Source of the DNA: a virus
Strand: one strand, 5' to 3'
DNA: 64,000 nt
Virus record (IMG/VR): IMGVR_UViG_3300017767_000001
Coordinates: 1 to 64,000 of that record
The stretch's first letter is position 1. Each line of letters opens with the position of its first letter. The position numbers and the translations under genes are program-made. Below the pieces are notes generated by a model, which did not search any database, was not told the origin of the DNA, and saw only the letters and a list, made by a program, of their open reading frames with translations. This document shows, piece by piece, positions 1 to 64,000 of the stretch.

Positions 1-341
1 TCAGTCAGCTCCATACTCAGGATCTTGCCCTGAATAGACTTGGGTGAGAAAGAACCGCCTTCGAAATGCTCAGCGATTTGAGCATAAGTGTACTGACCAG
101 AGTTGTCAGTAACAAAGGCGCGGAGGGTAGCTTCTTGGGCTTCGGTAAAAGACTTACCAGAAGCAGCAGAAGCAAGCTCTACCTCGTAACCCATCTTTCG
201 CAGCTTGCTAGAGATAGAACGAGTAGAAGTTTCAAGCTGGTCTGCTGCTTCTGCAACAGTAGCTTGAGATACGGGGCTTTCGCCCCCAACAAAGGTAGTG
301 AGCGCTTCAGTACGCTCATCCGTCCACTTGGGAAGTGCCAT
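1..341 (-). CDS. SANT/Myb-like small regulator, 3' end outside window
   Basis: Open minus-strand frame that starts with ATG, 8 nt after a GGAG ribosome site, and is still open at the window edge (113 codons visible). The N-terminal half has the pattern found in several other small proteins here: a helix, then a second helix reading TSTRSISSKLRKMGYEVE, which suits a SANT/Myb or homeodomain-like DNA-binding fold. A second helical segment follows (FTEAQEATLRAFV). The start lies inside the end of the ligase C-terminal gene (26-bp overlap), so the two are probably translated from one transcript. The function, DNA binding or transcription control, is inferred from fold pattern only. Confidence 0.6.
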   Translation of the reverse strand, partial: MALPKWTDERTEALTTFVGGESPVSQATVAEAADQLETSTRSISSKLRKMGYEVELASAASGKSFTEAQEATLRAFVTDNSGQYTYAQIAEHFEGGSFSPKSIQGKILSMELT

Positions 342-1104
342 ATTTTTTCTCCAAATAGGATTGTAAATCCATAATTATTTCAATGCCAGATTCTCTGGCC
401 TGTTTAGTTTTTGCCGATTCAATACCGCTTTCATTTACGAGAATCGTTACATCTTTTGTTAGACTTGACTTTACTACATAGCCACGACTAACGAGTGCTG
501 TGCCTGCCTGAGCCTTCGTCTTAAAACTCTTAAGCTTTCCGGTTATACAGACAATACCCCGATTCATTTCTGCAGGTAATACACTTGGGGGTGTAAACTT
601 TAAGTCAAACGGTAGAGTACCATCATAAAAACAATAGAACTCTTCATCTAACCAGTTACATAGATTCTCAGTTGCTTTTGGGCCTAATCCGGCACGCTCA
701 CAAGTGTCTGGTGTAATTTCAGTAATAGATTGGACAGTCTCAGACAGCTTCTTCGTTGCCGTTTTTCCGATCAGTGGAATACCAAAAGCAGGTAATACCA
801 AATCAAGAGGAGCCGAAATAGAGTTTTGAATTTCTGCGTGTAACTTTGTACCGAGCTTCTCGCCCAGCCTATCACATAGTAAAAATTCATCATATAGATA
901 AACTTGATCGAAGTCATCTATTTCTAGCTTCTCTATTGTTGCGGGGCCAAGCCCCTTAATCTTCAGAGTTTTTGCAAAATGCTCGATCTTTTTTTGTTTC
1001 TGTGCTGAACAGTTACTACTGTAACAGTAGAACAAATCATTGACCGAAGTAAGGTCGCCACCACAAGACGGACATTCCGTTGGCGGTAGGATCTTTTTTA
1101 GCAT
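316..1104 (-). CDS. ligB: NAD-dependent DNA ligase, C-terminal subunit (zinc finger, HhH, BRCT)
   Basis: 262 aa matching the C-terminal half of bacterial LigA. Residues 9-35 form a four-cysteine zinc finger (CPSC...C...C), residues 40-190 contain helix-hairpin-helix segments (KIKGLGPATIEKLE, LPAFGIPLIGKTATKKL) and residues 185-255 a BRCT domain (GIVCITGKLKSFKTKA). There is no KxDG motif, so this chain cannot be adenylated and needs the neighbouring adenylation subunit. Start: ATG with GGAG 8 nt upstream. It has its own promoter, inside the end of the upstream ligase gene, so the two halves can be made in unequal amounts. Split NAD ligases are known in T5-like phages. Predicted role: sealing nicks during phage replication. 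Confidence 0.85.
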   Translation of the reverse strand: MLKKILPPTECPSCGGDLTSVNDLFYCYSSNCSAQKQKKIEHFAKTLKIKGLGPATIEKLEIDDFDQVYLYDEFLLCDRLGEKLGTKLHAEIQNSISAPLDLVLPAFGIPLIGKTATKKLSETVQSITEITPDTCERAGLGPKATENLCNWLDEEFYCFYDGTLPFDLKFTPPSVLPAEMNRGIVCITGKLKSFKTKAQAGTALVSRGYVVKSSLTKDVTILVNESGIESAKTKQARESGIEIIMDLQSYLEKKYGTSQVDG

Positions 1105-1131
1105 TTAGATAACTCCGAAAATGTAGAATAT

Positions 1132-1160
1132 ATTATACGAAAAACTGAGGTAAAAGTCAA
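1132..1160 (-). promoter_or_regulatory. Minus-strand sigma-70 promoter for ligase C-terminal subunit
   Basis: Read on the minus strand: TTGACT, 17 nt, TATAAT, preceded by the A-rich element AAAAATAGTTC. The -35 hexamer contains the TGA stop codon of the upstream ligase subunit. Confidence 0.85.
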
Positions 1161-2101
1161 GAACTATTTTTCTGAAGGTCTGCTCTGCGAACAATTCGCG
1201 GAATAATGTCTCCACTACGTATTACCTCTACTTTGCAACCGATTTCCAGGTCCAAAGAGCGAATGTACTCGATGTTGTGTAGAGTTGCCCTGCCCACAAG
1301 AGCACCTTCTACTTCGACTGGATCAAGTAAAGCAACAGGGCTGACTACGCCCGATTTACCTACTTGCCACACAACATCGAGCAATTCTGTAATCTTCCCC
1401 TCTTTCTGCTCTTTGAGAGCAAAAGCGCCACGAGGGTGGTGGGCTGTATGTCCCATTTTTTGAAAGGCTCTCTGATCGCGCAGGCGGTATACTAAACCAT
1501 CCGTAGGATAATCAGTAGCGTCGAAGTCTGTTACGACATTGAAACCTTCATGGGCCAATGCATACATTGCTGACTTATAGTCTGAGTAGTCTTTTTCAAA
1601 CTGGAGGTCGTAAGCGACAAAAACCAAGTCTTGAGATCGCTCTCGAAACTCTTGTATGTCTTTGACATTTAACAACCCCGCCGCAGCATTGCGAGCATTG
1701 GGGACAAACGAGGGCAAAACTACCTCTCCAGTAATCTGCACACTACCCTTCATAGGAATAGTAACAGGTACTAGCTCTTCTAGCTTTATGGTAACGTCTC
1801 GGCCTAAGTTACCATCGCCTCGTGTCAATCCGAGTGCAAAGTGTCCATTTACATACAGTAAAGACACAGCAGCCCCGTCTAGCTTCGGAGTACAAACATA
1901 CTCTGAAGTATTGGGGGCTTCAGCAAGATCAAAATATTTTTGCAGAGAATACATCTTGTACAAATGCGGAACACCGTCTGTGACCGTATGGCCTACAGAT
2001 TGGTGATTCCACTTTGCTACAAGCGCGTCATACTCTTCGTCCGAGATTATCGGGTAGCCCGAGAAGTACGCGGCTTCACATTTTTCAAAAAAATCTTTCA
2101 T
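1157..2101 (-). CDS. ligA: NAD-dependent DNA ligase, adenylation/OB-fold subunit
   Basis: 314 aa when started at the ATG behind GAGGAAATAT; a GTG four codons earlier is possible. Order: domain Ia (YFSGYPIISDEEYDAL, binds the nicotinamide mononucleotide part of NAD), nucleotidyltransferase domain with the adenylated lysine in KLDG (about residue 73) and the later motif ALKEQKEGKITE, then an OB fold (VGKSGVVSPVALLDPVEV, ATLHN, RSGDIIPRIV). The chain stops exactly where a normal LigA continues into the zinc finger, and those domains are in the next gene downstream. The C-terminus KNSS is encoded by the promoter of that next gene. Predicted role: catalytic half of a two-chain ligase. Confidence 0.9.
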   Translation of the reverse strand: MKDFFEKCEAAYFSGYPIISDEEYDALVAKWNHQSVGHTVTDGVPHLYKMYSLQKYFDLAEAPNTSEYVCTPKLDGAAVSLLYVNGHFALGLTRGDGNLGRDVTIKLEELVPVTIPMKGSVQITGEVVLPSFVPNARNAAAGLLNVKDIQEFRERSQDLVFVAYDLQFEKDYSDYKSAMYALAHEGFNVVTDFDATDYPTDGLVYRLRDQRAFQKMGHTAHHPRGAFALKEQKEGKITELLDVVWQVGKSGVVSPVALLDPVEVEGALVGRATLHNIEYIRSLDLEIGCKVEVIRSGDIIPRIVRRADLQKNSS

Positions 2102-2124
2102 ATATTTCCTCACTCAGACCATAT

Positions 2125-2153
2125 ATTATACAGAAAGAAGAAAGAAAAGTCAA
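2125..2153 (-). promoter_or_regulatory. Minus-strand sigma-70 promoter for ligase operon
   Basis: TTGACT, 17-nt spacer, TATAAT on the minus strand with an upstream AAAATAGTTC stretch. It follows immediately after the stop of the PC4-like gene. Confidence 0.85.
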
Positions 2154-2156
2154 GAA

Positions 2157-2459
2157 CTATTTTATGTATAAGTCCTGGATAAGATCGGAAAAATTCTCTT
2201 CAATAATTTCTTTACTTTCCGCCAGGCTTAGTATCTCGACTAATCCTGCAAAAAGTTCTCTACTATTATTGAAATCTAGTGGAAAGGCTACTCCTTCTGG
2301 AGTAGGGCACCACTCTTCGTCAAAACTCAAATAATACTTACGAAGGTGTAGATATTCTATTCCACGAAACGTACTTACCGTCAATCGTATCTGAACTTCT
2401 TTTTCTTCGTCATAATGTACAATTTTTTCATACATTTCTGGAGATTCATACAGTTCCAT
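2157..2459 (-). CDS. PC4/Sub1-like ssDNA-binding transcription cofactor (putative)
   Basis: 100 aa. Residues about 20-80 read VQIRLTVSTFRGIEYLHLRKYY, then GVAFPLDFNNSRELFAGLVEIL. This is the order seen in PC4-family domains: a strand, a short FRG turn, an IRKYY-like strand, an acidic turn with a Gly, then a C-terminal helix beginning with a leucine/tryptophan-like position. PC4-like proteins bind single-stranded DNA and modulate transcription or replication; that role here is inferred. ATG start with GGAGACTGAT upstream. Its stop faces the ligase promoter, and it is co-transcribed with the upstream 88-aa gene (1-nt gap). Confidence 0.55.
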   Translation of the reverse strand: MELYESPEMYEKIVHYDEEKEVQIRLTVSTFRGIEYLHLRKYYLSFDEEWCPTPEGVAFPLDFNNSRELFAGLVEILSLAESKEIIEENFSDLIQDLYIK

Positions 2460-2460
2460 A

Positions 2461-2727
2461 TCAGTCTCCGTTCTTCAAAACGGAAGCCAAAGGAACAACA
2501 CTAGTTACATTATTTGGTTTTAACAGTCTATATGAGTCAGTATCCCAACAAAAAAGCAAAAGAGTGCTGTCAGACTCTTTTGCCCGATTTCTTTTGTCTT
2601 GGATATAAGGTGTTGAGAAGTCTAGCGTGCAAACATTATATTTGAGTTTACCACTATTTTCACTTCGGTAACTTATTACCGCGTCACCATACTCATTTAC
2701 GAGTCGTGCTAGTTCTTCTTTTTTCAC
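2461..2727 (-). CDS. Conserved-looking phage protein of unknown function
   Basis: 88 aa, GTG start with an AGGAG site at ideal distance. I do not recognise the family. The sequence alternates short hydrophobic strands (KLKYNVCTLDF, STLLLFCWDTDSYRLL, VTSVVPLASVL), which suggests a small beta-barrel. The ribosome site is in one arm of a strong leader hairpin (see 2731-2786), so translation is probably controlled. It sits between the PC4-like gene and a SANT-like regulator in one operon. Confidence 0.6.
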   Translation of the reverse strand: MKKEELARLVNEYGDAVISYRSENSGKLKYNVCTLDFSTPYIQDKRNRAKESDSTLLLFCWDTDSYRLLKPNNVTSVVPLASVLKNGD

Positions 2728-2730
2728 AAA

Positions 2731-2786
2731 TGCTCCTAAGAAGCGGGTTGGCAGAATTTTCTACCGTCCTCATCATCTTAGAAGCA
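2731..2786 (-). promoter_or_regulatory. Structured leader that occludes the ribosome site of the 88-aa gene
   Basis: On the minus strand the arms TGCTTCTAAG and CTTAGGAGCA pair over 10 bp (one G-U). The 3' arm contains the AGGAG ribosome site. Between them a second hairpin, GGTAGA with TTCTGCC, can form. The design is that of a translational switch or protein-operated operator. The ligand is unknown. Confidence 0.5.
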
Positions 2787-2791
2787 AAACT

Positions 2792-3157
2792 TTATGAATT
2801 AATTGCGGAAATAACACCTGTAAAGTATACAGCAGCTTTGCCAGTTAGCTTGTCAAGAATCTCTTGGTCAACTTCTTGACCTGCATCAGAGATTGCAGCA
2901 GACAAACTTTCAATGGCGGCAGCTTTTGATACACGCCCGCCACTACCACCATTCGAGGCTGTGCTTTTGGCTCCACCAGAAGCGGGGGCTTTCTTTACAT
3001 ACACGCCTGCTTTAGTAAGAATCATACGAACACCGTTTGGTGACTCTTCAAATTCTTCCGCAAGCTCCGCGACGATCTCCATGCTGTTCTCTGGAGTTGG
3101 ATTTGCAGCTTCGTATTGTTCAATCACTGCTGCTTTCTTTTCGTCATCCCATGCCAT
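2792..3157 (-). CDS. SANT/Myb-like small regulator
   Basis: 121 aa. I start it at MAWDDEKKAA because GAAGGAAA lies just upstream; the longer frame would run through an untranslated-looking hairpin region. Residues 10-48 give the predicted DNA-binding helices (IVAELAEEFEESPNGVRMIL, then TKAGVYVKK). A Gly/Ser/Ala linker follows, then a C-terminal helical segment of about 45 aa (AAAIESLSAAISDAG...). The two-part architecture and the GVY turn are shared with the proteins at 9957, 12465 and 15886. First sizeable gene behind the 3350 promoter. DNA binding is inferred. Confidence 0.7.
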   Translation of the reverse strand: MAWDDEKKAAVIEQYEAANPTPENSMEIVAELAEEFEESPNGVRMILTKAGVYVKKAPASGGAKSTASNGGSGGRVSKAAAIESLSAAISDAGQEVDQEILDKLTGKAAVYFTGVISAINS

Positions 3158-3233
3158 TCTTCGTTTCCTTCTACGTTGTGAAATGGTAGCCCCGGGACAG
3201 TTTCCCGTGGCCGCTAATTGTTGGTGATAGAAC

Positions 3234-3320
3234 CTATCGCCCACTCTGAATCTGCTCAATCCATAAGAATGAAATAAGCGAGAGCGTAAGAAACAGGAAG
3301 TACCCTGCTAGAAATTCCAT
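3234..3320 (-). CDS. 28-aa single-pass membrane peptide
   Basis: ATG with AGGAG nine nt upstream, first gene after the promoter at 3350-3378. After MEFLAGYFLFLTLSLISFLW there is a short polar tail ending in SGR. Nearly the entire peptide is one membrane helix. Function unknown; such micro-proteins are frequent in this genome. Confidence 0.55.
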   Translation of the reverse strand: MEFLAGYFLFLTLSLISFLWIEQIQSGR

Positions 3321-3349
3321 TTGTAAGTCTCCTATCAATTTATACAGAT

Positions 3350-3378
3350 ATTATACCTGCATATGAAGTGAAAGTCAA
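3350..3378 (-). promoter_or_regulatory. Minus-strand sigma-70 promoter
   Basis: TTGACT, 17 nt, TATAAT with an upstream A/T tract, 10 bp after the stop of the preceding gene. Drives the 28-aa peptide, the SANT-like protein and the genes down to 2157. Confidence 0.85.
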
Positions 3379-3387
3379 GAAATTTTT

Positions 3388-4080
3388 TTAGATACGTGAT
3401 AAGTCTACTCCGTATTCTTCAAGGTGGGATAGCTTACCTAAATCATATGCGAGAGCTGAAGCGGTAAAACCACCGCCTTGTGCAGTAGTCCAACGATCAC
3501 TGTAATCATCATCAATTTTTTCAATTACCCAGATGTTGTATGCTTTACTACCATATTTCTTTTCGTAGTTTACATCTTTCATTCCGGGTTTTTCTGCCTG
3601 ATAATCTATAGACAATTCATATTTAATTATGGCAGGGCCGTGATACTTGGCCGACCATACTATCTCTCCATCAGCAAAATCTTCTGCAACGCACTCGTCC
3701 GGCAAGTAGTCGTAGGTTCCTTCTCCTTTTTGGGGAACTCCTGTACGTTCGATGATGGCTTTGACAAATCCTGAGGATCTGTACAACCCCGCTGCGATTT
3801 CTGAGATGGCGTCGCCGGATAAAAATCGAGTAACCGCATCTGCCACTTCATCTTTTGTGGCTGCTTTCCCTTTGTTTTGAGTTTTTCTTTTTGAACGATA
3901 CGCCTGCGTCTCTTCAAATTCATCAATTATTCTCTGAAGCCTGGTTGTATTGTATGCTATATTCAGGATACCACAGGCTTCCTTCTTTGTTATAGGACTG
4001 TTGCCACTCAGAAGATCGAGTACTTTCCGTATATTCGTATCGGACAAGTTCTCGGACTCTTTCTTCTTGATTCTTCTCAA
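3388..4080 (-). CDS. Helix-turn-helix phage protein, unknown function
   Basis: 230 aa from a TTG start with GGGAGA nine nt upstream. N-terminal residues 10-60 look like a winged-helix or HTH segment (VLDLLSGNSPITKKEACGIL, NTTRLQRIIDEF) and residues 75-115 form a second HTH-like unit (AVTRFLSGDAISEIAAGLYR then SSGFVKAIIER). The C-terminal half is an aromatic-rich globular domain (YHGPAIIKYELSIDYQAE, YNIWVIEKID). DNA or RNA binding is inferred. The first 158 bp overlap the end of the DUF3310 gene in another frame, which is unusual for this genome. Last gene of the 5.55-3.39 kb operon. Confidence 0.65.
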   Translation of the reverse strand: MRRIKKKESENLSDTNIRKVLDLLSGNSPITKKEACGILNIAYNTTRLQRIIDEFEETQAYRSKRKTQNKGKAATKDEVADAVTRFLSGDAISEIAAGLYRSSGFVKAIIERTGVPQKGEGTYDYLPDECVAEDFADGEIVWSAKYHGPAIIKYELSIDYQAEKPGMKDVNYEKKYGSKAYNIWVIEKIDDDYSDRWTTAQGGGFTASALAYDLGKLSHLEEYGVDLSRI

Positions 4081-4297
4081 TTTTTGCTATCTCCCTATTT
4101 AGATACCATACTGCTTTGCTTAAATCATGTACAGGATCGTGAGTTTTTATTCCTGCTCTCCAGATATATTTTACAGCATTTCCAAGACAGAAACTCATAT
4201 GTTCTGTAATTTGAATACACTCCACCCCACTAGGGTGTGCTTTGTAGTGAGGAGGATGATATACATTAAATAGTTTACTTTTAAACTTGCCTACCAT
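3923..4297 (-). CDS. DUF3310 family phage protein
   Basis: 124 aa. Residues 13-70 carry the family signature: YHPPHYKAHPSGVECIQ, then AVKYIWRAGIK and DLSKAVWYLNREI. DUF3310 proteins are common in phages, sometimes labelled nucleotide-kinase-like, without a proven reaction. The last 50 residues (from about EKNQEERVREL) are poorly conserved-looking and share their DNA with the next gene's start in another frame. Either a true long overlap or a C-terminus extended by a lost stop. Confidence 0.75.
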   Translation of the reverse strand: MVGKFKSKLFNVYHPPHYKAHPSGVECIQITEHMSFCLGNAVKYIWRAGIKTHDPVHDLSKAVWYLNREIAKIEKNQEERVRELVRYEYTESTRSSEWQQSYNKEGSLWYPEYSIQYNQASENN

Positions 4298-4491
4298 TGA
4301 TTATGCTCCGGTGCTTCCTGTTGTGTACGCGCGTCTACATAGTATTGAGCTTTCTCTCTACTAGTAAGTCGTGCTACGTCTTGAATTTTTCCGTCGGCCT
4401 TCTTTTCTACTACTCTATATACTCTTTCATTTTGAGCGTAGAATACTTCTACAATCTCATATGTACTTATCCCTCGTTCTCCAAGTTCCAC
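4291..4491 (-). CDS. Small protein of unknown function
   Basis: 66 aa, GTG start after AGGAGAGG. Sequence YEIVEVFYAQNERVYRVVEK followed by an AQYYVDARTQQ helix; possibly a small alpha/beta fold. It overlaps both neighbours (25 bp with the membrane protein upstream, 7 bp with DUF3310 downstream), in keeping with translational coupling. Confidence 0.6.
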   Translation of the reverse strand: MELGERGISTYEIVEVFYAQNERVYRVVEKKADGKIQDVARLTSREKAQYYVDARTQQEAPEHNQW

Positions 4492-4802
4492 ACACCTCTC
4501 CTGTTCTCTACGGGGGTAAGCTTAACTCGCTGTACCCACAAATGACCATTCTTTTCTGCATCTTGAAATGTAAGAGCAGTAATAAAAAATGCACTAATTA
4601 CTAATAAATGTCCACCTACACTTCCAAGACCAAAGTAAATACTATAGCCAGTCCAAAGCGTAAATACAACTGTCCACATAACTGATAGATAAAACATCAG
4701 TATGTACTGTGTAAACGCATTTGGTATAAGTCTTAAAGGGTTCATTTTAAGACTAAAAAAGAAATTATAGGTGTCGTACACCCAAAAGCCTAATTTTTTC
4801 AT
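4467..4802 (-). CDS. Two-helix membrane protein
   Basis: 111 aa. Two predicted membrane spans: FTQYILMFYLSVMWTVVFTL (about 30-50) and SVGGHLLVISAFFITALTF (about 61-80), followed by a soluble tail ending in NLENEG. The start ATG overlaps the stop of the 52-aa gene (ATGA). Function unknown. Confidence 0.65.
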   Translation of the reverse strand: MKKLGFWVYDTYNFFFSLKMNPLRLIPNAFTQYILMFYLSVMWTVVFTLWTGYSIYFGLGSVGGHLLVISAFFITALTFQDAEKNGHLWVQRVKLTPVENRRGVWNLENEG

Positions 4803-4957
4803 TCTTCGTCAGGTTCTCCATACATTTCAGCAATTAATCTTGCTTGCTCTTCGATTTCTTCTTGTTGCTTTTCCAACTCTAAATACTGCTCATCTACTTT
4901 TGATAAACCAGATTGAGTAGCTACGAGTTTTAGATGATTATAACTCTTATTTTTCAT
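4799..4957 (-). CDS. 52-aa acidic coiled-coil peptide
   Basis: ATG overlaps the stop of the glycosylase-like gene and its own stop overlaps the next ATG, so both junctions are 4-bp ATGA couplings. From residue 20 the chain is one heptad-like helix (VDEQYLELEKQQEEIEEQA). No known family recognised. The double coupling is good evidence that it is translated. Confidence 0.6.
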   Translation of the reverse strand: MKNKSYNHLKLVATQSGLSKVDEQYLELEKQQEEIEEQARLIAEMYGEPDEE

Positions 4958-5550
4958 TTCGCTGTAATCCTCGTCTCGTAGTCTGCAAGATCATCGTCCC
5001 ACCAACTGGGTTTGGGTCTGTGAGACCAAACGGCAAAAGTAGCCTTGTCGAGATGATAATAGTCACGATAAGACTGTATAGGATTGTCATAGTCTTTGAG
5101 CACGTCTGGCATTGCCAATCCGAAAGTGGTAAATCCAAGTCTTTCCATTTTGACAATATCGGGTAGTTGGTTGATGACTGTGACTGACTTATGTTGCTTT
5201 CCGTATCTATAACGATATTCTTCTCCAAGAGCATTGCCATAGCAGTGCGTCCACTCATAGTTATCCAAAGAACTACGTGCCCAGATAGTACAAGGGTGAT
5301 TGTACATCATAGGCAGGTAAGGAGTAAGAGGCCTGCTTTCAGGCGGTAAGTGTTTAATCTCCTTCTTCAAGGAGTTGAGATGGTCAGACTCTGATTTATT
5401 CAAAGCCCGGGGTACAAAACCCAAATGCACATCTACCCAGACAGCGGTACAGCATATCTGGGCAACTTCCAATGGCATTTTTACAATATGTTTGTCAACG
5501 TGAGCTTCTGCACACGCATCTAAATCTTCGTCAAGATAAAAAAGATTCAT
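4954..5550 (-). CDS. Pyrimidine-dimer DNA glycosylase-like phage protein
   Basis: 198 aa. Begins MNLFYLDEDLDACAEAHVDK, then HIVKMPLEVAQICCTAVW, HPCTIWARSSLDNYEWTHCY, YRYGKQHKS, AMPD and YRDYYHLDKATFAVW. This is a widespread phage family annotated as pyrimidine-dimer DNA glycosylase (Pyr_excise-like), expected to remove UV-damaged bases. The reaction has not been shown for this branch, so the name is family-based. First gene behind the 5571 promoter, heading a run of seven overlapping genes. Confidence 0.65.
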   Translation of the reverse strand: MNLFYLDEDLDACAEAHVDKHIVKMPLEVAQICCTAVWVDVHLGFVPRALNKSESDHLNSLKKEIKHLPPESRPLTPYLPMMYNHPCTIWARSSLDNYEWTHCYGNALGEEYRYRYGKQHKSVTVINQLPDIVKMERLGFTTFGLAMPDVLKDYDNPIQSYRDYYHLDKATFAVWSHRPKPSWWDDDLADYETRITAK

Positions 5551-5570
5551 ACTACCTCCAGTTAGTATAT

Positions 5571-5599
5571 ATTATACACTAACTAGTAATGAATGTCAA
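5571..5599 (-). promoter_or_regulatory. Perfect minus-strand sigma-70 promoter
   Basis: TTGACA, exactly 17 nt, TATAAT. The -35 hexamer contains the TGA stop codon of the lysozyme gene. Confidence 0.9.
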
Positions 5600-6039
5600 G
5601 TTACATTTTCTAGTCGTGTCATTAATCTTTCTGCTCGATTTGTAACTTGTCGGTACCATAAAGAGTCTCGGCCCTCTGCCGCAGCTTGTTTCCAGTTATG
5701 CTGGGATAAATGAAATCGCAGCTGCCGAAACTTCTCAAGTCTTGTAGCGCCGAGATTGAACGCCATGTTGACCATTATCAGTTGGACTTCTTCTGGCCAG
5801 TTGTGCCACTGTCCATATAGTCGTTCGCAGTCCTTAATGGCACATTCAATATCTCGATCGAAGAGCTCTCGGCTTCTCTGAGCCGTAATGGGTGTCCCGG
5901 CAGGCTTTCCAAACTCTTCATCTTCTGTTGTGACCAAGTGTCCAATACCAATAGTAGGGTATCCCAAGTGGTCATCATAGACTTCCAGAACTTCTCCTTC
6001 ATCTGCTTTAATTTCCTCATATAATCTTTCACGATCCAT
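5596..6039 (-). CDS. T4-type lysozyme (GH24 muramidase)
   Basis: 147 aa from the ATG behind TAGGAGCAAAC. Catalytic layout of T4 lysozyme: Glu14 in KADEGEV, Asp23 and Thr29 in GYPTIGIGH, with the T4 spacing (9 and 6 residues). The middle has NMAFNLGATRLEKF, the conserved GH24 helix. It cuts the glycan backbone of peptidoglycan. No signal sequence, so export would need a holin. Its start overlaps the end of iscU by 11 bp. The window also encodes an M15 peptidase in the same operon, so two hydrolases of different bond specificity are co-expressed. Confidence 0.9.
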   Translation of the reverse strand: MDRERLYEEIKADEGEVLEVYDDHLGYPTIGIGHLVTTEDEEFGKPAGTPITAQRSRELFDRDIECAIKDCERLYGQWHNWPEEVQLIMVNMAFNLGATRLEKFRQLRFHLSQHNWKQAAAEGRDSLWYRQVTNRAERLMTRLENVT

Positions 6040-6409
6040 GTTTGCTCCTATAATCTGCGACTGCTGCTTTGATAGCATCTTCCGCTAATACGCTACAATG
6101 TATTTTTACTGGCGGAAGTGATAATTCTTGAGCAATTTGGACATTGCTGATCTTTCCCGCTTCGTCAAGGGACTTTCCTCTAACCCATTCTGTGAGTAGT
6201 GATGAAGAAGCAATAGCACTGCCGCATCCGTAAGTTTTGAATTTAGCATCTTCAATAATTCCGTCGGTCGATACTCGGATTTGAAGTTGCATGACGTCTC
6301 CACACGCTGGAGCACCTGTGAGGCCTGTTCCGACATCTGGAGCATTCTTGTCAAGTTTTCCGACATTCCTGGGATTTTCATAATGATCTAATACCTTATC
6401 TGAGTACAT
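6029..6409 (-). CDS. iscU: IscU-type iron-sulfur cluster scaffold
   Basis: 126 aa, the usual IscU length. All cluster residues are present: Cys36 in GAPACGD, Asp38, Cys62 in TYGCGSAIASSS, His104 and Cys105 in LPPVKIHCSVLAEDAI. The LPPVK motif recognised by HscA is intact, which suggests it works with the host chaperone and IscS. It would assemble 2Fe-2S clusters for transfer to client proteins. Coupled with the upstream DUF6356 gene (TGATG). A plausible phage client is the L-like tail protein at 42057. Auxiliary host-type gene, unusual in a lysis-type cassette. Confidence 0.95.
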   Translation of the reverse strand: MYSDKVLDHYENPRNVGKLDKNAPDVGTGLTGAPACGDVMQLQIRVSTDGIIEDAKFKTYGCGSAIASSSLLTEWVRGKSLDEAGKISNVQIAQELSLPPVKIHCSVLAEDAIKAAVADYRSKHGS

Positions 6410-6591
6410 CAGCTTTTTCCTGGGCCTACCCTGATTGTTTCAGAGCATATAATATTACTAGCTTTATCTTCCCATACATTTGGTAGAAGCCCGTGTACGA
6501 GCAGTATAAGTGCTACTTTCCAGGCTCCTAACAAATGTTCAAAGTACCCTTTATTTGTTTCTTTTAGATGATTTGTCAGTCTTATCTCCAT
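6409..6591 (-). CDS. DUF6356-like small membrane-associated protein
   Basis: 60 aa, GGAGG upstream of ATG. Sequence reads NHLKETNKGYFEHLLGAWKV then ALILLVHGLLPNVWED, a pattern I associate with the DUF6356 phage/bacterial family. One short hydrophobic helix. The stop overlaps the iscU start. Function unknown. Confidence 0.65.
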   Translation of the reverse strand: MEIRLTNHLKETNKGYFEHLLGAWKVALILLVHGLLPNVWEDKASNIICSETIRVGPGKS

Positions 6592-6664
6592 ACCACATTC
6601 CTCCTGCTATAACTATAGTTGCAACAACAAAAAATAATAAAAATATTGAATCTTCGGGTGTCAA
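6551..6664 (-). CDS. 37-aa membrane peptide
   Basis: TTG start with GAGGG about 7 nt upstream; stop of the previous gene overlaps (TTGA). Short N-terminus, one strong membrane helix (IFLLFFVVATIVIAGGMW), then a charged tail DKTDKSSKRNK. The topology of a tiny holin or antiholin is possible because of its place between two endolysin genes. Confidence 0.5.
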   Translation of the reverse strand: MTPEDSIFLLFFVVATIVIAGGMWYGDKTDKSSKRNK

Positions 6665-6759
6665 AACTTACCCTCTACAGCTTTTTGTGATACTACGAAA
6701 GTAAAACCTCCTGCTATCATTGGAAGCATCATTATACAGAATATTCCTACTAATTCCAT
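6661..6759 (-). CDS. 32-aa membrane peptide
   Basis: ATG eight nt after GAGG, overlapping the stop of the previous gene (TAATG). Almost entirely one membrane helix (VGIFCIMMLPMIAGGFTFVV) with a polar end KAVEGKF. Part of a chain of overlapping micro-genes. Function unknown; a lysis role is inferred from context only. Confidence 0.5.
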   Translation of the reverse strand: MELVGIFCIMMLPMIAGGFTFVVSQKAVEGKF

Positions 6760-6902
6760 TACCATACCTCACATTTTTGAAGAGATGGTGCATTCTCATG
6801 AATAACATTACAGTTTTTTTCTTGAGGAGTACAAGTAGTCATTGATACTAGAATTAATACAAATGCTACGCATACTATCACTTGTTCAACGGGAAATTTC
6901 AT
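6759..6902 (-). CDS. 47-aa membrane-anchored cysteine-rich peptide
   Basis: ATGA coupling with the M15 peptidase gene. N-terminal helix VIVCVAFVLILVSMTTC, then a short polar region with two more cysteines (Cys31, Cys44). It resembles a lipoprotein signal, but the residues before Cys24 do not make a standard lipobox, so a simple membrane anchor is equally likely. Confidence 0.5.
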   Translation of the reverse strand: MKFPVEQVIVCVAFVLILVSMTTCTPQEKNCNVIHENAPSLQKCEVW

Positions 6903-7393
6903 TCTGCTATTGACATCTCAAAATGCCACGTATCTAATTGAGGACGAACACCTTCCATTATAGCGTGCTCAAGATACATTGTAGATAAATCTTCCATCAG
7001 TCCTTCATACTCTGTAATATCATTAACATGCCACGCGCCTCCCCAGCGCAGAGGAACATTTAAATCGTCTGCAGCATATCTCATTGTAGTTGCTACTTCA
7101 TCTGCTACTTCTGCTTCTGGAGATACTCTACCTTTAATAACTGGTAGTATATCTACTGCTGTACCGTAAAGATGTGGAGAGTTTGCTCCGTTTGTTACTC
7201 CTTTACGAAAAAATTCTTCCTGCTCTGACTTAGTTCTTTTACCATGTATAACCATTAATTGTATATCAGCAATAGCTTGGGCTCGTCTTACCACTTCTGC
7301 TAAAGCAGGATGAATTTTACTTAATTTATTTTCACACTCGTCACTTAAAAAATACATTTGATCTGGGTGTGTTTCTTCGTTGTAGTAGTTCAT
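6899..7393 (-). CDS. M15-family peptidoglycan peptidase (endolysin)
   Basis: 164 aa. Zinc ligands are visible: His74 and Asp81 in NSPHLYGTAVDI and His157 in DTWHFEM, the order and spacing of VanY/T5-endolysin M15 enzymes. It would cut peptide bonds in peptidoglycan stems. ATG with AAGGATATAAA upstream. It lies between Hsp20/31-aa peptide and the micro-membrane genes, with a GH24 lysozyme further down the same operon. Confidence 0.85.
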   Translation of the reverse strand: MNYYNEETHPDQMYFLSDECENKLSKIHPALAEVVRRAQAIADIQLMVIHGKRTKSEQEEFFRKGVTNGANSPHLYGTAVDILPVIKGRVSPEAEVADEVATTMRYAADDLNVPLRWGGAWHVNDITEYEGLMEDLSTMYLEHAIMEGVRPQLDTWHFEMSIAE

Positions 7394-7409
7394 TTTATAT
7401 CCTTGAGAA

Positions 7410-7427
7410 GCGGGGCCGAGACCCCGC
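7410..7427 (-). other. GC hairpin in front of the endolysin gene
   Basis: GCGGGG and CCCCGC can pair around a 6-nt loop, 17 bp upstream of the M15 start. No following T-tract on either strand, so it is more likely a processing/stability hairpin than a terminator. Confidence 0.4.
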
Positions 7428-7433
7428 AGGGTA

Positions 7434-7529
7434 TTACACTATTAGTGGTGCAAGAGCCATCATTACTACTGTTGCTGCCCAAAGGCAAAGAAAGCATTCT
7501 CCACAACACTCAACTTTTAAATAGTTCAT
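7434..7529 (-). CDS. 31-aa membrane peptide with cysteine pair
   Basis: ATG with AAGGATATAT upstream, directly after the hsp20 stop. MNYLKVECCGECFLCLWAAT then VVMMALAPLIV: four cysteines at the N-terminal side followed by one membrane helix. Cysteines spaced CCxxC could bind metal or form disulfides. Function unknown. Confidence 0.5.
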   Translation of the reverse strand: MNYLKVECCGECFLCLWAATVVMMALAPLIV

Positions 7530-7537
7530 ATATATCC

Positions 7538-7960
7538 TTATGAAATTGTAACCTTTACGGGTTGCAGTTCATTAGGGATTTCTTCATGTAAATCAATACA
7601 TAGCAGTCCGCGTTCCATATAAGCTTTGTCTAGTTTTACGTGCTCACTTACGCCGAATGTGCGTGAGAAGCACTTACCGCTTAAGCCTTTGTAAACATAA
7701 GTTTCGTTACTAGATTCTGTTTGCTTTACAGTGCCCGATACTGTCAATAAGCCCTTATGAAGGCTAATCTCAAGATCATCTTTATTCCAGCCTGGCACAG
7801 CTAATTCGACCCTATGGCCCGTCTCGCCTACGCGTAGAATATTGAATCGAGGGTACCCACCATCGAGTGTGGGGGCAAAAACACTGGTATCATGAAACAT
7901 TCGGTCAAAACCTAACATAAATTTATGCAGGTCTGCCACTGCTAGTTTAGCATTAGTCAT
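7538..7960 (-). CDS. Small heat-shock protein (Hsp20/IbpA family)
   Basis: 140 aa. An alpha-crystallin domain covers about residues 37-125: YPRFNILRVGE, VELAVPGWNKDDLEISLHKG, LLTVSG, FSRTFGVSEHVKLDKAYMERG, LLCIDLHEEIP. The C-terminal VKVTI resembles the I-x-I assembly motif. Such proteins hold unfolding proteins in oligomers without ATP. In phages they may protect virion proteins during rapid assembly. An AU-rich hairpin encloses the ribosome site (see 7954-7979), suggesting temperature-sensitive translation. Confidence 0.9.
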   Translation of the reverse strand: MTNAKLAVADLHKFMLGFDRMFHDTSVFAPTLDGGYPRFNILRVGETGHRVELAVPGWNKDDLEISLHKGLLTVSGTVKQTESSNETYVYKGLSGKCFSRTFGVSEHVKLDKAYMERGLLCIDLHEEIPNELQPVKVTIS

Positions 7961-7979
7961 AAAGTTCTCCTTTTATGAA
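7954..7979 (-). promoter_or_regulatory. Candidate RNA thermometer at the hsp20 start
   Basis: On the minus strand TCATAAA and TTTATGA are perfectly complementary and flank the ribosome site AGGAGAAC. The start codon lies in the 3' arm. A 7-bp AU-rich helix with the ribosome site in its loop would melt easily on warming. Just upstream two GAAA-capped hairpins (GGGC...GCCC and GCGT...ACGC) occupy the rest of the leader. Confidence 0.5.
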
Positions 7980-8034
7980 TTGCGTCCTTTCGGTACGCTT
8001 GGGCTCTTTCGATGCCCGGGTTATTGTTATCCAG

Positions 8035-8187
8035 TTATAGAGATGGACTCTCTTCGTCTAGTTCTAGGATTCCTTTCTCCATTAGATAGTTTACTGTAGC
8101 CTCAACCCCTGTACGGCGGCCGAGATAAAATGCGTGTCCGGCACAACCAAACATACAAAGTGCTAGTATTAAGTAAAGTCCGATCAA
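8035..8187 (-). CDS. 50-aa membrane protein
   Basis: TTG start after AGGAGAATCTC, first gene behind the 8223 promoter. N-terminal membrane helix (GLYLILALCMFGCAGHAFYL), then GRRTGVEATVNYLMEKGILE followed by an acidic tail. The GVE...YLMEKGILELD pattern recurs in small marine-phage proteins I have seen. Function unknown. Confidence 0.6.
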   Translation of the reverse strand: MIGLYLILALCMFGCAGHAFYLGRRTGVEATVNYLMEKGILELDEESPSL

Positions 8188-8222
8188 GAGATTCTCCTAT
8201 TTCTGTACAAATTTATGGAGAT

Positions 8223-8251
8223 ATTATATCAAATTGAACGACAACTGTCAA
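8223..8251 (-). promoter_or_regulatory. Perfect minus-strand sigma-70 promoter, divergent
   Basis: TTGACA, 17 nt, TATAAT. It heads the hsp20-endolysin-iscU-lysozyme operon and lies back to back with the plus-strand promoter at 8290. Confidence 0.9.
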
Positions 8252-8289
8252 GATATATTTTTTGGAACACCACATCGCAAAAATAACAC

Positions 8290-8318
8290 TTGACTTCGAA
8301 TCTCACTTCGAATATAAT
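8290..8318 (+). promoter_or_regulatory. Plus-strand sigma-70 promoter of the bS21 operon
   Basis: CAAAAATAACAC element, TTGACT, 17 nt, TATAAT. The expected start nucleotide, 7-8 nt after the -10, is the A of the first ATG, so the mRNA is predicted to be leaderless. Confidence 0.85.
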
Positions 8319-8325
8319 ATATGTC

Positions 8326-8496
8326 ATGAAAGAATATAAAAAGCAACCATGGTCGATACGCGAAAGAGTAATGTTGAAAGAGCACTACTCCAAGATGTCT
8401 GTAACAGAGTTACAGGAGAAAGTATTACCTAGTCGCACGGAAAACTCGATACGCAAACAGGTTGCGTACCTACGTAAAAGAGGTTGGAGTTTTTAG
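8326..8496 (+). CDS. SANT/Myb-like small protein, leaderless
   Basis: 56 aa. It has a compact SANT-like pattern: W10 in QPWSIRERVMLKEHYSKMSV, then LPSRTENSIRKQVAYLRKRG, as in Myb-type helices (W..E...L..y, RT..si..K...L). No ribosome site is possible because only 7 nt separate the -10 hexamer from ATG. It is the leader gene of the operon with bS21. DNA-binding or autoregulation is inferred. Confidence 0.7.
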   Translation: MKEYKKQPWSIRERVMLKEHYSKMSVTELQEKVLPSRTENSIRKQVAYLRKRGWSF

Positions 8497-8510
8497 GCAG
8501 AAGGAGATAC

Positions 8511-8708
8511 ATGCCAAAAGTTAAAGTACGTAACAATAACGTAGACGCTGCTCTACGAGTTTTCAAGAAAAAATGTTCAGAAACACTATGGGATTATAAA
8601 CAGAAGGAATATTATGTACCACGAAGCGAAAAACGACGACTGGCTAAGCAGGCTGCAGTCGCAAGATTCAAACGAAAGAGAAACGATAATGGACGGAACA
8701 AATTTTGA
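8511..8708 (+). CDS. rpsU: Ribosomal protein bS21
   Basis: 65 aa, strong AGAAGGAGATAC ribosome site. MPKVKVRNNNVDAALRVFKK, a cysteine at residue 22, DYKQKEYYVPRSEKRRLAKQ and a basic tail follow bS21 from end to end. Cellular bS21 sits near the anti-Shine-Dalgarno region of 16S rRNA and affects initiation. Phage copies are known in marine phages and are thought to swap into host ribosomes. Here it is encoded right after a leaderless gene, and at least two other plus-strand units look leaderless, so a link to initiation choice is an attractive inference. Confidence 0.92.
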   Translation: MPKVKVRNNNVDAALRVFKKKCSETLWDYKQKEYYVPRSEKRRLAKQAAVARFKRKRNDNGRNKF

Positions 8709-9069
8709 GTTAGTTGGTGATTTTATGGAAGCCTTTGGTCAGGCTGTAGAAACTCAACCAACCTGGCCTGACTTTAGCACTCGTGAACTACGGGTAGATT
8801 TAATACAAGAAGAAGTAGATGAATTGGTGGAAGCGATTGCAAACAAAGATATGGTCGAAATCGCCGACGCTCTCACCGACATTCTCTATGTTGTATACGG
8901 TGCTGGTCATACATTTGGTATTGACCTTGATGAGTGTTTTACTGAAGTACATGCTTCTAACATGAGCAAACTCGGTGAAGATGGAACACCAATTAAAGCA
9001 GACAATGGCAAGGTAATGAAAGGCCCGGGCTTTTTCGCCCCAGATTTAGAGAGTATTCTAAACCAGTGA
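8689..9069 (+). CDS. MazG-like nucleoside triphosphate pyrophosphohydrolase
   Basis: 126 aa from the ATG overlapping the end of rpsU; GAAAGAG is upstream. It has the all-alpha NTP pyrophosphatase pattern: EEVDELVEAI (first metal-binding helix) and VEIADALTDILYVVYGAGHT (EXXD helix), then a long conserved C-terminus, EVHASNMSKLGEDG and KVMKGPGFFAPDLE. These enzymes cleave (d)NTPs to NMP plus pyrophosphate; phage versions may adjust nucleotide pools or (p)ppGpp. An upstream in-frame ATG exists but lies wholly inside rpsU. Confidence 0.8.
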   Translation: MDGTNFELVGDFMEAFGQAVETQPTWPDFSTRELRVDLIQEEVDELVEAIANKDMVEIADALTDILYVVYGAGHTFGIDLDECFTEVHASNMSKLGEDGTPIKADNGKVMKGPGFFAPDLESILNQ

Positions 9070-9271
9070 GAAATCTTTGGAAGTTCTTTGGCTCTACCTC
9101 GTCCTTGAAGGAGCAACTGGAATCTACAACTCTCGAAATTCAGTTGTCTCCACTGGAGTTTGCGTGTATAAAAATTATCATGATCCTCGGGATAGCACTA
9201 CCTACACTTTCTATATTCCTATACTTGCTAAATGTCCTCCATTTGTACGTCATATAAAAAAGGGGCCGTAG
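9066..9271 (+). CDS. Uncertain small ORF at the operon end
   Basis: Two overlapping frames compete. Frame one starts with a GTG coupled to the previous stop and ends at 9257 with a hydrophobic C-terminus. Frame two starts with TTG at 9077, ends at 9271 and reads LEGATGIYNSRNSVVSTGVC... Frame two uses few G-ending codons, like the neighbouring true genes, so I prefer it, but its start is weak. No family recognised. Confidence 0.3.
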
Positions 9272-9278
9272 CCCCTTT
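9259..9278. terminator. Bidirectional intrinsic terminator
   Basis: AAAGGGGC and GCCCCTTT pair around CGTA. On the minus strand the hairpin is followed by six T's; on the plus strand by a weaker T-rich tail. It ends the bS21 operon and the transcript of the 26-aa peptide. Confidence 0.8.
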
Positions 9279-9281
9279 AAT

Positions 9282-9362
9282 TTAGAAGTATCCTGAGTGG
9301 CCTAATTTCCAAAAGCACCAAAACACTACTATTCCATATATTATCCAATAAATTTCTTCCAC
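9282..9362 (-). CDS. 26-aa membrane peptide
   Basis: GTG start with GGAGGGATAG just upstream. EEIYWIIYGIVVFWCFWKLG then HSGYF: one aromatic-rich membrane helix. It stops four bases before the terminator hairpin. No convincing minus-strand promoter was found upstream. Confidence 0.5.
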   Translation of the reverse strand: MEEIYWIIYGIVVFWCFWKLGHSGYF

Positions 9363-9442
9363 CTATCCCTCCAATAAAATATTTTTTCGTTAACTGAGAA
9401 GCGCCCAGGTACTGTAATCCAAGACCAGGGCAAAAATAGTAT

Positions 9443-9471
9443 TTGTAATATGCCAAAAAGTATGGTAAAAT
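9443..9471 (+). promoter_or_regulatory. Plus-strand promoter of the 330-nt RNA
   Basis: CAAAAATAGTAT element, TTGTAA, 17 nt, TAAAAT. The hexamers are imperfect, but upstream element and spacing match the other promoters of this genome. Confidence 0.6.
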
Positions 9472-9477
9472 AAACAC

Positions 9478-9808
9478 ATATTTTGATGAACAATCAAGTC
9501 AATCACAGATTCTTACTAACTAGATCGAAATCGTTTGAATTAGATTTATTCTGGGCGGGGCATAAGGCGAAGCCGTAATGTCCCTAACCATAAATCTGAA
9601 TGAAACTGATTTCGGGATCACCAATCTCTGATTACTTTTGTGCTTCAATTAAGTATTGATTGTGACGAATATTCATAATAAAGATAATCAAATAATTCGT
9701 TCACAATCAAACAACCCCGCTAATAATCATTCTACGATTATTACTGAAAATCCGTCTACTACTTACACAAAACCCTTCAAAATTTGCGCCAATTCGCAAT
9801 TTTTTTAT
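9478..9808 (+). ncRNA. Candidate structured noncoding RNA, about 330 nt
   Basis: No convincing coding frame fills this stretch (a 30-codon ORF at 9486 is the only candidate), but it has a promoter, an intrinsic terminator and dense complementarity. A rod runs from 9501 to 9632: AATCACAGATT with AATCTCTGATT (one mismatch), GATCGAAATC with GATTTCGggATC, AGATTTAT with ATAAATCT, GGGGCAT with ATGTCCC, and an apical GGCgaaGCC. A second hairpin pairs TTGATTGTG and ACGAAT with ATTCGT and CACAATCAA (9656-9710, one bulge). A third pairs TAATAATC with GATTATTA (9721-9743). I do not recognise a known RNA family. A DNA-level role (origin hairpins) is an alternative. Confidence 0.5.
9777..9808 (+). terminator. 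Intrinsic terminator of the 330-nt RNA
   Basis: AAAATTtGCG and CGCAATTTT pair around CCAATT, with seven T's at the end. The complementary strand also reads as a weaker terminator for the convergent 49-aa gene operon. Confidence 0.65.
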
Positions 9809-9954
9809 GGCTTATAAAACATAAAAGGGAATGTTAAAAACAATAACCATACCATTAAAACCATGAAAAATTGTTCTAAATTTGATCCCCATAGCATCGG
9901 AATGCACATAATTGATACGTAGATCCACCATAACATGCTGAGAATCTCTCGCAT
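9805..9954 (-). CDS. 49-aa membrane protein
   Basis: ATG two nt after the stop of the SANT-like gene, so probably coupled. Two membrane helices: ILSMLWWIYVSIMCIPML and FFMVLMVWLLFLTFPFMF, ending YKP. Function unknown. Ends within the bidirectional terminator. Confidence 0.55.
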   Translation of the reverse strand: MREILSMLWWIYVSIMCIPMLWGSNLEQFFMVLMVWLLFLTFPFMFYKP

Positions 9955-9956
9955 TT

Positions 9957-10271
9957 TTACGACCCCGCTACCGCTTCAAGGAGTTTTCTGAGAGTTTCTT
10001 TTGGGCTCTTTTCGAGGCCCGATATACTTCCCACCTCGATCTCCAGAGCATCAGCGATATTCGAAACGATTTCAATTTTTGTGATAGGTTTTTCTCCAGT
10101 TTTTGAAACATACACCTCTCTCCGGTACACGCCTTCGCGTGATAGCTTTCCAATTATTGACTTCTTACTTCTATTGAGCTCTGCTGCAAGCAACTCTACT
10201 GTACGCATATTCGGACACATAGTATAGCTTTCAATCATATACTCAGTTTCACTCTCCGTGTAGTTCGACAC
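9957..10271 (-). CDS. SANT/Myb-like small regulator
   Basis: 104 aa if started at the GTG that follows ATAGGAGGGAAC (giving MSNYTESETEYMIESY, like the MSNYT start of the paralogue at 15886); an upstream GTG has no ribosome site. Predicted DNA-binding helices TVELLAAELNRSKKSIIGKL, then SREGVYRREV. The C-terminal domain ITKIEIVSNIADALEIE... KETLRKLLEAV is shared with the 12465 and 15886 proteins. Function as a DNA-binding regulator is inferred. Confidence 0.7.
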   Translation of the reverse strand: MSNYTESETEYMIESYTMCPNMRTVELLAAELNRSKKSIIGKLSREGVYRREVYVSKTGEKPITKIEIVSNIADALEIEVGSISGLEKSPKETLRKLLEAVAGS

Positions 10272-10330
10272 GTTCCCTCCTATAACTTCCTTTACCTTTC
10301 TTCGGTTTGTGGACCCCGCCACGATTGTGA

Positions 10331-10657
10331 TTATGCCGCGCCACCGGGTTTCGGATCGTCTCCTTCTGTCTGTTCTTGCCCCGCATAGCTTATTTCTCCT
10401 GTATCTAGATTTATAACTACGTCACCACTTATCCACTCTAGATATTCCACTTCGACATTATCCATGCCCCGGGCTTTAACATATTGAGTGAACACCAGGT
10501 CGTAGTAATGCTCTACTTCAGCTATTTTCTCTTCTAGCTTTTCTATAGTAGTATAGCACAATTGCATACTATCATACAACTCTTTTAGCTCATTTTTTGT
10601 CGTATTTAATTTTAACTTAATACGGCGTTCTTCTGGAAACTCGATTATATTCGACAT
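10331..10657 (-). CDS. Coiled-coil protein of unknown function
   Basis: 108 aa from ATG behind GGGAG. Residues 12-50 form a coiled coil (LNTTKNELKELYDSMQLCYT, IEKLEEKIAEVEHYY); then a small acidic beta segment, and a Gly/Pro tail ending KPGGAA. First gene of the transcript from 10680. Not recognised as a named family. Confidence 0.65.
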   Translation of the reverse strand: MSNIIEFPEERRIKLKLNTTKNELKELYDSMQLCYTTIEKLEEKIAEVEHYYDLVFTQYVKARGMDNVEVEYLEWISGDVVINLDTGEISYAGQEQTEGDDPKPGGAA

Positions 10658-10679
10658 AAATTTCTCCCATAGAACACAT

Positions 10680-10708
10680 ATTATACAGCCCCTGAGAAAA
10701 AATGTCAA
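10680..10708 (-). promoter_or_regulatory. Perfect minus-strand sigma-70 promoter
   Basis: TTGACA, 17 nt, TATAAT, with an AAAAATTTTTC element upstream. It lies about 20 bp after the terminator of the 560-nt RNA. Confidence 0.9.
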
Positions 10709-10727
10709 GAAAAATTTTTAGAACACA

Positions 10728-10762
10728 TAAAAAAATCCCCACATATTTCTATGCAGGGATTT
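10728..10762 (-). terminator. Perfect intrinsic terminator of the 560-nt RNA
   Basis: On the minus strand AAATCCCTGCATA and TATGTGGGGATTT pair over 13 bp (two G-U) around a GAAA tetraloop, followed by a run of T's. Confidence 0.9.
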
Positions 10763-11289
10763 TACAGTTAGGTTTAGAGCCGCGAACTGCCACTAGGCTA
10801 TATAGTGCCTTTCGTTATGGTCGAGGGTTTCGACGCCTCTTTGCAATAATAGACCAATAATAAAAAGGACTTCCTCCTATAGTTATAGTGATACGCACCA
10901 ACCTTCCACACGTATCTGGGTATGTACTGCAGATACCACCCACCACTTTTTCGTTTTTGCTAAACCAGAATGCGAAAATGCAACAAAGCCGTAACTGGTC
11001 GTACACATCCGCCCGTGTACAAGGGGGTTCGATATAGTACCTCGAACAGGGAAAAGTGCGCTAAGTGGCACTAAACTAAGATGGTACTTTTTAACGTGCT
11101 TTGCCATCCCACATTAGCACTCTGTTCCTTACTCCTCGATGCCTTTCAACCTGTACACGGCAGGGTCAACAAGGGTGGAACAAATTAGGTTGGGGCTCCG
11201 GATAGGCCGAGTTAACTTTTACCGGGATCTTTACTGTCTTATCGCAAGTGGGTAGCACACTTATGGCGTCCCTGACTTCCCCCATTTAA
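10728..11289 (-). ncRNA. Candidate large structured noncoding RNA, about 560 nt
   Basis: A consensus promoter and a 13-bp terminator bracket some 560 nt with no convincing gene. Base composition is clearly GC-richer than the flanking coding DNA. At least five perfect local helices exist: CACTA/TAGTG (10791-10807), GTCGA/TCGAC (10820-10834), GTATCTG/CAGATAC (10912-10936), GTACAC/GTGTAC (11001-11020) and GTTCGA/TCGAAC (11027-11047). The longest frame (74 codons, 10883-11107) has no ribosome site and atypical codons. Size and phage setting recall the large phage RNAs ROOL and GOLLD, but I cannot confirm sequence kinship. Confidence 0.65.
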
Positions 11290-11295
11290 GAAGAT

Positions 11296-11325
11296 ATTAT
11301 ACTCCGTTTTTGAACTAAAAGTCAA
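11296..11325 (-). promoter_or_regulatory. Minus-strand sigma-70 promoter of the 560-nt RNA
   Basis: AAAAAAAGTTC element, TTGACT, 18 nt, TATAAT. The TGA stop of the upstream gene lies in the -35 hexamer. Confidence 0.85.
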
Positions 11326-11513
11326 GAACTTTTTTTCTCTACCCCACAAATTTTTTCAAACATTTTGTGTCCAGTGCCTTTTTCGTTGTACTCCAAAACT
11401 AGCCCATCACTGTTCATATGTAGTTTAGGTTCGAACTTTTCTACGTCAGCTTCGTACACGCAAAAGGTACGTAGACGCCACGCTATATTTTCTGCGTTCC
11501 CTTTAAGCTGCAC
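11322..11513 (-). CDS. Small protein of unknown function
   Basis: 63 aa from a GTG with AGGTGG upstream; overlaps the previous gene by 11 bp. Sequence QLKGNAENIAWRLRTFCVYE then KFEPKLHMNSDGLVLEYNEK. The C-terminus EKKSS is encoded by the -35 region of the next promoter, like the KNSS end of the ligase subunit. No family recognised. Confidence 0.5.
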   Translation of the reverse strand: MQLKGNAENIAWRLRTFCVYEADVEKFEPKLHMNSDGLVLEYNEKGTGHKMFEKICGVEKKSS

Positions 11514-11682
11514 GATGCACCACCTGTAGGTCAGCAATTCGTGCAAACAAATCAGCTTCATCTCCTACTAAAAACAACTCTTTCCGAGTAGTCCAGTCTC
11601 CGTCAATACGCCCACTAAACTCAAGCACAGTCCCATTTGTAGCAAATTGAATTGTCACTTGGTCTACTTCTTTGATTTCCAT
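11503..11682 (-). CDS. 59-aa protein of unknown function
   Basis: ATG with GGGAG about ten nt upstream. MEIKEVDQVTIQFATNGTVL then EFSGRIDGDWTTRKELFLVG: alternating strands suggest a small beta-sheet fold, followed by a short helix (DEADLFARIADLQ). The C-terminal 11 bp overlap the next gene. Function unknown. Confidence 0.55.
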   Translation of the reverse strand: MEIKEVDQVTIQFATNGTVLEFSGRIDGDWTTRKELFLVGDEADLFARIADLQVVHRAA

Positions 11683-11689
11683 TAGTTAT

Positions 11690-11920
11690 TTACTCCCATG
11701 TAGAAGGATAAAAGGAAGAAAGAGAAAAGGTTTCACGAATTTCCCCCTCTTGATACATTGTACGAATTACGTTGTCAACCTCGGCCTCTGAAAGCGCCCA
11801 GTTGTGCCACAGCTCATCTTTTACTCTTTGCAGGCTTGTGAAAGACCTACGCTGACCTTCTACTTCTATTGTATCAGTCGCTCGGTCTACTACTGCCAAT
11901 CTTTCTTGCTTCTCTAGCAC
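11690..11920 (-). CDS. Small protein of unknown function
   Basis: 76 aa. A helical segment (SFTSLQRVKDELWHNWALSE, AEVDNVIRTMYQEGEIR) with a turn that could be a winged-helix, ending YPSTWE. Its start lies inside the upstream gene (47-bp overlap), so coupling is likely. Function unknown. Confidence 0.5.
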   Translation of the reverse strand: MLEKQERLAVVDRATDTIEVEGQRRSFTSLQRVKDELWHNWALSEAEVDNVIRTMYQEGEIRETFSLSSFYPSTWE

Positions 11921-12065
11921 GCTTTTCCTCCAGGTTTTCCAACGATGTCTTCATTGCAATCGCAGTGTCTTCATTAGAGCCATGATACATCAAAGCTCCC
12001 CTTTGATTAAATACTTTGAAAACGTATAGCCCGGGCCTTACAATTTCTCGTACCATGTGAGCCAT
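11874..12065 (-). CDS. Small protein of unknown function
   Basis: 63 aa; the start overlaps the stop of the upstream gene. N-terminal beta segment (VREIVRPGLYVFKVFNQRGA), then a helix (EDTAIAMKTSLENLEEKRAR) and a basic tail. Resembles small phage proteins with a short beta-hairpin plus helix. Function unknown. Confidence 0.5.
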   Translation of the reverse strand: MAHMVREIVRPGLYVFKVFNQRGALMYHGSNEDTAIAMKTSLENLEEKRAREARKIGSSRPSD

Positions 12066-12280
12066 TACTCTGCCACAATACCGTAGATAGCGAACTTAAA
12101 CTCAGGACTTTTGCCAAAGTTTGCAGCAGCTTTTACGGCCTCCGCCCTCTTAACGATAGGGGAGTTAGGCTTACGCTTCGCACGATATGCGCCATGCGAC
12201 ATTACTTTTTTACCATTAAATTTCTTGACCATGCGGTACTTTCGTGTAGTCGCGTGGTCGAAAATCATTGTTTTTGCCAT
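12065..12280 (-). CDS. Basic small phage protein
   Basis: 71 aa from ATG behind TAAGGAGAATTTTG. Rich in Lys/Arg: MAKTMIFDHATTRKYRMVKK then GAYRAKRKPNSPIVKRAEA, ending FKFAIYGIVAE. Probably nucleic-acid associated by charge alone. It overlaps the upstream gene by 65 bp in another frame. Confidence 0.6.
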   Translation of the reverse strand: MAKTMIFDHATTRKYRMVKKFNGKKVMSHGAYRAKRKPNSPIVKRAEAVKAAANFGKSPEFKFAIYGIVAE

Positions 12281-12425
12281 CAAAATTCTCCTTATAGCGC
12301 ACAAAGTAGTACGCCTTGTAATCCACTTTATTTAAGGACTCCGCTTCTCGATAGGCGTCATAATACTCTAGCCAAGTATTTAGCCAAAGAGTTACTGCAC
12401 CAATTCGAATATAAACTACATACAT
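12216..12425 (-). CDS. 69-aa protein with N-terminal hydrophobic helix
   Basis: MYVVYIRIGAVTLWLNTWLE, then YYDAYREAESLNKVDYKAYY and a polar tail. The first 45 residues look like a real short protein; the last 20 share DNA with the next gene. No clear ribosome site, and a terminator precedes it, so its expression may depend on read-through. Confidence 0.45.
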   Translation of the reverse strand: MYVVYIRIGAVTLWLNTWLEYYDAYREAESLNKVDYKAYYFVRYKENFDGKNNDFRPRDYTKVPHGQEI

Positions 12426-12443
12426 AGAAATACTTAAATAAAG

Positions 12444-12460
12444 CGGGGCACTAGGCCCCG
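12444..12460 (-). terminator. Intrinsic terminator after the SANT-like gene
   Basis: On the minus strand CGGGGC and GCCCCG pair around CTAGT, followed by the T-rich CTTTATTTAAG. Probably leaky, since no promoter was seen for the genes behind it. Confidence 0.6.
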
Positions 12461-12464
12461 GGAT

Positions 12465-12785
12465 TTAGCTCAAGATCTCGAGCAAAGCTTCAAGATCAAC
12501 CTTGGTCATCTTACCTACAGAAGGCAATTCACGGCCCAGTCGCTCGTTTACAGCGTTGACAAAGAACTCTTTCTTGACAACAGGCTCACCGCGCTTGGTT
12601 ACACGCTCTGCTTTCTGGTAGATACCTAGAGCAGACAATTTGGCGATGATAGAGCGAGGGCTCTTACCAAATTTGTCAGCCAGCGCATCGACAGTAGCAC
12701 GAACAGGGTCAGCAGAGTACTTTGTAGTGATCTCGGCAATCATAGTCTCAGAGTAGTTCTGAGAGGCGTTAGCAGTCATAGTCAT
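12465..12785 (-). CDS. SANT/Myb-like small regulator
   Basis: 106 aa, ATG with GGGAG upstream. Predicted DNA-binding helices TVDALADKFGKSPRSIIAKL and SALGIYQKAERVTKRGEP, then the C-terminal domain KKEFFVNAVNERLGRE... KVDLEALLEIL. Very similar in layout to the 9957 protein, including the SIIxKL core and the KRGEP-like linker. Single gene behind its own promoter and before a terminator. Confidence 0.75.
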   Translation of the reverse strand: MTMTANASQNYSETMIAEITTKYSADPVRATVDALADKFGKSPRSIIAKLSALGIYQKAERVTKRGEPVVKKEFFVNAVNERLGRELPSVGKMTKVDLEALLEILS

Positions 12786-12834
12786 TTTTGTTTCTCCCGA
12801 AAAAAATTAAGTAAATTACCACTTTTGAAAATAT

Positions 12835-12863
12835 ATTATACAAGGTTCTGAGGATTATGTCAA
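12835..12863 (-). promoter_or_regulatory. Perfect minus-strand sigma-70 promoter
   Basis: TTGACA, 17 nt, TATAAT with an A-rich upstream stretch. It lies over the last codons and stop of the metallopeptidase-like gene. Confidence 0.9.
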
Positions 12864-13283
12864 GAGATTTTTTTGGAAAGCTGCAAATAATTCTACTTCT
12901 TTTTCCCTTGCAGCTACCTCCCACGGAGCACTCCAATATTCATCCCAGTTATCAATGTCTCTTTTAAATAGTTCGTCTTGCCACATAGCATGATCGGTTT
13001 CTAACTCAAGCTCGCAGTAAATGTATTGGCGAGCGTGCTCTAGCTCATGAAATATAGTTCGTAGCCAATGAGAACTTTTATTAATACGAAGAATAATTTT
13101 ATGCCCTAGGTCTACAGAATCTCCAAAGTCTGTTTCGTGCTCGCCTTTAAGATATATAGTAATAGGCACAGGAGTGATTCCTAGATCAAGTTCTCCCATA
13201 GCAAAGTCGATCGCAGCTCGAGCTAAGTATCGTTCAGGCATTGACCATGCTTTTTTTGCTTTTACCTTTAACTTATACATCAT
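12855..13283 (-). CDS. Putative zinc metallopeptidase (HExxH)
   Basis: 142 aa. Residues about 70-85 contain SSHWLRTIFHELEHARQYIY with the HExxH zinc site (HELEH); PWEVAAREKEVE near the C-terminus offers a glutamate as third ligand, the arrangement of gluzincins. N-terminal strands (VPITIYLKGEHE, KIILRINKS) resemble SprT/ImmA-type folds. Substrate unknown; cytoplasmic, no signal peptide. Overlaps the upstream 63-aa gene by 11 bp. Confidence 0.65.
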   Translation of the reverse strand: MMYKLKVKAKKAWSMPERYLARAAIDFAMGELDLGITPVPITIYLKGEHETDFGDSVDLGHKIILRINKSSHWLRTIFHELEHARQYIYCELELETDHAMWQDELFKRDIDNWDEYWSAPWEVAAREKEVELFAAFQKNLLT

Positions 13284-13464
13284 CTAACTTTACCTTCTCC
13301 CGCAGCCAAGAGTACAGCTCTACTGCACTGTCATCGTATCCGTTGGGGTACTCTTCGTCTGGTAACAAACAACGTATGGTATAGAGAAAAGCGTCTAGTT
13401 TAGGCACTCCGTCCATACGCATACCTGCGTACAAGCTAAAGGCTTCAAATTGAATATCGTTCAT
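13273..13464 (-). CDS. Small protein of unknown function
   Basis: 63 aa from ATG behind CGGAGGAACTAT. MNDIQFEAFSLYAGMRMDGV then PKLDAFLYTIRCLLPDEEYP: a single helical domain. First gene of the transcript from 13487. Function unknown. Confidence 0.6.
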   Translation of the reverse strand: MNDIQFEAFSLYAGMRMDGVPKLDAFLYTIRCLLPDEEYPNGYDDSAVELYSWLREKVKLDDV

Positions 13465-13486
13465 ATAGTTCCTCCGATTTATAAAT

Positions 13487-13515
13487 ATTATACCGGCTCC
13501 GGGTTTCAATGTCAA
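13487..13515 (-). promoter_or_regulatory. Perfect minus-strand sigma-70 promoter
   Basis: TTGACA, 17 nt, TATAAT, with an AAAAATTGT element upstream. It drives the 63-aa gene and the metallopeptidase. Confidence 0.85.
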
Positions 13516-13719
13516 ACAATTTTTGCCATACCCCCAACATAAATTTATTCCGGGGGGCGGCGTACGAAATTGCGGCTGTCAAGTGTTTTTTGCACTTAAT
13601 CTGCCAAAATTTTCGTAAATTTGACACTGTTTGCCCCAGGTTTGCCACAATTTGCCATCTTACACTACCCCGCAGAGACTTGTCAATCGATTTATTTGCA
13701 CCAATTGTGCAAAAAGTAC

Positions 13720-13749
13720 TTGACAATCGTCGGTGTACTACTGTATAAT
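13720..13749 (+). promoter_or_regulatory. Tandem plus-strand promoter 1
   Basis: TTGACA, 18 nt, TATAAT, both hexamers perfect. Preceded by AAAAAGTAC. Points rightward toward minus-strand genes. Confidence 0.75.
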
Positions 13750-13799
13750 TGGCGCGCCGCGCTTTTTAAAACAATTTGCCCTATTGCCGTAAAAAGTTC

Positions 13800-13828
13800 T
13801 TGACAATCCCGGGCTTTGCGCGTATACT
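13800..13828 (+). promoter_or_regulatory. Tandem plus-strand promoter 2
   Basis: TTGACA, 17 nt, TATACT, preceded by AAAAAGTTC. About 80 bp after promoter 1. Confidence 0.7.
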
Positions 13829-13903
13829 ACCAGGGTGGGCACGGGGTCTGGCACAAAGACTGCACGTTCTTAAAAAAATTTTGCCCATACCCGCAAAAAA
13901 GAC

Positions 13904-13932
13904 TTGACAATCGTCGCTTTTGCACGTATTCT
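13904..13932 (+). promoter_or_regulatory. Tandem plus-strand promoter 3
   Basis: TTGACA, 17 nt, TATTCT, preceded by AAAAAAGAC. About 104 bp after promoter 2; shares TTGACAATCGTCG with promoter 1. Confidence 0.6.
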
Positions 13933-14015
13933 GGCGCAGGTAACACCAATCGAATCGAAACTTCACTTTCGCACTGGCGCCCGCGCGCCAAAAATCGTTA
14001 TAAATCAAGGGGTTG

Positions 14016-14031
14016 TGTTCCACGTGGAACC
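14016..14031. promoter_or_regulatory. parS: parS-like ParB-binding site
   Basis: TGTTCCACGTGGAACC contains the perfect 14-bp palindrome GTTCCACGTGGAAC. This matches the chromosomal parS sites of pseudomonads as I remember them and differs from the general consensus GTTTCACGTGAAAC only at the two symmetrical variable positions. It is next to the stop of the PPK2 gene and after three tandem promoters. Whether ParB is bound, and whose, cannot be seen. Confidence 0.7.
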
Positions 14032-14631
14032 TTATGCGAGCCGTTCGCATAAAGTAGCCAGCAAATTTTTGATCCCGCGTTTTTTGTCGGCATAATCTAC
14101 AGTGTGCCAGTCGGAATCAATAACGCGCTCTTTTAATATGCTCATGCGGTCATAATGCGAAAGTGCGTTTTCATCATTAGCAGAAAATTTCCAATAGGTC
14201 AGGGGCGAATGCTTGCGAGCTATAATTCGGCGTTGCTGTTCTTGTTCCGAAATCGAAAGCCAAAATTTAATAAAGCGCACCGGCTGGTTAGCTTCCCAGT
14301 TTTTATGACGCCGCATAAAATTTTTGTATTGTCGCGGAGTGCACCAGCCATTCAAATGTTGCACCATGCCCCGGCTGTACCAGCTTCGGTCAAAAAACAC
14401 GATGCGATTTTGTCGCGGCAGTTTGGTTTCCCAATAGGGGAGCCAGCTTGCCATCGCTTGTTTTGTCGGTTTGTGCGATAGGCAAACGCTGTAAAGATCC
14501 GGCGGTAGGTAGTGGGTCAATTCTCGAATGGTAGAGGATTTGCCCGCAGTGTCGCGCCCCTCTAAAATTACCGCAACCGGAGCGGAGAGATTCTCCGCGA
14601 GCCGGTTCAGATTAGCTTGCAATTTTTTCAT
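14032..14631 (-). CDS. ppk2: PPK2-family polyphosphate kinase
   Basis: 199 aa, shorter than most one-domain PPK2 enzymes (about 230-300). Walker A: EGRDTAGKSSTI (Lys31). Walker B region: NRIVFFDRSWYSRGMVQHLN (Asp81). Then IKFWLSISEQEQQRRI and HSPLTYWKFSANDENALSHY, the family's lid and purine-site segments. PPK2 enzymes transfer phosphate between polyphosphate and (d)NMP/NDP. In a phage this could feed nucleotide synthesis from host polyphosphate; direction and substrate are inferred. The start overlaps the stop of the 35-aa membrane peptide. It lies in the GC-rich island. Confidence 0.88.
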   Translation of the reverse strand: MKKLQANLNRLAENLSAPVAVILEGRDTAGKSSTIRELTHYLPPDLYSVCLSHKPTKQAMASWLPYWETKLPRQNRIVFFDRSWYSRGMVQHLNGWCTPRQYKNFMRRHKNWEANQPVRFIKFWLSISEQEQQRRIIARKHSPLTYWKFSANDENALSHYDRMSILKERVIDSDWHTVDYADKKRGIKNLLATLCERLA

Positions 14632-14738
14632 CAGAATCCCCCATTAAACCAGTAGTAAATTGCGGCTCCCCATATAGCGAGATCGGTAATCACGCTATAG
14701 AGGAAATAGAGGGCGGCGAGTGCCGCGCCAAATCTCAC
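14631..14738 (-). CDS. 35-aa membrane peptide
   Basis: GTG start overlapping the previous stop (GTGA), stop overlapping the PPK2 start (TGATG); GAGGTG upstream. RFGAALAALYFLYSVITDLA then IWGAAIYYWFNGGF: one to two membrane segments. Function unknown. Confidence 0.5.
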   Translation of the reverse strand: MRFGAALAALYFLYSVITDLAIWGAAIYYWFNGGF

Positions 14739-15238
14739 GCCGTCACCTCAGCATAGTCTACCGGCAGAGGACAACCGTGTATACCCTTCGCTCGCTTGTG
14801 GGCAACAATACCCTCGCCAATCTGCAAGTTAGATTGGCGATAGCTGTTAGTGAAGCGAGCCATCGCGGTTTTGGCAGAGCAGAAATAAAATTCTGATTTG
14901 CCGCCAACCTCAAGCCAACGCTTGTCATATAGCATCGCCTTGTCATCTTTGTTGCGAGCGTGAACAAATTGCTCGGCGGCAAGCACCTGCTCGTTATCGC
15001 CCAGCTTCATTCGCCATACGCGAGCGTGAAGCTCCCCGCGATTGTAGCCGAAAGCGTCCTCAACATCCCGCAAGCACCAAGTCACGCGCTCGATACCACC
15101 GTGTCGCCCGTTCGCGTAAGCGTGTCGGGCATACCCGTTTTTGAAAACGCCAAATTCTAGCAGTTCCCAAACGTAGTGCCAAGCCATACCAGAGATGGGG
15201 GTGATCTCAGGTGCTGTATCTGTTGATCGTAATATCAT
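14735..15238 (-). CDS. Island protein of unknown function
   Basis: 167 aa, not recognised. Features: ISGMAWHYVWELLEFGVFKN, GGIERVTWCLRDVEDAFGYN, several aromatic and charged residues, and a C-terminal GEGIVAHKRAKGIHGCPLPV. No membrane segment. Coupled by ATGA to the HAD gene upstream and by GTGA to the 35-aa peptide downstream. High G+C at third positions, like the other genes of the island. Confidence 0.6.
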   Translation of the reverse strand: MILRSTDTAPEITPISGMAWHYVWELLEFGVFKNGYARHAYANGRHGGIERVTWCLRDVEDAFGYNRGELHARVWRMKLGDNEQVLAAEQFVHARNKDDKAMLYDKRWLEVGGKSEFYFCSAKTAMARFTNSYRQSNLQIGEGIVAHKRAKGIHGCPLPVDYAEVTA

Positions 15239-15708
15239 GCTGAAAGCCTCTCGTTAAGTGAAATTGAATCATACGCTTTTATGCCGATGCGGTCAAGCAT
15301 TTTCAAAACGGATTTATTGTCATCATAAAATACCGCAGTCGCGCAAAATTTACCCCATCCCATCGGGCGGGTGCGAGCATAGTTTCGGATCATCTTTTCT
15401 TTTAGATCCGCGTCAGGTGTGGCGTCCCCCTCTCGCCGCGATAGGCAAGCATCCCAGCGCAAGCCATGCTCCCGTAGATATTCGTAATCATGTTCCCCCA
15501 TAACGCGGGCAGTGCAGATCACGATGGTGACATTCTTTTTTGCCAGCCGTCGCCATTGTGCCGCGAGGGGTAGCAGGGTGTCACGCATGATGTTTGCGCG
15601 GGTGTTGTTCTGACGCCATGCCGCAAGATCAAGCGAGCCATCGGGCCGCGTGATCTGTCGGTGTGAGCTGTCGATAACCGTATGGTCAAGATCAAAAATA
15701 AAGTGCAT
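15235..15708 (-). CDS. HAD-superfamily phosphatase
   Basis: 157 aa. Motif I DLDHTVIDSS (Asp6 nucleophile, Asp8), motif II ICTARVMG (Thr), a later lysine, and the acidic motif VFYDDNKSVLKM. Size and motif order resemble the phosphatase half of T4 polynucleotide kinase and free-standing phage HAD phosphatases. Likely substrates are 3'-phosphate nucleic-acid ends or nucleotides; not decidable here. Co-transcribed with PPK2. Confidence 0.75.
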   Translation of the reverse strand: MHFIFDLDHTVIDSSHRQITRPDGSLDLAAWRQNNTRANIMRDTLLPLAAQWRRLAKKNVTIVICTARVMGEHDYEYLREHGLRWDACLSRREGDATPDADLKEKMIRNYARTRPMGWGKFCATAVFYDDNKSVLKMLDRIGIKAYDSISLNERLSA

Positions 15709-15889
15709 AAGAGTAACCTATAATTCCAGCCAGATTCAAGAATACCAGATTGTAAGCCCGAATGTCAAGCGCTTGAACCGTTAATAATACCAACCCACCG
15801 ATAGCGGCCAGCTTGCCCGCGTCGGTATCGATTGCGAAAGGGGCGAGGGCCATAGCCCCCGCTCCGCACCAGCCGATAACCGCTATCAT
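15692..15889 (-). CDS. 65-aa two-helix membrane protein
   Basis: MIAVIGWCGAGAMALAPFAI, then LAAIGGLVLLTVQALDIRAY and NLVFLNLAGIIGYSYALYF: two to three membrane spans with a short conserved-looking QALDIRAYN turn, as seen in a family of small phage membrane proteins. Overlaps both neighbours (17 bp and 4 bp). Function unknown. Confidence 0.6.
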   Translation of the reverse strand: MIAVIGWCGAGAMALAPFAIDTDAGKLAAIGGLVLLTVQALDIRAYNLVFLNLAGIIGYSYALYF

Positions 15890-16179
15890 CCGATGTTGCT
15901 CAGGATGTTGGACAGCTCGCCCTTGGTGAAGTCGCCTTCGCGGGCAGGCATCGCCAGCGCGGTGCGGATCTCCGCGAGAATGTCGGCCTTGGTAGGGCCG
16001 CGAGAAACGCGAGCGGCGGGAGCCGCCTTAACATACTCAACCCCAAGGGATTGAGCCTTGCTAATGACCGAGCGATGTGATACGCTCCCGAAATCAGAGG
16101 CGAGTTGCTTTGCCTTTGCGAGATTGAGAGGAGCCGCCGCGCGAATCGCCGCAACCATTTTATCAGTATAGTTAGACAT
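15886..16179 (-). CDS. SANT/Myb-like small regulator
   Basis: 97 aa, GC-rich version of the family: KAKQLASDFGSVSHRSVISK, AQSLGVEYVKAAPAARVSRG, then KADILAEIRTALAMPARE... KGELSNILSNI. Shares the two-domain plan of the 9957 and 12465 proteins although its codon use is different. First gene of the island operon. DNA binding is inferred. Confidence 0.7.
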   Translation of the reverse strand: MSNYTDKMVAAIRAAAPLNLAKAKQLASDFGSVSHRSVISKAQSLGVEYVKAAPAARVSRGPTKADILAEIRTALAMPAREGDFTKGELSNILSNIG

Positions 16180-16231
16180 AAAGTGCTACCTTTGGTTTTA
16201 GCCGAGAGCCAATCCCCCAGCCGATGCAAGC

Positions 16232-16260
16232 ATTATAACCCAGTTGCCGCCCAAAAGTAC
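16232..16260 (-). promoter_or_regulatory. Possible island operon promoter
   Basis: A TATAAT hexamer stands on the minus strand 53 bp upstream of the SANT-like start, but there is no good -35 at the usual distance. Low confidence; it may need an activator. Confidence 0.3.
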
Positions 16261-16342
16261 AGGCTTTTTTATGGTAATATGTCACAAAAAAATCGCTTGA
16301 CCCCAGGCCGGGGATGTGTTACCCTCCGGGCCGGGGGGGGGC

Positions 16343-16361
16343 GGTAATGAGACTCATTCTC
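16343..16361. promoter_or_regulatory. Fur-box-like site
   Basis: GGTAATGAGACTCATTCTC matches the 19-bp consensus GATAATGATAATCATTATC at 15 positions. It contains AATGAGxCTCATT and a second CTCATT, the overlapping hexamer pattern of real Fur sites. It follows a run of nine G's and lies 68 bp upstream of the -35 of the plus-strand promoter at 16429, and about 105 bp from the possible minus-strand -10. Confidence 0.5.
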
Positions 16362-16428
16362 ATTTAGCGCTCGCGCGCACCCCAACACGTACTACTTGGG
16401 GATTTTTTGAACCTGCCAAAAATAACGC

Positions 16429-16457
16429 TTGACTTTGATGCTCCCTTCGAGTATAAT
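16429..16457 (+). promoter_or_regulatory. Plus-strand sigma-70 promoter
   Basis: CCAAAAATAACGC element, TTGACT, 17 nt, TATAAT. It drives the methyltransferase and following genes; this mRNA has a leader with AAGGAAAG. Confidence 0.88.
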
Positions 16458-16480
16458 TATCTAAAATTAAGGAAAGCGTA

Positions 16481-17074
16481 ATGAAAGTTTTAGTAGCGTG
16501 TGAATTTAGCGGAACCGTCCGGGACTGCTTTATAGCAATGGGCCATGATGCAATTTCATGCGATCTTCTTCCTACTGAAGCACGAGGACCACATATTCAA
16601 GGAGATATTCTTGATATACTTTATGACCCTAGCTGGGATCTTATTATTGCTCACCCTCCCTGCACTTATCTTGCTGCTTCTGGGTTACATTGGAATAAGA
16701 AAATTGAAGGAAGAGCTCAGAAAACCGAAGAAGCCCTTAATTTTATCACAGCCATCTGGGAAGCGCCAGTAGAAAAGCTGTGTATTGAAAACCCGGTGGG
16801 TTGTATCAACACCCGCCTCGATTTTATGCCAAAGCCCCAATATGTCCAGCCATATAATTACGGAGAAGACGCTTCAAAGAAAACTGGTTTGTGGCTGAGG
16901 GGCTTGGCACCCTTAGAACCTACCGAAGTTATAGAACCTCGGTATGTAGATGGAAAACCTCGATGGAGTAACCAAGGTGACACTGGTTATGATAAATTTG
17001 GTGGAGGTCAAGGAAAAGAACGAAGTGTCACATTTTTTGGTATAGCAGCCGCAATGGCACTACAATGGGGATAA
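16481..17074 (+). CDS. Cytosine-methyltransferase-like DNA modification enzyme
   Basis: 197 aa, ATG with AAGGAAAG upstream. MKVLVACEFSGTVRDCFIAM is a SAM-binding start, DLIIAHPPCTYLAASG carries the Pro-Cys motif (Cys61), and LCIENPVGCINT the ENP-like motif, both typical of C5-cytosine enzymes. It is short (C5 enzymes are usually over 300 aa) and has no clear target-recognition domain; phage relatives of this compact type are common. It might protect phage DNA from restriction or alter its own genome. Confidence 0.7.
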   Translation: MKVLVACEFSGTVRDCFIAMGHDAISCDLLPTEARGPHIQGDILDILYDPSWDLIIAHPPCTYLAASGLHWNKKIEGRAQKTEEALNFITAIWEAPVEKLCIENPVGCINTRLDFMPKPQYVQPYNYGEDASKKTGLWLRGLAPLEPTEVIEPRYVDGKPRWSNQGDTGYDKFGGGQGKERSVTFFGIAAAMALQWG

Positions 17075-17075
17075 T

Positions 17076-17402
17076 ATGAACTTAACTATTTTAAACTTAA
17101 ATTATTTATTGCACGACCAACAAACTCTTAGGTACAATACTGTAGAAAGTATAGAGTGGAGTGCAGAAAAGACGGAAGGAGGTATTGGGGCAGGAAGGCA
17201 CTCAACTGTTAAACTTCACGCCCCTGGAGAAGATTTTATTCCTTTTGAAGATATAACAGAAGAAAAAGCTTTAATTTGGCTCAGAGATGCTTTAGGAACT
17301 TCAGGCTTAGAAATCATTGAGAGGGAGCTAAACGAAGAGTTAAATGGCTTGCTAAATCCTACGCACGGTAGTGGAAGACCTTGGACGGAAAGCGGTATCT
17401 AA
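17076..17402 (+). CDS. DUF7936-like phage protein
   Basis: 108 aa. Beta-rich first half (TVESIEWSAEKTEGGIGAGR), then FIPFEDITEEKALIWLRDAL and a C-terminal helix ending LNPTHGSGRPW. The FIPFEDITEE...W...ALG...NP...PW order matches small phage proteins I associate with DUF7936, often near fibre genes. Function unknown. Two-nt gap from the methyltransferase, three to the next gene. Confidence 0.6.
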   Translation: MNLTILNLNYLLHDQQTLRYNTVESIEWSAEKTEGGIGAGRHSTVKLHAPGEDFIPFEDITEEKALIWLRDALGTSGLEIIERELNEELNGLLNPTHGSGRPWTESGI

Positions 17403-20400
17403 ATGGCTACTTGGTCTTGGACAGAGTCTTTGTATACACCCGGGTATGGGGTACAGCCCTACTCTAGTTTATCTAGATACACTGCGGTTATAAAATCTTC
17501 GGATACAGTACAGCTAACAACTCAATACACTGGCAGTGTCGCCCTTGCTTACCAAATAAATTACATATCCCAGCCGAATGGATCCTCCACCGTTAATAAC
17601 CCTGACCCAACTCCTTCAGGGTCATTATTGAACAGAACTTGGACTACGAGTAGTTTTTCTGACAATGATTATCATACTCGTTGGTACTGGTATACCACTG
17701 ATACATACGGATACACTAGTCCAAATGCACAAAAATCTGTAAGAATTTTAGTAATTCCTAGTACCGTTGGCTGGGGCTCGGTTTCGGCTAGTATTCAGAA
17801 AGGTTTTAACGGAACAGTTAAACTTTCTATTCCCACTGCTTTTCAAAGCTATTTAACGGGTAGTGGTACCGATAGCGGTGATACTCTTCAAAGCTGGGAA
17901 CAGGCCAAAGATGAAAGATTTTTTTGGAGAGTTTCACAGTCTCAAACCGGCCACAGTACTGCTTATGGATTTACTACTGGCAGTGGTGTATTGACTTCGC
18001 CCACTGATCTCGACGAAATCACACTTAGTCCCACGCTAAGTTCTAATGCAGGGGTTCATTGGGTACACCTATATCATTACGATTACAATGGGCAAACAGG
18101 AACAGCAGACCACCTAATAGATTCTATTTCTTTTAATGTAACCAACCCCGCTGCCTTAGACACTAATATTACTCTAAACTCGACCTCTGTCAATATACTT
18201 AGTGGTGCAAGTAATTACTCCCTTAGTATGACGCAGGGGGGAACTAATACTATTTACTACATTTTAGATACATCAAACCTTGCGAACGGTAGTAATATCG
18301 CCGCAGCGAGCTCTAACTATATAGCAAGAACTTGGAACAGTAATAGTGGTAATAACTCTCGACCTTTTGAAACAGTGCAAGGTAGTGGAGTAATTTCAAA
18401 TGGTTTACCTACTTCGGCCACTGCCACTTTTTATCTTTATGCTGCAAATGGAAACGGTCAAAACAGTATAAGACTAACTACAGGGGACACTCAATATACA
18501 GTAACGCCACAAGCTCAAGCTCCTTCTATTAGCCCCTATAAAACAATTATTACCAATGGATTTCAAATGTGGTCAAATCCATCAGGTACAACGGCTGGAA
18601 CAATTCAATATCAATGGAAAGTACAGGGCGGTGGCTCCGGGTCTAATGGCAACACTGTCCATACTTTTCCGTGGACAGCGGAAATAAATAATTTAGGAGA
18701 AAATGCAGCAGTTGGTACATCATGGAGAGGTACATCTTGGACGGTTCAAGCTCGAGCAACTGTAGATAATGGAGCAAATTACGACTACAGCAGTACTTCT
18801 TCTCCTATAACTCTTCCTGATTATTCTTTTACTACGGTTCCGAATTCTATACAAGAGGGGCAGACTGGAACTTTTACTGTAGCTTCTACAAATGGCCTAG
18901 GCCCTATCTATTGGCAGGCTACTACAACAAGTGGCGGAGATTTTTCAACTTCTAGTGGTCAAGTGGGTTCGGGAACAGGGTGGTCTTCAGGAAGTTTTAC
19001 TGTAACTCCTTCAACAGATAGTGATTCAGACGCTTCAGAAACTGCAACAATAAAGCTATACGTTACTAATATCTTCAATTCTTACAACGACCTTAGCATT
19101 TCCGATACATTCACTATTACAGGGGCTAGTACAACTCCTACTGCAGATACAATAAGTGGAGTCACTTGGTCAAGTACTAATACTGCAAATTCAAATCCAA
19201 CAGTATCTTGGAGTGGGGGCAGTGGTGGTACCTCAGGTAACCCAGCAGTTATAGGAAGTACAACGAATTCACTTCCTAGTTCTTCAAATGGTGCTTGGGT
19301 AACGGACCTTAATCAGACTTCTCCTACAACACTAACTATTGATGCATATGGAAATGCTTATGTAAGAGGGGTTACTTACTATTTTTGGGTTCGAAGAAGT
19401 GCCAATGTAGTCAGTACTCCTTTTACTTCAACAGCTCCGTATATTCCTCTTAGCGACTCTTCAATTACAATTGATACTCCTACTGATAAAAACGGAACTG
19501 ATTTAAATTTAGTTAACGGAGTATATGAAATACCTTCCTCCTATGGAACAGCCGCCGCCGATATTATAGGTATTCCTTTTACCGACGGAGGAACTTATGA
19601 TCAGTACCGAGTTCTTAATGACACAACGAGTCAGTGGCCAGAAAGTGCCAATGTTGGAGCCTCTGGAACATTTAGTCTTGTTACTACTCAGAGCGGAGCT
19701 TTACCCCCTGCAGGAAGTACATATGTTTATAGCTTTTCAGGTAGAAGGCCTCCAACTACCGGAGGTAGCGGAAGTTGGCAAACTGTAAATAGTGGAACAA
19801 CAATACGTATTAAAAGACTTGGCACAGGAACTCCTTATAGCGTTTCTGCTAACCCTACGTCAATTAATGAAGGACAATCAACTACATTTACAGTAACTTA
19901 CTCGAATATTTCTAGCTCTCGAACAGTTAATTATACTATTGAAGGAATTCAGGACCTTGATATATCTTCAGGAGCTCTCACTGGAAGCTTTAGCATTAAT
20001 TCAGGAAGTGGTACAGCAACTACAGTTATTACACTCGCAAATGATAATTTAACAGACGGGCCAAAAACCGCCACCCTAACTTTAGCAAACACTGATAGTG
20101 CCCAAACTTCAACAGGGACGCCAAGTGCTTCTGTATCTATTGCAGATACTTCTACAGCAGGTTCGGGCAGTGGTACTAATCTTAATTCCGGAACGGCTAG
20201 TGATTATGGGTTAGAGATATACAATCCCAGTGGTACTCTAATTATTAACGATATTTCTAGGCTGGGTACTTTTCTTGCTTTTGACTCCCATACATTTACT
20301 GCGAGTTCGACTACTACTACTATGTTTAATGGATTCGACTGCAGTAGTAAATCAACAACAGGTATATTTCTTACAGGCTGGACTGGATATCAGTGGCTAT

Positions 20401-20504
20401 CTCCTTGGATAACAAGAAGTAGTAATGGCATAACTTTAACAGTAAACTCATCAAATTCTACTGGACGATACGGCACAATTGCAGTACATTTAATAAGGTA
20501 TTAA
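17403..20504 (+). CDS. Large beta-repeat adhesin-like virion protein
   Basis: 1033 aa, Ser/Thr/Gly-rich, no signal peptide. It is a string of Ig-like or Calx-beta-like modules; the clearest is near residue 815: NPTSINEGQSTTFTVTYSNI, ending NLTDGPKTATLTLANTDS. An earlier copy reads PNSIQEGQTGTFTVASTNGL. The C-terminus begins DYGLEIYNPSGTLIINDISR, a domain that returns twice in the next gene. Such proteins are usually capsid decorations or receptor-binding parts. Followed after two bases by the paralogous gene and a fibre-assembly gene. Confidence 0.65.
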   Translation: MATWSWTESLYTPGYGVQPYSSLSRYTAVIKSSDTVQLTTQYTGSVALAYQINYISQPNGSSTVNNPDPTPSGSLLNRTWTTSSFSDNDYHTRWYWYTTDTYGYTSPNAQKSVRILVIPSTVGWGSVSASIQKGFNGTVKLSIPTAFQSYLTGSGTDSGDTLQSWEQAKDERFFWRVSQSQTGHSTAYGFTTGSGVLTSPTDLDEITLSPTLSSNAGVHWVHLYHYDYNGQTGTADHLIDSISFNVTNPAALDTNITLNSTSVNILSGASNYSLSMTQGGTNTIYYILDTSNLANGSNIAAASSNYIARTWNSNSGNNSRPFETVQGSGVISNGLPTSATATFYLYAANGNGQNSIRLTTGDTQYTVTPQAQAPSISPYKTIITNGFQMWSNPSGTTAGTIQYQWKVQGGGSGSNGNTVHTFPWTAEINNLGENAAVGTSWRGTSWTVQARATVDNGANYDYSSTSSPITLPDYSFTTVPNSIQEGQTGTFTVASTNGLGPIYWQATTTSGGDFSTSSGQVGSGTGWSSGSFTVTPSTDSDSDASETATIKLYVTNIFNSYNDLSISDTFTITGASTTPTADTISGVTWSSTNTANSNPTVSWSGGSGGTSGNPAVIGSTTNSLPSSSNGAWVTDLNQTSPTTLTIDAYGNAYVRGVTYYFWVRRSANVVSTPFTSTAPYIPLSDSSITIDTPTDKNGTDLNLVNGVYEIPSSYGTAAADIIGIPFTDGGTYDQYRVLNDTTSQWPESANVGASGTFSLVTTQSGALPPAGSTYVYSFSGRRPPTTGGSGSWQTVNSGTTIRIKRLGTGTPYSVSANPTSINEGQSTTFTVTYSNISSSRTVNYTIEGIQDLDISSGALTGSFSINSGSGTATTVITLANDNLTDGPKTATLTLANTDSAQTSTGTPSASVSIADTSTAGSGSGTNLNSGTASDYGLEIYNPSGTLIINDISRLGTFLAFDSHTFTASSTTTTMFNGFDCSSKSTTGIFLTGWTGYQWLSPWITRSSNGITLTVNSSNSTGRYGTIAVHLIRY

Positions 20505-20506
20505 CT

Positions 20507-21118
20507 ATGGCATATGGATTAGAGTTTTACGGGGCTAATAATCAGTTGATATTCGATACTGATAACTTTGATGGAGGCCAAACTTTAGTTATTACAGGAT
20601 CTGGCACGATATCTAATAATGGTACTTTTACCCCTCCTAATAACACTGTTACTTTCGGCCGAGTAAACACTGGAAATTTATTTGGAAATACTAGCAACGG
20701 GGTACTTACGAATAGGTCTGGACAAACAATTTCTTATGTATCTGCAGAATTTACAAGTTCAAGTACAAGTAATATAACTAACGCAGGAACGTATGGATTA
20801 GAAATTTTTAGCGGCTCAGGGGGGTTAATGTTTTCTACAAGGAAAGCAGCAAGTACTGTGGATTTTCAAGCAATATATGATAAAGGAGACTTAAGGACAA
20901 ATAATTCTACAAATTCTGTTTGGGCTGGGTCACCTTCAAACGTATATGTAAGTATTGATTTTATGTTTTATGGAGGAGCAAATAATTATATGAATGGATA
21001 TACTTTTAGTACGGGTGGGATAAGTTATAGGGGAAGACTTTTTGCTACGGGTCAGTTCAACTGGGATTACGTTCTTCCAAATATGGGAACACTAGCAGTA
21101 ATAAAATTAAGGGGGTAA
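20507..21118 (+). CDS. YGLEI-domain virion protein, two repeats
   Basis: 203 aa built of two related units of about 100 aa that start AYGLEFYGANNQLIFDTDNF and TYGLEIFSGSGGLMFSTRKA. The same unit ends the 1033-aa protein before it, so a duplication within the locus is likely. Beta-rich. It recalls small phage proteins with a YGLEIYNxxG motif (DUF6453-like). Predicted outer capsid or tail decoration; not proven. Confidence 0.6.
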   Translation: MAYGLEFYGANNQLIFDTDNFDGGQTLVITGSGTISNNGTFTPPNNTVTFGRVNTGNLFGNTSNGVLTNRSGQTISYVSAEFTSSSTSNITNAGTYGLEIFSGSGGLMFSTRKAASTVDFQAIYDKGDLRTNNSTNSVWAGSPSNVYVSIDFMFYGGANNYMNGYTFSTGGISYRGRLFATGQFNWDYVLPNMGTLAVIKLRG

Positions 21119-21119
21119 T

Positions 21120-21632
21120 ATGGAACTAATTGTAAAATATATAGCAAAGGTAGATGTTGCTACGGGACAGATACAGTCTATAGGGTTTGCTCCCGGGCAT
21201 ATACCTCCTGAGGGTATTGCTGACGGAATAGAAACAATTCATCTTCGGACAGAAGATTGGCGTAATTACGACAACACTCTAACTATACACGAAGAGTTTT
21301 ATCGAAAAGAGGGAGCTTGGGTACATAGAGGGGCTCCTCCAACTAAGTATTATGAATGGAATATACAAGAAGAAGAGTGGCAGCAAAATTGGAATACATT
21401 TTTAGCAGAATTAAGAGAGGAAAGAAATCATAGACTTCATATGTGTGATTGGACTCAAACTCTTGATAATCCAATGGAAGAAACCGTAAAAGCTTCTTGG
21501 AGAAATTACAGAAATTCCCTTCGAAATTTTCCAATTCATTTTCAAACTCCTGATCCAACAATTAGGTCTTTAGAAGATATCGAGTGGCCTGCACTTCCTG
21601 ACGGCACAATTTTAGAAATATTGGTTTTTTAA
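21120..21632 (+). CDS. Tail fibre assembly chaperone-like protein
   Basis: 170 aa. The C-terminal 75 residues read ELREERNHRLHMCDWTQTLD, then SWRNYRNSLRNFPIHF and IEWPALPDG. That is the pattern of phage tail-assembly chaperone C-terminal domains (R..RN..L...DWTQ..D......W..YR..LR..P). Such proteins help fold or attach a neighbouring fibre; here the client is probably the 1033-aa or 203-aa protein. One base after the 203-aa gene. Confidence 0.7.
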   Translation: MELIVKYIAKVDVATGQIQSIGFAPGHIPPEGIADGIETIHLRTEDWRNYDNTLTIHEEFYRKEGAWVHRGAPPTKYYEWNIQEEEWQQNWNTFLAELREERNHRLHMCDWTQTLDNPMEETVKASWRNYRNSLRNFPIHFQTPDPTIRSLEDIEWPALPDGTILEILVF

Positions 21633-21662
21633 ATATTTTTCGACACCTCGCAAAAATATATC

Positions 21663-21691
21663 TTGACATTACAACCCTTTTAAAGTAGAAT
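21663..21691 (+). promoter_or_regulatory. Plus-strand promoter of a leaderless terminase transcript
   Basis: GCAAAAATATATC element, TTGACA, 17 nt, TAGAAT. Only six nucleotides separate the -10 from the ATG of the terminase gene. Confidence 0.85.
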
Positions 21692-21697
21692 ACGAGA

Positions 21698-22159
21698 ATG
21701 GGCAAAGAAGTAACCACAATATCCCCTGAGGGACTTGAAGTAGCAAACTGTTATTTGCAATTTGGAAATATTCGAGCAGTATGTGAAATGATGCAAGTTG
21801 CCGAAGAAAAAGTAGTTGAACTTTTAAATAAACGTGAAGTAAAAAAGTATATTGATACTGTATATCTTGATATGGGGTATCGTAACAAAAACAACATTGC
21901 TACTGTTCTTGATGAAATGATACAAAGTAAGCTTGAAGAAGCACAAGAAACAGGAGTGTACTCTAATAAAGACTTGGCTGATCTACTGCAGATGGCTCAC
22001 CGAATGAGAATGGATGAAATTAAAGCACAAGCTGAACTGACTAAAGCAGAGACCACAAACATAAAAACTCAAAATAACGTACAAATTAATAACGAGAGTT
22101 TACCCTTCGGCCAAGGAAACTATGGAAAGCTGATGGAGAAACTTCTCAAGGAGGGATAA
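21698..22159 (+). CDS. terS: Terminase small subunit
   Basis: 153 aa. N-terminal helices with an HTH look (EGLEVANCYLQFGNIRAVCE, MMQVAEEKVVELLNKREVKK), a central helical part (YRNKNNIATVLDEMIQSKLE) and a charged tail, the plan of small terminases that recognise the packaging site. Assigned from this fold and from its place upstream of the large subunit, although eleven small genes separate them. The AUG is at the predicted transcription start (leaderless). Confidence 0.7.
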   Translation: MGKEVTTISPEGLEVANCYLQFGNIRAVCEMMQVAEEKVVELLNKREVKKYIDTVYLDMGYRNKNNIATVLDEMIQSKLEEAQETGVYSNKDLADLLQMAHRMRMDEIKAQAELTKAETTNIKTQNNVQINNESLPFGQGNYGKLMEKLLKEG

Positions 22160-22174
22160 CCTAGAGAAAGCTCC

Positions 22175-22600
22175 ATGCTTGCAGAAATTGCGATTGCAAA
22201 TGCTGCTTTTGGTGTACTTAAAGAAGCTATCGGCAACGGTAAAGAGCTTTATGATGTTGCAGGAGTTGTATCACAGTTTTTTGATAGTAAAACTTCGCTT
22301 CAAAAAAAGTCTAATAAAAACGGATATAAAAGCGATATGGAAGCCTTCATGGAACTTGAGAAGATCAAGGAAATGGAGGACCACCTAAAACAACAAATGA
22401 TCTGGGCAGGTCGCCCAGGAATGTGGGATGACTGGCTAGCCTTTCAAAAACAAGCCAAAGAAGAAAGAGCCAAAGCAGAAAAAGAAGCTAGAGAAGCCCA
22501 CGAAGAATTGATGCAAACTTTATTGTATTGTTTTTACTTTGTGTGCGGTTTAGTTGTTTTTGTGCCCGCACTATTTCTCATATTGACTATACTAAAATGA
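22175..22600 (+). CDS. Membrane-anchored phage protein with coiled coil
   Basis: 141 aa. N-terminus MLAEIAIANAAFGVLKEAIG, NGKELYDVAGVVSQFF, then EAFMELEKIKEMEDHLKQQM, GRPGMWDDWLAFQ and a long charged helix. One C-terminal membrane span (LLYCFYFVCGLVVFVPALFL). The same plan is common in marine phages of the cyanophage and pelagiphage type near terminase and lysis genes. Function unknown. Confidence 0.7.
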   Translation: MLAEIAIANAAFGVLKEAIGNGKELYDVAGVVSQFFDSKTSLQKKSNKNGYKSDMEAFMELEKIKEMEDHLKQQMIWAGRPGMWDDWLAFQKQAKEERAKAEKEAREAHEELMQTLLYCFYFVCGLVVFVPALFLILTILK

Positions 22601-22800
22601 ATGAATTAGAAAAGCAAGTTAATCATATTGAGAACGAGCTACAAGTTCATGCCACTCAGTGTGAAGAAAGATGGAAAACCATATTTGAGAGAATGGAAAG
22701 CGTAGAAGATACACTTGCTCGAATGGAAGGTAGAATTATTGCAGCCTCCGGAATAATTATAATGTTTTTATTAGGGTTAATAGTAGCACAGGTAATGTAA
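22597..22800 (+). CDS. XhlA-like coiled-coil/TM protein
   Basis: 67 aa, ATGA coupling with the previous gene. Helix (NELEKQVNHIENELQVHATQ, CEERWKTIFERMESVEDTL), then one C-terminal membrane span (IIAASGIIIMFLLGLIVAQV). The layout equals haemolysin XhlA-type proteins, which act with holins at the membrane. A lysis role fits the spanins downstream, but is inferred. Confidence 0.6.
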   Translation: MNELEKQVNHIENELQVHATQCEERWKTIFERMESVEDTLARMEGRIIAASGIIIMFLLGLIVAQVM

Positions 22801-23009
22801 TGAAAAGAGGACGAAGCCCAGATTTTGAAAAGTATATTAACATGAGAATTGCCCAGCTTAAACAAGACCAGGAAAATGCTCATGATGATTACGATAAACA
22901 ATGGTACAATCGTATCATTCAAGAACTATGCTGGGCAAAAAGTCAACAGCATGATTGTTATTTTGATGAACTACAAAATTGGAAGGACAATTATTCATAT
23001 CTTCCATAG
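22800..23009 (+). CDS. Small charged phage protein
   Basis: 69 aa. The ATG overlaps the previous stop by one base. Helical: MKRGRSPDFEKYINMRIAQL then DYDKQWYNRIIQELCWAKSQ, ending DNYSYLP. Seen in similar marine-phage neighbourhoods. Function unknown. Confidence 0.6.
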   Translation: MKRGRSPDFEKYINMRIAQLKQDQENAHDDYDKQWYNRIIQELCWAKSQQHDCYFDELQNWKDNYSYLP

Positions 23010-23021
23010 CCGCAAAAGCGC

Positions 23022-23195
23022 ATGAGAAAACTAATGCCATCAGGAAAAGGTACTTACGGAAAGAAAAGAGGACGACCCGCCAAAAAAGGAAAAAAGAAAA
23101 AGGCTATGGGCAAGGGTTTATCTGCCAAGCAAAAGAAACTTCCTCCCGCACTAAGAGCTGCACTTATGAAGAAGAAAAAGCGAGGTAAAAAGTGA
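23022..23195 (+). CDS. 57-aa very basic protein, AT-hook-like
   Basis: ATG; about half of the residues are Lys or Arg. MPSGKGTYGKKRGRPAKKGK contains RGRP, the AT-hook core, followed by PPALRAALMKKKKRG. The coupling GTGA with the next gene supports translation. Probable nucleic-acid-binding or internal virion protein. Confidence 0.6.
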   Translation: MRKLMPSGKGTYGKKRGRPAKKGKKKKAMGKGLSAKQKKLPPALRAALMKKKKRGKK

Positions 23196-23302
23196 TTGAT
23201 TTAGCAATAGGAGGTGTAATTGGGTGGTTCGCTCATGTGGCGTGGGCTAAGTGGAAGCACTTGCTTCCTTCTTTAGCTGAAGAGAATAAGGATGGCAGCT
23301 AG
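23192..23302 (+). CDS. 36-aa membrane peptide
   Basis: GTG overlapping the previous stop; ends inside the next gene. MIDLAIGGVIGWFAHVAWAK then a short tail. Gly-rich membrane helix. Function unknown. Confidence 0.5.
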   Translation: MIDLAIGGVIGWFAHVAWAKWKHLLPSLAEENKDGS

Positions 23303-23471
23303 ACGAAAAAAGGCAGCTAGAAAAACTAAAAATATTCCTACAAATAAAAAACTATACGCCAGAATAAAAGCAAAAACTAAAAGAAAGTTTGCAGTTTATC
23401 CGAGCGCATATGCAAATGCTTATTTAGTACGAGAGTATAAAAAAGCAGGAGGGAGATACCGTCGTGGCTAA
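23292..23471 (+). CDS. DUF5872-like basic protein
   Basis: 59 aa, ATG after AATAAGG. Basic N-terminus (MAARRKKAARKTKN), then KRKFAVYPSAYANAYLVREY and KKAGGRYRRG. The YPSAYAN...EYK..GG.Y core is the DUF5872 signature as I know it. Role unknown, probably nucleic-acid contact. Overlaps the next gene by 8 bp. Confidence 0.65.
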   Translation: MAARRKKAARKTKNIPTNKKLYARIKAKTKRKFAVYPSAYANAYLVREYKKAGGRYRRG

Positions 23472-23745
23472 AGGTGGACTTACAAAATGGTTCAAAGAGA
23501 GCTGGGTAGATATTAGTCGTCCAAAGAAGAGCGGGGGCTATGCAAAATGTGGCCGTAAAAAAGCTAAAAAAGGACGCAAGGGGTATCCTAAGTGCGTTCC
23601 TGCTTCTAAAGCAGCAAGCATGTCAAAATCACAGATTCGTTCTGCTGTTCGCCGAAAAAGATCAAAGGCTCAAGGAGTACGCGGAAAACCAACTATGGTA
23701 CGAACTTTTGCTAAAAAGGGTAAAAGAAAAGGTAGAAAAAAGTGA
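23464..23745 (+). CDS. DUF6321-like basic protein
   Basis: 93 aa, GTG with GGAGGGAGATACC upstream. GLTKWFKESWVDISRPKKSG, CGRKKAKKGRKGYPKCVPAS, SKSQIRSAVRRKRSK and RGKPTMVRTFAKKG follow a family frequent in cyanophages (DUF6321). Two cysteines (CGRK, PKC) may bind metal. Role unknown, probably binding DNA or RNA. Confidence 0.75.
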   Translation: MAKGGLTKWFKESWVDISRPKKSGGYAKCGRKKAKKGRKGYPKCVPASKAASMSKSQIRSAVRRKRSKAQGVRGKPTMVRTFAKKGKRKGRKK

Positions 23746-23930
23746 GCGAAGTTTCTGCTATTAGTGCAATTCCTACTTCTTTTTCAAAAGAGTATTCAAC
23801 TCAAACAGTTGCTAAGGTAGAGGACAATAAGTATAAAATAACAGATACAATTTATACTGTAACTACTTATGACAGGGCCGGAAAATTAGATGTATTTACT
23901 AATATTCGGTATTTGGATTATATAGCATAA
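23742..23930 (+). CDS. Small phage protein of unknown function
   Basis: 62 aa, GTG overlapping the previous stop. EYSTQTVAKVEDNKYKITDT, IYTVTTYDRAGKLDVFTN and RYLDYIA form a small beta-sheet pattern. Ends one base into the next gene. Function unknown. Confidence 0.55.
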   Translation: MSEVSAISAIPTSFSKEYSTQTVAKVEDNKYKITDTIYTVTTYDRAGKLDVFTNIRYLDYIA

Positions 23931-24235
23931 TGGCCGCAAAAAGGAAAGGTAAAAAAAGAGACTCAAGATTAAAGAGGGCAGGAGTAGCAGGCTACAACAA
24001 GCCAAAGCGTACTCCTAGCCATCCGAAAAAGTCACACATTGTTGTGGCTAAAGTAGGAAGTAAGGTCAAGACTATTCGTTTTGGCCAGCAAGGAGCCAAA
24101 ACTGCAGGGAAGCCTAAAAGGGGAGAAAGTGCACGCATGAAAAAGAAGCGTGCTTCATTCAAAGCCCGACACCGCAGAAACATTGCTCGAGGCAAGATGA
24201 GTGCGGCATACTGGGCAAATAAAGTAAAATGGTAG
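23930..24235 (+). CDS. Basic protein of a marine-phage family
   Basis: 101 aa. RAGVAGYNKPKRTPSHPKKS, HIVVAKVGSKVKTIRFGQQG, FKARHRRNIARGKMSAAYWA, NKVKW. The GYNKPKRTP and GKMSAAYWANKVKW blocks recur in T4-like cyanophage and pelagiphage small proteins. Highly basic, so probably bound to nucleic acid. Fourth basic protein in this block. Confidence 0.65.
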   Translation: MAAKRKGKKRDSRLKRAGVAGYNKPKRTPSHPKKSHIVVAKVGSKVKTIRFGQQGAKTAGKPKRGESARMKKKRASFKARHRRNIARGKMSAAYWANKVKW

Positions 24236-24243
24236 GAGATACT

Positions 24244-24645
24244 ATGAAATATTTTTTAGCTCTGCTAGCTATTATCTCAACCACTGTAGCAGCAGAAACC
24301 GTTATTAACTACGATGATGGATCAACGTACACGCTTAAGGAAGGGCAAGAAATCTATATCAGTAATACTCGCAGTGCGCTGTTTAAAAGACAGCTAATGA
24401 AAAACAAGGACACGTTTTTTCGTGTACAAAAGCCTTGGACATCTAGAGACTACGTACCAGAACCACAAGATCCTTTTCAACCTGGGTCTCATGAATGGTG
24501 TAAAGCCTATGTTCCTTGGAGCGAAGGTTTGACCTTTGACATGATTACATGGCAACAGGCGTGTGATACTGATAATGATGGAAAATATGGATGTGGCGAT
24601 AATCGATTCGACTCATCCGAAGAGGGGAGTGTCTGCTCTCTATAG
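24244..24645 (+). CDS. Secreted protein with a calcium-loop motif
   Basis: 133 aa from the ATG behind TAGGAGATACT. A signal peptide is clear (MKYFLALLAIISTTVAA). The mature part is polar and ends CDTDNDGKYGCGD, an EF-hand-like DxDxDG loop (108-119), bounded by cysteines. It should act in the periplasm. Next gene encodes another EF-hand. Function unknown. Confidence 0.65.
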   Translation: MKYFLALLAIISTTVAAETVINYDDGSTYTLKEGQEIYISNTRSALFKRQLMKNKDTFFRVQKPWTSRDYVPEPQDPFQPGSHEWCKAYVPWSEGLTFDMITWQQACDTDNDGKYGCGDNRFDSSEEGSVCSL

Positions 24646-24654
24646 AGATATACC

Positions 24655-24990
24655 ATGGCAGATGAAGAAGTAGTAACAGCGGATAAAGAAGTTATTAAAA
24701 GAATGGACATCAATGGTGATGGTCATTTGTCCAAAGAAGAATACGAAATGGAACTAGAGTTTCGACGAAGGGAGCTAGAAGATGCCGATGCAATGCGAGA
24801 CGCCCAAAGAAACATGGCTTGGTTTGCTTTGCTTGGCATGTTGGTATATCCTTTCGCTGTTGTTGGTGCTCAAGTTGCTGGATATGAGCATGCCGCTGAT
24901 GTCCTTGGAGACATGGCCCCGACCTATTTTGTGGCTGTAGCGGGTCTTGTTGCAGCATTCTTCGGAGCTACTGCTTGGAGTAAAAAGTGA
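24655..24990 (+). CDS. EF-hand membrane protein
   Basis: 111 aa. Residues 18-29, DINGDGHLSKEE, are a complete 12-residue EF-hand loop. Helix ELEFRRRELEDADAMRDAQR leads to two membrane spans (MAWFALLGMLVYPFAVVGAQ; APTYFVAVAGLVAAFFGATA). Relatives occur in cyanophages. Calcium-sensitive membrane protein, perhaps a holin; the role is inferred from spanins nearby. Confidence 0.75.
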   Translation: MADEEVVTADKEVIKRMDINGDGHLSKEEYEMELEFRRRELEDADAMRDAQRNMAWFALLGMLVYPFAVVGAQVAGYEHAADVLGDMAPTYFVAVAGLVAAFFGATAWSKK

Positions 24991-25547
24991 TTCTTGATCT
25001 GATGGTAACATTCTGGCAGCCAGTAGTTGTGGCTGCCATTATTCTTATAGGTTTTGTGATTAGTATTTTTGACGGACAAGGAGAGTCTCGTGTAAACTTT
25101 AAGTATACAGAAATGCCAATCATGAGACCTATACTAATTGATACTGCAACTAAAAAATTCTGGGGTTCAATTTGGCTATGGCTGACTGGAACTCGACGAT
25201 GGGAAACTGTAGAAGATTTCTACTTCTTCCTAAACGGAGAAGAGTATGTTATTGAAAAGGGTTTTGAATTCGATGGTGCATCAGTACCTAAGTTTCTTGC
25301 AATGTGGCTTTCGCCCGTTGGAGTCTTGCTTATGGGTGGTCTTGTTCACGATTATGGGTATAAGTACGCTGAACTGGTAAAATCAAAAAACAAGGAAACT
25401 GTAGCAAAAACACAAAAAGAAATGGATATTCTTTTTCGAGATATTTGTATAGAGCAGAACGGATTCAAAGTATTAAATTATTTGGCCTACTGGTCGTTAG
25501 GACTATGTGGGTTCCTCGCTTGGAATAGGCATAGAAAAAATGACTAA
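24987..25547 (+). CDS. DUF1353 family protein
   Basis: 186 aa, ATGA coupling. An N-terminal membrane span (QPVVVAAIILIGFVISIF), then the family core EYVIEKGFEFDGASVPKFLA, then LLMGGLVHDYGYKYAEL with the conserved His-Asp. DUF1353 is common in phage lysis regions, with no proven biochemical role. Confidence 0.75.
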   Translation: MILDLMVTFWQPVVVAAIILIGFVISIFDGQGESRVNFKYTEMPIMRPILIDTATKKFWGSIWLWLTGTRRWETVEDFYFFLNGEEYVIEKGFEFDGASVPKFLAMWLSPVGVLLMGGLVHDYGYKYAELVKSKNKETVAKTQKEMDILFRDICIEQNGFKVLNYLAYWSLGLCGFLAWNRHRKND

Positions 25548-25839
25548 TATTGAACAAAAGCAAGAAGAAGAATTAGTAACTGTTGGCCTTTGGGCAAAAA
25601 TTAAACATTGGTGGCGTACACTTATACGGGAAGAATGGGAATTAACAGTTTTCTTTCCTGGAGAGGTAAAATTTTTAGAGGACGGTTCGCGAATAGAAAC
25701 CGGAGCCCCTAAAACTTACAGAGCAAAGGAGTTGAAAAAGATTTCTACTACTCATATAATTTTTGTAGATTTGCTCGGTGTAAAACATGAAATAAAAGTT
25801 GTAAATCCTGTGGGCTATGATTTAAGGAAAATATACTAA
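25540..25839 (+). CDS. Unknown protein in lysis region
   Basis: 99 aa starting inside the DUF1353 end. A helix (VGLWAKIKHWWRTLIREEWE) then a beta part (LTVFFPGEVKFLEDGSRIET, TTHIIFVDLLGVKHEIKVVN). No membrane span. Function unknown. Confidence 0.6.
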   Translation: MTNIEQKQEEELVTVGLWAKIKHWWRTLIREEWELTVFFPGEVKFLEDGSRIETGAPKTYRAKELKKISTTHIIFVDLLGVKHEIKVVNPVGYDLRKIY

Positions 25840-26261
25840 TGTTAGGACTAATAAAAGCCATGCCGCTTATGTTAGTTGTAGCTGGAGGTGCATATGCATA
25901 CCATACTACAACTGTGAGTAAGGCAGAAGCAACAATCGCACAGCTTGAAGCAAATAATGTAACCTTAAAAGAAAATACATCAAAGCTAGAAACAGCCTTG
26001 GAAACAGAAACCGCTTCAAGAGAACAAGCAGAAAATAATTTAAGAGTACAATTAGAAGCCGTTGGAAAACTTACTGAAGCAAATAATGAAATGCAGGCAG
26101 AGATGGATGACTACTTGTCTATCTTCAAAAGGCATGATCTCACTAGACTCGCCCGAGCAAAGCCCGGGATGGTGGAACCGCGTATTAACAACGGCACAAA
26201 AAAAGTTTTTGAACAGATAGAAAAAGATAGTGAAGAGGTGCAAAATGCGGATATTAACTAG
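25839..26261 (+). CDS. Inner-membrane spanin (Rz-like)
   Basis: 140 aa. One N-terminal membrane anchor (MLGLIKAMPLMLVVAGGAYA), then a long periplasmic coiled coil (SKLETALETETASREQAENN, KLTEANNEMQAEMDDY) and a basic end (RLARAKPGMVEPRINNGTKK). This is the i-spanin layout. The next gene, a lipoprotein, overlaps by 17 bp, as in Rz/Rz1 pairs. Together they fuse inner and outer membranes at the end of infection. Confidence 0.8.
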   Translation: MLGLIKAMPLMLVVAGGAYAYHTTTVSKAEATIAQLEANNVTLKENTSKLETALETETASREQAENNLRVQLEAVGKLTEANNEMQAEMDDYLSIFKRHDLTRLARAKPGMVEPRINNGTKKVFEQIEKDSEEVQNADIN

Positions 26262-26616
26262 TTTTTTAGCTATACTATTTTTATCTGGGTGTTCTTTTTT
26301 GAAAAATGACCCTCTACCAATCCCCGAGCCGGTCATAAAAACTGTAACAGAATATAAAACACTGGATATCTATCAGCCTCAACTTCCTAGAAAAATAGAT
26401 TTACAGGATGTAGAATTTTTTGTAGTCACAGAAAAAAATTTAGAAGAGCAGATTGCTCGTATAAGTAAAATGCAGGACGGAACCTTTGTAATCTTTGGAT
26501 TAACTCCTCAAGACTATGAAAATATGGCATTTAATTTACAAGAACTTCGTAGGTATATACGCCAGCAGAAAGAAATAATTATCTACTATCGAGATGCAAC
26601 AAAAGTAGAGCAGTAA
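26245..26616 (+). CDS. Outer-membrane spanin lipoprotein (Rz1-like)
   Basis: 123 aa from the ATG behind GAAGAGG. Lipobox LFLSGC with Cys16. Pro-rich start (NDPLPIPEPVIKTVTEYKTL), then helices ending RRYIRQQKEIIIYYRDATKV. Partner of the upstream i-spanin. Longer than lambda Rz1 (60 aa). Confidence 0.8.
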   Translation: MRILTSFLAILFLSGCSFLKNDPLPIPEPVIKTVTEYKTLDIYQPQLPRKIDLQDVEFFVVTEKNLEEQIARISKMQDGTFVIFGLTPQDYENMAFNLQELRRYIRQQKEIIIYYRDATKVEQ

Positions 26617-26618
26617 AC

Positions 26619-27923
26619 ATGACAATACAAATAAGCAGGGCTGATATCACTGGCGAAGTCCTGCATAATTTACAATCTGAGACACGCTTCCTCAAACTTC
26701 CAGTAGACCCCTATTTGGAGCTACTCGGCATCACTCCGCTACCTTCTCAGGTAGCAATAATAAATGCGATTAATAATCCTAAATATAGATTTGTATGTGC
26801 CGCAGTGAGTCGTAGACAAGGTAAGACATACATCGCAAACATAATCGGCCAACTAGTCTCCCTAGTTCCGAATTCAAACATTCTTATAATGTCTCCTAAC
26901 TATTCGCTGTCTCAGATTTCTTTTGATTTACAAAGAAATCTTATTAAGCATTTTGATTTAGAAGTAGTAAAGGACAATGCAAAAGATAAAGTTATTGAGT
27001 TGAGCAATGGTTCAACGGTGAGAATGGGCTCAGTAAACCAAGTTGATTCCTGTGTAGGTCGTAGCTACGATTTGATTATATTTGACGAAGCGGCGTTGGC
27101 AGACGGACGTGATGCGTTTAATGTAGCACTTCGACCTACATTGGATAAAGATAATTCGAAAGCAATTTTTATCTCAACCCCTAGGGGCAGGAACAACTGG
27201 TTTGCCGAGTTTTTTGATAGAGGGTTTAATGATGAGTTTGCTGAGTGGTGTTCAATACGAGCAACATATCGAGATAACCCGCGCATGAGTGAGTTAGATA
27301 TCAGCGAAGCACGTAAAAGTATGTCGGAAGCAGAATTTCGACAAGAATATGAAGCAGATTTTAATACTTATGAAGGACAAATTTGGAATTTTGACCACGA
27401 AAAATGTATCGCTAACAATGAGGCATTGGATACCACTAATATGGATGTATTTGCTGGCCTTGATGTCGGTTACCGTGATCCTACTGCTTTTTGTGTAATT
27501 GGTTATGATTGGGATGAAGAACAGTACTATGTATTAGATGAGTATCTTGATGCAGAAAAAACAACGGAACAACATGCCGCTGAAATACAAACATTAATGC
27601 AGAAATGGGATATCGATTTTATTTATATTGATTCCGCAGCACAGCAAACTCGATATGACTTCGCTTTACAATACGATATTTCAACAAGCAACGCTAAGAA
27701 ATCTGTGCTGGACGGTATTGCACATGTAGCTGCGATTGTAGACAATGACAAATTATTTGTCGATCAACGATGCGCTGAAACCTTGTCATGCTTAGATCAA
27801 TATCAGTGGGATCCTAACCCTAATTTAGCAAAAGAAAAACCAAAGCACAATAAAGCATCTCATATGGCGGATGCGCTTCGTTATGCATTGTATTCGTTTG
27901 AAACAAGTCAGAGCGGCTTCTAA
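26619..27923 (+). CDS. terL: Terminase large subunit
   Basis: 434 aa. ATPase: Walker A SRRQGKT (about 64-70), Walker B LIIFDEAAL (about 150), coupling motif FISTPRG. Nuclease: AGLDVGYRDPTAFCVIGYD, FIYIDSAAQQT and HMADALRYAL give three acidic metal ligands. It pumps DNA into the prohead and cuts concatemers. Directly follows the o-spanin gene. Confidence 0.95.
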   Translation: MTIQISRADITGEVLHNLQSETRFLKLPVDPYLELLGITPLPSQVAIINAINNPKYRFVCAAVSRRQGKTYIANIIGQLVSLVPNSNILIMSPNYSLSQISFDLQRNLIKHFDLEVVKDNAKDKVIELSNGSTVRMGSVNQVDSCVGRSYDLIIFDEAALADGRDAFNVALRPTLDKDNSKAIFISTPRGRNNWFAEFFDRGFNDEFAEWCSIRATYRDNPRMSELDISEARKSMSEAEFRQEYEADFNTYEGQIWNFDHEKCIANNEALDTTNMDVFAGLDVGYRDPTAFCVIGYDWDEEQYYVLDEYLDAEKTTEQHAAEIQTLMQKWDIDFIYIDSAAQQTRYDFALQYDISTSNAKKSVLDGIAHVAAIVDNDKLFVDQRCAETLSCLDQYQWDPNPNLAKEKPKHNKASHMADALRYALYSFETSQSGF

Positions 27924-27946
27924 CAACCCCTAGCCAAAAATAATGT

Positions 27947-27975
27947 TTGACAATTTATCTTGCAGAGGCTATAAT
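27947..27975 (+). promoter_or_regulatory. Plus-strand promoter of a leaderless HNH-portal transcript
   Basis: CCAAAAATAATG element, TTGACA, 17 nt, TATAAT. The best start ATG is 7 nt after the -10. Confidence 0.85.
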
Positions 27976-27982
27976 GCAAAGT

Positions 27983-28366
27983 ATGAAAAAGCTCAAAAGA
28001 GACCCTGTGAAGTACATAAGGGACCGAGCAAAATCAAAGTACAAAAAAGACAATGAGTGTTACATCTGTGGAACAGAAAAAGAATTAGACTTCCACCACT
28101 TTTACTCTCTTGCCCCTCTTCTACGTTTATGGCTAAAGAAGAAAACACAAGAAAGGCCAGAGCACTATACAAATGAGTATATAGTTATTTGGAGAGATGA
28201 ATTTATAGAGGATAACTGGGCAGAGCTATACGATCACACAGTCACTATATGTCATGCACATCATAGAGAGTTGCATAAAATTTACGGACGAAATCCAGGA
28301 CTTGGTACAGCGGCAAAACAAATGCGCTGGGTAGATATTCAAAGAGAAAAGCATGGCATGGTATAA
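27983..28366 (+). CDS. HNH-type zinc endonuclease-like protein
   Basis: 127 aa from the ATG at the expected transcription start; an earlier ATG lies inside the -10. NECYICGTEKELDFHHFYSL and HTVTICHAHHRELHKIYG give Cys-x2-Cys, a His-His pair and Cys-x2-His, an HNH layout. HNH proteins between terminase and portal are typical of HK97-type packaging and stimulate terminase cutting. Confidence 0.75.
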   Translation: MKKLKRDPVKYIRDRAKSKYKKDNECYICGTEKELDFHHFYSLAPLLRLWLKKKTQERPEHYTNEYIVIWRDEFIEDNWAELYDHTVTICHAHHRELHKIYGRNPGLGTAAKQMRWVDIQREKHGMV

Positions 28367-29540
28367 TTTTTGGAAACAGCCCGAGAACATAGAGGAAAAA
28401 CTTAATCCTGGTCAAATACTAGACACGGGTAAGTCAGAAAGTTCTCGTGAGTTTACTACTCAATATGAGCGCTTTTATGAGCAGCTCGAAGTAGTAAATC
28501 GTGGCGTCAATATGATTGTTGATGACACGGCAGAAATTCCTGCAACAATTAGTACTCAAGGCGCCTATAGGGGTGTCGTAACTGGAATAAAACGAGGAAA
28601 GGTAGAAGAACTACTAAATCGAACTCCCAATCCTTTTCAAGATATTAGCAGTTTTAAAAGAAACTTAATTACTGATTATCTTCTTGACGGAAATATTTTT
28701 ATTTATTTTGATGGTGCTCACCTCTACCATCTACCTGCGGATAAAGTACGTGTACAAGCAGATCCTTCCACTTTTGTAGAAAAGTATACTCTACAAGATA
28801 TTGATTATAAAGTAAGCGAAATAATTCATATTAAAGAAAACTCTTTTCACTCAATTTATAGAGGAGTTTCTAGACTCAAGCCTGCGACCAGAACTATGCA
28901 GCTTGTAAGAGATATGAGGGACTTTCAAGATAACTTTTTTAGGAACGGTGCAGTTCCTGGATTGGTACTAAAATCTCCAAATACTTTATCAGAAAAAATT
29001 AAAGAGCGCATGATTCAATCTTGGACTCTGCGCTATCGTCCAGACTCAGGAGGCAGACGGCCTTTAATTCTTGATGGTGGATTAGAAATAGATAGTTACT
29101 CTACTACTAATTTTAAAGAATTAGATTTTCAGAACGCAATTTTAGAACATGAAAAAGTAATTCTAAAATCGTTAGGGGTGCCTCCAATACTTCTTGATTC
29201 TGGAAATAATGCAAATCTTCGTCCAAACATGAGATTGTACTATCTTGAAACAATCTTACCTATTGTACGAAAACTTAATTTTGCACTATCACGATACTTT
29301 GGATTTAATATTACAGAAAATGTAACTGATATTCCTGCACTGCAGCCCGAGCTTAGAGATGCTGCAGCTTACTATACAGCATTAGTAAATGGAGGAATTA
29401 TAACAATTAACGAAGCTCGGGATCAATTAGGCTATGAAACAATAGAAGGACAAGATGAAATTCGAGTCCCTCAAAACATAGCAGGTAGCGCAGCAAATCC
29501 CGACGAAGGCGGAAGGCCCCCAGAATCAGAAGGAGACTAA
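28353..29540 (+). CDS. Portal protein (HK97 type)
   Basis: 395 aa, overlapping the HNH gene by 14 bp. Family features: ELLNRTPNPFQDISSFKRNL, NIFIYFDGAHLYHLPADKV, RTMQLVRDMRDFQDNFFRNG, GVPPILLDSGNNANLRPNMR and IVRKLNFALSRYFGF. It forms the dodecameric ring at the capsid vertex through which DNA enters. Confidence 0.92.
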   Translation: MAWYNFWKQPENIEEKLNPGQILDTGKSESSREFTTQYERFYEQLEVVNRGVNMIVDDTAEIPATISTQGAYRGVVTGIKRGKVEELLNRTPNPFQDISSFKRNLITDYLLDGNIFIYFDGAHLYHLPADKVRVQADPSTFVEKYTLQDIDYKVSEIIHIKENSFHSIYRGVSRLKPATRTMQLVRDMRDFQDNFFRNGAVPGLVLKSPNTLSEKIKERMIQSWTLRYRPDSGGRRPLILDGGLEIDSYSTTNFKELDFQNAILEHEKVILKSLGVPPILLDSGNNANLRPNMRLYYLETILPIVRKLNFALSRYFGFNITENVTDIPALQPELRDAAAYYTALVNGGIITINEARDQLGYETIEGQDEIRVPQNIAGSAANPDEGGRPPESEGD

Positions 29541-29541
29541 T

Positions 29542-29832
29542 ATGGGAGTACGAAAGAATCATGCAGTTTTAGGAGCTCGTCAGCTCGCTGCCTACTTTAG
29601 AACTAAAGGCAAAGCACTTACTCTTCAAGAGTATCTTAATGCGGCGGATGCTCCTATTGCAACAACTTATTTAATGAAATGGTTTAAAAGTTACGATATG
29701 GCTTTAGATTGGGTTAGAAGAGTAGACCCCACAATTTTTGTGGATCTTGAATCTGCTGCTAAACCTGCACCAAAGGTTGCCCCAAAGCCTAAGCCCGCCC
29801 CAAAGGCAAAGGTAAAGAAGAATGACGAATAA
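29542..29832 (+). CDS. Unknown head-region protein, Ala/Pro/Lys tail
   Basis: 96 aa. Globular N-terminal 65 residues (RQLAAYFRTKGKALTLQEYL, AADAPIATTYLMKWFKSYD), then a low-complexity KPAPKVAPKPKPAPKAKVKK tail. It overlaps the capsid gene by 11 bp. Possibly a scaffold or decoration factor; no known family. Confidence 0.6.
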   Translation: MGVRKNHAVLGARQLAAYFRTKGKALTLQEYLNAADAPIATTYLMKWFKSYDMALDWVRRVDPTIFVDLESAAKPAPKVAPKPKPAPKAKVKKNDE

Positions 29833-31870
29833 AACATTTAACTTAACATCTACTTTTAAGAGCGAGCCACAAGAAGACGGCTCTATCATGGTTCGTGGAA
29901 TGGCCAGCACAAATGCGTTTGATCGTGCTGGAGACTCAATTTCTTCAGAAGCATGGACTAAAGGGGGTCTTGGTAATTTTGAAAAGAACCCTATTATACT
30001 ATTTAATCACGATTATAACCGACCGATTGGACGAGCAACAAAAGTTACTCCCACAGCGGACGGCTTGCACATGGAAGCAAAGATTAGTAAACATGCTGAC
30101 TGTGCTAATTTAATCAAAGACGGTGTCCTTGGAGCGTTTTCTGTCGGTTTCAAAGTCAAGGATGCCGATTACCTTGAGGAAACCGATGGATTAATGATTA
30201 AGGACGCTGAGTTGTTTGAAGTATCTGTTGTTACAGTACCTTGCAATCAAGCAGCTACTTTTTCTTTGTCGAAGTCATTCGATTCTGAGCAGGATTATAA
30301 AGACTTCAAGAAAACTTTTAAAAGCGAGGAAGATTCCTCTTTAATGGAGACAGATATGTCGGAAGAAACAAAAACTCCCGAAATCGACCTAGACGCTTTT
30401 GCTAAGAAGGTAGAGGAAGAAACTGCTGCTAAGATTGCAATTCGTCAGGCCGAAGAAAAAGCCTCAGTAGAAGCTGAAGCAAAAGCTACTGCAGACGCCG
30501 AAGCTCAAAAGGCTGCCGATCAAGCAGATGCTGAAAAGGCTGCCGTAGAGCAGCAAGAAAAAGTCGAGAGCTCAATCCGTACTGGCATCGAGTCAGGCAC
30601 TGAGAAGCTCGCAGAAGATCTGCGTAAAGAATTCCAAGCGGAGCAAGCTAACACCGCAGAAATTCTTGAAAAGTATAAAGCTGAGCTGGAAGAAAAGTCA
30701 GTTGAACTTGAAGCTATGCATAACAGCAAGCGTCAGTTCTCTGATCGTTCTCAGCCGGGCGACCTTTCAGCAGGTGGCCGCGAAATCCTTGAAGCAAAAA
30801 TTCTTGGTAACTTGACTCGTAAGGGTTGGGAAACTGATTTTGCCCAAGGCGTAATTAACAAGTATGGTGTAGGTGTTGCTTCTGCAAGTAACATTGCTCC
30901 TCTTCTTGATATTGAAACTGCCACTCAATTTGAGCGGGAGCTTCTTCTTGAGTTGAAGGTTGCTAGTGCTTTCCGTGAAATTGCAGTAAATAGCACTAAG
31001 ACTGTACTGCCCTTGATGCCTGACTCTGTAACAGCTACCTTCGGTAGTGGTTCTGAGGCAGATGAAACTAACTCTCCTGCAACCCTCCAGGGTAATGCAA
31101 ATGGTACTGCACAAGGTGGAGCTACTTTCAATGCGCTGCAGAAGACTATTACTGCTGCTCGTATGACTTCTACGTCATACATCACGAATGATACCGAAGA
31201 AAGCACTCTTGTTGCCCTTCTTCCTATGATTCGTGAAGGCATGGTTCGTGCACACGCTCGTGCTATGGACAAGATGTGTATTTCTGGTCACTCAGGTGCT
31301 GCAGGTCAAGCTGGTACTGGTTTGATTGGTGCATTTGGTACTTTCAGTAACTCACTGCTTGTTACTGGTACTGCTACTGCTGGTCTCACTCAATCTGGTG
31401 CTGGTGCAGACTCACTGATTGGTCAAGACATTCTTCGTATGCGTTCAACTATGAAGAAGTATGGCTTGAACCCTGCAGATCTTATGCTCGTTGTTTCTTA
31501 CACTGCATACAATGATCTGCTCTCAGACATCAACTTCCAAGACGTAACGGAAGTTGGCAGCGATCTCGCTATCAAGCGAACTGGTGTTGTAGGTTCAATC
31601 TTTGCAATTCCAGTAGTCGTAGCTGATGATGCAGCTCTTGCAGTCGATAAGACTGTGAACCCTGCAACTGAGCCTTGCGCAATCCTTGTAAATGTTCCCA
31701 ACTACATTATTCCTCGAATGAAGGGCGTAAGCCTGGAAACCGAGTACCAAGTTGGTAACCAGCGTACAGCAATCGTTGCTAGCCAATCTGTTGGCTTCGA
31801 AGAGCTCTTCGCAGGTGATGCCGCCACTGTCGGTCTGCCTGTCGCAATGTGCCGATACGCTAACAGCTAA
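29822..31870 (+). CDS. Prohead protease - scaffold - major capsid fusion
   Basis: 682 aa. Residues 1-150 are an HK97-type S78 protease (FNHDYNRPIGRATKVTP with His63; GAFSVGFKV with Ser107; DAELFEVSVVTVPCN). Residues about 165-300 are an Ala/Glu/Lys coiled coil like the HK97 delta domain. Residues about 320-682 are an HK97-fold capsid (AAPLLDIETATQFERELLLE region; GLNPADLMLVVSYTAYNDLL; GVSLETEYQVGNQRTAIVAS). Normally protease and capsid are separate genes; here one chain must cleave itself free. No internal frameshift or second ribosome site was seen. Confidence 0.9.
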   Translation: MTNKTFNLTSTFKSEPQEDGSIMVRGMASTNAFDRAGDSISSEAWTKGGLGNFEKNPIILFNHDYNRPIGRATKVTPTADGLHMEAKISKHADCANLIKDGVLGAFSVGFKVKDADYLEETDGLMIKDAELFEVSVVTVPCNQAATFSLSKSFDSEQDYKDFKKTFKSEEDSSLMETDMSEETKTPEIDLDAFAKKVEEETAAKIAIRQAEEKASVEAEAKATADAEAQKAADQADAEKAAVEQQEKVESSIRTGIESGTEKLAEDLRKEFQAEQANTAEILEKYKAELEEKSVELEAMHNSKRQFSDRSQPGDLSAGGREILEAKILGNLTRKGWETDFAQGVINKYGVGVASASNIAPLLDIETATQFERELLLELKVASAFREIAVNSTKTVLPLMPDSVTATFGSGSEADETNSPATLQGNANGTAQGGATFNALQKTITAARMTSTSYITNDTEESTLVALLPMIREGMVRAHARAMDKMCISGHSGAAGQAGTGLIGAFGTFSNSLLVTGTATAGLTQSGAGADSLIGQDILRMRSTMKKYGLNPADLMLVVSYTAYNDLLSDINFQDVTEVGSDLAIKRTGVVGSIFAIPVVVADDAALAVDKTVNPATEPCAILVNVPNYIIPRMKGVSLETEYQVGNQRTAIVASQSVGFEELFAGDAATVGLPVAMCRYANS

Positions 31871-31883
31871 TAGCTAAGCTATT

Positions 31884-31914
31884 AAACTGGGGTGGTTCGC
31901 CACCCCAAGTTTTT
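31884..31914 (+). terminator. Intrinsic terminator after the capsid gene
   Basis: GGGGTGG and CCACCCC pair around TTCG; the flanks AAACT/AAGTTT extend the stem with one bulge and T's follow. Probably lowers expression of tail genes relative to capsid. Confidence 0.8.
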
Positions 31915-31926
31915 ACTAATTGACTT

Positions 31927-32499
31927 ATGGCAAATCTTATAACTTTAAAGCAGTTTAAAGACGCAGAAGGCATCCAAAGCCCAAAGGATGACTATAAGAT
32001 TACTCGCATTATTGATTCTGTGAGTGAATTAGTAAAAACTTATTGTGCAAACACTTTTGTAGACTTCTACTCTACAAATAAAGTAGAAGTTTTTAGCATG
32101 AATTGGGACAGTTATATTGTTCAATTAACAGAAAGCCCTGTGAATACTATTGTTTCTGTAGAAACTAGAGATCAACCAACTTTTGCATATACTATTTTGC
32201 CCACTGATAAGTGGTACTTAGAAACAGCAACAGATTCTGTAGTTTCTATTAATGGTACTGCTTTTTCTAATTGGCCTCGAGGAGTTGGATCGGTAAAAAT
32301 TACATATACTGCTGGGTATTCTTCCACTCCGTTAGATTTACAAATAGCAGTTATTGATTTAATTAACTACTATTTCAAAGATGAACATAAGACACGACGA
32401 ACACTCTCCGGAGCAACAATGGAAAATGCTCCTAGTGGAGAAGGCAGAGGATTCCCCGATCATATTAAGAGAGTCTTGGATATGTACAAAAATTTCTAA
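31927..32499 (+). CDS. Head-tail connector (gp6-like)
   Basis: 190 aa. N-terminal helices (LITLKQFKDAEGIQSPKDDY, KITRIIDSVSELVKTYC), a beta part (VSVETRDQPTFAYTILPTDK) and the terminal helix LQIAVIDLINYYFKDEHK, as in HK97 gp6/gp15-type adaptors that dock on the portal. Position after capsid supports it. Confidence 0.75.
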   Translation: MANLITLKQFKDAEGIQSPKDDYKITRIIDSVSELVKTYCANTFVDFYSTNKVEVFSMNWDSYIVQLTESPVNTIVSVETRDQPTFAYTILPTDKWYLETATDSVVSINGTAFSNWPRGVGSVKITYTAGYSSTPLDLQIAVIDLINYYFKDEHKTRRTLSGATMENAPSGEGRGFPDHIKRVLDMYKNF

Positions 32500-33914
32500 T
32501 GGCAAAAAAAGATTTAGAAAAGTTAGCTGATGAACTCTTAGATCAACTTAAAAAAGATAATAGAGCATTCAGAGAACAAGTATCAGATACTAGAACTCAC
32601 TATCTCGCCTGCAGTGTGAAAAGCGTAAACAGACAAGTTATTCGCCAGTTAAAGAAAAGAACTTTTATTAAAGAAAAAATACCTGAAAGTATAAAAAAGA
32701 TTATAAGAGAAGAAGTTCCTAAATTAGTTACAGAGCTTCACTCTACTTTAACAGATACCCCCTCAATTAAAGTAACTTTTCAAGCAGCATCAACTTCTGT
32801 GGATTTTGTTGCAATAATTGAACAAAGGAATACCGGAGGCTCCGTCTCAATTTATAACTATTTAAAGAAAAAGAAAGGAGATGCGCAAAAGCCTCTAGCG
32901 GAAGCACTAGATAAAGAGATTAAAAATTTAAATAGTCCCGATAAAGAAAGAGAAGGAACTTTTTCAAAGCCAAAGCCCGGAAAAGCAGGTAGAAAGGATA
33001 AGCCGTATAAATTTAATCCAAAAGCAGTATTATTAGATGTAGGACACATGGAAGGCGGAGCAATCGCAGAAGAAAGAGCTCGAGCTTTTAATGATGTTCT
33101 TTTTCAATTTGATAATCAAAAGGCCGATAGTTTTGCAAGAGTTCATTTAAAGAAAATATTAAAAAAATACGGTATTAAAATAGTAAAGATACCGGTTGAA
33201 AACGAAAAAGGCGATCTAATTCATGAAGTTCGAGTAGAATTAGAAGCAACAAGTGTAAACGCATCAAAAGCAACGCTAGAAAAATCAGGTAGCATACAAA
33301 AAGCACTAGAGGAAATTGTAGATAGAACAGACTGGCCAAATCAAGAAGGATCAGACTCTCCTATAGAAATTGTAGCTAAAAAGTCACTAAACTTATTTGC
33401 TCCAGAAGACGGAAAAACACGAAAATCTACTCGATCTAATTTTAAAAGACAAAAAATTAAAAATAAACCAGTTACTGCAAGAAGCAGAACTCGTGAAAGA
33501 AAAATTAATAACGTAAAACCTTTTGTGGATAAATCAACAGTAGCAATGGGAGCAAAAAGCTCTCAAGGTGCACGAAGAAGAGCCGGAGTCAAAAGTTCAA
33601 GTGTACACTTACAAAAGCTTTTAGGTGTTTTAAATTCTCAGCTTCCTTCAATAGTAGCAGGGAACATGGGGCCGCCAAGACTATCAAATGTATCTGGTCG
33701 TTTTTCAAGATCCGTAAGAGCAACAGAGATTACGAGAACTCAAGGTGGCTTTCCTAGTATTGGGTATACTTATCAAAAAAGACCCTACGACACATTTGAG
33801 GTTGGAGGTACACAAGGCTCGCCGGACTATGATCCTAGAAAATTGATAGATATGTCAATCCGGGAAGTAGCAGCAAGTTTTGCAATAGGAAGATTCTATA
33901 CTAGGAGAGTATAA
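32499..33914 (+). CDS. Neck or minor virion protein, unknown family
   Basis: 471 aa, basic, largely helical: KKDLEKLADELLDQLKKDNR, IKKIIREEVPKLVTELHSTL, then long polar stretches and a C-terminal domain SNVSGRFSRSVRATEITRTQ, KLIDMSIREVAASFAIGRFY. The SGRFSRSV...D.SIRE.A end recalls head-closure/minor tail proteins. Its place between adaptor and tail terminator suggests a neck role. Function inferred. Confidence 0.6.
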   Translation: MAKKDLEKLADELLDQLKKDNRAFREQVSDTRTHYLACSVKSVNRQVIRQLKKRTFIKEKIPESIKKIIREEVPKLVTELHSTLTDTPSIKVTFQAASTSVDFVAIIEQRNTGGSVSIYNYLKKKKGDAQKPLAEALDKEIKNLNSPDKEREGTFSKPKPGKAGRKDKPYKFNPKAVLLDVGHMEGGAIAEERARAFNDVLFQFDNQKADSFARVHLKKILKKYGIKIVKIPVENEKGDLIHEVRVELEATSVNASKATLEKSGSIQKALEEIVDRTDWPNQEGSDSPIEIVAKKSLNLFAPEDGKTRKSTRSNFKRQKIKNKPVTARSRTRERKINNVKPFVDKSTVAMGAKSSQGARRRAGVKSSSVHLQKLLGVLNSQLPSIVAGNMGPPRLSNVSGRFSRSVRATEITRTQGGFPSIGYTYQKRPYDTFEVGGTQGSPDYDPRKLIDMSIREVAASFAIGRFYTRRV

Positions 33915-34366
33915 TGGCGGCAAGAACATATACAACACGTAGGTCCGCTATCGTAGATGCACTAGTTGTAGAATTAAAGAAAATAAATCAAACCGGAGCA
34001 TTTTTAAGTGATGTATATGATAATGTACATCCGCGCTTAAAGTTCTGGGATGAAGTAGATACTTTTCCTGCAATACACTTAAATGCAGGATCAGAAACAA
34101 GAGAATATCAAGGTGGTGGATACAAAGATAGGTTTTTAAACATTACTATCCGCTGTTATGTAAAAGAAACGGATGCTGTTACTGCTTTAGACCAGCTTTT
34201 GGAAGATGTAGAAACTGTGGTAGAGAGCAATGGCAGATTAGCTTATATTGATAGGCAAGGAGTAACACAAACAACTCACGATATTATTATTCTCAGTATT
34301 GATACTGATGAAGGAGTTCTTGAACCTTTTGGTGTAGCGGAGATGCAGCTTCAGGTTCAATACTAG
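33914..34366 (+). CDS. Tail terminator (gpU-like)
   Basis: 150 aa. TTRRSAIVDALVVELKKINQ, FWDEVDTFPAIHLNAGSETR, FLNITIRCYVKETDAVTALD, then a strand-rich C-terminus (EPFGVAEMQLQVQY), the order of gpU-type tail terminators that cap the tube and set head joining. One-base overlap with the neck gene. Confidence 0.72.
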   Translation: MAARTYTTRRSAIVDALVVELKKINQTGAFLSDVYDNVHPRLKFWDEVDTFPAIHLNAGSETREYQGGGYKDRFLNITIRCYVKETDAVTALDQLLEDVETVVESNGRLAYIDRQGVTQTTHDIIILSIDTDEGVLEPFGVAEMQLQVQY

Positions 34367-34426
34367 AAACGGCAGGCAGGAGCAAAGGCTCACGTCCTAG
34401 CCCTTTCAATCTCTAGGAGACATGCT

Positions 34427-36097
34427 ATGGCAGAACAATTATATTTTAGCAGAGACTCGAAACTTTACATCGAATTTGATGATCAATTATGGGAAATTCC
34501 CGTACTAGATGGTTTCAGTTTCTCACAGTCTACCAATCAGTCGGAAATTTCTCTTTCAGAAATGCAAGGTTTCGACGGATTGAGCCGACGAGGTAATAGG
34601 GTATTTACAGACTCTCTGGCACCCGCAGAGTGGTCCTTTAGTACTTATGTTCGACCTTATACGAACAACACAACTAACGAACACCATGCAGTAGAAGAAG
34701 CTCTCTGGGCAGTAATGGCTGGAGCAGATAAGCATATTATTTCTAGCGCAGGCGGTGGTTTAGTCGAAGGTGCAGGAGGCAGCAATACTACTGTCGCTGC
34801 AGCTTCAAGCATCAGTGGAGCTACTGCAGGCACCTATACTATTAATAGCGGTATGGCAGGCCTTACATATAGTGGAGGCTCTGCCCCCAATCCTCAAGGT
34901 TGGGAAGTAGATATTGTAATGACCGCAAGTGCTGTAGGAGCAGTTACAGTAATTTCTGGCGGCGCAAGCTGGACAGCAAATGAAACCGTTACTATTCCGT
35001 CCGCTCTTATTGGTGGAGGAGGTAATGTAGTTCTTACCGCAGATGCAGTAACTAACACAGCAGGTGCAAGTTTTTATAGAAGTGTAAACTCAGATAAAAA
35101 CTCTACTTTTGGTCCTGCAGTAATGGAACCTTCTTCTACTACAGTTGGATCTCTTATTAACTTTGGCCAGTCTAACCGAGCGGTACTTGCAACTTGTAAT
35201 CTTTACTTTGTAATGGAAACAAGTACTTCAAACCCAATGGTTTATAAGCTCGAAGCAGCAGCATTTAACGAAGCCTCCATTGATTTTGAGGTAGATGGTA
35301 TTGCAACTATTAACTGGTCTGGGTTTGCAAAGCAGGTTATTGACCTTCAGTCAAAAGGTTTTGTACAAGTAGTAAATACAAGTACAAAAACTGCTTCAGG
35401 CGTATTCGGAGCGGCTACTGCTCTCAAGCATAAGGGAGTAGCTCTAAACTCTGCGGACGGCTTTCGGCTATATCTAGGAAACGATGGAGATGGCGGTGAA
35501 GTTGCTGCACCCGCATCTGGCGCTACAGCAGCGACAGAAGCAGTAGAGTCTTTTGACAAGGGTGTAACTGCAACAACTACCTTTATTCGAAATCGTTTGA
35601 CTCAGCTTCTTTGTGTTACTGCTGACACAAATGAATTCCCTTCTGGCTCTTACAATCTTACGTTGACAGGTGGAAATGTTACTATTTCAAATAATATTTC
35701 ATACTTGGTGCCAGAAGAGCTAGGTTCTGTAAACGTTCCAATTGAGCACGTAACAGGTGGTCGTACAGCGAATGGAAGCTTTACTTGTTACTTGACCCTC
35801 GATACCGATTCAGGTAATAATGGAACTTCTGTAGAACTGTTTAATGATATGACAACTACAGGTGGCGGCTTGGATAAAGTTGTAAACGACTTTGATGTAA
35901 CTTTCCAAATTGGTGGTAATGTTGCAGGAACTCCAAGACTTGATGTTAAAATTCCTAAGTGTCACATTGACGTACCAACTCACTCTATTGAAGATGTTAT
36001 TTCAGTTGAGACTAACTTTGGTGCATATACTACGGACTTTAACGTGGCTAATGAAGTTCAGTTGGCTTACCATGGAGACACCGCTAATAAGCTGTAA
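34427..36097 (+). CDS. Major tail tube protein
   Basis: 556 aa, long for a tube protein. N-terminus RDSKLYIEFDDQLWEIPVLD, SQSTNQSEISLSEM, then AEWSFSTYVRPYTN; the C-terminal part (LGSVNVPIEHVTGGRTANGS) resembles a second tube fold. An inserted Gly/Ala/Ser/Thr-rich region (about 115-210) is probably a surface decoration. ATG behind CTAGGAGACATGCT. Followed by a strong terminator, as expected for an abundant protein. Confidence 0.8.
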   Translation: MAEQLYFSRDSKLYIEFDDQLWEIPVLDGFSFSQSTNQSEISLSEMQGFDGLSRRGNRVFTDSLAPAEWSFSTYVRPYTNNTTNEHHAVEEALWAVMAGADKHIISSAGGGLVEGAGGSNTTVAAASSISGATAGTYTINSGMAGLTYSGGSAPNPQGWEVDIVMTASAVGAVTVISGGASWTANETVTIPSALIGGGGNVVLTADAVTNTAGASFYRSVNSDKNSTFGPAVMEPSSTTVGSLINFGQSNRAVLATCNLYFVMETSTSNPMVYKLEAAAFNEASIDFEVDGIATINWSGFAKQVIDLQSKGFVQVVNTSTKTASGVFGAATALKHKGVALNSADGFRLYLGNDGDGGEVAAPASGATAATEAVESFDKGVTATTTFIRNRLTQLLCVTADTNEFPSGSYNLTLTGGNVTISNNISYLVPEELGSVNVPIEHVTGGRTANGSFTCYLTLDTDSGNNGTSVELFNDMTTTGGGLDKVVNDFDVTFQIGGNVAGTPRLDVKIPKCHIDVPTHSIEDVISVETNFGAYTTDFNVANEVQLAYHGDTANKL

Positions 36098-36112
36098 AGT
36101 TATACTTTTGAC

Positions 36113-36136
36113 AAAAACCCGCTTCGGCGGGTTTTT
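36113..36136 (+). terminator. Strong intrinsic terminator after tail tube gene
   Basis: AAAAACCCGC and GCGGGTTTTT pair perfectly over 10 bp around TTCG and end in T's. Ends the head-tail tube transcript. Confidence 0.95.
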
Positions 36137-36160
36137 CTTTTATCCTTTCAAAAAAAGTTC

Positions 36161-36189
36161 TTGACTTTTTAGCTCTCCTCCCTTATAAT
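36161..36189 (+). promoter_or_regulatory. Plus-strand promoter of the tail tip operon
   Basis: AAAAAAAGTTC, TTGACT, 17 nt, TATAAT. Restarts transcription after the terminator; mRNA leader with AAAGGAACC before the G-like gene. Confidence 0.9.
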
Positions 36190-36225
36190 TACAAAATATA
36201 AATTTATTTAAAAAGGAACCAAAAA

Positions 36226-36657
36226 ATGTCCGATTCACCAGTATCGCTCGCCAGTCTTATGACTGCAAGTAAAACCGTAGCTATTGATTTTCCTGGCTAT
36301 AATGGCACACAAGTCTCTCTCTGCTATCTAGCTAGAGAAGAGCTGCTAAAACTTCGAAAACGTTGTGTTACCACAAAGTTTGACAAGAAAACTCGCCAGC
36401 CAGAAGAATCTTTAGACGAAGAAAAATTTATTGTAGAATACTGTAAAGCTGTTATTAAAGGATGGTCAGGCTTAAAATATCGTTACCTAGAAGAGCTTCT
36501 TTTGGTAGATGTAGGAGACCTTGACCCCGAGGACACGCTTCCATATACACAAGACAATGCCGAGCTTTTGATGAAAAACTCAAATGTATTTGACAGTTGG
36601 GTTACGGAGGCCGTAGGAGATCTTGAAAATTTTACTGGGAACAAATCGCCCGAATAG
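36226..36657 (+). CDS. Tail assembly chaperone, G-like
   Basis: 143 aa, acidic. VAIDFPGYNGTQVSLCYLAR, EELLKLRKRCVTTKFDKKTR, DEEKFIVEYCKAVIKGWSGL. Matches lambda gpG-type chaperones in length and position before the tape measure. Near its end a slippery heptamer allows a -1 shift to the downstream T-like frame. Confidence 0.85.
   Translation: MSDSPVSLASLMTASKTVAIDFPGYNGTQVSLCYLAREELLKLRKRCVTTKFDKKTRQPEESLDEEKFIVEYCKAVIKGWSGLKYRYLEELLLVDVGDLDPEDTLPYTQDNAELLMKNSNVFDSWVTEAVGDLENFTGNKSPE
36627..36633 (+). other. Programmed -1 frameshift site
   Basis: A AAT TTT in the G frame is a canonical X XXY YYZ heptamer. A -1 slip gives AAA TTT TAC TGG GAA and leads into the open T frame; the T frame has a stop just upstream (36624), so it can be entered only here. 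The G stop follows 24 nt later. Confidence 0.85.
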
Positions 36658-37061
36658 AGTCTTTACTAGAAAGATTTATTCGGGAAGCAGATTCTAAACT
36701 AGATGTTGAAAAATATTTAGCTGTCTGTGAACAATTAGGGCAAGAACCTGATCCCTCCAAAATGCCGCTCAACCCTTCTGATTTTCCAGAAGAGGTTCAA
36801 GTGGCATTTTTTATGTTTAGCCTTCTCCCGGAACACTGGGAAGGAATGAGTGGAACATATATGGGAAAGTATTGGGACGGAATAGAATACTTTTTTAACT
36901 TGTATGAAGTAGACGATAGAAAAACAATACTTTATATAATGAAACTTTACGAAAGTAAACTAGTAAACTACAGAGCAGAACAAGCAGAAATAAAACGTAA
37001 AAACGAAGCACGAAAAGCAAAAAGCGGTGGAAAACATTACACCCATAATGTAAAAGGCTAA
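36627..37061 (+). CDS. T-like extension of tail chaperone (G-T fusion by -1 frameshift)
   Basis: Reads KFYWEQIARIESLLERFIRE, ADSKLDVEKYLAVCEQLGQE, then DFPEEVQVAFFMFSLLPEHW and a basic C-terminus ending THNVKG. It has no credible start of its own near the beginning; an ATG at 36762 would cut off a clearly protein-like part. The G-T product would be 278 aa. In lambda, G and G-T coat the tape measure during tail assembly. Directly followed by the tape measure gene (TAATG). Confidence 0.82.
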   Translation, partial: KFYWEQIARIESLLERFIREADSKLDVEKYLAVCEQLGQEPDPSKMPLNPSDFPEEVQVAFFMFSLLPEHWEGMSGTYMGKYWDGIEYFFNLYEVDDRKTILYIMKLYESKLVNYRAEQAEIKRKNEARKAKSGGKHYTHNVKG

Positions 37062-40000
37062 TGGCGAAAAAAATTCAAATTGATATTGAAGTCAACGGCA
37101 AAATGCAGAAAGTTACAATGTCTGCAAAAAAGCTACGCAAACAGTTAGATGCAATAGATAATGCACAAACTGATGTATCTAAATCATCTCGTGATACTAG
37201 TCGAAACATGCAGGGACTAAGTAAGCGAACTTCAAATACTACAAAAGAATTTTCAAAAATGCAACAAGGAATGGGAGGCATTGTAGGTGTATATGCTACA
37301 ATTGCTGCCCAGGTCTTTGCTGTATCTGCCGCTTTTCAATTCTTAAAAGATGCAAGTGACGTATCGAATCTAATTGCTGGTCAAAAAGCTCTTGGCGCTG
37401 TAACAGGCGTAGCTTATCAAACTATAACACAATCTGTAAGAGATGCAACATTGGGGCAGCTTTCATTTGCAGAAGCATCTAGAGCTACTGCAATTGGTAT
37501 GGCTTCTGGTCTAAGTCCAACACAGCTCGAAGGATTGGCAAAAGCAGCAAAAAATGCTTCAATAACTTTGGGACGAGATCTTACAGACTCCTTTAACCGT
37601 TTGGTGCGAGGTACTACAAAAGCAGAGCCAGAACTGCTGGATGAATTAGGTATTGTTCTTAGATTGGACACTGCTTTAGGCAAATACGCAGACTCAATAG
37701 GCGTAGCTGTAAACGAGCTGTCTGCCTTCCAAAGAAGCCAAGCTGTAGCAAATGAAGTATTGTCACAGGCAGAAGATAAGTTTGGCGCCGTCGAAGAAAT
37801 ATTAGATCCTTCGGTTGCTTCCTTGAATAGATTTATAAATAGTTTTGACAATCTTATTAATACACTAAAAGTAGGTCTTATTGATAATTTAAGACCTGTT
37901 TTCGATTTTTTATCTGAGAATACTGCAGCTCTTGTAGGTGCTTTGACTCTTTTTGCATTGCCTATATTAAGAACAATACTTCCAAACTTTAAAGCATGGG
38001 AAGAGACAGCTACAAAAACATTTGATAACCAGCAAAAGGGATTAAAAGAATTAAATGATCAAATAAAATCATATGAAATTGATCTGAAAAAAGCATCAAA
38101 GACCCAACAAGATTTCGAAAGAGAAACCGCTGCAGCAGCAACAAGAGCAGTTAAAGAGTCTAAAACCAAAATGACTAGAGGCGAGCAAAGCGGTATGATG
38201 TTCCTTACTGGCCAAGGAAAACAAGACCGAGTAGCTGCTGCAAATGCAAAGAAAATTCTTGATAATGCAGAGGCACAACTCAAGTTAAGTGCGGATAAAA
38301 GAACAAGTATTTTAAGAAAGATGAATGCTCAGCAGCTTACTGACATGAGGGCTTCTTATAACTTAAGAATGGCCATCATAGAAGAGCAAAATATTGGACT
38401 ACTTACTGAAGCAGAAAAAATAGAACTGATGGAGAAGAAAAAAGAAGCAGAGACTAAAGCAAGATCTGGGCGCATGGGTAGGTTTATGACTACCGCAGCA
38501 AAAAATATTGCCAGAGGAATAAATGCTGCATTTATGGCGGCAGGTATCCTGGGTCTTATCTCAATGGTTTTTTCACTTGGACAAGAGCTTTATAATGCTC
38601 TTTTTCCTGCTTCAGAGGAAATGAAAAGATTGCAATCTGAGCTCGACTCGACAACAGATAAGTTTGAAACTTTAGCGTCTGAAATTGATCGTATGGGGGA
38701 TGCTCTGCGTTCTGACAAAGTCAATTTAATAGATAAAGTTGTAATATTAGGTAATGCTGCAAATTCTGCAGACTTAAAAGCTTTGATAGACGATTTCACA
38801 ATGCTAGAGGCTGCCAGTAAAGGTACCGATGCAAATACGGCAGCAACAACAGAAGCATTTAACTCTTTGCTAAGTGAAATATCTGAACTATCTCCTGAGT
38901 TGGGAAGATTATCAAAAGCATATGCAGAAGGAGGGGACACTCAAGAAGAGGCAGGTAAAAAACTAAAAAATTATACCGAAAAGTTAATTGAGTCAGGTCA
39001 AGCAGTAAAAACACTTCCAGCAGCAACAGAAGCGGTAACACGAGAAATCACTAAACTTGCAGAAGCTACTCAAGAGGTAACTTCAATATCTGCTCTTGGA
39101 AGAGCTACACAAGCTCAAGCAGAAAAAAGTGCAGCCATTGTAGCAGGTGCAGAAGCAGCCCTCGGGATAGAAAAAGAACTACTAACTGCAGACCGAGAAA
39201 GATTAGCTGTTTTGCAGAAAAAAGCGAAAGCAGGACAAGTAGGAAGAAGGGGCCAGCAGCAGCGTAGGGGCGCTAAAGCTGCCTCTGCGGCTTTACAGAC
39301 AGAAATTGCAGCTCTCGAAGCTGCAATTAAAAAAGATGGCAGACGTTTAGAGGCGCAACAAGCCAGGAATGACGAAATACAAGCGTTTAATACATTAATT
39401 CAAGAATCTATTGCAACTGAGAAAGAAGCATTTGATAAGGCAAATACAAAACAATTAAAATCGAATTCGTTAAGAAATGCAGGTTTAACTTTACAAGGTA
39501 AGCTAAACAATGTTACTGCAGGCGTACTGGCATCAGAAGTAAAAAGAGACAAAATACTTGCTTCACAGAGAGTAACACAAGAAGCCTTAAACCGAGCCGT
39601 AGCAGATACCGAGAACGATTTAGCACAGCAATCAATACCAAGATTACAACGACAGTTAGAGTTAGATAAACTTGCAACTTCAGAAGCAAACACTCAATTA
39701 AAAATTGAACAAGATAACGCTGCTTTACAACGAGCACTCTTGCCTATTCAAGAAAAGCAGTTTGCACTGTCTGCTGATACAGCATTAGTCAGTGCACAAC
39801 AACAAATTAATAAGCAGCTTCAAGATGAAATAAAAGCGCGATCGCAAATCTTAGATCTCGTACTAGATCAAGAAAAGAAATCTTTTGAATTAGAAGCAAG
39901 AATAAAAAAGCAAGAAAATCCCTTCTTTAACGAAGAAAGATTTTTAGCAGAAAAAAATCTTGCATTTGCACAAAAAATGGCAGTAGAAAAAGGAAAAATT

Positions 40001-41569
40001 CTTGATCAAGAAAAAAACGCACAGCTTGCTGCCATTGATCTAGAAGAAGAAATGTTAAAGATGCAACGAGAAGGAGTAGCGCTTCAGCTAGAGCTATTAG
40101 CTGCTCAAATAGAATTTGCGAATGAAAATGGTAAGTATGACGATTTGCTAGGAAGAGTAAGTGATCAAATAGGAAAAACTAGAGCATCAGCCGCAAACAT
40201 TTCACTAGATTTTAAAAGAGACTTAGTCGAAGCAAAAACTGCAGCAGAACAAACTAATTTACAAAATGCAATAACAGATGCAGAACTAACCCTAAAAGCA
40301 TTAGACCCAATACAACAAGTAATGGAAGCATCTGCGGACGCATTTAGAACCGGACTTACTGACGGCATAAATGGAGCTTTCACTGCTTTGGCAGACGGCA
40401 CAAAAACTGTTGGAGAAGCTCTTAAAGATGCAGCAAAGTCTATGTTGCAAACAATTCAAAAAGAAATTACACAGAGAATGATAGTAGATCCATTAATTGA
40501 TGGATTGCTTGGGGAAGATAAGAATGGCCCAACTGCCGTTGCAGCCGCTCATACAAATGGAGCTACAGCAATTGCAAGTGCTATTAGCACAGCCAGTTCT
40601 ACAGCTACTAGTAATCAAAAGCAGGCACTAAATACTGCGAACAATAATATGAAAACTACTTTCTCTACAGGGGCAACTCAGCTTAAAACTGCTATAATAG
40701 AAGCATTAAATAGTGGAATACATTTAAAGTGCTGCGGTGATGAGTCTACTCCGCCTCCTCCCGATCCTACTTCTATAGCAGAAAATCCAAGCCAAGCAGT
40801 AAATGAAGCTTTAGGAGGAGGTGTTGGCGCTCAAGGCCCCGGTGCTGTAACAACTGAAAGCTCTGGAGGAGGTGCTCAAATTGTAAAGGCATCTGATCCT
40901 GCAGGCCCAATGGAAGAAGTAGTTGTAAGAGCTCCTGCTATAAAAGGATTGAAAGGTTCGTTTAATAATTTTCTTGGCTCTTTTGGAGATATATTTGATA
41001 AGAATGCTGAGGGCGGATTTATGGAAAAATTAGGTATTGCATTTGAAAGCGGAGGAGGTTTATTCTCGTCTTTATTTGACTCTTTACCAAATATGTTTTC
41101 AAATATCTTTGGAGCTCTTACAGGAGGAGGAGGAGGCGGCTTCGGTGGCATGCTCGGCTCCGCAATTGGTAGTATGTTTGGCCCTATTGGGGGTGCAGTA
41201 GGAGGAGCCCTGGGCGGACTATTAGGTTTTGCAGATGGAGGATACACGAAAAAGATTAGCGGATATTCTGCAGGAGGAATAGCAAAAGGACCGCGAAGCG
41301 GATACCCTGCGATGCTGCATGGAAATGAAGCTGTAGTTCCTTTGCCTGATGGAAAAACTATACCGGTTGCTATGCAGGGCGGCGGTGGACAACAAAATAA
41401 TGTTACTGTAAATGTAAGTATTGATAATCAAGGAAATGCTCAATCTAGTACTTCAGCTAGTTCTCAAGAGGGGGCTAATGTTGGTAATCTCGTCGCAGCC
41501 GCAGTACAAAAAGAATTACAAAATCAAAAAAGATCGGGCGGAATACTTAATCCGTACGGAGTAGCATAA
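37061..41569 (+). CDS. Tape measure protein
   Basis: 1502 aa. N-terminus IQIDIEVNGKMQKVTMSAKK, helical start, hydrophobic segments about 270-305 (LVGALTLFALPILRTI) and 490-510 (GILGLISMVFSLG), extensive coiled coil between 340 and 1130, and a Gly-rich C-terminus (GGGGGFGGMLGSAIG) with GYPAMLHGNEAVVPLPDGKT, a common tape measure C-terminal motif. Sets the tail length: roughly 0.15 nm per residue would give about 220 nm, by general rule. Confidence 0.95.
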   Translation: MAKKIQIDIEVNGKMQKVTMSAKKLRKQLDAIDNAQTDVSKSSRDTSRNMQGLSKRTSNTTKEFSKMQQGMGGIVGVYATIAAQVFAVSAAFQFLKDASDVSNLIAGQKALGAVTGVAYQTITQSVRDATLGQLSFAEASRATAIGMASGLSPTQLEGLAKAAKNASITLGRDLTDSFNRLVRGTTKAEPELLDELGIVLRLDTALGKYADSIGVAVNELSAFQRSQAVANEVLSQAEDKFGAVEEILDPSVASLNRFINSFDNLINTLKVGLIDNLRPVFDFLSENTAALVGALTLFALPILRTILPNFKAWEETATKTFDNQQKGLKELNDQIKSYEIDLKKASKTQQDFERETAAAATRAVKESKTKMTRGEQSGMMFLTGQGKQDRVAAANAKKILDNAEAQLKLSADKRTSILRKMNAQQLTDMRASYNLRMAIIEEQNIGLLTEAEKIELMEKKKEAETKARSGRMGRFMTTAAKNIARGINAAFMAAGILGLISMVFSLGQELYNALFPASEEMKRLQSELDSTTDKFETLASEIDRMGDALRSDKVNLIDKVVILGNAANSADLKALIDDFTMLEAASKGTDANTAATTEAFNSLLSEISELSPELGRLSKAYAEGGDTQEEAGKKLKNYTEKLIESGQAVKTLPAATEAVTREITKLAEATQEVTSISALGRATQAQAEKSAAIVAGAEAALGIEKELLTADRERLAVLQKKAKAGQVGRRGQQQRRGAKAASAALQTEIAALEAAIKKDGRRLEAQQARNDEIQAFNTLIQESIATEKEAFDKANTKQLKSNSLRNAGLTLQGKLNNVTAGVLASEVKRDKILASQRVTQEALNRAVADTENDLAQQSIPRLQRQLELDKLATSEANTQLKIEQDNAALQRALLPIQEKQFALSADTALVSAQQQINKQLQDEIKARSQILDLVLDQEKKSFELEARIKKQENPFFNEERFLAEKNLAFAQKMAVEKGKILDQEKNAQLAAIDLEEEMLKMQREGVALQLELLAAQIEFANENGKYDDLLGRVSDQIGKTRASAANISLDFKRDLVEAKTAAEQTNLQNAITDAELTLKALDPIQQVMEASADAFRTGLTDGINGAFTALADGTKTVGEALKDAAKSMLQTIQKEITQRMIVDPLIDGLLGEDKNGPTAVAAAHTNGATAIASAISTASSTATSNQKQALNTANNNMKTTFSTGATQLKTAIIEALNSGIHLKCCGDESTPPPPDPTSIAENPSQAVNEALGGGVGAQGPGAVTTESSGGGAQIVKASDPAGPMEEVVVRAPAIKGLKGSFNNFLGSFGDIFDKNAEGGFMEKLGIAFESGGGLFSSLFDSLPNMFSNIFGALTGGGGGGFGGMLGSAIGSMFGPIGGAVGGALGGLLGFADGGYTKKISGYSAGGIAKGPRSGYPAMLHGNEAVVPLPDGKTIPVAMQGGGGQQNNVTVNVSIDNQGNAQSSTSASSQEGANVGNLVAAAVQKELQNQKRSGGILNPYGVA

Positions 41570-42060
41570 TGTCAAGAGCATTTGGATTTAACATAGATAA
41601 GCCTCAAGGAACTGTAGGGATTCCAGGAAGACTTCTTACAGACTTGACAGCAAAATACCCTCAGCTGGATACGAGTACCCCGGATTCCGAAGGGTATCAT
41701 ACTATACTGGAAAAGCTATATCCCAGCGGTATCTCTAGTCGAGAAATAACTTTTGACAGAGGATTTTCAAGAGAATCAACTCATAGAGTTCTTACTGCAA
41801 GTTTTGGAGATGGCTATCAGCAAAGAGTTAGAGACGGTATAAACACAAAAGTTGATAAGTTTAGCGTAACTTTATCAAATAGAATTTGGCAAGAAATTGC
41901 ATTAATTTCTTCATTTTTTGATGTAATTCATCCTCAAAGCTTTCAAATAAATATGGAAAGAGAAAACTTTAAAGTTGTACTTGACACCTATTCTGTAATG
42001 GTTGGCCACGATGATGTACAGTCAATTAGTGCAGACCTCTCAAGAGTATATGAAGCATGA
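41569..42060 (+). CDS. Minor tail protein, lambda M-like
   Basis: 163 aa. ITFDRGFSRESTHRVLTASF, GDGYQQRVRDGINTKVDKFS, LISSFFDVIHPQSFQI; the F.DGYQQR signature is that of phage_min_tail/gpM-type proteins at the tail tip. ATGA coupling with the L-like gene. Confidence 0.85.
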   Translation: MSRAFGFNIDKPQGTVGIPGRLLTDLTAKYPQLDTSTPDSEGYHTILEKLYPSGISSREITFDRGFSRESTHRVLTASFGDGYQQRVRDGINTKVDKFSVTLSNRIWQEIALISSFFDVIHPQSFQINMERENFKVVLDTYSVMVGHDDVQSISADLSRVYEA

Positions 42061-43280
42061 GCCAGAATATAATTGCAAAAGAAGCACAAGCATTACAACT
42101 TGCCTCTGACGAGGCTATTGTAAGTTTATTTGAGTTTTCTGGATTTGGTACTGTTTTATATTTTCATGCAGAAAATACGCATGAAGATATTTATTGGAAT
42201 ACTAATGCATATGAAGCTTTTCCTATGATCGTAGAGGGCATTGAAAAACACGCAGATGGAGCCTCTGCTAGGCCCACATTAATAATGCCAAATGTTGAAA
42301 GTTTATTTAAGTCAGGTTCAAAATTTGATACAGATGGAGTAGCAAATCAAAATTCTTTTCTCGCAGAAGATTTATTAGGTAAAAGAATAACAATTAGAAA
42401 AACACTTTCTAAATATGTTAGCCAAGGAACAAATACGAATCAAAGTCCTTTTGAATTTCCAAAAGCCGAATATGTAATTGATAGAATTGCACAAAAGACT
42501 GCGCTTTCTTTGACATTAGAACTAGCAAGCCCATTTGAATTAGTAAATGTTAAAGTTCCTAGTAGAGTTGTAACTGGAAAATATTGCCCTTGGGTGTATA
42601 AAGGATGGACTCTTGGGAATACTGATGTAAGAAGTGCATGCCACTGGAGTACGAAAGTAAGTGGATTAGATGTAAATGGGAATGAAGTAACAGATATACA
42701 CTTATTTTTTACAATAGACGACGAACCTTTGGTGCATGAAAATGTAATATCTTCTACAAATTTGTCTGCTTGGAATGCAAACACCACATACTCACTAGAT
42801 TCAGTTATTACTCATGATAATCTTAAATGGCAGTCTTTTTCTGATGACAATGTAGGTAATACGCCGAGTGACAACAGCGCTCACTGGAGAGTTGTAAGAA
42901 CATATAGAACGTATAATGTTGCAACTCCTTATGAGACAAATTCTACAGATGGAAGAAAAAGTGATTATGCAGTAGAATTAATAAATAATAATGTTCCTGT
43001 TGTTTTTCGATGTGTAAGAGATCACACTAATAAACAACCTTCACAAAATCCCGGGTTCTGGGTACAAGCAGATGTTTGTGGAAAGCTATTGTCTTCTTGT
43101 AAAGCTCGTTACCAAGCTACAAATATTTCTAGTGGAGGAGGTAACAACGGAGCTAGTATTCTAGCGTTTACTACTATAGGAACGAGCCCAGGTATAAAAC
43201 ACGGAATGGCTACAGCAAAATTTAATACAGCAATAACTTTACCTTTTGGAGGGTTCCCTGGAACTCGAAGCTTTAGATGA
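42057..43280 (+). CDS. Minor tail protein, lambda L-like, with iron-sulfur cysteines
   Basis: 407 aa against 232 in lambda. Two cysteines in GKYCPWVYKGW (177) and SACHWS (195), and DVCGKLLSSCKARY (341, 348); the 7-residue gap of the last pair equals lambda Cys205/Cys212, which bind a 4Fe-4S cluster. Between the pairs about 120 residues are inserted that look like two carbohydrate-binding modules (WNANTTYSLDSVITHDNLKW...NTPSDNSAHWRVV and a second copy ending NPGFWVQ). An extra Cys319 is in the insertion. Confidence 0.85.
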   Translation: MSQNIIAKEAQALQLASDEAIVSLFEFSGFGTVLYFHAENTHEDIYWNTNAYEAFPMIVEGIEKHADGASARPTLIMPNVESLFKSGSKFDTDGVANQNSFLAEDLLGKRITIRKTLSKYVSQGTNTNQSPFEFPKAEYVIDRIAQKTALSLTLELASPFELVNVKVPSRVVTGKYCPWVYKGWTLGNTDVRSACHWSTKVSGLDVNGNEVTDIHLFFTIDDEPLVHENVISSTNLSAWNANTTYSLDSVITHDNLKWQSFSDDNVGNTPSDNSAHWRVVRTYRTYNVATPYETNSTDGRKSDYAVELINNNVPVVFRCVRDHTNKQPSQNPGFWVQADVCGKLLSSCKARYQATNISSGGGNNGASILAFTTIGTSPGIKHGMATAKFNTAITLPFGGFPGTRSFR

Positions 43281-43981
43281 TTCAAGACTTTATACATGAA
43301 ATAGAATCTCATTTTTTTAGAGAATACCCAAAAGAAGCTTGTGGAGTTTTAGCAGTACAAAAAGGAAAAGCTAAATGGATTCCTTGTACAAATATAGCTG
43401 AAGACGATGATGATTTTTTATTTGACTCAAAAGAGTATCTTAAAATTTCTTTAACTTCCGATATTATAGGAATTGTACATAATCACCCAGATGCGAGTCC
43501 AGAGCCAAGTGATTTTGATATTAAAAACTGCAATGCGCTAGGAGTACCTTACTATATATTTTCTTACCCAGAAATGGATCTTAATGTTCTTACCCCCGAA
43601 AAGAATGTAACAGAGCTATATGGTAGGGAGTATTCTTTTGGAGTTGCAGATTGTTTTGAAGCAATGAGGGATTATTTAAAAACACAAAATATAGAAATTC
43701 CTGCTAGAATTCCTTTTGAAGATAATTGGTTTAATAAAGATTTAGATTACTTTTGTCCTGATGTAATAAAAGAATGGGGAGGACAAGAAATTTCTTTAGA
43801 CGAACTACAAAAAAATGATGTTCTTACGTTCTGTGTGCAATCAAATGTTGCAAATCATTGCGGAGTATATTTAGGGGCAGAATCTTTTTATCACCATGCA
43901 GTAGGACGACTCTCCTGCAGAGAAAATTTATATCCTTTCTGGATAAAGTATATAGACAGAGCATATAGATATGTTGCGTAA
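43277..43981 (+). CDS. Tail tip peptidase, lambda K-like (JAMM + NlpC/P60)
   Basis: 234 aa. N-terminal JAMM metalloprotease: Glu20, HNHPDASPEPSDFD with His68, His70, Asp81. C-terminal NlpC/P60: Cys122 in FGVADCFEAM and His190 in VANHCGVYLG. The two-domain layout is that of lambda gpK, which cuts peptidoglycan or processes tail proteins during assembly. ATGA overlap with L. Confidence 0.9.
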   Translation: MIQDFIHEIESHFFREYPKEACGVLAVQKGKAKWIPCTNIAEDDDDFLFDSKEYLKISLTSDIIGIVHNHPDASPEPSDFDIKNCNALGVPYYIFSYPEMDLNVLTPEKNVTELYGREYSFGVADCFEAMRDYLKTQNIEIPARIPFEDNWFNKDLDYFCPDVIKEWGGQEISLDELQKNDVLTFCVQSNVANHCGVYLGAESFYHHAVGRLSCRENLYPFWIKYIDRAYRYVA

Positions 43982-44729
43982 CGCTTACTTACACGGAGAA
44001 CTCGGGGATAAGTTTGTACCTCACTTTGAAATTGACTGTGATACTCCTGCGGACGTATTCAAGTGCTTAAAAGCAAATTATCCTGATTTTACAGACTACT
44101 TTATGCAAAAAGCAGATGAAGGTGTAGGATACCATATAGAAGTAGCAGGAGTAGAGCTAGAGTACGCTGAAGAATTATTGATGGATATAAAAGAAGGAGA
44201 TATAATTATAACTCCTGTCCCAGCAGGCTCTAAAGGTGTAGGAAAAATTTTAGCCGCTATTGCTATTGTAGCTATTGCTATTTATGCTCCTTATTTATAC
44301 TATGGAGGTACTGCAGGGCTTAGTGCAGCAATCTCTGCAACAGCAGCAGGAAATTTTGCAGCTGTAGCAAGTTTGGGCATGGCATTAGGTGGCACTTATA
44401 CAATGATGGCAATTGGTTTTGCAGCTAATCTAGCAATAGCGGGTGTACAAGAAATGATGGCACCAGACCCCTCTGTAGATACACAATCAAACGATGAAGC
44501 CTACCTTTTTAATGGGGCACAACAAAATATTCAATCTGGAGATCCTGTCCCAGTGCTTTATGGTAGACTAAAAGTACCCGGACAGCCAATAAGTTTTGAA
44601 ATAATTGGAGAGTCAGCGACTCAAGGATACGGAATAATGGGAGCGGACGGAGAAAGTGTCGGTGGCGCTACATATAGCGTTCTAAAAACTTCTAAAGACT
44701 TTAATTTTGTAAGATTTTCGGAGACATAA
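43971..44729 (+). CDS. Tail assembly protein, lambda I-like
   Basis: 252 aa. LHGELGDKFVPHFEIDCDTP, ADVFKCLKANYPDF at the N-terminus, the ubiquitin-like part of gpI; then two hydrophobic stretches (GVGKILAAIAIVAIAIYAPY; GTYTMMAIGFAANLAIAGVQ) and a C-terminal GDPVPVLYGRLKVPGQPISF. Lies between K and J, as in lambda. Needed for tip assembly; it is usually not in the finished virion. Confidence 0.85.
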   Translation: MLRNAYLHGELGDKFVPHFEIDCDTPADVFKCLKANYPDFTDYFMQKADEGVGYHIEVAGVELEYAEELLMDIKEGDIIITPVPAGSKGVGKILAAIAIVAIAIYAPYLYYGGTAGLSAAISATAAGNFAAVASLGMALGGTYTMMAIGFAANLAIAGVQEMMAPDPSVDTQSNDEAYLFNGAQQNIQSGDPVPVLYGRLKVPGQPISFEIIGESATQGYGIMGADGESVGGATYSVLKTSKDFNFVRFSET

Positions 44730-44730
44730 A

Positions 44731-47700
44731 ATGGTAATGCCTTCAATAGATTGGAAGGGCCCTAACTGGGTAGCTCAAGGTAGTATAGAAGGAGCTTCCA
44801 GTACTGAGCAAGTAATTGGTATTACGGATATAATTTCAGAAGGGCCCATTGCAGGACTTGCAAAGGGAGGGGGGAGTATTTACTTAAATAATGACTCTCT
44901 ATTTACTGATGAAGAAACTGTATTTGCGTCAACCGTAGGACTTACCGCTAGTTCTGACCATGCTTCTGGATCTGGGCCTAATATAGTTATAAATGATTTT
45001 GAGAAACAAAGTTTTAACTGGAGCCCTTCGCAAGACGAGTTAAATACTTTAACAAGATTTATTTGCATTCATAATTTTCGAGAGTTTGGTGATGGAGTCA
45101 CCGGAGTCGGGGCCACAAATAGCACATTTAGTATTAACTCAAGCAGTGCTGCTGTAGGAGGCCACCAAGCATGGCAGCAACCTGCAGGATTTAATATAAT
45201 AATTGACGGGGATTTTTCTTTATTTCCTGACGGAGCTATAGTAGACAAACATCATTTTACATTACAAAATATTCAGAATAATGATGGTCTTGTAACAATT
45301 AAAGATCCTTCTTCAGACAGAAAATTAACTGGATATGCTACTAATATTAATGGTAATAAAGATCAATTAACTGTTAAAGTATTGCTTCCAAATTTAGACA
45401 ACCATCAATGGCTTAACGAAACAGATGCAAATGGAAACAATAAAATAATAATAAGTCTTTCTGTTTTTGTTAAAATTAGTTCAATTAATGGGAATGAGAT
45501 TACTTTAACAGGACAAATTGGAATTTTTGAAAAATGTCGATTTAGTTTTACTAAGCCTCAGTATAAAGATGGTTCCTCTGCAAATTCTTATAATCGTAAA
45601 GTACGATCCTCTACCTTTCAATTTGTTCCCGGAACAAAAGACCAACAGCCTTTAAAAACTCTAGCGGATAGCCCGGGGTCAAGTACTGTAGCGCTTCCAG
45701 GACTGCCATCGCTAGAACTAGGAGTAGTGCAAACTATAACACATACCGGAGCTCAAGCGGGAGAAATCGACGAAATACAGCTTCTCTTTAGGTATAATAG
45801 CGGATTATACACAATAAATACTGAAAGCGGAGATAAAGAAAATGCAGGCGCAGGATATGTAATTAAACTAGAAACTCAGGGCTCTGTTAATGCTCAGGGG
45901 GTTATTTCTTGGGACGATCAAGGATTCCTTGATGGCAATATGACAATGACCACAGGAGAGTATAGTTTAGCAAATCAATTAATAAATGGGTATGATGGGG
46001 TTAGCGGAGGAGACTCAGGCTCTCCTGTGACTTTAGGAGGGCCTGAAAATTCAAGTTCAGGAGTAAAATTTGATGGCCCATCAGGACCAAATACAAATTT
46101 GTTACTAGAAGGTACTCCTATTTTTGGACATGGAGGAAAACATGTTGGCCCTGTAAGTTTTACACATACAATAAATTTAGAGCCCTTTCAGCCTTTTAGC
46201 GGTTTTAGACTAAAAGTTTGCAGAATTACAGCGAGTCAAAATACTACAGACGATGCTTTTGGTCGTGCACATACTTGGGGAAATCGAGACTCAAGAACAA
46301 AGCTAGGATATAGAGGCTCAGACGTAGATAAGTGGCAGGCTATTCAAGCAGGTGGAATTAGTGGTGCTTTTGGAATCATAAAAGAAAAACTTAATTTTCC
46401 TTATACGGCTTTAGCAAATGTAACTTTTAGTAGCAGACAGTTTGATAGTGTTCCTACTCGAATGTATGACTGTTTTGGCATGCTCGTAAAAGTGCCGTCA
46501 AATTATACCACACGAGAAGAAACTGGATTGGTAGTAACTCCTGCTCCAGGAACTTTAGAAAAAGTTGGAAGTCTACCTTCGCCTCATAGATTATATAGCG
46601 GACTTTTTACAGGTCAATTTCGAGAAGAAAAAGTATGGACAGATAATCCTGCATGGATTTTTTACGATATTCTTACAAACAATAGATATGGAGTTGGAGA
46701 ATTTGTACAAACTTCAGATATTGATATTTATTCTTTATATAAGATTGCACGGTATTGTGATGAGCTTGTTTCTGACGGAAAAGGAGGAGTAGAGCCTCGG
46801 TTTAGGGCAAACTTATATATTCAAAAAGCTACCGATGTTTACAAAGTACTAAAAGATATGGCTACCATTTTTAGAGGTATGCTTTATTGGATGGATGGCC
46901 AACTTACTCCTGTAATTGACGAAGCAAAAGCTCCTACATATACTTTTAATAGATCCAATGTAGTAGATGGAGCTTTTAGCTATGAGCAAACAGGTACTAA
47001 AACAAGAACAAATCAAGTTGTAGTTCAATGGAATAATCCGGAGAACGACTATAAATTAGAACCTCTATTTGTAGAAGATAGAGAAAATATCATCAAAACA
47101 GGACAAATTGTAAAATCAGAATCTGTAGCATTTGGCTGTACCTCAGAAGGACAAGCTATTCGCTATGGGAGGTGGAAACTATGGACTGCACTCAATCAAA
47201 CAGAAATAGTTTCTTTTAAAAGCGCATTAAATGCAGCTTTTATTGCTCCTGGCGATATTGTAAATATTCAAGATAATCATGACTATGGCTTTGCTTTTGG
47301 AGGCAGAATTTCTAATGCAAGTTATTCTTCCGGAAATACCACTATAACTCTTGATCGAGATATTTCTGTAGATCCAGAGTCGGGAAGCCATACAAATATA
47401 GGAAGTGCAGGGACTTATACTCTTGCACTTTTGGTAGCAGAAAGAAAAGTTGTTGCAGCAAAAGACTGTAAAATTTGGGATAGTAGTACTACTCCAGCAG
47501 CATATAAAAATTTCAAGAAAGGAGACGTTGTAACTAAATGGTGGAATGGCACTACTCAAATAGAAGTCGATCAACCTAGTGGTTGGAGCAATGATCAATT
47601 TGAACAGTATACAGCAGATTCTTGGACTGCTCCGACTAATGTACCTGCTGGCGAAGACGAGCCAGTTCCTTTACATTTAGAATACGCAGACGCACATAGA

Positions 47701-50700
47701 ATACAAGATGTAACTTGCACAGCAAATGATCCTAACGGAAATGTTTTAACAATACAAAATCCTGCTGGTGTTCCTGTATTTGGAAGCCAAGCAGAGGCAG
47801 ATAGAGTTGTTCAAGGGGGTATTTGGGCTCTCAAAGATGAGAATGAAACAACAGCTTCTTATAAAACATATAAAGTTTTAAATATTGTTCATGAAGATGA
47901 CAATAGTTATGCAATTACTGCAGTAGAATATTTTGATACAAAATTTGATATAATTGAAACAAACTTTACTACTGCTGTTCCTGACCCTTTATTCCCAGTC
48001 GAAGATCCTGATAGCGTCTTGCCCGCGCCTAGAGGTCTTCGAGTATTTCGTTCTCCTCGAGCTGCAGACCCGGGAGAAGAGCTAGTTATAAAATGGGAGC
48101 CCCCTGCGGGGGAGTATGCAGAAACTGTATCAGGATATTCTATCTCTTGTAACATTCCAGGAATATTAGAAGAAGAAACCACAGCAGAAACCTATAAAGA
48201 ATTTAGTAAAGTTCCTGATGGAAAATATACTGTTTCTATACAAGCGTATTCTGCAACAGGCAAAAAATCTCGACCTACTTCAATTACTTTTTTTGTATAT
48301 GATGTATATGGAGGAACAGCAGAAAGATATAAGTACATTTTAAAAGGGGGAAAGGTTAGCGCACCCTCGGTAGTTACTAATGATCTGACATCAACTCCCA
48401 TAAATCAAAAATTTAGATTTGAACAAGATCCTTTATATATTCTCTCTAATAATGACACTTCCTCTACCGGTACCGGAAAAGAACTTAATATAGGGGGTAC
48501 TGGACTCGACTATAGTATATTAGGAAATTTTACCGGCTCCACTTGGTTCGGTGAGGCGCAGACTGACAAAACTGAAGCGTATGTATTTCTACGTAATTAT
48601 AAAACAACACCTAATCTTCGACTAATAAATTATGTGCAAGACAGTGCCTTAGGACTAGATTATTGGTATGATCAATCTTTAGCCACCCAAAAACATTATA
48701 ACGATAATGAAGTTTTTAATCATTTTCCTGGTAGTCCTGATATATGGGATCAGCAAAATGGGAAAGTCACACTAGAAAGCGGGTCTCCTAAAGTTACAGG
48801 AGCAGGCACCACCTGTAATTTCTTGACTGCATACTCTCCCACAAATGTAATAAAATTCAATGATGGCATGGCGGCAAAAGTAGCCTATGTAGAAGATGAT
48901 AGATGCCTATATATTGATAGAGTATTTACTTTTAAAACTCATTCAATAACTTCTGCGGAGGTTCTAACAAGTGGAAATGTCGGAAATGTTAAGTATATAG
49001 CACCGGGACATGATTTTGTTGTAGGAGATTATGTAACCATTGAAGGCATGAGCAACTCTGATTTTAACTCAGATCAGACAACTCATCATTCAAAGTTTAA
49101 AATCGTTGCAGTACAGCATAACCAATATAATGATGCAGGAAGTTTAACAACTAATGGCTACTTTGAAACGCGACCACGACTTGGTTCTAATGGCCAGTCT
49201 CTTACTGGGTCTTCAGCAGTAAATACAGGCGCTAACGCAACTACTGCTATTGGAAATGGAAAAACTGGAAACGATGCTGTTTATTCAAACCACTTTAAGG
49301 ATGAACTAAGTGTAGATTATTCTCGAGATTTTTTAATAGGAATAATTACTAACACAGGCTCATTCACTAATTACTGTACTTTAGACCCGGATATTGGCAG
49401 GCCAAGAGCAGTTGTTCTTGACTCTAATTTTTCTACTCTTAACTATAATACTGTAGGAGCTAGTGGAGGAACTATAACCAATGAATTGCAAAGTCCTTAC
49501 ACAGATCTTACTTTAACTGGTGTAGCAATTGGTTTTGAAGCCCCTCAATTTAAAGTAACAGGGAACTTTTTACCAAATTCAACGTATAGTGAAGATACTG
49601 CATTTGCTGATGTTACTAATTTTGCCACCGGACAATTTACGAAACAAATAGCAGGTGCTTCTTCAGATTCAGATGAAGTACCCGCATTTTCTTCTCTCCC
49701 TTTAGAATTTTCAGTAATTGTTCGTGAAAAATTTGATCCTGATAATGCGGCGAAGCAAGTAACTCAAACAATTAAAATTTTTGGTGTAAAGGATGGAGCT
49801 TCTGGCACAGAAGGCAGAACTGTATCTATTTTAGGAGATGATAGCTCAGTAAGATACGATAGTTCAAATGCAAATCCGGACCCAAGCTCAATAGTATTTA
49901 CTGCTACTGCTTTTAATTTTCCTGCTCCGACAACTGACGATGACGGAGCCTACATTAGATTTAAAGATCATAATGGAAATATTTTACAAGATTGGACAGC
50001 CATAAATACTGATGGAGTAGCTACCTATACTTTAAACTCGAGCTCATCAATAGTAATTAATGGAACAGCCACAAATCTTGGATACGGAGACGGACGACCC
50101 TCCGGCACAGATTTTAGACCAAAATATGTAGAAGCAGAAGCGTCTCTTGATATAAATCCACGAGTTGTTTCCGCAACTGATAGTACTCCTATTCTTTACA
50201 TAACAGATAATTCAACTGGGCTAAATGTAAACTTTCCAAATAATACTTACCCAATCGACTCTGCAAGTGATGGGACTATTTCAACCTCTACTCTTTCCGG
50301 CTCTGGTGGTACAATGGAAGTATTCATAGGAAACCAAGTAGGAAAGTATGTAGGTACAAATGATGGTACAGCAAATAAAAATAATAGTGCTATTAATTTA
50401 AATCCTGGTGAGTGGTATATTTCGAACGTACAATCTTCTGATTCCGATTTAACAGCAGGTAATATTTCATATGGGGGAGGAACAAATGGTAATCAAATTA
50501 TTACTATTGCTGATGCTAGTTTTAATACTGGTGGAAATGGTCTTAACAATTCCGAAACAATCACTTGGACCATAACCGGCGCGGATTCTGCCTCAACGAC
50601 TCTCACTACTAACGTTCAACAATCTTTGTTCAAAAACAAACCCGGAATAAATGCTACCCCAGCTTCGCCCGGAGAGGATGCTTATAATGTAGCAGGCACA

Positions 50701-52269
50701 AATTCTTCTCATTTATTTATTGCAAATGAAAATGGAATTGTTAGCAGTAATAATAATAATTTTTCAACTGGTTTTTCTGTAACTAAAGGAGGCACCTCTT
50801 ATACTTATGCTACAACTGGAGGCGCTAACGATACGAAATTTTCTATAACTCTTACTAATCCTGTGAACTGTGTGGGATCAGTTAGTAGTACAGGAATAGT
50901 TACTATTAGCAGTACTAGTTCTACAATTCTTACTTCTGCTTCTGTGACTACGGCTTCCTTAACGGTAGAAATTAGAGACTTAGGGGATAATGACTCATTA
51001 ATTGAAACTCATATTTTAAGATTTTCAAAAGTTAAACAATCAGTTCGAGACGGAGCAACCTTTACTTTCGGCTCAGTAGGAACAACAACTGCATCGGCTT
51101 GGGCAGGAACTTTAACAGCCTCCGCGGCTCAAGCTGCTGCAGGATTGGTAATTGGTAGCTCCACAGATGGGCACATTTCTCCTAACGATAGAGTCACACT
51201 AAGCTCCCCGCCTTACGCAGCAACACGAGTTTATACAGGCTCCAGAACAAATAATAGTGGCACTAATGGCCCCGTGAGCGCCTCTAGTTTCAGTTCGGTA
51301 GTAACTGAGTTTATTGATGGAAGTGCAATTGTAACTGGTACCCTTTCTGCTAATACGCTAGCTGCGAATACAACTATTAGTAATGCGATAAGAGCAGGAG
51401 AAAGAATAACTGTTGGAACTTCATCATCTCCTGCATCTGGAAAAATAAACAGTATAAATAAAACTAGTTTTAGTGATAATGATGCTGGTTTTTATATGGA
51501 TGGCTCAGGCGATTTTGTAGTTGGAAACAGTACTAATTACTTTAAATTTGATGCCAGCGCAGGAACAATCTCACTTGTAGCTCCAAGTATTCAGCTTACT
51601 GGACCTCCGGGCAATGATGGTACTGATGGTACTGATGGTAACGATGGTAACGATGGTAACGATGGTAACGATGGTAACGATGGTCAGGATGGTAACGATG
51701 GTCAGAATGGTCAGGATGGTCAGAATGGTCAGGATGGTCAGGATGGTCAGGATGGTCAGGATGGTCAGGATGGGGCAACAGGACCTGCAGGACAAGATGG
51801 TGTACCGGGAAGTCCGGGAACACCAGGAGCTATGGGACCTCCGGGACAGTCAGGCCCTCCAGGTAGTACGGGGCCTCAAGGACCCCCGGGATCTGCTGGA
51901 ACTCAAGGAGCAGACGGCGCAGGCGGGTTCTTATACATAGTTCAAAGTAATAGTAGTACTCCTGCTTCTAGTACAATTCCTACAGGAACATATGTGGACG
52001 GAGCTGTTGCAATTGTTCAAAATAATAATAATGAACAAAGAGCTTTTAGATTTAATGGTTCTTCTTCGCAATGGATTGGCCAGTCTTTAATTAATGCAGA
52101 TGTATTATTTGCAAATGCAATCGGTGCCACTCAGCTACAAATTTCCGCAGACAATTCGAATACTGCAAGTTCTATTTTTATGGACGGCAGTTCAGGACCT
52201 AGCGGAACAGGGCCTCGAATACTTATAAGAGATTCGAGTAGGATTCGTGTAATACTTGGAAGACTTTAA
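44731..52269 (+). CDS. Central tail tip/fibre protein, lambda J-like, with collagen-like segment
   Basis: 2512 aa. The first 1150 residues are J-like: GITDIISEGPIAGLAKGGGS, NPAWIFYDILTNNRYGVGEF, FRANLYIQKATDVYKVLKDM and an FN3 domain near 1110 (PAGEYAETVSGYSISCNIPG). Further beta-rich domains follow. Residues 2291-2399 are about 36 uninterrupted Gly-X-Y triplets, first Asn/Asp/Gln-rich (GND, GQD), then Pro-rich with Pro in the Y position (GVP, GSP, GTP, several GPP). The last 110 residues are a globular tip that may bind the receptor. A prolyl hydroxylase gene follows after 3 bp. Confidence 0.92.
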   Translation: MVMPSIDWKGPNWVAQGSIEGASSTEQVIGITDIISEGPIAGLAKGGGSIYLNNDSLFTDEETVFASTVGLTASSDHASGSGPNIVINDFEKQSFNWSPSQDELNTLTRFICIHNFREFGDGVTGVGATNSTFSINSSSAAVGGHQAWQQPAGFNIIIDGDFSLFPDGAIVDKHHFTLQNIQNNDGLVTIKDPSSDRKLTGYATNINGNKDQLTVKVLLPNLDNHQWLNETDANGNNKIIISLSVFVKISSINGNEITLTGQIGIFEKCRFSFTKPQYKDGSSANSYNRKVRSSTFQFVPGTKDQQPLKTLADSPGSSTVALPGLPSLELGVVQTITHTGAQAGEIDEIQLLFRYNSGLYTINTESGDKENAGAGYVIKLETQGSVNAQGVISWDDQGFLDGNMTMTTGEYSLANQLINGYDGVSGGDSGSPVTLGGPENSSSGVKFDGPSGPNTNLLLEGTPIFGHGGKHVGPVSFTHTINLEPFQPFSGFRLKVCRITASQNTTDDAFGRAHTWGNRDSRTKLGYRGSDVDKWQAIQAGGISGAFGIIKEKLNFPYTALANVTFSSRQFDSVPTRMYDCFGMLVKVPSNYTTREETGLVVTPAPGTLEKVGSLPSPHRLYSGLFTGQFREEKVWTDNPAWIFYDILTNNRYGVGEFVQTSDIDIYSLYKIARYCDELVSDGKGGVEPRFRANLYIQKATDVYKVLKDMATIFRGMLYWMDGQLTPVIDEAKAPTYTFNRSNVVDGAFSYEQTGTKTRTNQVVVQWNNPENDYKLEPLFVEDRENIIKTGQIVKSESVAFGCTSEGQAIRYGRWKLWTALNQTEIVSFKSALNAAFIAPGDIVNIQDNHDYGFAFGGRISNASYSSGNTTITLDRDISVDPESGSHTNIGSAGTYTLALLVAERKVVAAKDCKIWDSSTTPAAYKNFKKGDVVTKWWNGTTQIEVDQPSGWSNDQFEQYTADSWTAPTNVPAGEDEPVPLHLEYADAHRIQDVTCTANDPNGNVLTIQNPAGVPVFGSQAEADRVVQGGIWALKDENETTASYKTYKVLNIVHEDDNSYAITAVEYFDTKFDIIETNFTTAVPDPLFPVEDPDSVLPAPRGLRVFRSPRAADPGEELVIKWEPPAGEYAETVSGYSISCNIPGILEEETTAETYKEFSKVPDGKYTVSIQAYSATGKKSRPTSITFFVYDVYGGTAERYKYILKGGKVSAPSVVTNDLTSTPINQKFRFEQDPLYILSNNDTSSTGTGKELNIGGTGLDYSILGNFTGSTWFGEAQTDKTEAYVFLRNYKTTPNLRLINYVQDSALGLDYWYDQSLATQKHYNDNEVFNHFPGSPDIWDQQNGKVTLESGSPKVTGAGTTCNFLTAYSPTNVIKFNDGMAAKVAYVEDDRCLYIDRVFTFKTHSITSAEVLTSGNVGNVKYIAPGHDFVVGDYVTIEGMSNSDFNSDQTTHHSKFKIVAVQHNQYNDAGSLTTNGYFETRPRLGSNGQSLTGSSAVNTGANATTAIGNGKTGNDAVYSNHFKDELSVDYSRDFLIGIITNTGSFTNYCTLDPDIGRPRAVVLDSNFSTLNYNTVGASGGTITNELQSPYTDLTLTGVAIGFEAPQFKVTGNFLPNSTYSEDTAFADVTNFATGQFTKQIAGASSDSDEVPAFSSLPLEFSVIVREKFDPDNAAKQVTQTIKIFGVKDGASGTEGRTVSILGDDSSVRYDSSNANPDPSSIVFTATAFNFPAPTTDDDGAYIRFKDHNGNILQDWTAINTDGVATYTLNSSSSIVINGTATNLGYGDGRPSGTDFRPKYVEAEASLDINPRVVSATDSTPILYITDNSTGLNVNFPNNTYPIDSASDGTISTSTLSGSGGTMEVFIGNQVGKYVGTNDGTANKNNSAINLNPGEWYISNVQSSDSDLTAGNISYGGGTNGNQIITIADASFNTGGNGLNNSETITWTITGADSASTTLTTNVQQSLFKNKPGINATPASPGEDAYNVAGTNSSHLFIANENGIVSSNNNNFSTGFSVTKGGTSYTYATTGGANDTKFSITLTNPVNCVGSVSSTGIVTISSTSSTILTSASVTTASLTVEIRDLGDNDSLIETHILRFSKVKQSVRDGATFTFGSVGTTTASAWAGTLTASAAQAAAGLVIGSSTDGHISPNDRVTLSSPPYAATRVYTGSRTNNSGTNGPVSASSFSSVVTEFIDGSAIVTGTLSANTLAANTTISNAIRAGERITVGTSSSPASGKINSINKTSFSDNDAGFYMDGSGDFVVGNSTNYFKFDASAGTISLVAPSIQLTGPPGNDGTDGTDGNDGNDGNDGNDGNDGQDGNDGQNGQDGQNGQDGQDGQDGQDGQDGATGPAGQDGVPGSPGTPGAMGPPGQSGPPGSTGPQGPPGSAGTQGADGAGGFLYIVQSNSSTPASSTIPTGTYVDGAVAIVQNNNNEQRAFRFNGSSSQWIGQSLINADVLFANAIGATQLQISADNSNTASSIFMDGSSGPSGTGPRILIRDSSRIRVILGRL
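51613..51772 (+). repeat. 9-bp minisatellite coding Gly-Asn/Gln-Asp triplets
   Basis: About 18 tandem units of GATGGTAAC, GATGGTCAG and close variants. All units are 9 bp, so copy changes keep the frame and only lengthen or shorten the collagen-like rod. Confidence 0.9.
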
Positions 52270-52272
52270 TTA

Positions 52273-52842
52273 ATGAAACAATTAATAAATACTCCCTTCT
52301 CTTTATGGGAAGGAGAGTTATCTTTAGATATTTGTAATGCAATTATAACTGAAGGTCTGGCCCAGACTAAAACACAAGGAACGATAAATAACAATGAAAC
52401 TATAGATGAAAACATGAGAAAGGGAAATATTGCTTGGTTAGCTAAAAATGGCTGGATAGATAATCTTTTATTTAATTATGTATATAGAGCAAATATGTTA
52501 AATAATTGGTTTTTTCAATTAACAAGTAGAGAGGCCCCTCAGTTTACTATCTACGAAAAAGATGAACATTACGACTGGCACAGAGATTGTGATGCAGCGC
52601 ACTCCCTTCAGAGAAAACTTTCTGTTACTGTTCAACTTTCTGATCCTACTTCTTATGAAGGAGGAAATTTTCATATTAGAGACTACTGGAATGAAAATGA
52701 AATTTTTAGCTGGCACTCTGGAGCAAAAGTACAAGGCACAATAATAGTTTTTGGGTCTTCACTAAAACATAAAGTATTTACAGTTACAAAAGGTGTTAGA
52801 TACTCTTTAGTACAATGGTACTCCGGTCCAGATTTCATATAA
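52273..52842 (+). CDS. 2-oxoglutarate/Fe(II) oxygenase, prolyl-4-hydroxylase type
   Basis: 189 aa. Iron ligands His103 and Asp105 in HYDWHRDCD, distal His166 in SSLKHKVFTVTKG, and 2-oxoglutarate Arg176 in GVRYSLVQW. The fold order with LSVTVQLSDPTSYEGGNFHI is that of the P4H/PiuC family. Family members hydroxylate prolines or small molecules. Three bases after a collagen-like gene with many Y-position prolines, hydroxylation of that segment is the natural hypothesis. ATG; the ribosome site is weak, so coupling to the J-like stop is likely. Confidence 0.88.
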   Translation: MKQLINTPFSLWEGELSLDICNAIITEGLAQTKTQGTINNNETIDENMRKGNIAWLAKNGWIDNLLFNYVYRANMLNNWFFQLTSREAPQFTIYEKDEHYDWHRDCDAAHSLQRKLSVTVQLSDPTSYEGGNFHIRDYWNENEIFSWHSGAKVQGTIIVFGSSLKHKVFTVTKGVRYSLVQWYSGPDFI

Positions 52843-52859
52843 CCACTAAAAAATAACTC

Positions 52860-52888
52860 TTGACATTTCATGTGAGGATTGATATAAT
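52860..52888 (+). promoter_or_regulatory. Plus-strand sigma-70 promoter of the distal fibre genes
   Basis: AAAAAATAACTC element, TTGACA, 17 nt, TATAAT. The leader carries CTAGGAGTACG before the BppU-like gene. Confidence 0.9.
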
Positions 52889-52935
52889 CATTTTAACTTG
52901 TAATAAAAGCCTCCTCTAGGAGTACGTTAAAGTAA

Positions 52936-53283
52936 ATGGATATAATTCAAGTAGTAAAAGGAGATACAGGACCGCAGCTAAAGGCGACTGTAACTCGATC
53001 AGATACTGGAGAGGCTTTCGTAGGGTCTGGCACCATAAATTTACGTATCCGTAAAAAAGCTACGACTTCAATACTAGCAACTATTCCTTTAGATACCGTT
53101 ACTTCTAATCTAGCAGCAGGACTTTTGGTCTTTCCTCTTTCTAGTTTCTTGGCGCCCTCGAGCGGCACGGGGCCAGAAGAAGGGTTTTATGAAGCAGAAA
53201 TTGAATTTACTCTTGCAAATGGAGAGGTAATGAGTGTTTTTGAGTTAATTGATATAAAAGTCAGAGACGATTTTGGATCGTGA
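52936..53283 (+). CDS. BppU-N-like baseplate/tail protein
   Basis: 115 aa. IIQVVKGDTGPQLKATVTRS, GSGTINLRIRKKATTSILAT, FYEAEIEFTLANGEVM; the DTGP...L.a.v and strand order match the N-terminal domain of BppU-type upper baseplate proteins, an Ig-like attachment domain. It may link fibres to the tip. Confidence 0.65.
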   Translation: MDIIQVVKGDTGPQLKATVTRSDTGEAFVGSGTINLRIRKKATTSILATIPLDTVTSNLAAGLLVFPLSSFLAPSSGTGPEEGFYEAEIEFTLANGEVMSVFELIDIKVRDDFGS

Positions 53284-53462
53284 AAAAGAATTTAATACTG
53301 TTTGGAGCAAATGCAGGAAATACTCCTGTACTGAAAAAAACAACTTTAACAACTCCAGACTTAGCAACTCGAAAAACTAATACTGCGGTATTCTTTTCTT
53401 TGATAGAAGATTCTCCTAAACTAAAAGAGGTGGGGTCCAATCAAATAAATATAGTGATCTAA
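53280..53462 (+). CDS. 60-aa tail-region protein
   Basis: GTG start overlapping the previous stop. MKKNLILFGANAGNTPVLKK, then TTPDLATRKTNTAVFFSLIE. Beta-rich, not recognised. Probably a small tail or fibre connector. Confidence 0.5.
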   Translation: MKKNLILFGANAGNTPVLKKTTLTTPDLATRKTNTAVFFSLIEDSPKLKEVGSNQINIVI

Positions 53463-56348
53463 ATGGCTGATTTCGATATAAAAGTATTATTGGCGGAAGC
53501 AAAAGACGATCCTAGATTTCAAAAAATTACTACAAATGGTTTGAGAATGGGTTCCACAGCCCTATCAAATGATCCGATAGTTTCAGGAGTAGATGGAGGC
53601 AAAGCGCCTCTTTTATTTAATGTACAGTCAAATACTCCAAGTTTATTTGATATTGCAATAGATATTTTTATAATTCTTCAAGAAGAAATTGCAAATACCG
53701 TAACTCTAGCAGATGTTGTAGATATATTACACTCAAAAAGACTAGTAAATTTTGTAAGTATAAAAGACTTATTAGATACAAAGCTTTCTACTCTTAGACA
53801 AGAATCAATAGAGGCTATTTCAAGGTTTACAATCGAACAAGAAAAAGCAATAGCAGATATATTTAAAATTAGTGATAATGTAGACGATGTTATATATTTG
53901 CAAAATAGAAACTTTAAAGAGATTATAAATGCAATTAACCATGTTGCTAAAGAACAAAAGTTAATTATGCATAGAGGGACAGGGGGAATCGTACGATACC
54001 CTTTAGCAGACATAGCAATTGCAATGTCTCACCCAGTAACTCAGGGAGGCGTAAATAATTTACAACAAGGATTGAAACCAAGAGGTGATTTTGGTACTGG
54101 ATATACAGCGAATACTTGGCCTTTAAATGATACAAAATGGAAGTACTGGGAATATCAATATAGAAGTAATGGAACTTTTAGCTCAAGCGGCCCATATGGA
54201 AATAACTATTTTTCTTTAGGCCCTTATTTTGTTCCTGCTGGAAGGTCTGTTAACAACTTTTATACGCCCAGTACTCAAGGAAACTATTTAACTCCAAGGT
54301 GGTCAAATTTTACAAACGACTGGTATGATTGGGATAAGTACATGCCAGAATTAAAGTACCAGCTTGAAAATTTTTACCCCAGCGGCCAGCTTGGTATAAC
54401 AGGTTCTTATGTTTATTGGTGGATGCCGGGGTACTATAAAGTATTTGCTGCGCAAAATTTCCCAATTTTTACCGGTTCTTTTGGTGCTTATAGAGGCCCT
54501 TTAATATATGCAGCAAGTCCTTTAGAGTATAGTAAAGACACGGGCACTCCCTTAGACGATATTAATGTAGGCGCTATAAAATTTTTAGAAGTTTTTGATT
54601 CAGGAAGTCTTAATTTGCCTAAAGGCCCTGGAAGTACTCTACAAACCGGAGGATTTTGGTTTAATCAAAACTTAAATGCCCCTTTATATACATTTACAGC
54701 AGAAAATACTCCGGTTTTAGCAAATATAGAAAATGCAAAAACAGAAGATTTTAAAGGAGCACTAGTAAAAATAGTTTCTGAAATAAAAGAAATAAAGAAA
54801 CGGTCTTTCCAAAGGCCCAAAGAATTATTAAATGTTTTGTCAGAGGCTCTTATTCCAAAAGGAAAATTTCTACCAACAGAAAAAGTAGACTTCGAAGAAG
54901 TAATAACTTTTGCCCAGTCTATAACATTAAGCCCCCAAACATTTAAAGTAGCTGATGAAAAGCACCCTGATAAAATAGGAAAAGGGCTATTAGAACTACT
55001 AGTACAAAAAGAACACGTACTTACCCCAAAAGTAATTTTTTTACTTACAAAATTCTTTAGTTCTGACAGGCAAAAATTGAAAATAACTACTGCACTATCG
55101 AATCAAAAAGTAAAACTTTTAGACAGGCATAGTAAAGATATAGGAGTAGGAAAAAGGTCCGAAAATATTGAAAGCTTTAGTCATCTTATTGATTCTCCTG
55201 CAGAAACAATTATTAAAGGTGAGCGAGTATCGACTAGCACAGAAAAACAAAAGAAAGTTGTAAAACCTCTGCGTGAGGGTATTGATCTTTCTGACATAGA
55301 GTTTTTCAATATGAATAGGGCTTTATTTGAAATATTTGATTTAAAAGATCCTGTACTTACTTCAGCTAAATCTAGGGTAGAATCAGATAGAGTACTGTTA
55401 CAAAGTACAGAAGCAAAAGATGTAACTAAACCTTTATTTGAGGGTGTAGATCTTTCTCATAGAGAAACTTTTGATTCAATAAAATCTTTATTTACTGATA
55501 ACGGAGCCTTTAGAATAAATACTGTAAACCCTACAAAAGCACGAGTAGAAAGCGATAAAGTTTTATTAAAAAGTTTTACAGATATAATTAGACAGTTTGA
55601 ACTGCTAGACAAGGCAGATTTTGATGCTCGCAGACTTAATAAAGATATTGAAAAAATTATACATCATGCATCAAAAAGTAGTACACAAGATATAACATTA
55701 GTAACTGCAAACTCTTTAATTCATGGAGAAGTACTGGGTATAATAAGCAGAGATAGAGACGCGGGAGGAAGTGGCGATGTATTTTTTACTTTTAAGCCCG
55801 CTTTTAGAAAAGACAAAATAGATGTAGACGATGAAGAAGTTGTAAAAGATGTAACTAAACCTTTATCAATAGATTCTGCCGCAACAAAAGAAGTTTTAAT
55901 GCAAAGAGCAAGAGCAAAAATTATAGGAAATAAAGCATTTGTAGATGATATTATTTTTGCATTTAAAATGGGAAAAGGTATTAAAAACGATAAAATAGCC
56001 GTAGATGATGAAGAAGTTATAAAAGATTTAGAAAAGCCTTTAAAAACAATTGGAGATTTAAAAGATTTCTTTTTAACTGCTCCTGCAAGTATTGCTATAA
56101 AAAGGTCTACTTTTACAACAAATGATGATTTTAACCCTTGGGTCATGAATAAAATTATACATGAACTAGGTTTGACCGCACAAGATTTAGTGCGAAAAAA
56201 ATACCTCCCAAGAAGAAGTATTGATAACGTTCTTCAATCCTCTGAAAAAGGAGTCGCCTTTATTAGAGATGAAGAATATACAAAAGGCCCATATTTTTTA
56301 CAACCGTATGTTGCCGCAATACCCCCTGGCAGGTCACGCCAATTTTAA
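53463..56348 (+). CDS. Large tail protein with internal repeats
   Basis: 961 aa. Residues 50-180 are coiled coil, 180-400 Gly/Tyr/Trp-rich beta (PRGDFGTGYTANTWPLNDTK, NNYFSLGPYFVPAGRS). The rest contains imperfect 50-60 aa repeats: VVKPLREGIDLSDIEFFNMN and DVTKPLFEGVDLSHRETFDS with SRVESDRVLLQS and ARVESDKVLLKS, and later KIDVDDEEVVKDVTKPLS with KIAVDDEEVIKDLEKPL. Unknown family. Position suggests a side fibre or baseplate arm. Confidence 0.65.
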   Translation: MADFDIKVLLAEAKDDPRFQKITTNGLRMGSTALSNDPIVSGVDGGKAPLLFNVQSNTPSLFDIAIDIFIILQEEIANTVTLADVVDILHSKRLVNFVSIKDLLDTKLSTLRQESIEAISRFTIEQEKAIADIFKISDNVDDVIYLQNRNFKEIINAINHVAKEQKLIMHRGTGGIVRYPLADIAIAMSHPVTQGGVNNLQQGLKPRGDFGTGYTANTWPLNDTKWKYWEYQYRSNGTFSSSGPYGNNYFSLGPYFVPAGRSVNNFYTPSTQGNYLTPRWSNFTNDWYDWDKYMPELKYQLENFYPSGQLGITGSYVYWWMPGYYKVFAAQNFPIFTGSFGAYRGPLIYAASPLEYSKDTGTPLDDINVGAIKFLEVFDSGSLNLPKGPGSTLQTGGFWFNQNLNAPLYTFTAENTPVLANIENAKTEDFKGALVKIVSEIKEIKKRSFQRPKELLNVLSEALIPKGKFLPTEKVDFEEVITFAQSITLSPQTFKVADEKHPDKIGKGLLELLVQKEHVLTPKVIFLLTKFFSSDRQKLKITTALSNQKVKLLDRHSKDIGVGKRSENIESFSHLIDSPAETIIKGERVSTSTEKQKKVVKPLREGIDLSDIEFFNMNRALFEIFDLKDPVLTSAKSRVESDRVLLQSTEAKDVTKPLFEGVDLSHRETFDSIKSLFTDNGAFRINTVNPTKARVESDKVLLKSFTDIIRQFELLDKADFDARRLNKDIEKIIHHASKSSTQDITLVTANSLIHGEVLGIISRDRDAGGSGDVFFTFKPAFRKDKIDVDDEEVVKDVTKPLSIDSAATKEVLMQRARAKIIGNKAFVDDIIFAFKMGKGIKNDKIAVDDEEVIKDLEKPLKTIGDLKDFFLTAPASIAIKRSTFTTNDDFNPWVMNKIIHELGLTAQDLVRKKYLPRRSIDNVLQSSEKGVAFIRDEEYTKGPYFLQPYVAAIPPGRSRQF

Positions 56349-56360
56349 AGGAGAAATTAA

Positions 56361-58409
56361 ATGTATTTAGACGATTGTCGATTAAAAGGTGTTGTGAACC
56401 TAGTCCTTCGTGATGCAGACGGAAAGGTAAAGCAACATAAAACCATACGAAATAAAGTAACTCGTGCAGGTATCGCTCATATTATCGGTCGAATGATTGA
56501 TGATGGGCAAGATCGTGGAGGTTTACATAAGATGCCCCGAATGATGAGCCACATGGCAATCGGAATCGGAGCCGCCGCACGAAACGATCAAAATACTTAC
56601 GAAGCATTAGATTTTGATTCTTTGCCGAACAATATTCCCGGAGTAACAGATACTGGTTTCAATGTTAGTACTGCTCCTACAGTGTCTTCTCGAAAAAGAG
56701 CAGCGATTCCCGCATCTTATGATAAAATGCTTCAAGATGAAAGAGGGTTTCGAGTTCAACTAATGAAAGACACTACTCTTGCCACTGATTATGCTACTTT
56801 ACAAAATCAAGCACTAGCACAAGCAACTGATGCAAATAGTGCCGCAGTTCCTATGCATGCAACAGAAAACGGAAAAAGTGTTATTCGATTCGAAACAGGA
56901 AGCGGAGGAAACCCAAGTACTTTAAGTAAGCTTCGTGTAGGCCTACAAATTAGTGGTATTGCTGCTACAAGTGATGGGTCTACTCCTAACTCTAATGCTA
57001 CTTCGGCTCAGCTTGCTAGTCCCTTAAAGATTGAAGCAATTGAAACAGGTATTACAGAAAGCTCTTCAGCGAGTAAAATTACTTTGAACGGAGCACTTCC
57101 TGGTAGTCATACTCCTGCAAGTAATTCTACAAAAGTTAATCTTGATATAGACTATGTAGATCGTATTTCTTTGACTACTTATAGCACCAATTCTTTAATG
57201 CCAAATCATCCCACAACTGAGAGTGTGAAGTCAGTTTTTCAACCTAATGGAACTACTACTACAACCAATCCGGGTATTATGGGGCCTTTTGGAGCAGCTC
57301 AAGCACGAGGTAATACTTTTACCTCAACAAGTCCTTATAAAGAAAATGGAAAAGGACTGCTTGGTATTACTCGCGGTCAGATTGGTGCTTTTTATGAAAG
57401 AGAAATCGAGTATAATATCGAATTACTTAATACAGATGGTAACGGACTTCCACTAACTACTGGTTTTGGAACTTCCGGTATCGTGACTACTGTAGATGAA
57501 GCAGCCTTTGCAGTTTTAGATGGAACTACTTCAGCTGACTCAACTTCTATAGCAAGATTTCCTTTCTTAGGAGCTGAGGAGGACAAGCCTTCAGGAACGA
57601 CCGGAGTTATTGGAGCAACATCTACAACAAATAATCCAACTAAACGAGGAACAGAGTTTGTTCAATTTGGAACAGCAGTAGACGGTATCTTCCAAGGAGC
57701 CTTAATAGGTTCTAGCATTATTGCAGACGGCAAAAACACACTACCAGAAGGGTACCCCGAAGAAGAAAATGATTATGGTCAAATTGGGGGTCTAACAGTA
57801 ACTGGAACAGGAGGTGAAGCTATTGCTAGATATAATACTGCAGTAAAAGATTTTGTAAAGTATAATCCTGTAGCTTCTTATGCGCCCAATGCTGTTGCTG
57901 GTGCAAAGAAAAATGGTGACAGAATTGTATATGTTGCTACTTTTAAAGAGAATAACCCTCGCCCAGAAGTAGACTATAAAAAGATTCATCAAACTTCAAA
58001 TGATGTAACGAGAGCTCCTCAAAATCGAGTTTATCCGATTACTGAGGCAGGAATCTTTAATAAGCATAGAGCAGACCTAGGTATTTTTGATGTTGCCGAC
58101 CGCGCGTACACTACTCCAACTGATTCAGTTATAAATGAACTGGCTCATATTGATTCTAGAACTGCATTAGTATCTCCCACTAGCGGAACTCAACTTACTC
58201 TTACTGCAAATGGAGATACTAATATTGGTCCTGTAGAGGGAGTTTTGACTTCTCAAGGTAAAAGCATTTCAGCACACGCGTACGGTTTTACTCAAGGGCC
58301 TATTACGCAAACTATGCTTTGCCGTACAACTTTTGACCCTGTAAACAAAGCAACAGCAGATACTCTGCAAATTACTTGGTCTGTACAGCTACAGGACAGT
58401 ACTATATAA
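56361..58409 (+). CDS. Virion/tail structural protein
   Basis: 682 aa, ATG behind AAGGAGAAATTAA. N-terminus LKGVVNLVLRDADGKVKQHK, TRAGIAHIIGRMIDDG, MMSHMAIGIGAAAR; C-terminus VYPITEAGIFNKHRADLGIF, TMLCRTTFDPVNKATADTLQ, ITWSVQLQDSTI. The EAGIFN...RTTFDPVNK...DTLQITWSVQL order recurs in structural proteins of T4-like marine phages. Middle part is variable beta-sheet. Confidence 0.7.
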   Translation: MYLDDCRLKGVVNLVLRDADGKVKQHKTIRNKVTRAGIAHIIGRMIDDGQDRGGLHKMPRMMSHMAIGIGAAARNDQNTYEALDFDSLPNNIPGVTDTGFNVSTAPTVSSRKRAAIPASYDKMLQDERGFRVQLMKDTTLATDYATLQNQALAQATDANSAAVPMHATENGKSVIRFETGSGGNPSTLSKLRVGLQISGIAATSDGSTPNSNATSAQLASPLKIEAIETGITESSSASKITLNGALPGSHTPASNSTKVNLDIDYVDRISLTTYSTNSLMPNHPTTESVKSVFQPNGTTTTTNPGIMGPFGAAQARGNTFTSTSPYKENGKGLLGITRGQIGAFYEREIEYNIELLNTDGNGLPLTTGFGTSGIVTTVDEAAFAVLDGTTSADSTSIARFPFLGAEEDKPSGTTGVIGATSTTNNPTKRGTEFVQFGTAVDGIFQGALIGSSIIADGKNTLPEGYPEEENDYGQIGGLTVTGTGGEAIARYNTAVKDFVKYNPVASYAPNAVAGAKKNGDRIVYVATFKENNPRPEVDYKKIHQTSNDVTRAPQNRVYPITEAGIFNKHRADLGIFDVADRAYTTPTDSVINELAHIDSRTALVSPTSGTQLTLTANGDTNIGPVEGVLTSQGKSISAHAYGFTQGPITQTMLCRTTFDPVNKATADTLQITWSVQLQDSTI

Positions 58410-58414
58410 TTTAG

Positions 58415-60271
58415 ATGGCTCATTCTCGTACATCTCCCTCATTGCCAGTACCTGCTTACGCAGATCCTGCTGATCAATACTCCATTCCGGTCCTCCGGAA
58501 TGGAATTCAGTATATCTATGATAAACAGGGCGGGGCATTTGGTACGGGCGAGTGGGAGGCACAAGTTAGTAAAAATGTAACTGTTGTTACAAAAGTTACT
58601 GACCAGTCGTACGAGCATGAAAATAATCAAACTACAGCAGTTCCTCATAAACCGAACGAAGAACTGCTTACAATACCTGAAATTGATACAAATTTTACTT
58701 CTCTTAAGAAAGGTCTTGTAGGTCTTGAAAAAGAGCTAAAATATTTTGCACACGACTTAGATGTAAAGATAGGAACTGCTCAAGGAGCTGCAAATGCTGC
58801 TGGCACTACAGCAAATAGTGCAGTTGCTAGTAAAATGTCAATATCGGGGGGTACTTTTTTAGGCCCTATACAGTTAAGTGGAGGAGTAGCTATCCCCTTA
58901 GGGGATAATAGCCAGTATTTTGTACACAGTAATTGGGTACAGACAGAGCTACAAAGTTTGAGTGTAGATTTAGCTCCACGCACTGGTCTCACAAAAAATT
59001 TAGGAAGTAGTTCCAATGCTTGGAATAATTTGCATATTAAAGGTGATATTCTTCCTGTAGGAACTATAAGTAGTACTTTTAAAGATGATAATGATAACAC
59101 AATTAGTGTTCGTCCAGCAAATCTTGGAAGCCAAAATCAAGCATTCGATAAATTATTTGTAAAAGATGCAGTATTTTCTGGTAATACAATCACAATTGGA
59201 GAAGCTTCTTTATCTTCAACTTCTGGGGGCGGAGTTCTTTTACCCTTAAATAGTTCCGTAGGAACAGAAGATAATGAAATTCCTGCAAACTTTGCTAACA
59301 CTCTTATAGAGGAAAGATTTGCTGAAAATGCTACAGAGGTTTTAAGAAAAAATTTCCAAGTATCCGGGCAAGTTTCTTTCTTGGACCCAGTAAAATTATT
59401 TTCAAATGGAACAGTAGGAATTGTAAATGCTACAAACGGAACTGAAGGTTTTGTAGGATTTGCTGCGGCAGGAGCAACTGCTCCTAACAGTGTTCCAGTA
59501 GCTATACACGGACTTGTAAATGGTTTTTCAAATCTTACCTCTGGCAGTCTTGTATACTTAAATAATTCTGGTGGAGTTACTCAAACAAAAAGTAGTACAA
59601 CCATAAAAATAGGTGTAGCAACTTCTACTACTGAAATATTTTTATTTAGTAGCTCTTCTATAGATACTTATGTATTAAATGAGTTAAAAATAGATAGATC
59701 AGATTTGTCTGTTATTAACTCCACCCCTTCAGGAAATGGCGTTCTAAACTATAATAGTTTTACTGGGGTTTTCTCTATGACATTTCCTGACTTGAGCACT
59801 TTTGCTACTCAAACTTTTGTTAATAATCAAATAAATACTTTAGTAGATGGAGCTCCAGGAACTTTAGATACTTTAAATGAGCTAGCAGCTGCACTTAATG
59901 ATAATGAAAATTTTGCAAGTTCTATAACTCAAAGTTTGGTATTGAAGGCTCCTTTGTCTAACCCTGCTTTTACAGGGGTCCCCACTGCACCTACCCCTGC
60001 TACAACAAGTAATGATACTACAGTAGCAACAACTGCGTTTGTTAAACAGCAAGCAGGTTCTCAAACTTTAGGCGGACTAACAGATGTAACAATAACTAGC
60101 CCACAGCAAAATCAAGTAATCGCATATGATAGTTCTACTAACGCTTTTCGTAACGTAAATCAATCAGGAGTTGGTGGTGCTGGAGGTACTGTAAATTTTG
60201 TAGTTGATGGGGGTACTGCTACAAGCGTATCTAGTGATGTAATAATATTTCTTGATGGGGGCTCTGCATAA
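58415..60271 (+). CDS. Tail fibre protein
   Basis: 618 aa. A unique N-terminus (PAYADPADQYSIPVLRNGIQ) probably attaches to the tail; a coiled coil (LKKGLVGLEKELKYFAHDLD); beta region; a C-terminal fibre motif APLSNPAFTGVPTAPTPATT, SNDTTVATTAFVKQQ, typical of phage fibre repeats. Stop overlaps the next start (TAATG). Confidence 0.75.
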   Translation: MAHSRTSPSLPVPAYADPADQYSIPVLRNGIQYIYDKQGGAFGTGEWEAQVSKNVTVVTKVTDQSYEHENNQTTAVPHKPNEELLTIPEIDTNFTSLKKGLVGLEKELKYFAHDLDVKIGTAQGAANAAGTTANSAVASKMSISGGTFLGPIQLSGGVAIPLGDNSQYFVHSNWVQTELQSLSVDLAPRTGLTKNLGSSSNAWNNLHIKGDILPVGTISSTFKDDNDNTISVRPANLGSQNQAFDKLFVKDAVFSGNTITIGEASLSSTSGGGVLLPLNSSVGTEDNEIPANFANTLIEERFAENATEVLRKNFQVSGQVSFLDPVKLFSNGTVGIVNATNGTEGFVGFAAAGATAPNSVPVAIHGLVNGFSNLTSGSLVYLNNSGGVTQTKSSTTIKIGVATSTTEIFLFSSSSIDTYVLNELKIDRSDLSVINSTPSGNGVLNYNSFTGVFSMTFPDLSTFATQTFVNNQINTLVDGAPGTLDTLNELAAALNDNENFASSITQSLVLKAPLSNPAFTGVPTAPTPATTSNDTTVATTAFVKQQAGSQTLGGLTDVTITSPQQNQVIAYDSSTNAFRNVNQSGVGGAGGTVNFVVDGGTATSVSSDVIIFLDGGSA

Positions 60272-63168
60272 TGGTAGCACGAATACAAATAAGACGGGAC
60301 ACTTCAGCAGACTGGACTAGTACTAACCCTACTTTGAGCCAAGGCGAGCTAGGGTATGAAACTAATACTGATAAGTTTAAAATAGGTGATGGAGCAACTA
60401 CTTGGAATAATTTAGGGTATGTAATTTATACTCCCTCTTTTTCAGATATATTAAATAAACCTACCACGGTAGCCGGGTATGGTATTACAGATGCTCTTAC
60501 AAGCGTAGCTTTTAATCAACTTACAGCAAAACCTACAACGGTAGCCGGGTATGGTATTACAGATGCTCTTACAAGCGTAGCTTTTAGTGACTTAACTTCT
60601 ACTCCTAATACCCTATCTGGTTATGGTATTGTTGATGCTTTTAGCGGGGCTTTTTCTGCTTTAACAAATAAACCTAATACTATAGCAGGATATGGTATTA
60701 CAGATGCTTTTAATGGAACTTTTAGCGCTCTTACAGGTAAGCCAACAACGGTAGCTGGATATGGTATTACAGATGCTTTTGATGGAGCATTTAGTTCACT
60801 TACAAATAAGCCAACTACAATAATTGGATATGGTATTACAGATGCTTTTAATGGAACCTTTAGTGCTCTTACAGGTACGCCAACAACAATTGCAGGGTAT
60901 GGTATTACAGATGCTTTTAATGGAACCTTTAGTGCTCTTACAGGAAAACCCACCACTCTAGCAGGATACTCTATTTCAGATGCTGCTCCTATTGCTTCCC
61001 CTAGTTTTACAGGAGTTCCTGCAGCGCCTACTCCCGCACTTGCAACAAATACTACTCAGCTTGCAACCACAGCATTTGTAACTAGTAAAGTACAAGAAGC
61101 AGTAGGAACGTCTCAAAAAATATATTTTCAAGATAATGCTCCTACTTCTTTCTCCGCATTTGATGAAATTTGGATAGATACTAATTCCGGAGCATTATAC
61201 AAACAGGTAGCAGGAACAACAATAGCTCCCTTAGATAGTAGATTTGTTTCAAATTCTTCTAGTAGTATTACAATTCCTGCTCAAGGAGCTTCAGATACCA
61301 GATTAGTTCTTTCTACAGGACTGCCAACGGGAACTGTAGATATAGACCCTCCTTTATTTTTAGAAGCATTTAGTAGTACAGGAGTAAACGTCCCAACAAT
61401 TGGAGTAGTTACCTACCACGATAATACTACACAATCGGTAAATCAAAATTCTTTTACACGTTCATCCGGTAACGCATTTGATAAGAAAGTAAAAAGTTTT
61501 ACATATACATCAGAAGGAACTTCAAACTCTAGTACTTCTCATATTACTTTGACTGTTTCGGGGGTTCCTGAGTGGCAAATACAAGAGTCTCATGTACAAG
61601 CAAAAATAGATGCAATAATTGACTCTGCTCCCGGAGCTCTCGATACTCTAAATGAATTAGCCGCAGCAATAAATGATGATGCTAGTTTTGCTTCAACAGT
61701 TACTAATAATCTTTCTTTAAAAGCACCTCTAGCATCCCCAGCACTCACAGGAACACCAACAGCCCCTACAGCAACAGCAGGTACAAATAGTACTCAAATT
61801 GCAACAACTGCTTTTGTAAATAATAAAATTGAATTAACTGATTTAAGTGTTACACAAAACTCATCCTCTGGAACAGGGGCTTTAAGTTATAACAATTCTA
61901 CAGGTGTATTTTCGTACACTCCCCCTGCAAGCGTAAATTTTGCAAACCTTACAGGTAAACCTACTACAGTATCAGGGTACGGTATTACTGATGCACTTAC
62001 TACAGGTGCAGATGCAGATATTGGTAGTAATGATTTTATTACTACAGGCAAAGTTTATTTTGCAAATATGTTTTCACAGGTTGCAAATCTTCCTAGTGCT
62101 ACTACATATCATGGTATGTTTGCTCATGTACATGCTACAGGTGCTGCTTATTTTGCTCATGGAGGTAATTGGGTACGGCTAGCAAATCAATCAGAAGTAT
62201 TTAGTGGTGCATTTAGCTCACTTACAGGCAGGCCGACTACTCTTACAGGGTATGGTATTACAGATGCTGCACCTTTAGCTAGTCCAACTTTTACAGGAAC
62301 GCCTTCAGGGCCTACAGCTACTAGCGGTACAAACACAACTCAGTTTGCAACAACAGCTTTTGTTCAATCAGCAATATCAGGATTTAGTGCTGGAGCAAAT
62401 GTATCTGTATCTGGTAGCGCTCCTAGTAGTCCTTCTGCAGGAGATTTATGGTTTGATGACGATGCTCTTGTACTTTATGTTTATTATGCGGATGGAAGCT
62501 CAAACCAGTGGGTACAAACTAACCCAAGTTCTGTAGACCCAAGTGGTTTTGATGGGGCATTTAGTAGTTTATCGGGCAAGCCCACTACTCTTACAGGGTA
62601 TGGTATTACAGATGCAGCAGCGGCAAACTCTCCTACGTTTACAGGAACACCCGTTGCTCCCACAGCAAGCAGTGGAACAAATACTACTCAGCTTGCAACT
62701 ACAGCATTTGTACAACAAGAAGTATCTTCAGCAGGAGGGTATAATAATGCAAATGTAGATACTCACCTAAATAGAGGTACAGCAAACACAGGAGAGATAT
62801 TAAGTTATAATGGTAGTGATTATGACTGGATAGCACAACAAACACAAGAATTTATTAAAGCATATCGCTTTAATGATACTTTAGCAACGAATACTGGGAC
62901 TAAAAGATTATATCTACAAAAGGGATATAGCTTGAAAAAAGTTCATGCTTATGTTGACACTGCCCCAGCAGGTTCAAATGTAAATTTAACTATAAAAAAG
63001 AATGGATCAAATTTACAAAATATAAGTGTTTTAGCGGGACAAACAACTGCTAGCTTAACTTCTTTGTCTCATTCGATTACTGCAAATGACTATTTAACAA
63101 TTGATATAACTCAGGTAGGCTCTTCAACAGCGGGCGAAAATTTATACCTAGTGTTTACATTTAACTAA
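60271..63168 (+). CDS. Long repeat-rich tail fibre
   Basis: 965 aa. It starts with an attachment domain seen in many fibres (MVARIQIRRDTSADWTSTNP, LGYETNTDKFKIGDGATTWN). Then some 8 tandem 21-aa units of the form TNKPTTVAGYGITDAFNGTF, further isolated copies, and three or four TGTPTAPT...TNTTQLATTAFV units. The C-terminal 90 residues (FIKAYRFNDTLATNTGTKRL) form a jelly-roll-like tip. Probably receptor-binding. Confidence 0.85.
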   Translation: MVARIQIRRDTSADWTSTNPTLSQGELGYETNTDKFKIGDGATTWNNLGYVIYTPSFSDILNKPTTVAGYGITDALTSVAFNQLTAKPTTVAGYGITDALTSVAFSDLTSTPNTLSGYGIVDAFSGAFSALTNKPNTIAGYGITDAFNGTFSALTGKPTTVAGYGITDAFDGAFSSLTNKPTTIIGYGITDAFNGTFSALTGTPTTIAGYGITDAFNGTFSALTGKPTTLAGYSISDAAPIASPSFTGVPAAPTPALATNTTQLATTAFVTSKVQEAVGTSQKIYFQDNAPTSFSAFDEIWIDTNSGALYKQVAGTTIAPLDSRFVSNSSSSITIPAQGASDTRLVLSTGLPTGTVDIDPPLFLEAFSSTGVNVPTIGVVTYHDNTTQSVNQNSFTRSSGNAFDKKVKSFTYTSEGTSNSSTSHITLTVSGVPEWQIQESHVQAKIDAIIDSAPGALDTLNELAAAINDDASFASTVTNNLSLKAPLASPALTGTPTAPTATAGTNSTQIATTAFVNNKIELTDLSVTQNSSSGTGALSYNNSTGVFSYTPPASVNFANLTGKPTTVSGYGITDALTTGADADIGSNDFITTGKVYFANMFSQVANLPSATTYHGMFAHVHATGAAYFAHGGNWVRLANQSEVFSGAFSSLTGRPTTLTGYGITDAAPLASPTFTGTPSGPTATSGTNTTQFATTAFVQSAISGFSAGANVSVSGSAPSSPSAGDLWFDDDALVLYVYYADGSSNQWVQTNPSSVDPSGFDGAFSSLSGKPTTLTGYGITDAAAANSPTFTGTPVAPTASSGTNTTQLATTAFVQQEVSSAGGYNNANVDTHLNRGTANTGEILSYNGSDYDWIAQQTQEFIKAYRFNDTLATNTGTKRLYLQKGYSLKKVHAYVDTAPAGSNVNLTIKKNGSNLQNISVLAGQTTASLTSLSHSITANDYLTIDITQVGSSTAGENLYLVFTFN
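60455..60975 (+). repeat. Tandem 63-bp repeats in the fibre gene
   Basis: About eight units carrying GCAGGATATGGTATTACAGA variants (GYGITDA), with near-identical copies beside each other. Candidates for recombination and fibre-length variation. Confidence 0.85.
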
Positions 63169-63179
63169 GGAGAAAATAT

Positions 63180-64000
63180 ATGTATGCTAAATTAGTATTC
63201 CCCGGCGACACCAAAACAGGGGAGCAGGTTAGGGACATTGTAAGGCTAATTACAAGCTCTACATCAAGTACTGCAAGCCTTTCAGGACTTGAGTTTATTA
63301 CAACCGCACAATCTACAGTATCAGGCGGAAATAGCGGATGGAGTTTACACTCTAGTTCGCCTTCTATTCCAAGTTCGGGGACCGCTGTAAGTGCAGCAGA
63401 CTCAAACTTTACACTAGAAGCTCCGTGTGTAACGAGTGGAAAGACAAAGTACTGCAGTATTCATGTAAATGGAAGCTGGACTCATGCGGCTGCAACTCAT
63501 ACTGGAGATGACTTTGCATTTACAGTGGCAAGTATTATAGATCCTGGTGCTGCTACCGAATTGATCAGTAATGGCTATAGTGGTACGAGTTCTAGTTATG
63601 GCGAAAACTATGGAATCTGCGGAAATACAGAGCATTCAGATCAAGGAATTCACATCTTTGCAGATAACCGAAGAATTATTATTCATGGAAAAGATGGAAA
63701 AAACCATACTGTAACATTAATTAATGGAGAATTTGCTGAAACCGATACCACAACTCGATATACTCTTGTTCCTCAAGCTCAAATGTGTTTAAGTAGTATG
63801 TATCATATTTCAGATCTAAGAAATGTTAGTTATCGAGGAGATACTTATACTCCTTGGGACGGCTTTAGCTATACAGTTCCTTTTATTAGCTTTTTAGAGT
63901 CAATGTACTCTTATCAAAGTGGTTGGACTGGAAAAATAAGATTTACAGGGTGGCATCAATACAACGATAGAGCTAGCTACGGTGGAAAATGCCGTTATCG
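63180..64000 (+). CDS. Fibre or receptor-binding protein, 3' end outside window
   Basis: Starts at ATG behind AAGGAGAAAATATA and stays open to the window edge (273 codons). MYAKLVFPGDTKTGEQVRDI, VRLITSSTSSTASLSG, then HVNGSWTHAAATHTGDDFAF and FADNRRIIIHGKDGKNHTVT. Beta-rich, no repeats in the visible part. Last of a row of fibre genes, probably a virion tip or adhesin. Family not recognised. Confidence 0.7.
   Translation, partial: MYAKLVFPGDTKTGEQVRDIVRLITSSTSSTASLSGLEFITTAQSTVSGGNSGWSLHSSSPSIPSSGTAVSAADSNFTLEAPCVTSGKTKYCSIHVNGSWTHAAATHTGDDFAFTVASIIDPGAATELISNGYSGTSSSYGENYGICGNTEHSDQGIHIFADNRRIIIHGKDGKNHTVTLINGEFAETDTTTRYTLVPQAQMCLSSMYHISDLRNVSYRGDTYTPWDGFSYTVPFISFLESMYSYQSGWTGKIRFTGWHQYNDRASYGGKCRY

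Follow-up and report, generated by a model that had tools for sequence, protein, structure and literature searches.

To our knowledge, few classes of large structured RNA borne by phages have been described, and none has an assigned function. One of them, ROOL, is recognized by its RNA-only cage of octamer type. ROOL RNAs are about 600 nt long, stand-alone and highly structured, and occur in phages and prophages, often near tRNA islands, with no known function (PMC12286853). GOLLD is likewise a large phage-borne RNA that lies near tRNAs, with marine examples; it has a conserved and a less conserved half, and is reported to pull down ribosomes (PMC12286853). A permuted (two-piece) tmRNA has been described in the marine phage Melnitz, where a glutamine riboswitch (glnA) adjoins it (PMC9004378).

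We analysed a 64,000-nt stretch of viral DNA (the window) that forms the start of a 94,590-base record of a T5-like phage. The window phage carries siphophage genes (terminase large subunit, portal, major tail and tape-measure), and its terminase is about 50% identical to those of Demerecviridae (T5-like) phages, with closer copies in hundreds of metagenomic contigs. It is probably a marine T5-like virus of bacteria, although the label 'marine' is inferred from the company it keeps and has no record title behind it. Within a block of small minus-strand genes lies a locus for which a first-pass annotation, made from this one sequence, had proposed a large structured noncoding RNA bounded by a promoter and a terminator of its own. 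The features that we assign to the locus are as follows, in the 5' to 3' direction of the predicted RNA.

11296-11325, minus strand: promoter of the RNA gene (-35 TTGACT, 18-nt spacer, -10 TATAAT; 11 of 12 consensus matches)
10726-11289, minus strand: predicted structured noncoding RNA of about 560 nt (ends placed by inference, at 5' by the -10 box and at 3' by the terminator)
11187-11286, minus strand: module A, a four-helix 5' domain of about 100 nt (alignment, pair counts and 95.3 bits with covariance model R1)
11282-11279/11195-11192, minus strand: helix P1 of module A (alignment of module A sequences)
11276-11274/11238-11236, minus strand: helix P2 of module A (same alignment)
11268-11266/11245-11243, continuing as 11262-11258/11250-11246, minus strand: helix P3 of module A (same alignment)
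11225-11222/11201-11198, minus strand: helix P4 of module A (same alignment)
11138-11170, minus strand: module B, GUUGACC...GGCAUC (conserved alignment block; helices not well resolved)
11078-11120, minus strand: module C, GUGCUAAUG..GGCAAAGCAC..AAAAAGUACC, with helix 11110-11104/11084-11078 (helix 7, four double-changed pairs)
11027-11047, minus strand: hairpin 11047-11042/11032-11027 (helix 8, double changes in 4 of 6 pairs)
10918-11000, minus strand: module D, helix 11000-10995/10968-10963 and hairpin 10941-10933/10927-10918 (covariation helices 9 and 10)
10890-10916, minus strand: module E, hairpin GAUACGUG...GUGCGUAUC (helix 11, 100% of cells paired)
10799-10884, minus strand: module F, AACUAUAGGAGGAAGUCC...GCGUCGAAA...GGCACUAUA, a removable block (helix 13, three double-changed pairs)
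10778-10797, minus strand: module G, AGUGGCAGUUCGCGGCU, a removable block (presence or absence in aligned relatives)
10732-10763, minus strand: intrinsic terminator, a 14-pair GAAA-capped stem and T run (covariation helix 14)
10680-10708, minus strand: separate promoter of the downstream gene, TTGACA-17-TATAAT (perfect consensus, just past the RNA terminator)
10331-10657, minus strand: conserved neighbour directly downstream of the RNA, a 108-aa protein of unknown function (weak, sub-threshold match to Pfam DUF5638)

Like ROOL, the window RNA is large, stand-alone, structured and phage-encoded, but it is composed of different modules, and its family gains and loses domains block by block. It resembles GOLLD in being phage-borne and large and in having one conserved and one less conserved part, whereas GOLLD conserves its 3' region (PMC12286853) and the constant domain of the window RNA usually lies at the 5' end. 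The permuted tmRNA of marine phages is a structured phage RNA that also lies nearby in relatives of the window phage, but the window RNA is no tmRNA: ARAGORN and Rfam together detected none, one-piece or permuted, in the window or in the rest of the record. The Melnitz glnA riboswitch is similar as a compact RNA domain beside a phage tmRNA, but the glnA model did not match the window RNA even at E = 10.

The likeness to ROOL and GOLLD drawn in the first-pass annotation survives only as an analogy of size, phage context and proximity to tRNA or tmRNA genes in relatives. No match for ROOL, GOLLD, OLE or HEARO was found when all 4227 Rfam families were searched against the window at the gathering score, so that the comparison with these four models that the annotation had proposed supports membership in none of them. 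At the locus itself, relaxing the Rfam search up to E = 10 yielded only chance terminator-like matches, and a search of module A gave no family match. Nor did the GOLLD model match relatives L003, L016, L020, L024, L025, L037, L039, L186, L197 or L199. No HNH/IscB gene was present among the neighbours examined. By what can be tested, the window RNA is therefore not ROOL, GOLLD, OLE, HEARO, a tmRNA or a glutamine riboswitch. It does have those properties of the broad kind of large structured phage noncoding RNA that sequence can show, namely its own promoter and terminator (recognized from sequence only), covariation and no conserved frame. We found no earlier description of it in the open-access papers searched, subscription papers being outside our scope. 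We judge that it adds a new class to the large phage RNAs, one that is unusual in its modular architecture and has strong comparative support.

The window holds 19 exact promoters with a 17-nt spacer against 1.6 expected, a twelvefold excess over shuffled sequence (matched in 0 of 100 shuffles), and this promoter class is thus real in the window phage. For an 18-nt spacer the number by itself does not exceed chance (2 found against 1.4 expected); the RNA gene's own 18-nt-spacer promoter is conserved among relatives, and 24 of 31 distinct loci have the promoter 45-68 nt ahead of module A. Also conserved is the order of the elements: promoter, then module A, then terminator, then a second promoter, that of the downstream gene. 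Because that second, perfect promoter (10708-10680) would start the downstream gene just after the terminator, the RNA unit appears to be discrete. Since the RNA gene's promoter is of sigma-70 type, we infer, in the absence of RNA data, that the RNA is transcribed from it by a host-type (sigma-70) RNA polymerase. In the terminator stem 100% of cells are paired and four pairs show double changes; as judged from these alignments, the stem is itself under structural selection. The promoter and terminator are thus present much as annotated, although their minus-strand orientation had gone unstated and the stem had been given 13 pairs rather than 14. The GC-richer stretch noted between them is also there, with 0.44-0.48 in the middle against about 0.34-0.43 around most of the stretch.

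The case for a folded RNA rests on relatives, which we located through a viral-contig search with the protein encoded two genes downstream and most of which are fragments. Homologues of the RNA gene occur at the same genomic place with 70-96% identity (L002 96%, L009/L011 93%, L008 90%, L042 79%, L013 77%, L010 71%, L003 70%). Across the full transcript in 12 relatives, 96.1% of cells at 75 pairs are paired and 71 cells are double-changed; shuffling gives 20.1 +/- 3.5 such cells, and sliding the partners by 1-3 columns gives 6-11. RNAalifold on 12 transcripts gave 78 pairs, 32 of them with compensatory changes. The 75-pair count excludes one doubtful long-range helix. Because the structure was derived from the sequences on which it was tested, the percentage paired is inflated, but this does not account for the surplus of double changes relative to both controls. 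The test is not R-scape, and kinship among the sequences can inflate the covariation count, which is why the slid controls are quoted. The fold of the window sequence by itself is not significantly stable (MFE -166.7 against -159.5 +/- 6.8 for shuffles, z = -1.06), and so the perfect local helices on which the first-pass annotation had relied would alone prove nothing. Structure is established instead by covariation among relatives, where the compensatory changes that the annotation had told us to look for are indeed found. On this comparative evidence, the fold of the predicted RNA is under selection. We thus put at roughly 80%, jointly with the best explanation as a whole, the reading that the locus is a stand-alone gene of a T5-like phage for a large, folded noncoding RNA with its own promoter and terminator, as first proposed, although the transcript has not been shown experimentally.

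Module A is the most sharply defined part of the RNA, a junction of P2-P3 and P4 closed by P1. In 28 distinct sequences 96.9% of its cells are paired and there are 71 double changes, against 22.7 +/- 3.5 in shuffles and 3-11 in slid controls, and its helices are independently recovered by RNAalifold. P1 changes pairwise between UGAGG/CCUCA, AAGGG/CCCUU and GUGGG/CCCAC, and P2 from GUC/GAC to GCC/GGC, while the unpaired bases (GAAG.CA.GG, GAU(A/G)AG.CAGUAAAGAU and AGCC) are almost invariant. A candidate pseudoknot between GGGA (11272-11269) and UCCC (11226-11223) was rejected, as it is not conserved and its partner bases do not covary.

A core-pattern scan of 2.9 million viral contigs found module A in 38, to which covariance model R1, applied to the loci collected, added L029, L039, L041 and L024. 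The carriers, window included, number about 43 records, all of them viral contigs, and G000 and ten other long records have exactly one copy per genome. In 84,980 bacterial and archaeal genomes there were only two pattern matches, L206 and L207, both rejected as chance (14.5 bits or no model match). A DNA similarity search of the window RNA and three relatives against 50,697 phage records returned only a 37-nt match (E = 0.6), and megablast of 25 kb of the window returned none. This absence from isolates rests on BLAST only, and distant copies of a 100-nt motif could be missed.

In most loci module A comes first in a promoter-to-terminator RNA, and the same small gene lies just downstream. It lies near the 3' end, behind other domains, in L017/L018/L020, and is likewise not at the 5' end in L197 (internal or 3' position). 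In L039:4700-4820 and L041 a variant of module A stands alone on a 25-bp stem that is nearly perfect, and a tRNA-Cys gene follows directly.

The rest of the RNA is a mosaic. The RNA varies from 435 to 680 nt between close relatives, and down to about 210 nt in other locus types, as whole domains are gained or lost; what is retained is the promoter, module A and the terminator. Module C occurs in 15 viral stretches, 15/15 of which also have module A. The stem of module E covaries to the GGUAUG/CAUACC type in L170 and L190. L184/L192 lack the whole of module F, and in L010 and L190 something else takes its place. Module G is present in the window, L002, L008, L009, L013 and L170; the remaining aligned relatives lack it or have a different domain there. 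In L008 about 130 nt are inserted as an extra block ahead of the terminator, a 69-nt block common to L182 and L190 (96% identical) is absent from other relatives, and the terminator stem of L196/L200 is a different one. The RNAs of L024, L025, L179, L186 and L198 contain module X (CGAAAATTG.TA...ATT.CTATG within complementary arms). We read the mosaic as putative domain shuffling at a dedicated RNA locus, although the recombination events have not been traced on a tree. Neither this architecture nor the conserved four-helix 5' domain could have been seen in the single sequence available to the first-pass annotation.

RNAs at the same genomic position in L012/L015/L016/L022 were found to have no module A. 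These (L022:845-1510 and those of the other three) are quite different promoter-to-terminator noncoding RNAs of about 210-665 nt, one of which carries repeated CGCT(A/T)TATAAAA blocks. Module X also occurs as a stand-alone hairpin with variable complementary arms in intergenic gaps of many unrelated-looking viral contigs (L213:7309-7332, L211, L212 and L214-L239; 33 stretches, 19 distinct), with no Rfam match.

The only lead on the function of the RNA is its neighbourhood. In L023, L026-L029, L037 and L193 a tRNA-Trp precedes the RNA, and in most of these a permuted tmRNA lies upstream; L179, L186, L197 and L204 have a permuted tmRNA no more than about 0.6 kb away; and in L003, L010/L174, L013/L181, L170 and L192 a permuted tmRNA and/or tRNA-Trp/Cys is 2-5 kb away. 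RF04321/RF01849 matches were obtained in L003, L037, L186 and L197. The L003 tmRNA lies about 1.7 kb downstream of the matched gene, and the window phage, which lacks it, seems to have lost its permuted tmRNA. ARAGORN also found no tRNA in the window phage, so the link to translation is indirect. The permuted tmRNAs of relatives (L003:5586-6039, L170:13327-13780, L179:6549-6917(-), L186:10333-10709, L193:3136-3526 and L197:7670-8013; also L027, L028, L029 and L037) encode tags such as ANDDVYTLAA, and those scanned match RF04321 and alphaproteobacterial tmRNA models.

This neighbourhood, together with the reported pull-down of ribosomes by GOLLD, leads us to favour, tentatively and at less than even odds, a scaffold or decoy that binds proteins or ribosomes and adjusts the machinery of the host for translation or RNA handling, an inference made without transcript, partner or phenotype data. 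A host-type (sigma-70) polymerase would transcribe the RNA from its own promoter, and its folded domains would act as scaffold or decoy during infection. Module A, as the part that stays constant, would serve for docking or protection, binding specificity would vary with the modules exchanged around it, and the host machinery would thereby be adjusted. These phages diversify tail-fibre proteins by domain shuffling, and the parallel for RNA would be a new modular class in which a constant four-helix domain is combined with interchangeable domains at a dedicated position and specificity is diversified by shuffling; we hold this whole picture, with its action on host translation or RNA machinery, no more firmly. 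The recurring permuted tmRNA/tRNA neighbourhood of the RNA in several relatives is a first testable hint, towards translation or RNA handling, at what a large phage RNA does. At about 100 nt, the minimal conserved domain lends itself to synthesis and probing, and the variants found in nature, which differ by whole modules, are a ready-made deletion series for per-domain roles. Antisense pairing was rejected: the longest word complementary between the RNA and its own genome is 12, not beyond chance (12-14 in shuffles), and this speaks against an antisense action of the RNA on mRNAs of the phage.

The other readings rank below the scaffold or decoy in the order given here, the remainder being unknown. 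The first is that the RNA, unrelated in sequence, is of the homo-oligomerising 'ornate RNA' type by mechanism, forming an RNA-only assembly or cage. Its size range, phage-borne and stand-alone nature, extensive structure and proximity to tRNA/tmRNA in relatives are as in ROOL and GOLLD, and GOLLD too has a conserved and a less conserved half (PMC12286853). However, there is no Rfam match, and the internal gain and loss of modules over the lengths given above is hard to square with a fixed quaternary cage, so we regard this reading as unlikely.

More doubtful still is a cis-regulatory leader or riboswitch of the downstream gene, with module A as the aptamer and the terminator as an attenuator. 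Module A is aptamer-like in being a compact multi-helix junction with many invariant unpaired bases. In L191, L197 and L204 it lies between a promoter and a small membrane-protein gene with no obvious terminator, ends about 20 nt before the ribosome-binding site and could be a leader; a perfect 11-base complement (CCCACUAAUAA) of the P1 strand about 25 nt upstream makes two competing folds, and hence a switch, possible there. In the window and most relatives, however, the RNA is separated from the gene, itself nearly 500 nt from module A, by a strong terminator followed by a consensus promoter of the gene's own. Module A can also sit at either end of the RNA (near the 3' end in L017/L018) or precede a tRNA (L039/L041), and no alternative antiterminator pairing emerged from sequence alone.

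A role for module A in self-cleavage or in blocking nucleases, by which the RNA would have its 5' end made or protected, is improbable. Its position near the 5' end in most loci and its multi-helix junction with highly conserved unpaired bases would suit such a role, but it is internal or 3' in L017, L018 and L197, has no Rfam match to a ribozyme or other family, and does not conserve the GGGA/UCCC pseudoknot; in the window the predicted transcript start is already only about 7 nt upstream, so cleavage would remove little.

The weakest reading, a decayed or overlooked small protein gene or genes, has next to nothing left in its favour: ORFs of 74 and 63 aa exist within the RNA stretch, but they are broken by stops or frameshifts in most relatives, their frames are not conserved, the longest stop-free stretches in relatives have the lengths found in shuffles, and substitutions track base pairing. 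Homologues with conserved protein frames, which the first-pass annotation had named as its own refutation, did not occur; its view that the stretch holds no credible gene is borne out, and the protein-coding explanation is refuted as far as such comparisons allow.

Two related small proteins flank the RNA gene (window 9957-10322(-) and 12465-12785(-)), with a weak match to the phrog_1725 DNA-binding protein and the motif SKKSIIGKLS / SPRSIIAKLS; homologues of the 9957-10322(-) protein occur in 78 viral loci. Window positions 9277-9800 comprise about 500 bases with no convincing reading frame, followed by a terminator at 9278-9259 (minus strand), and are possibly a decayed region or another RNA.
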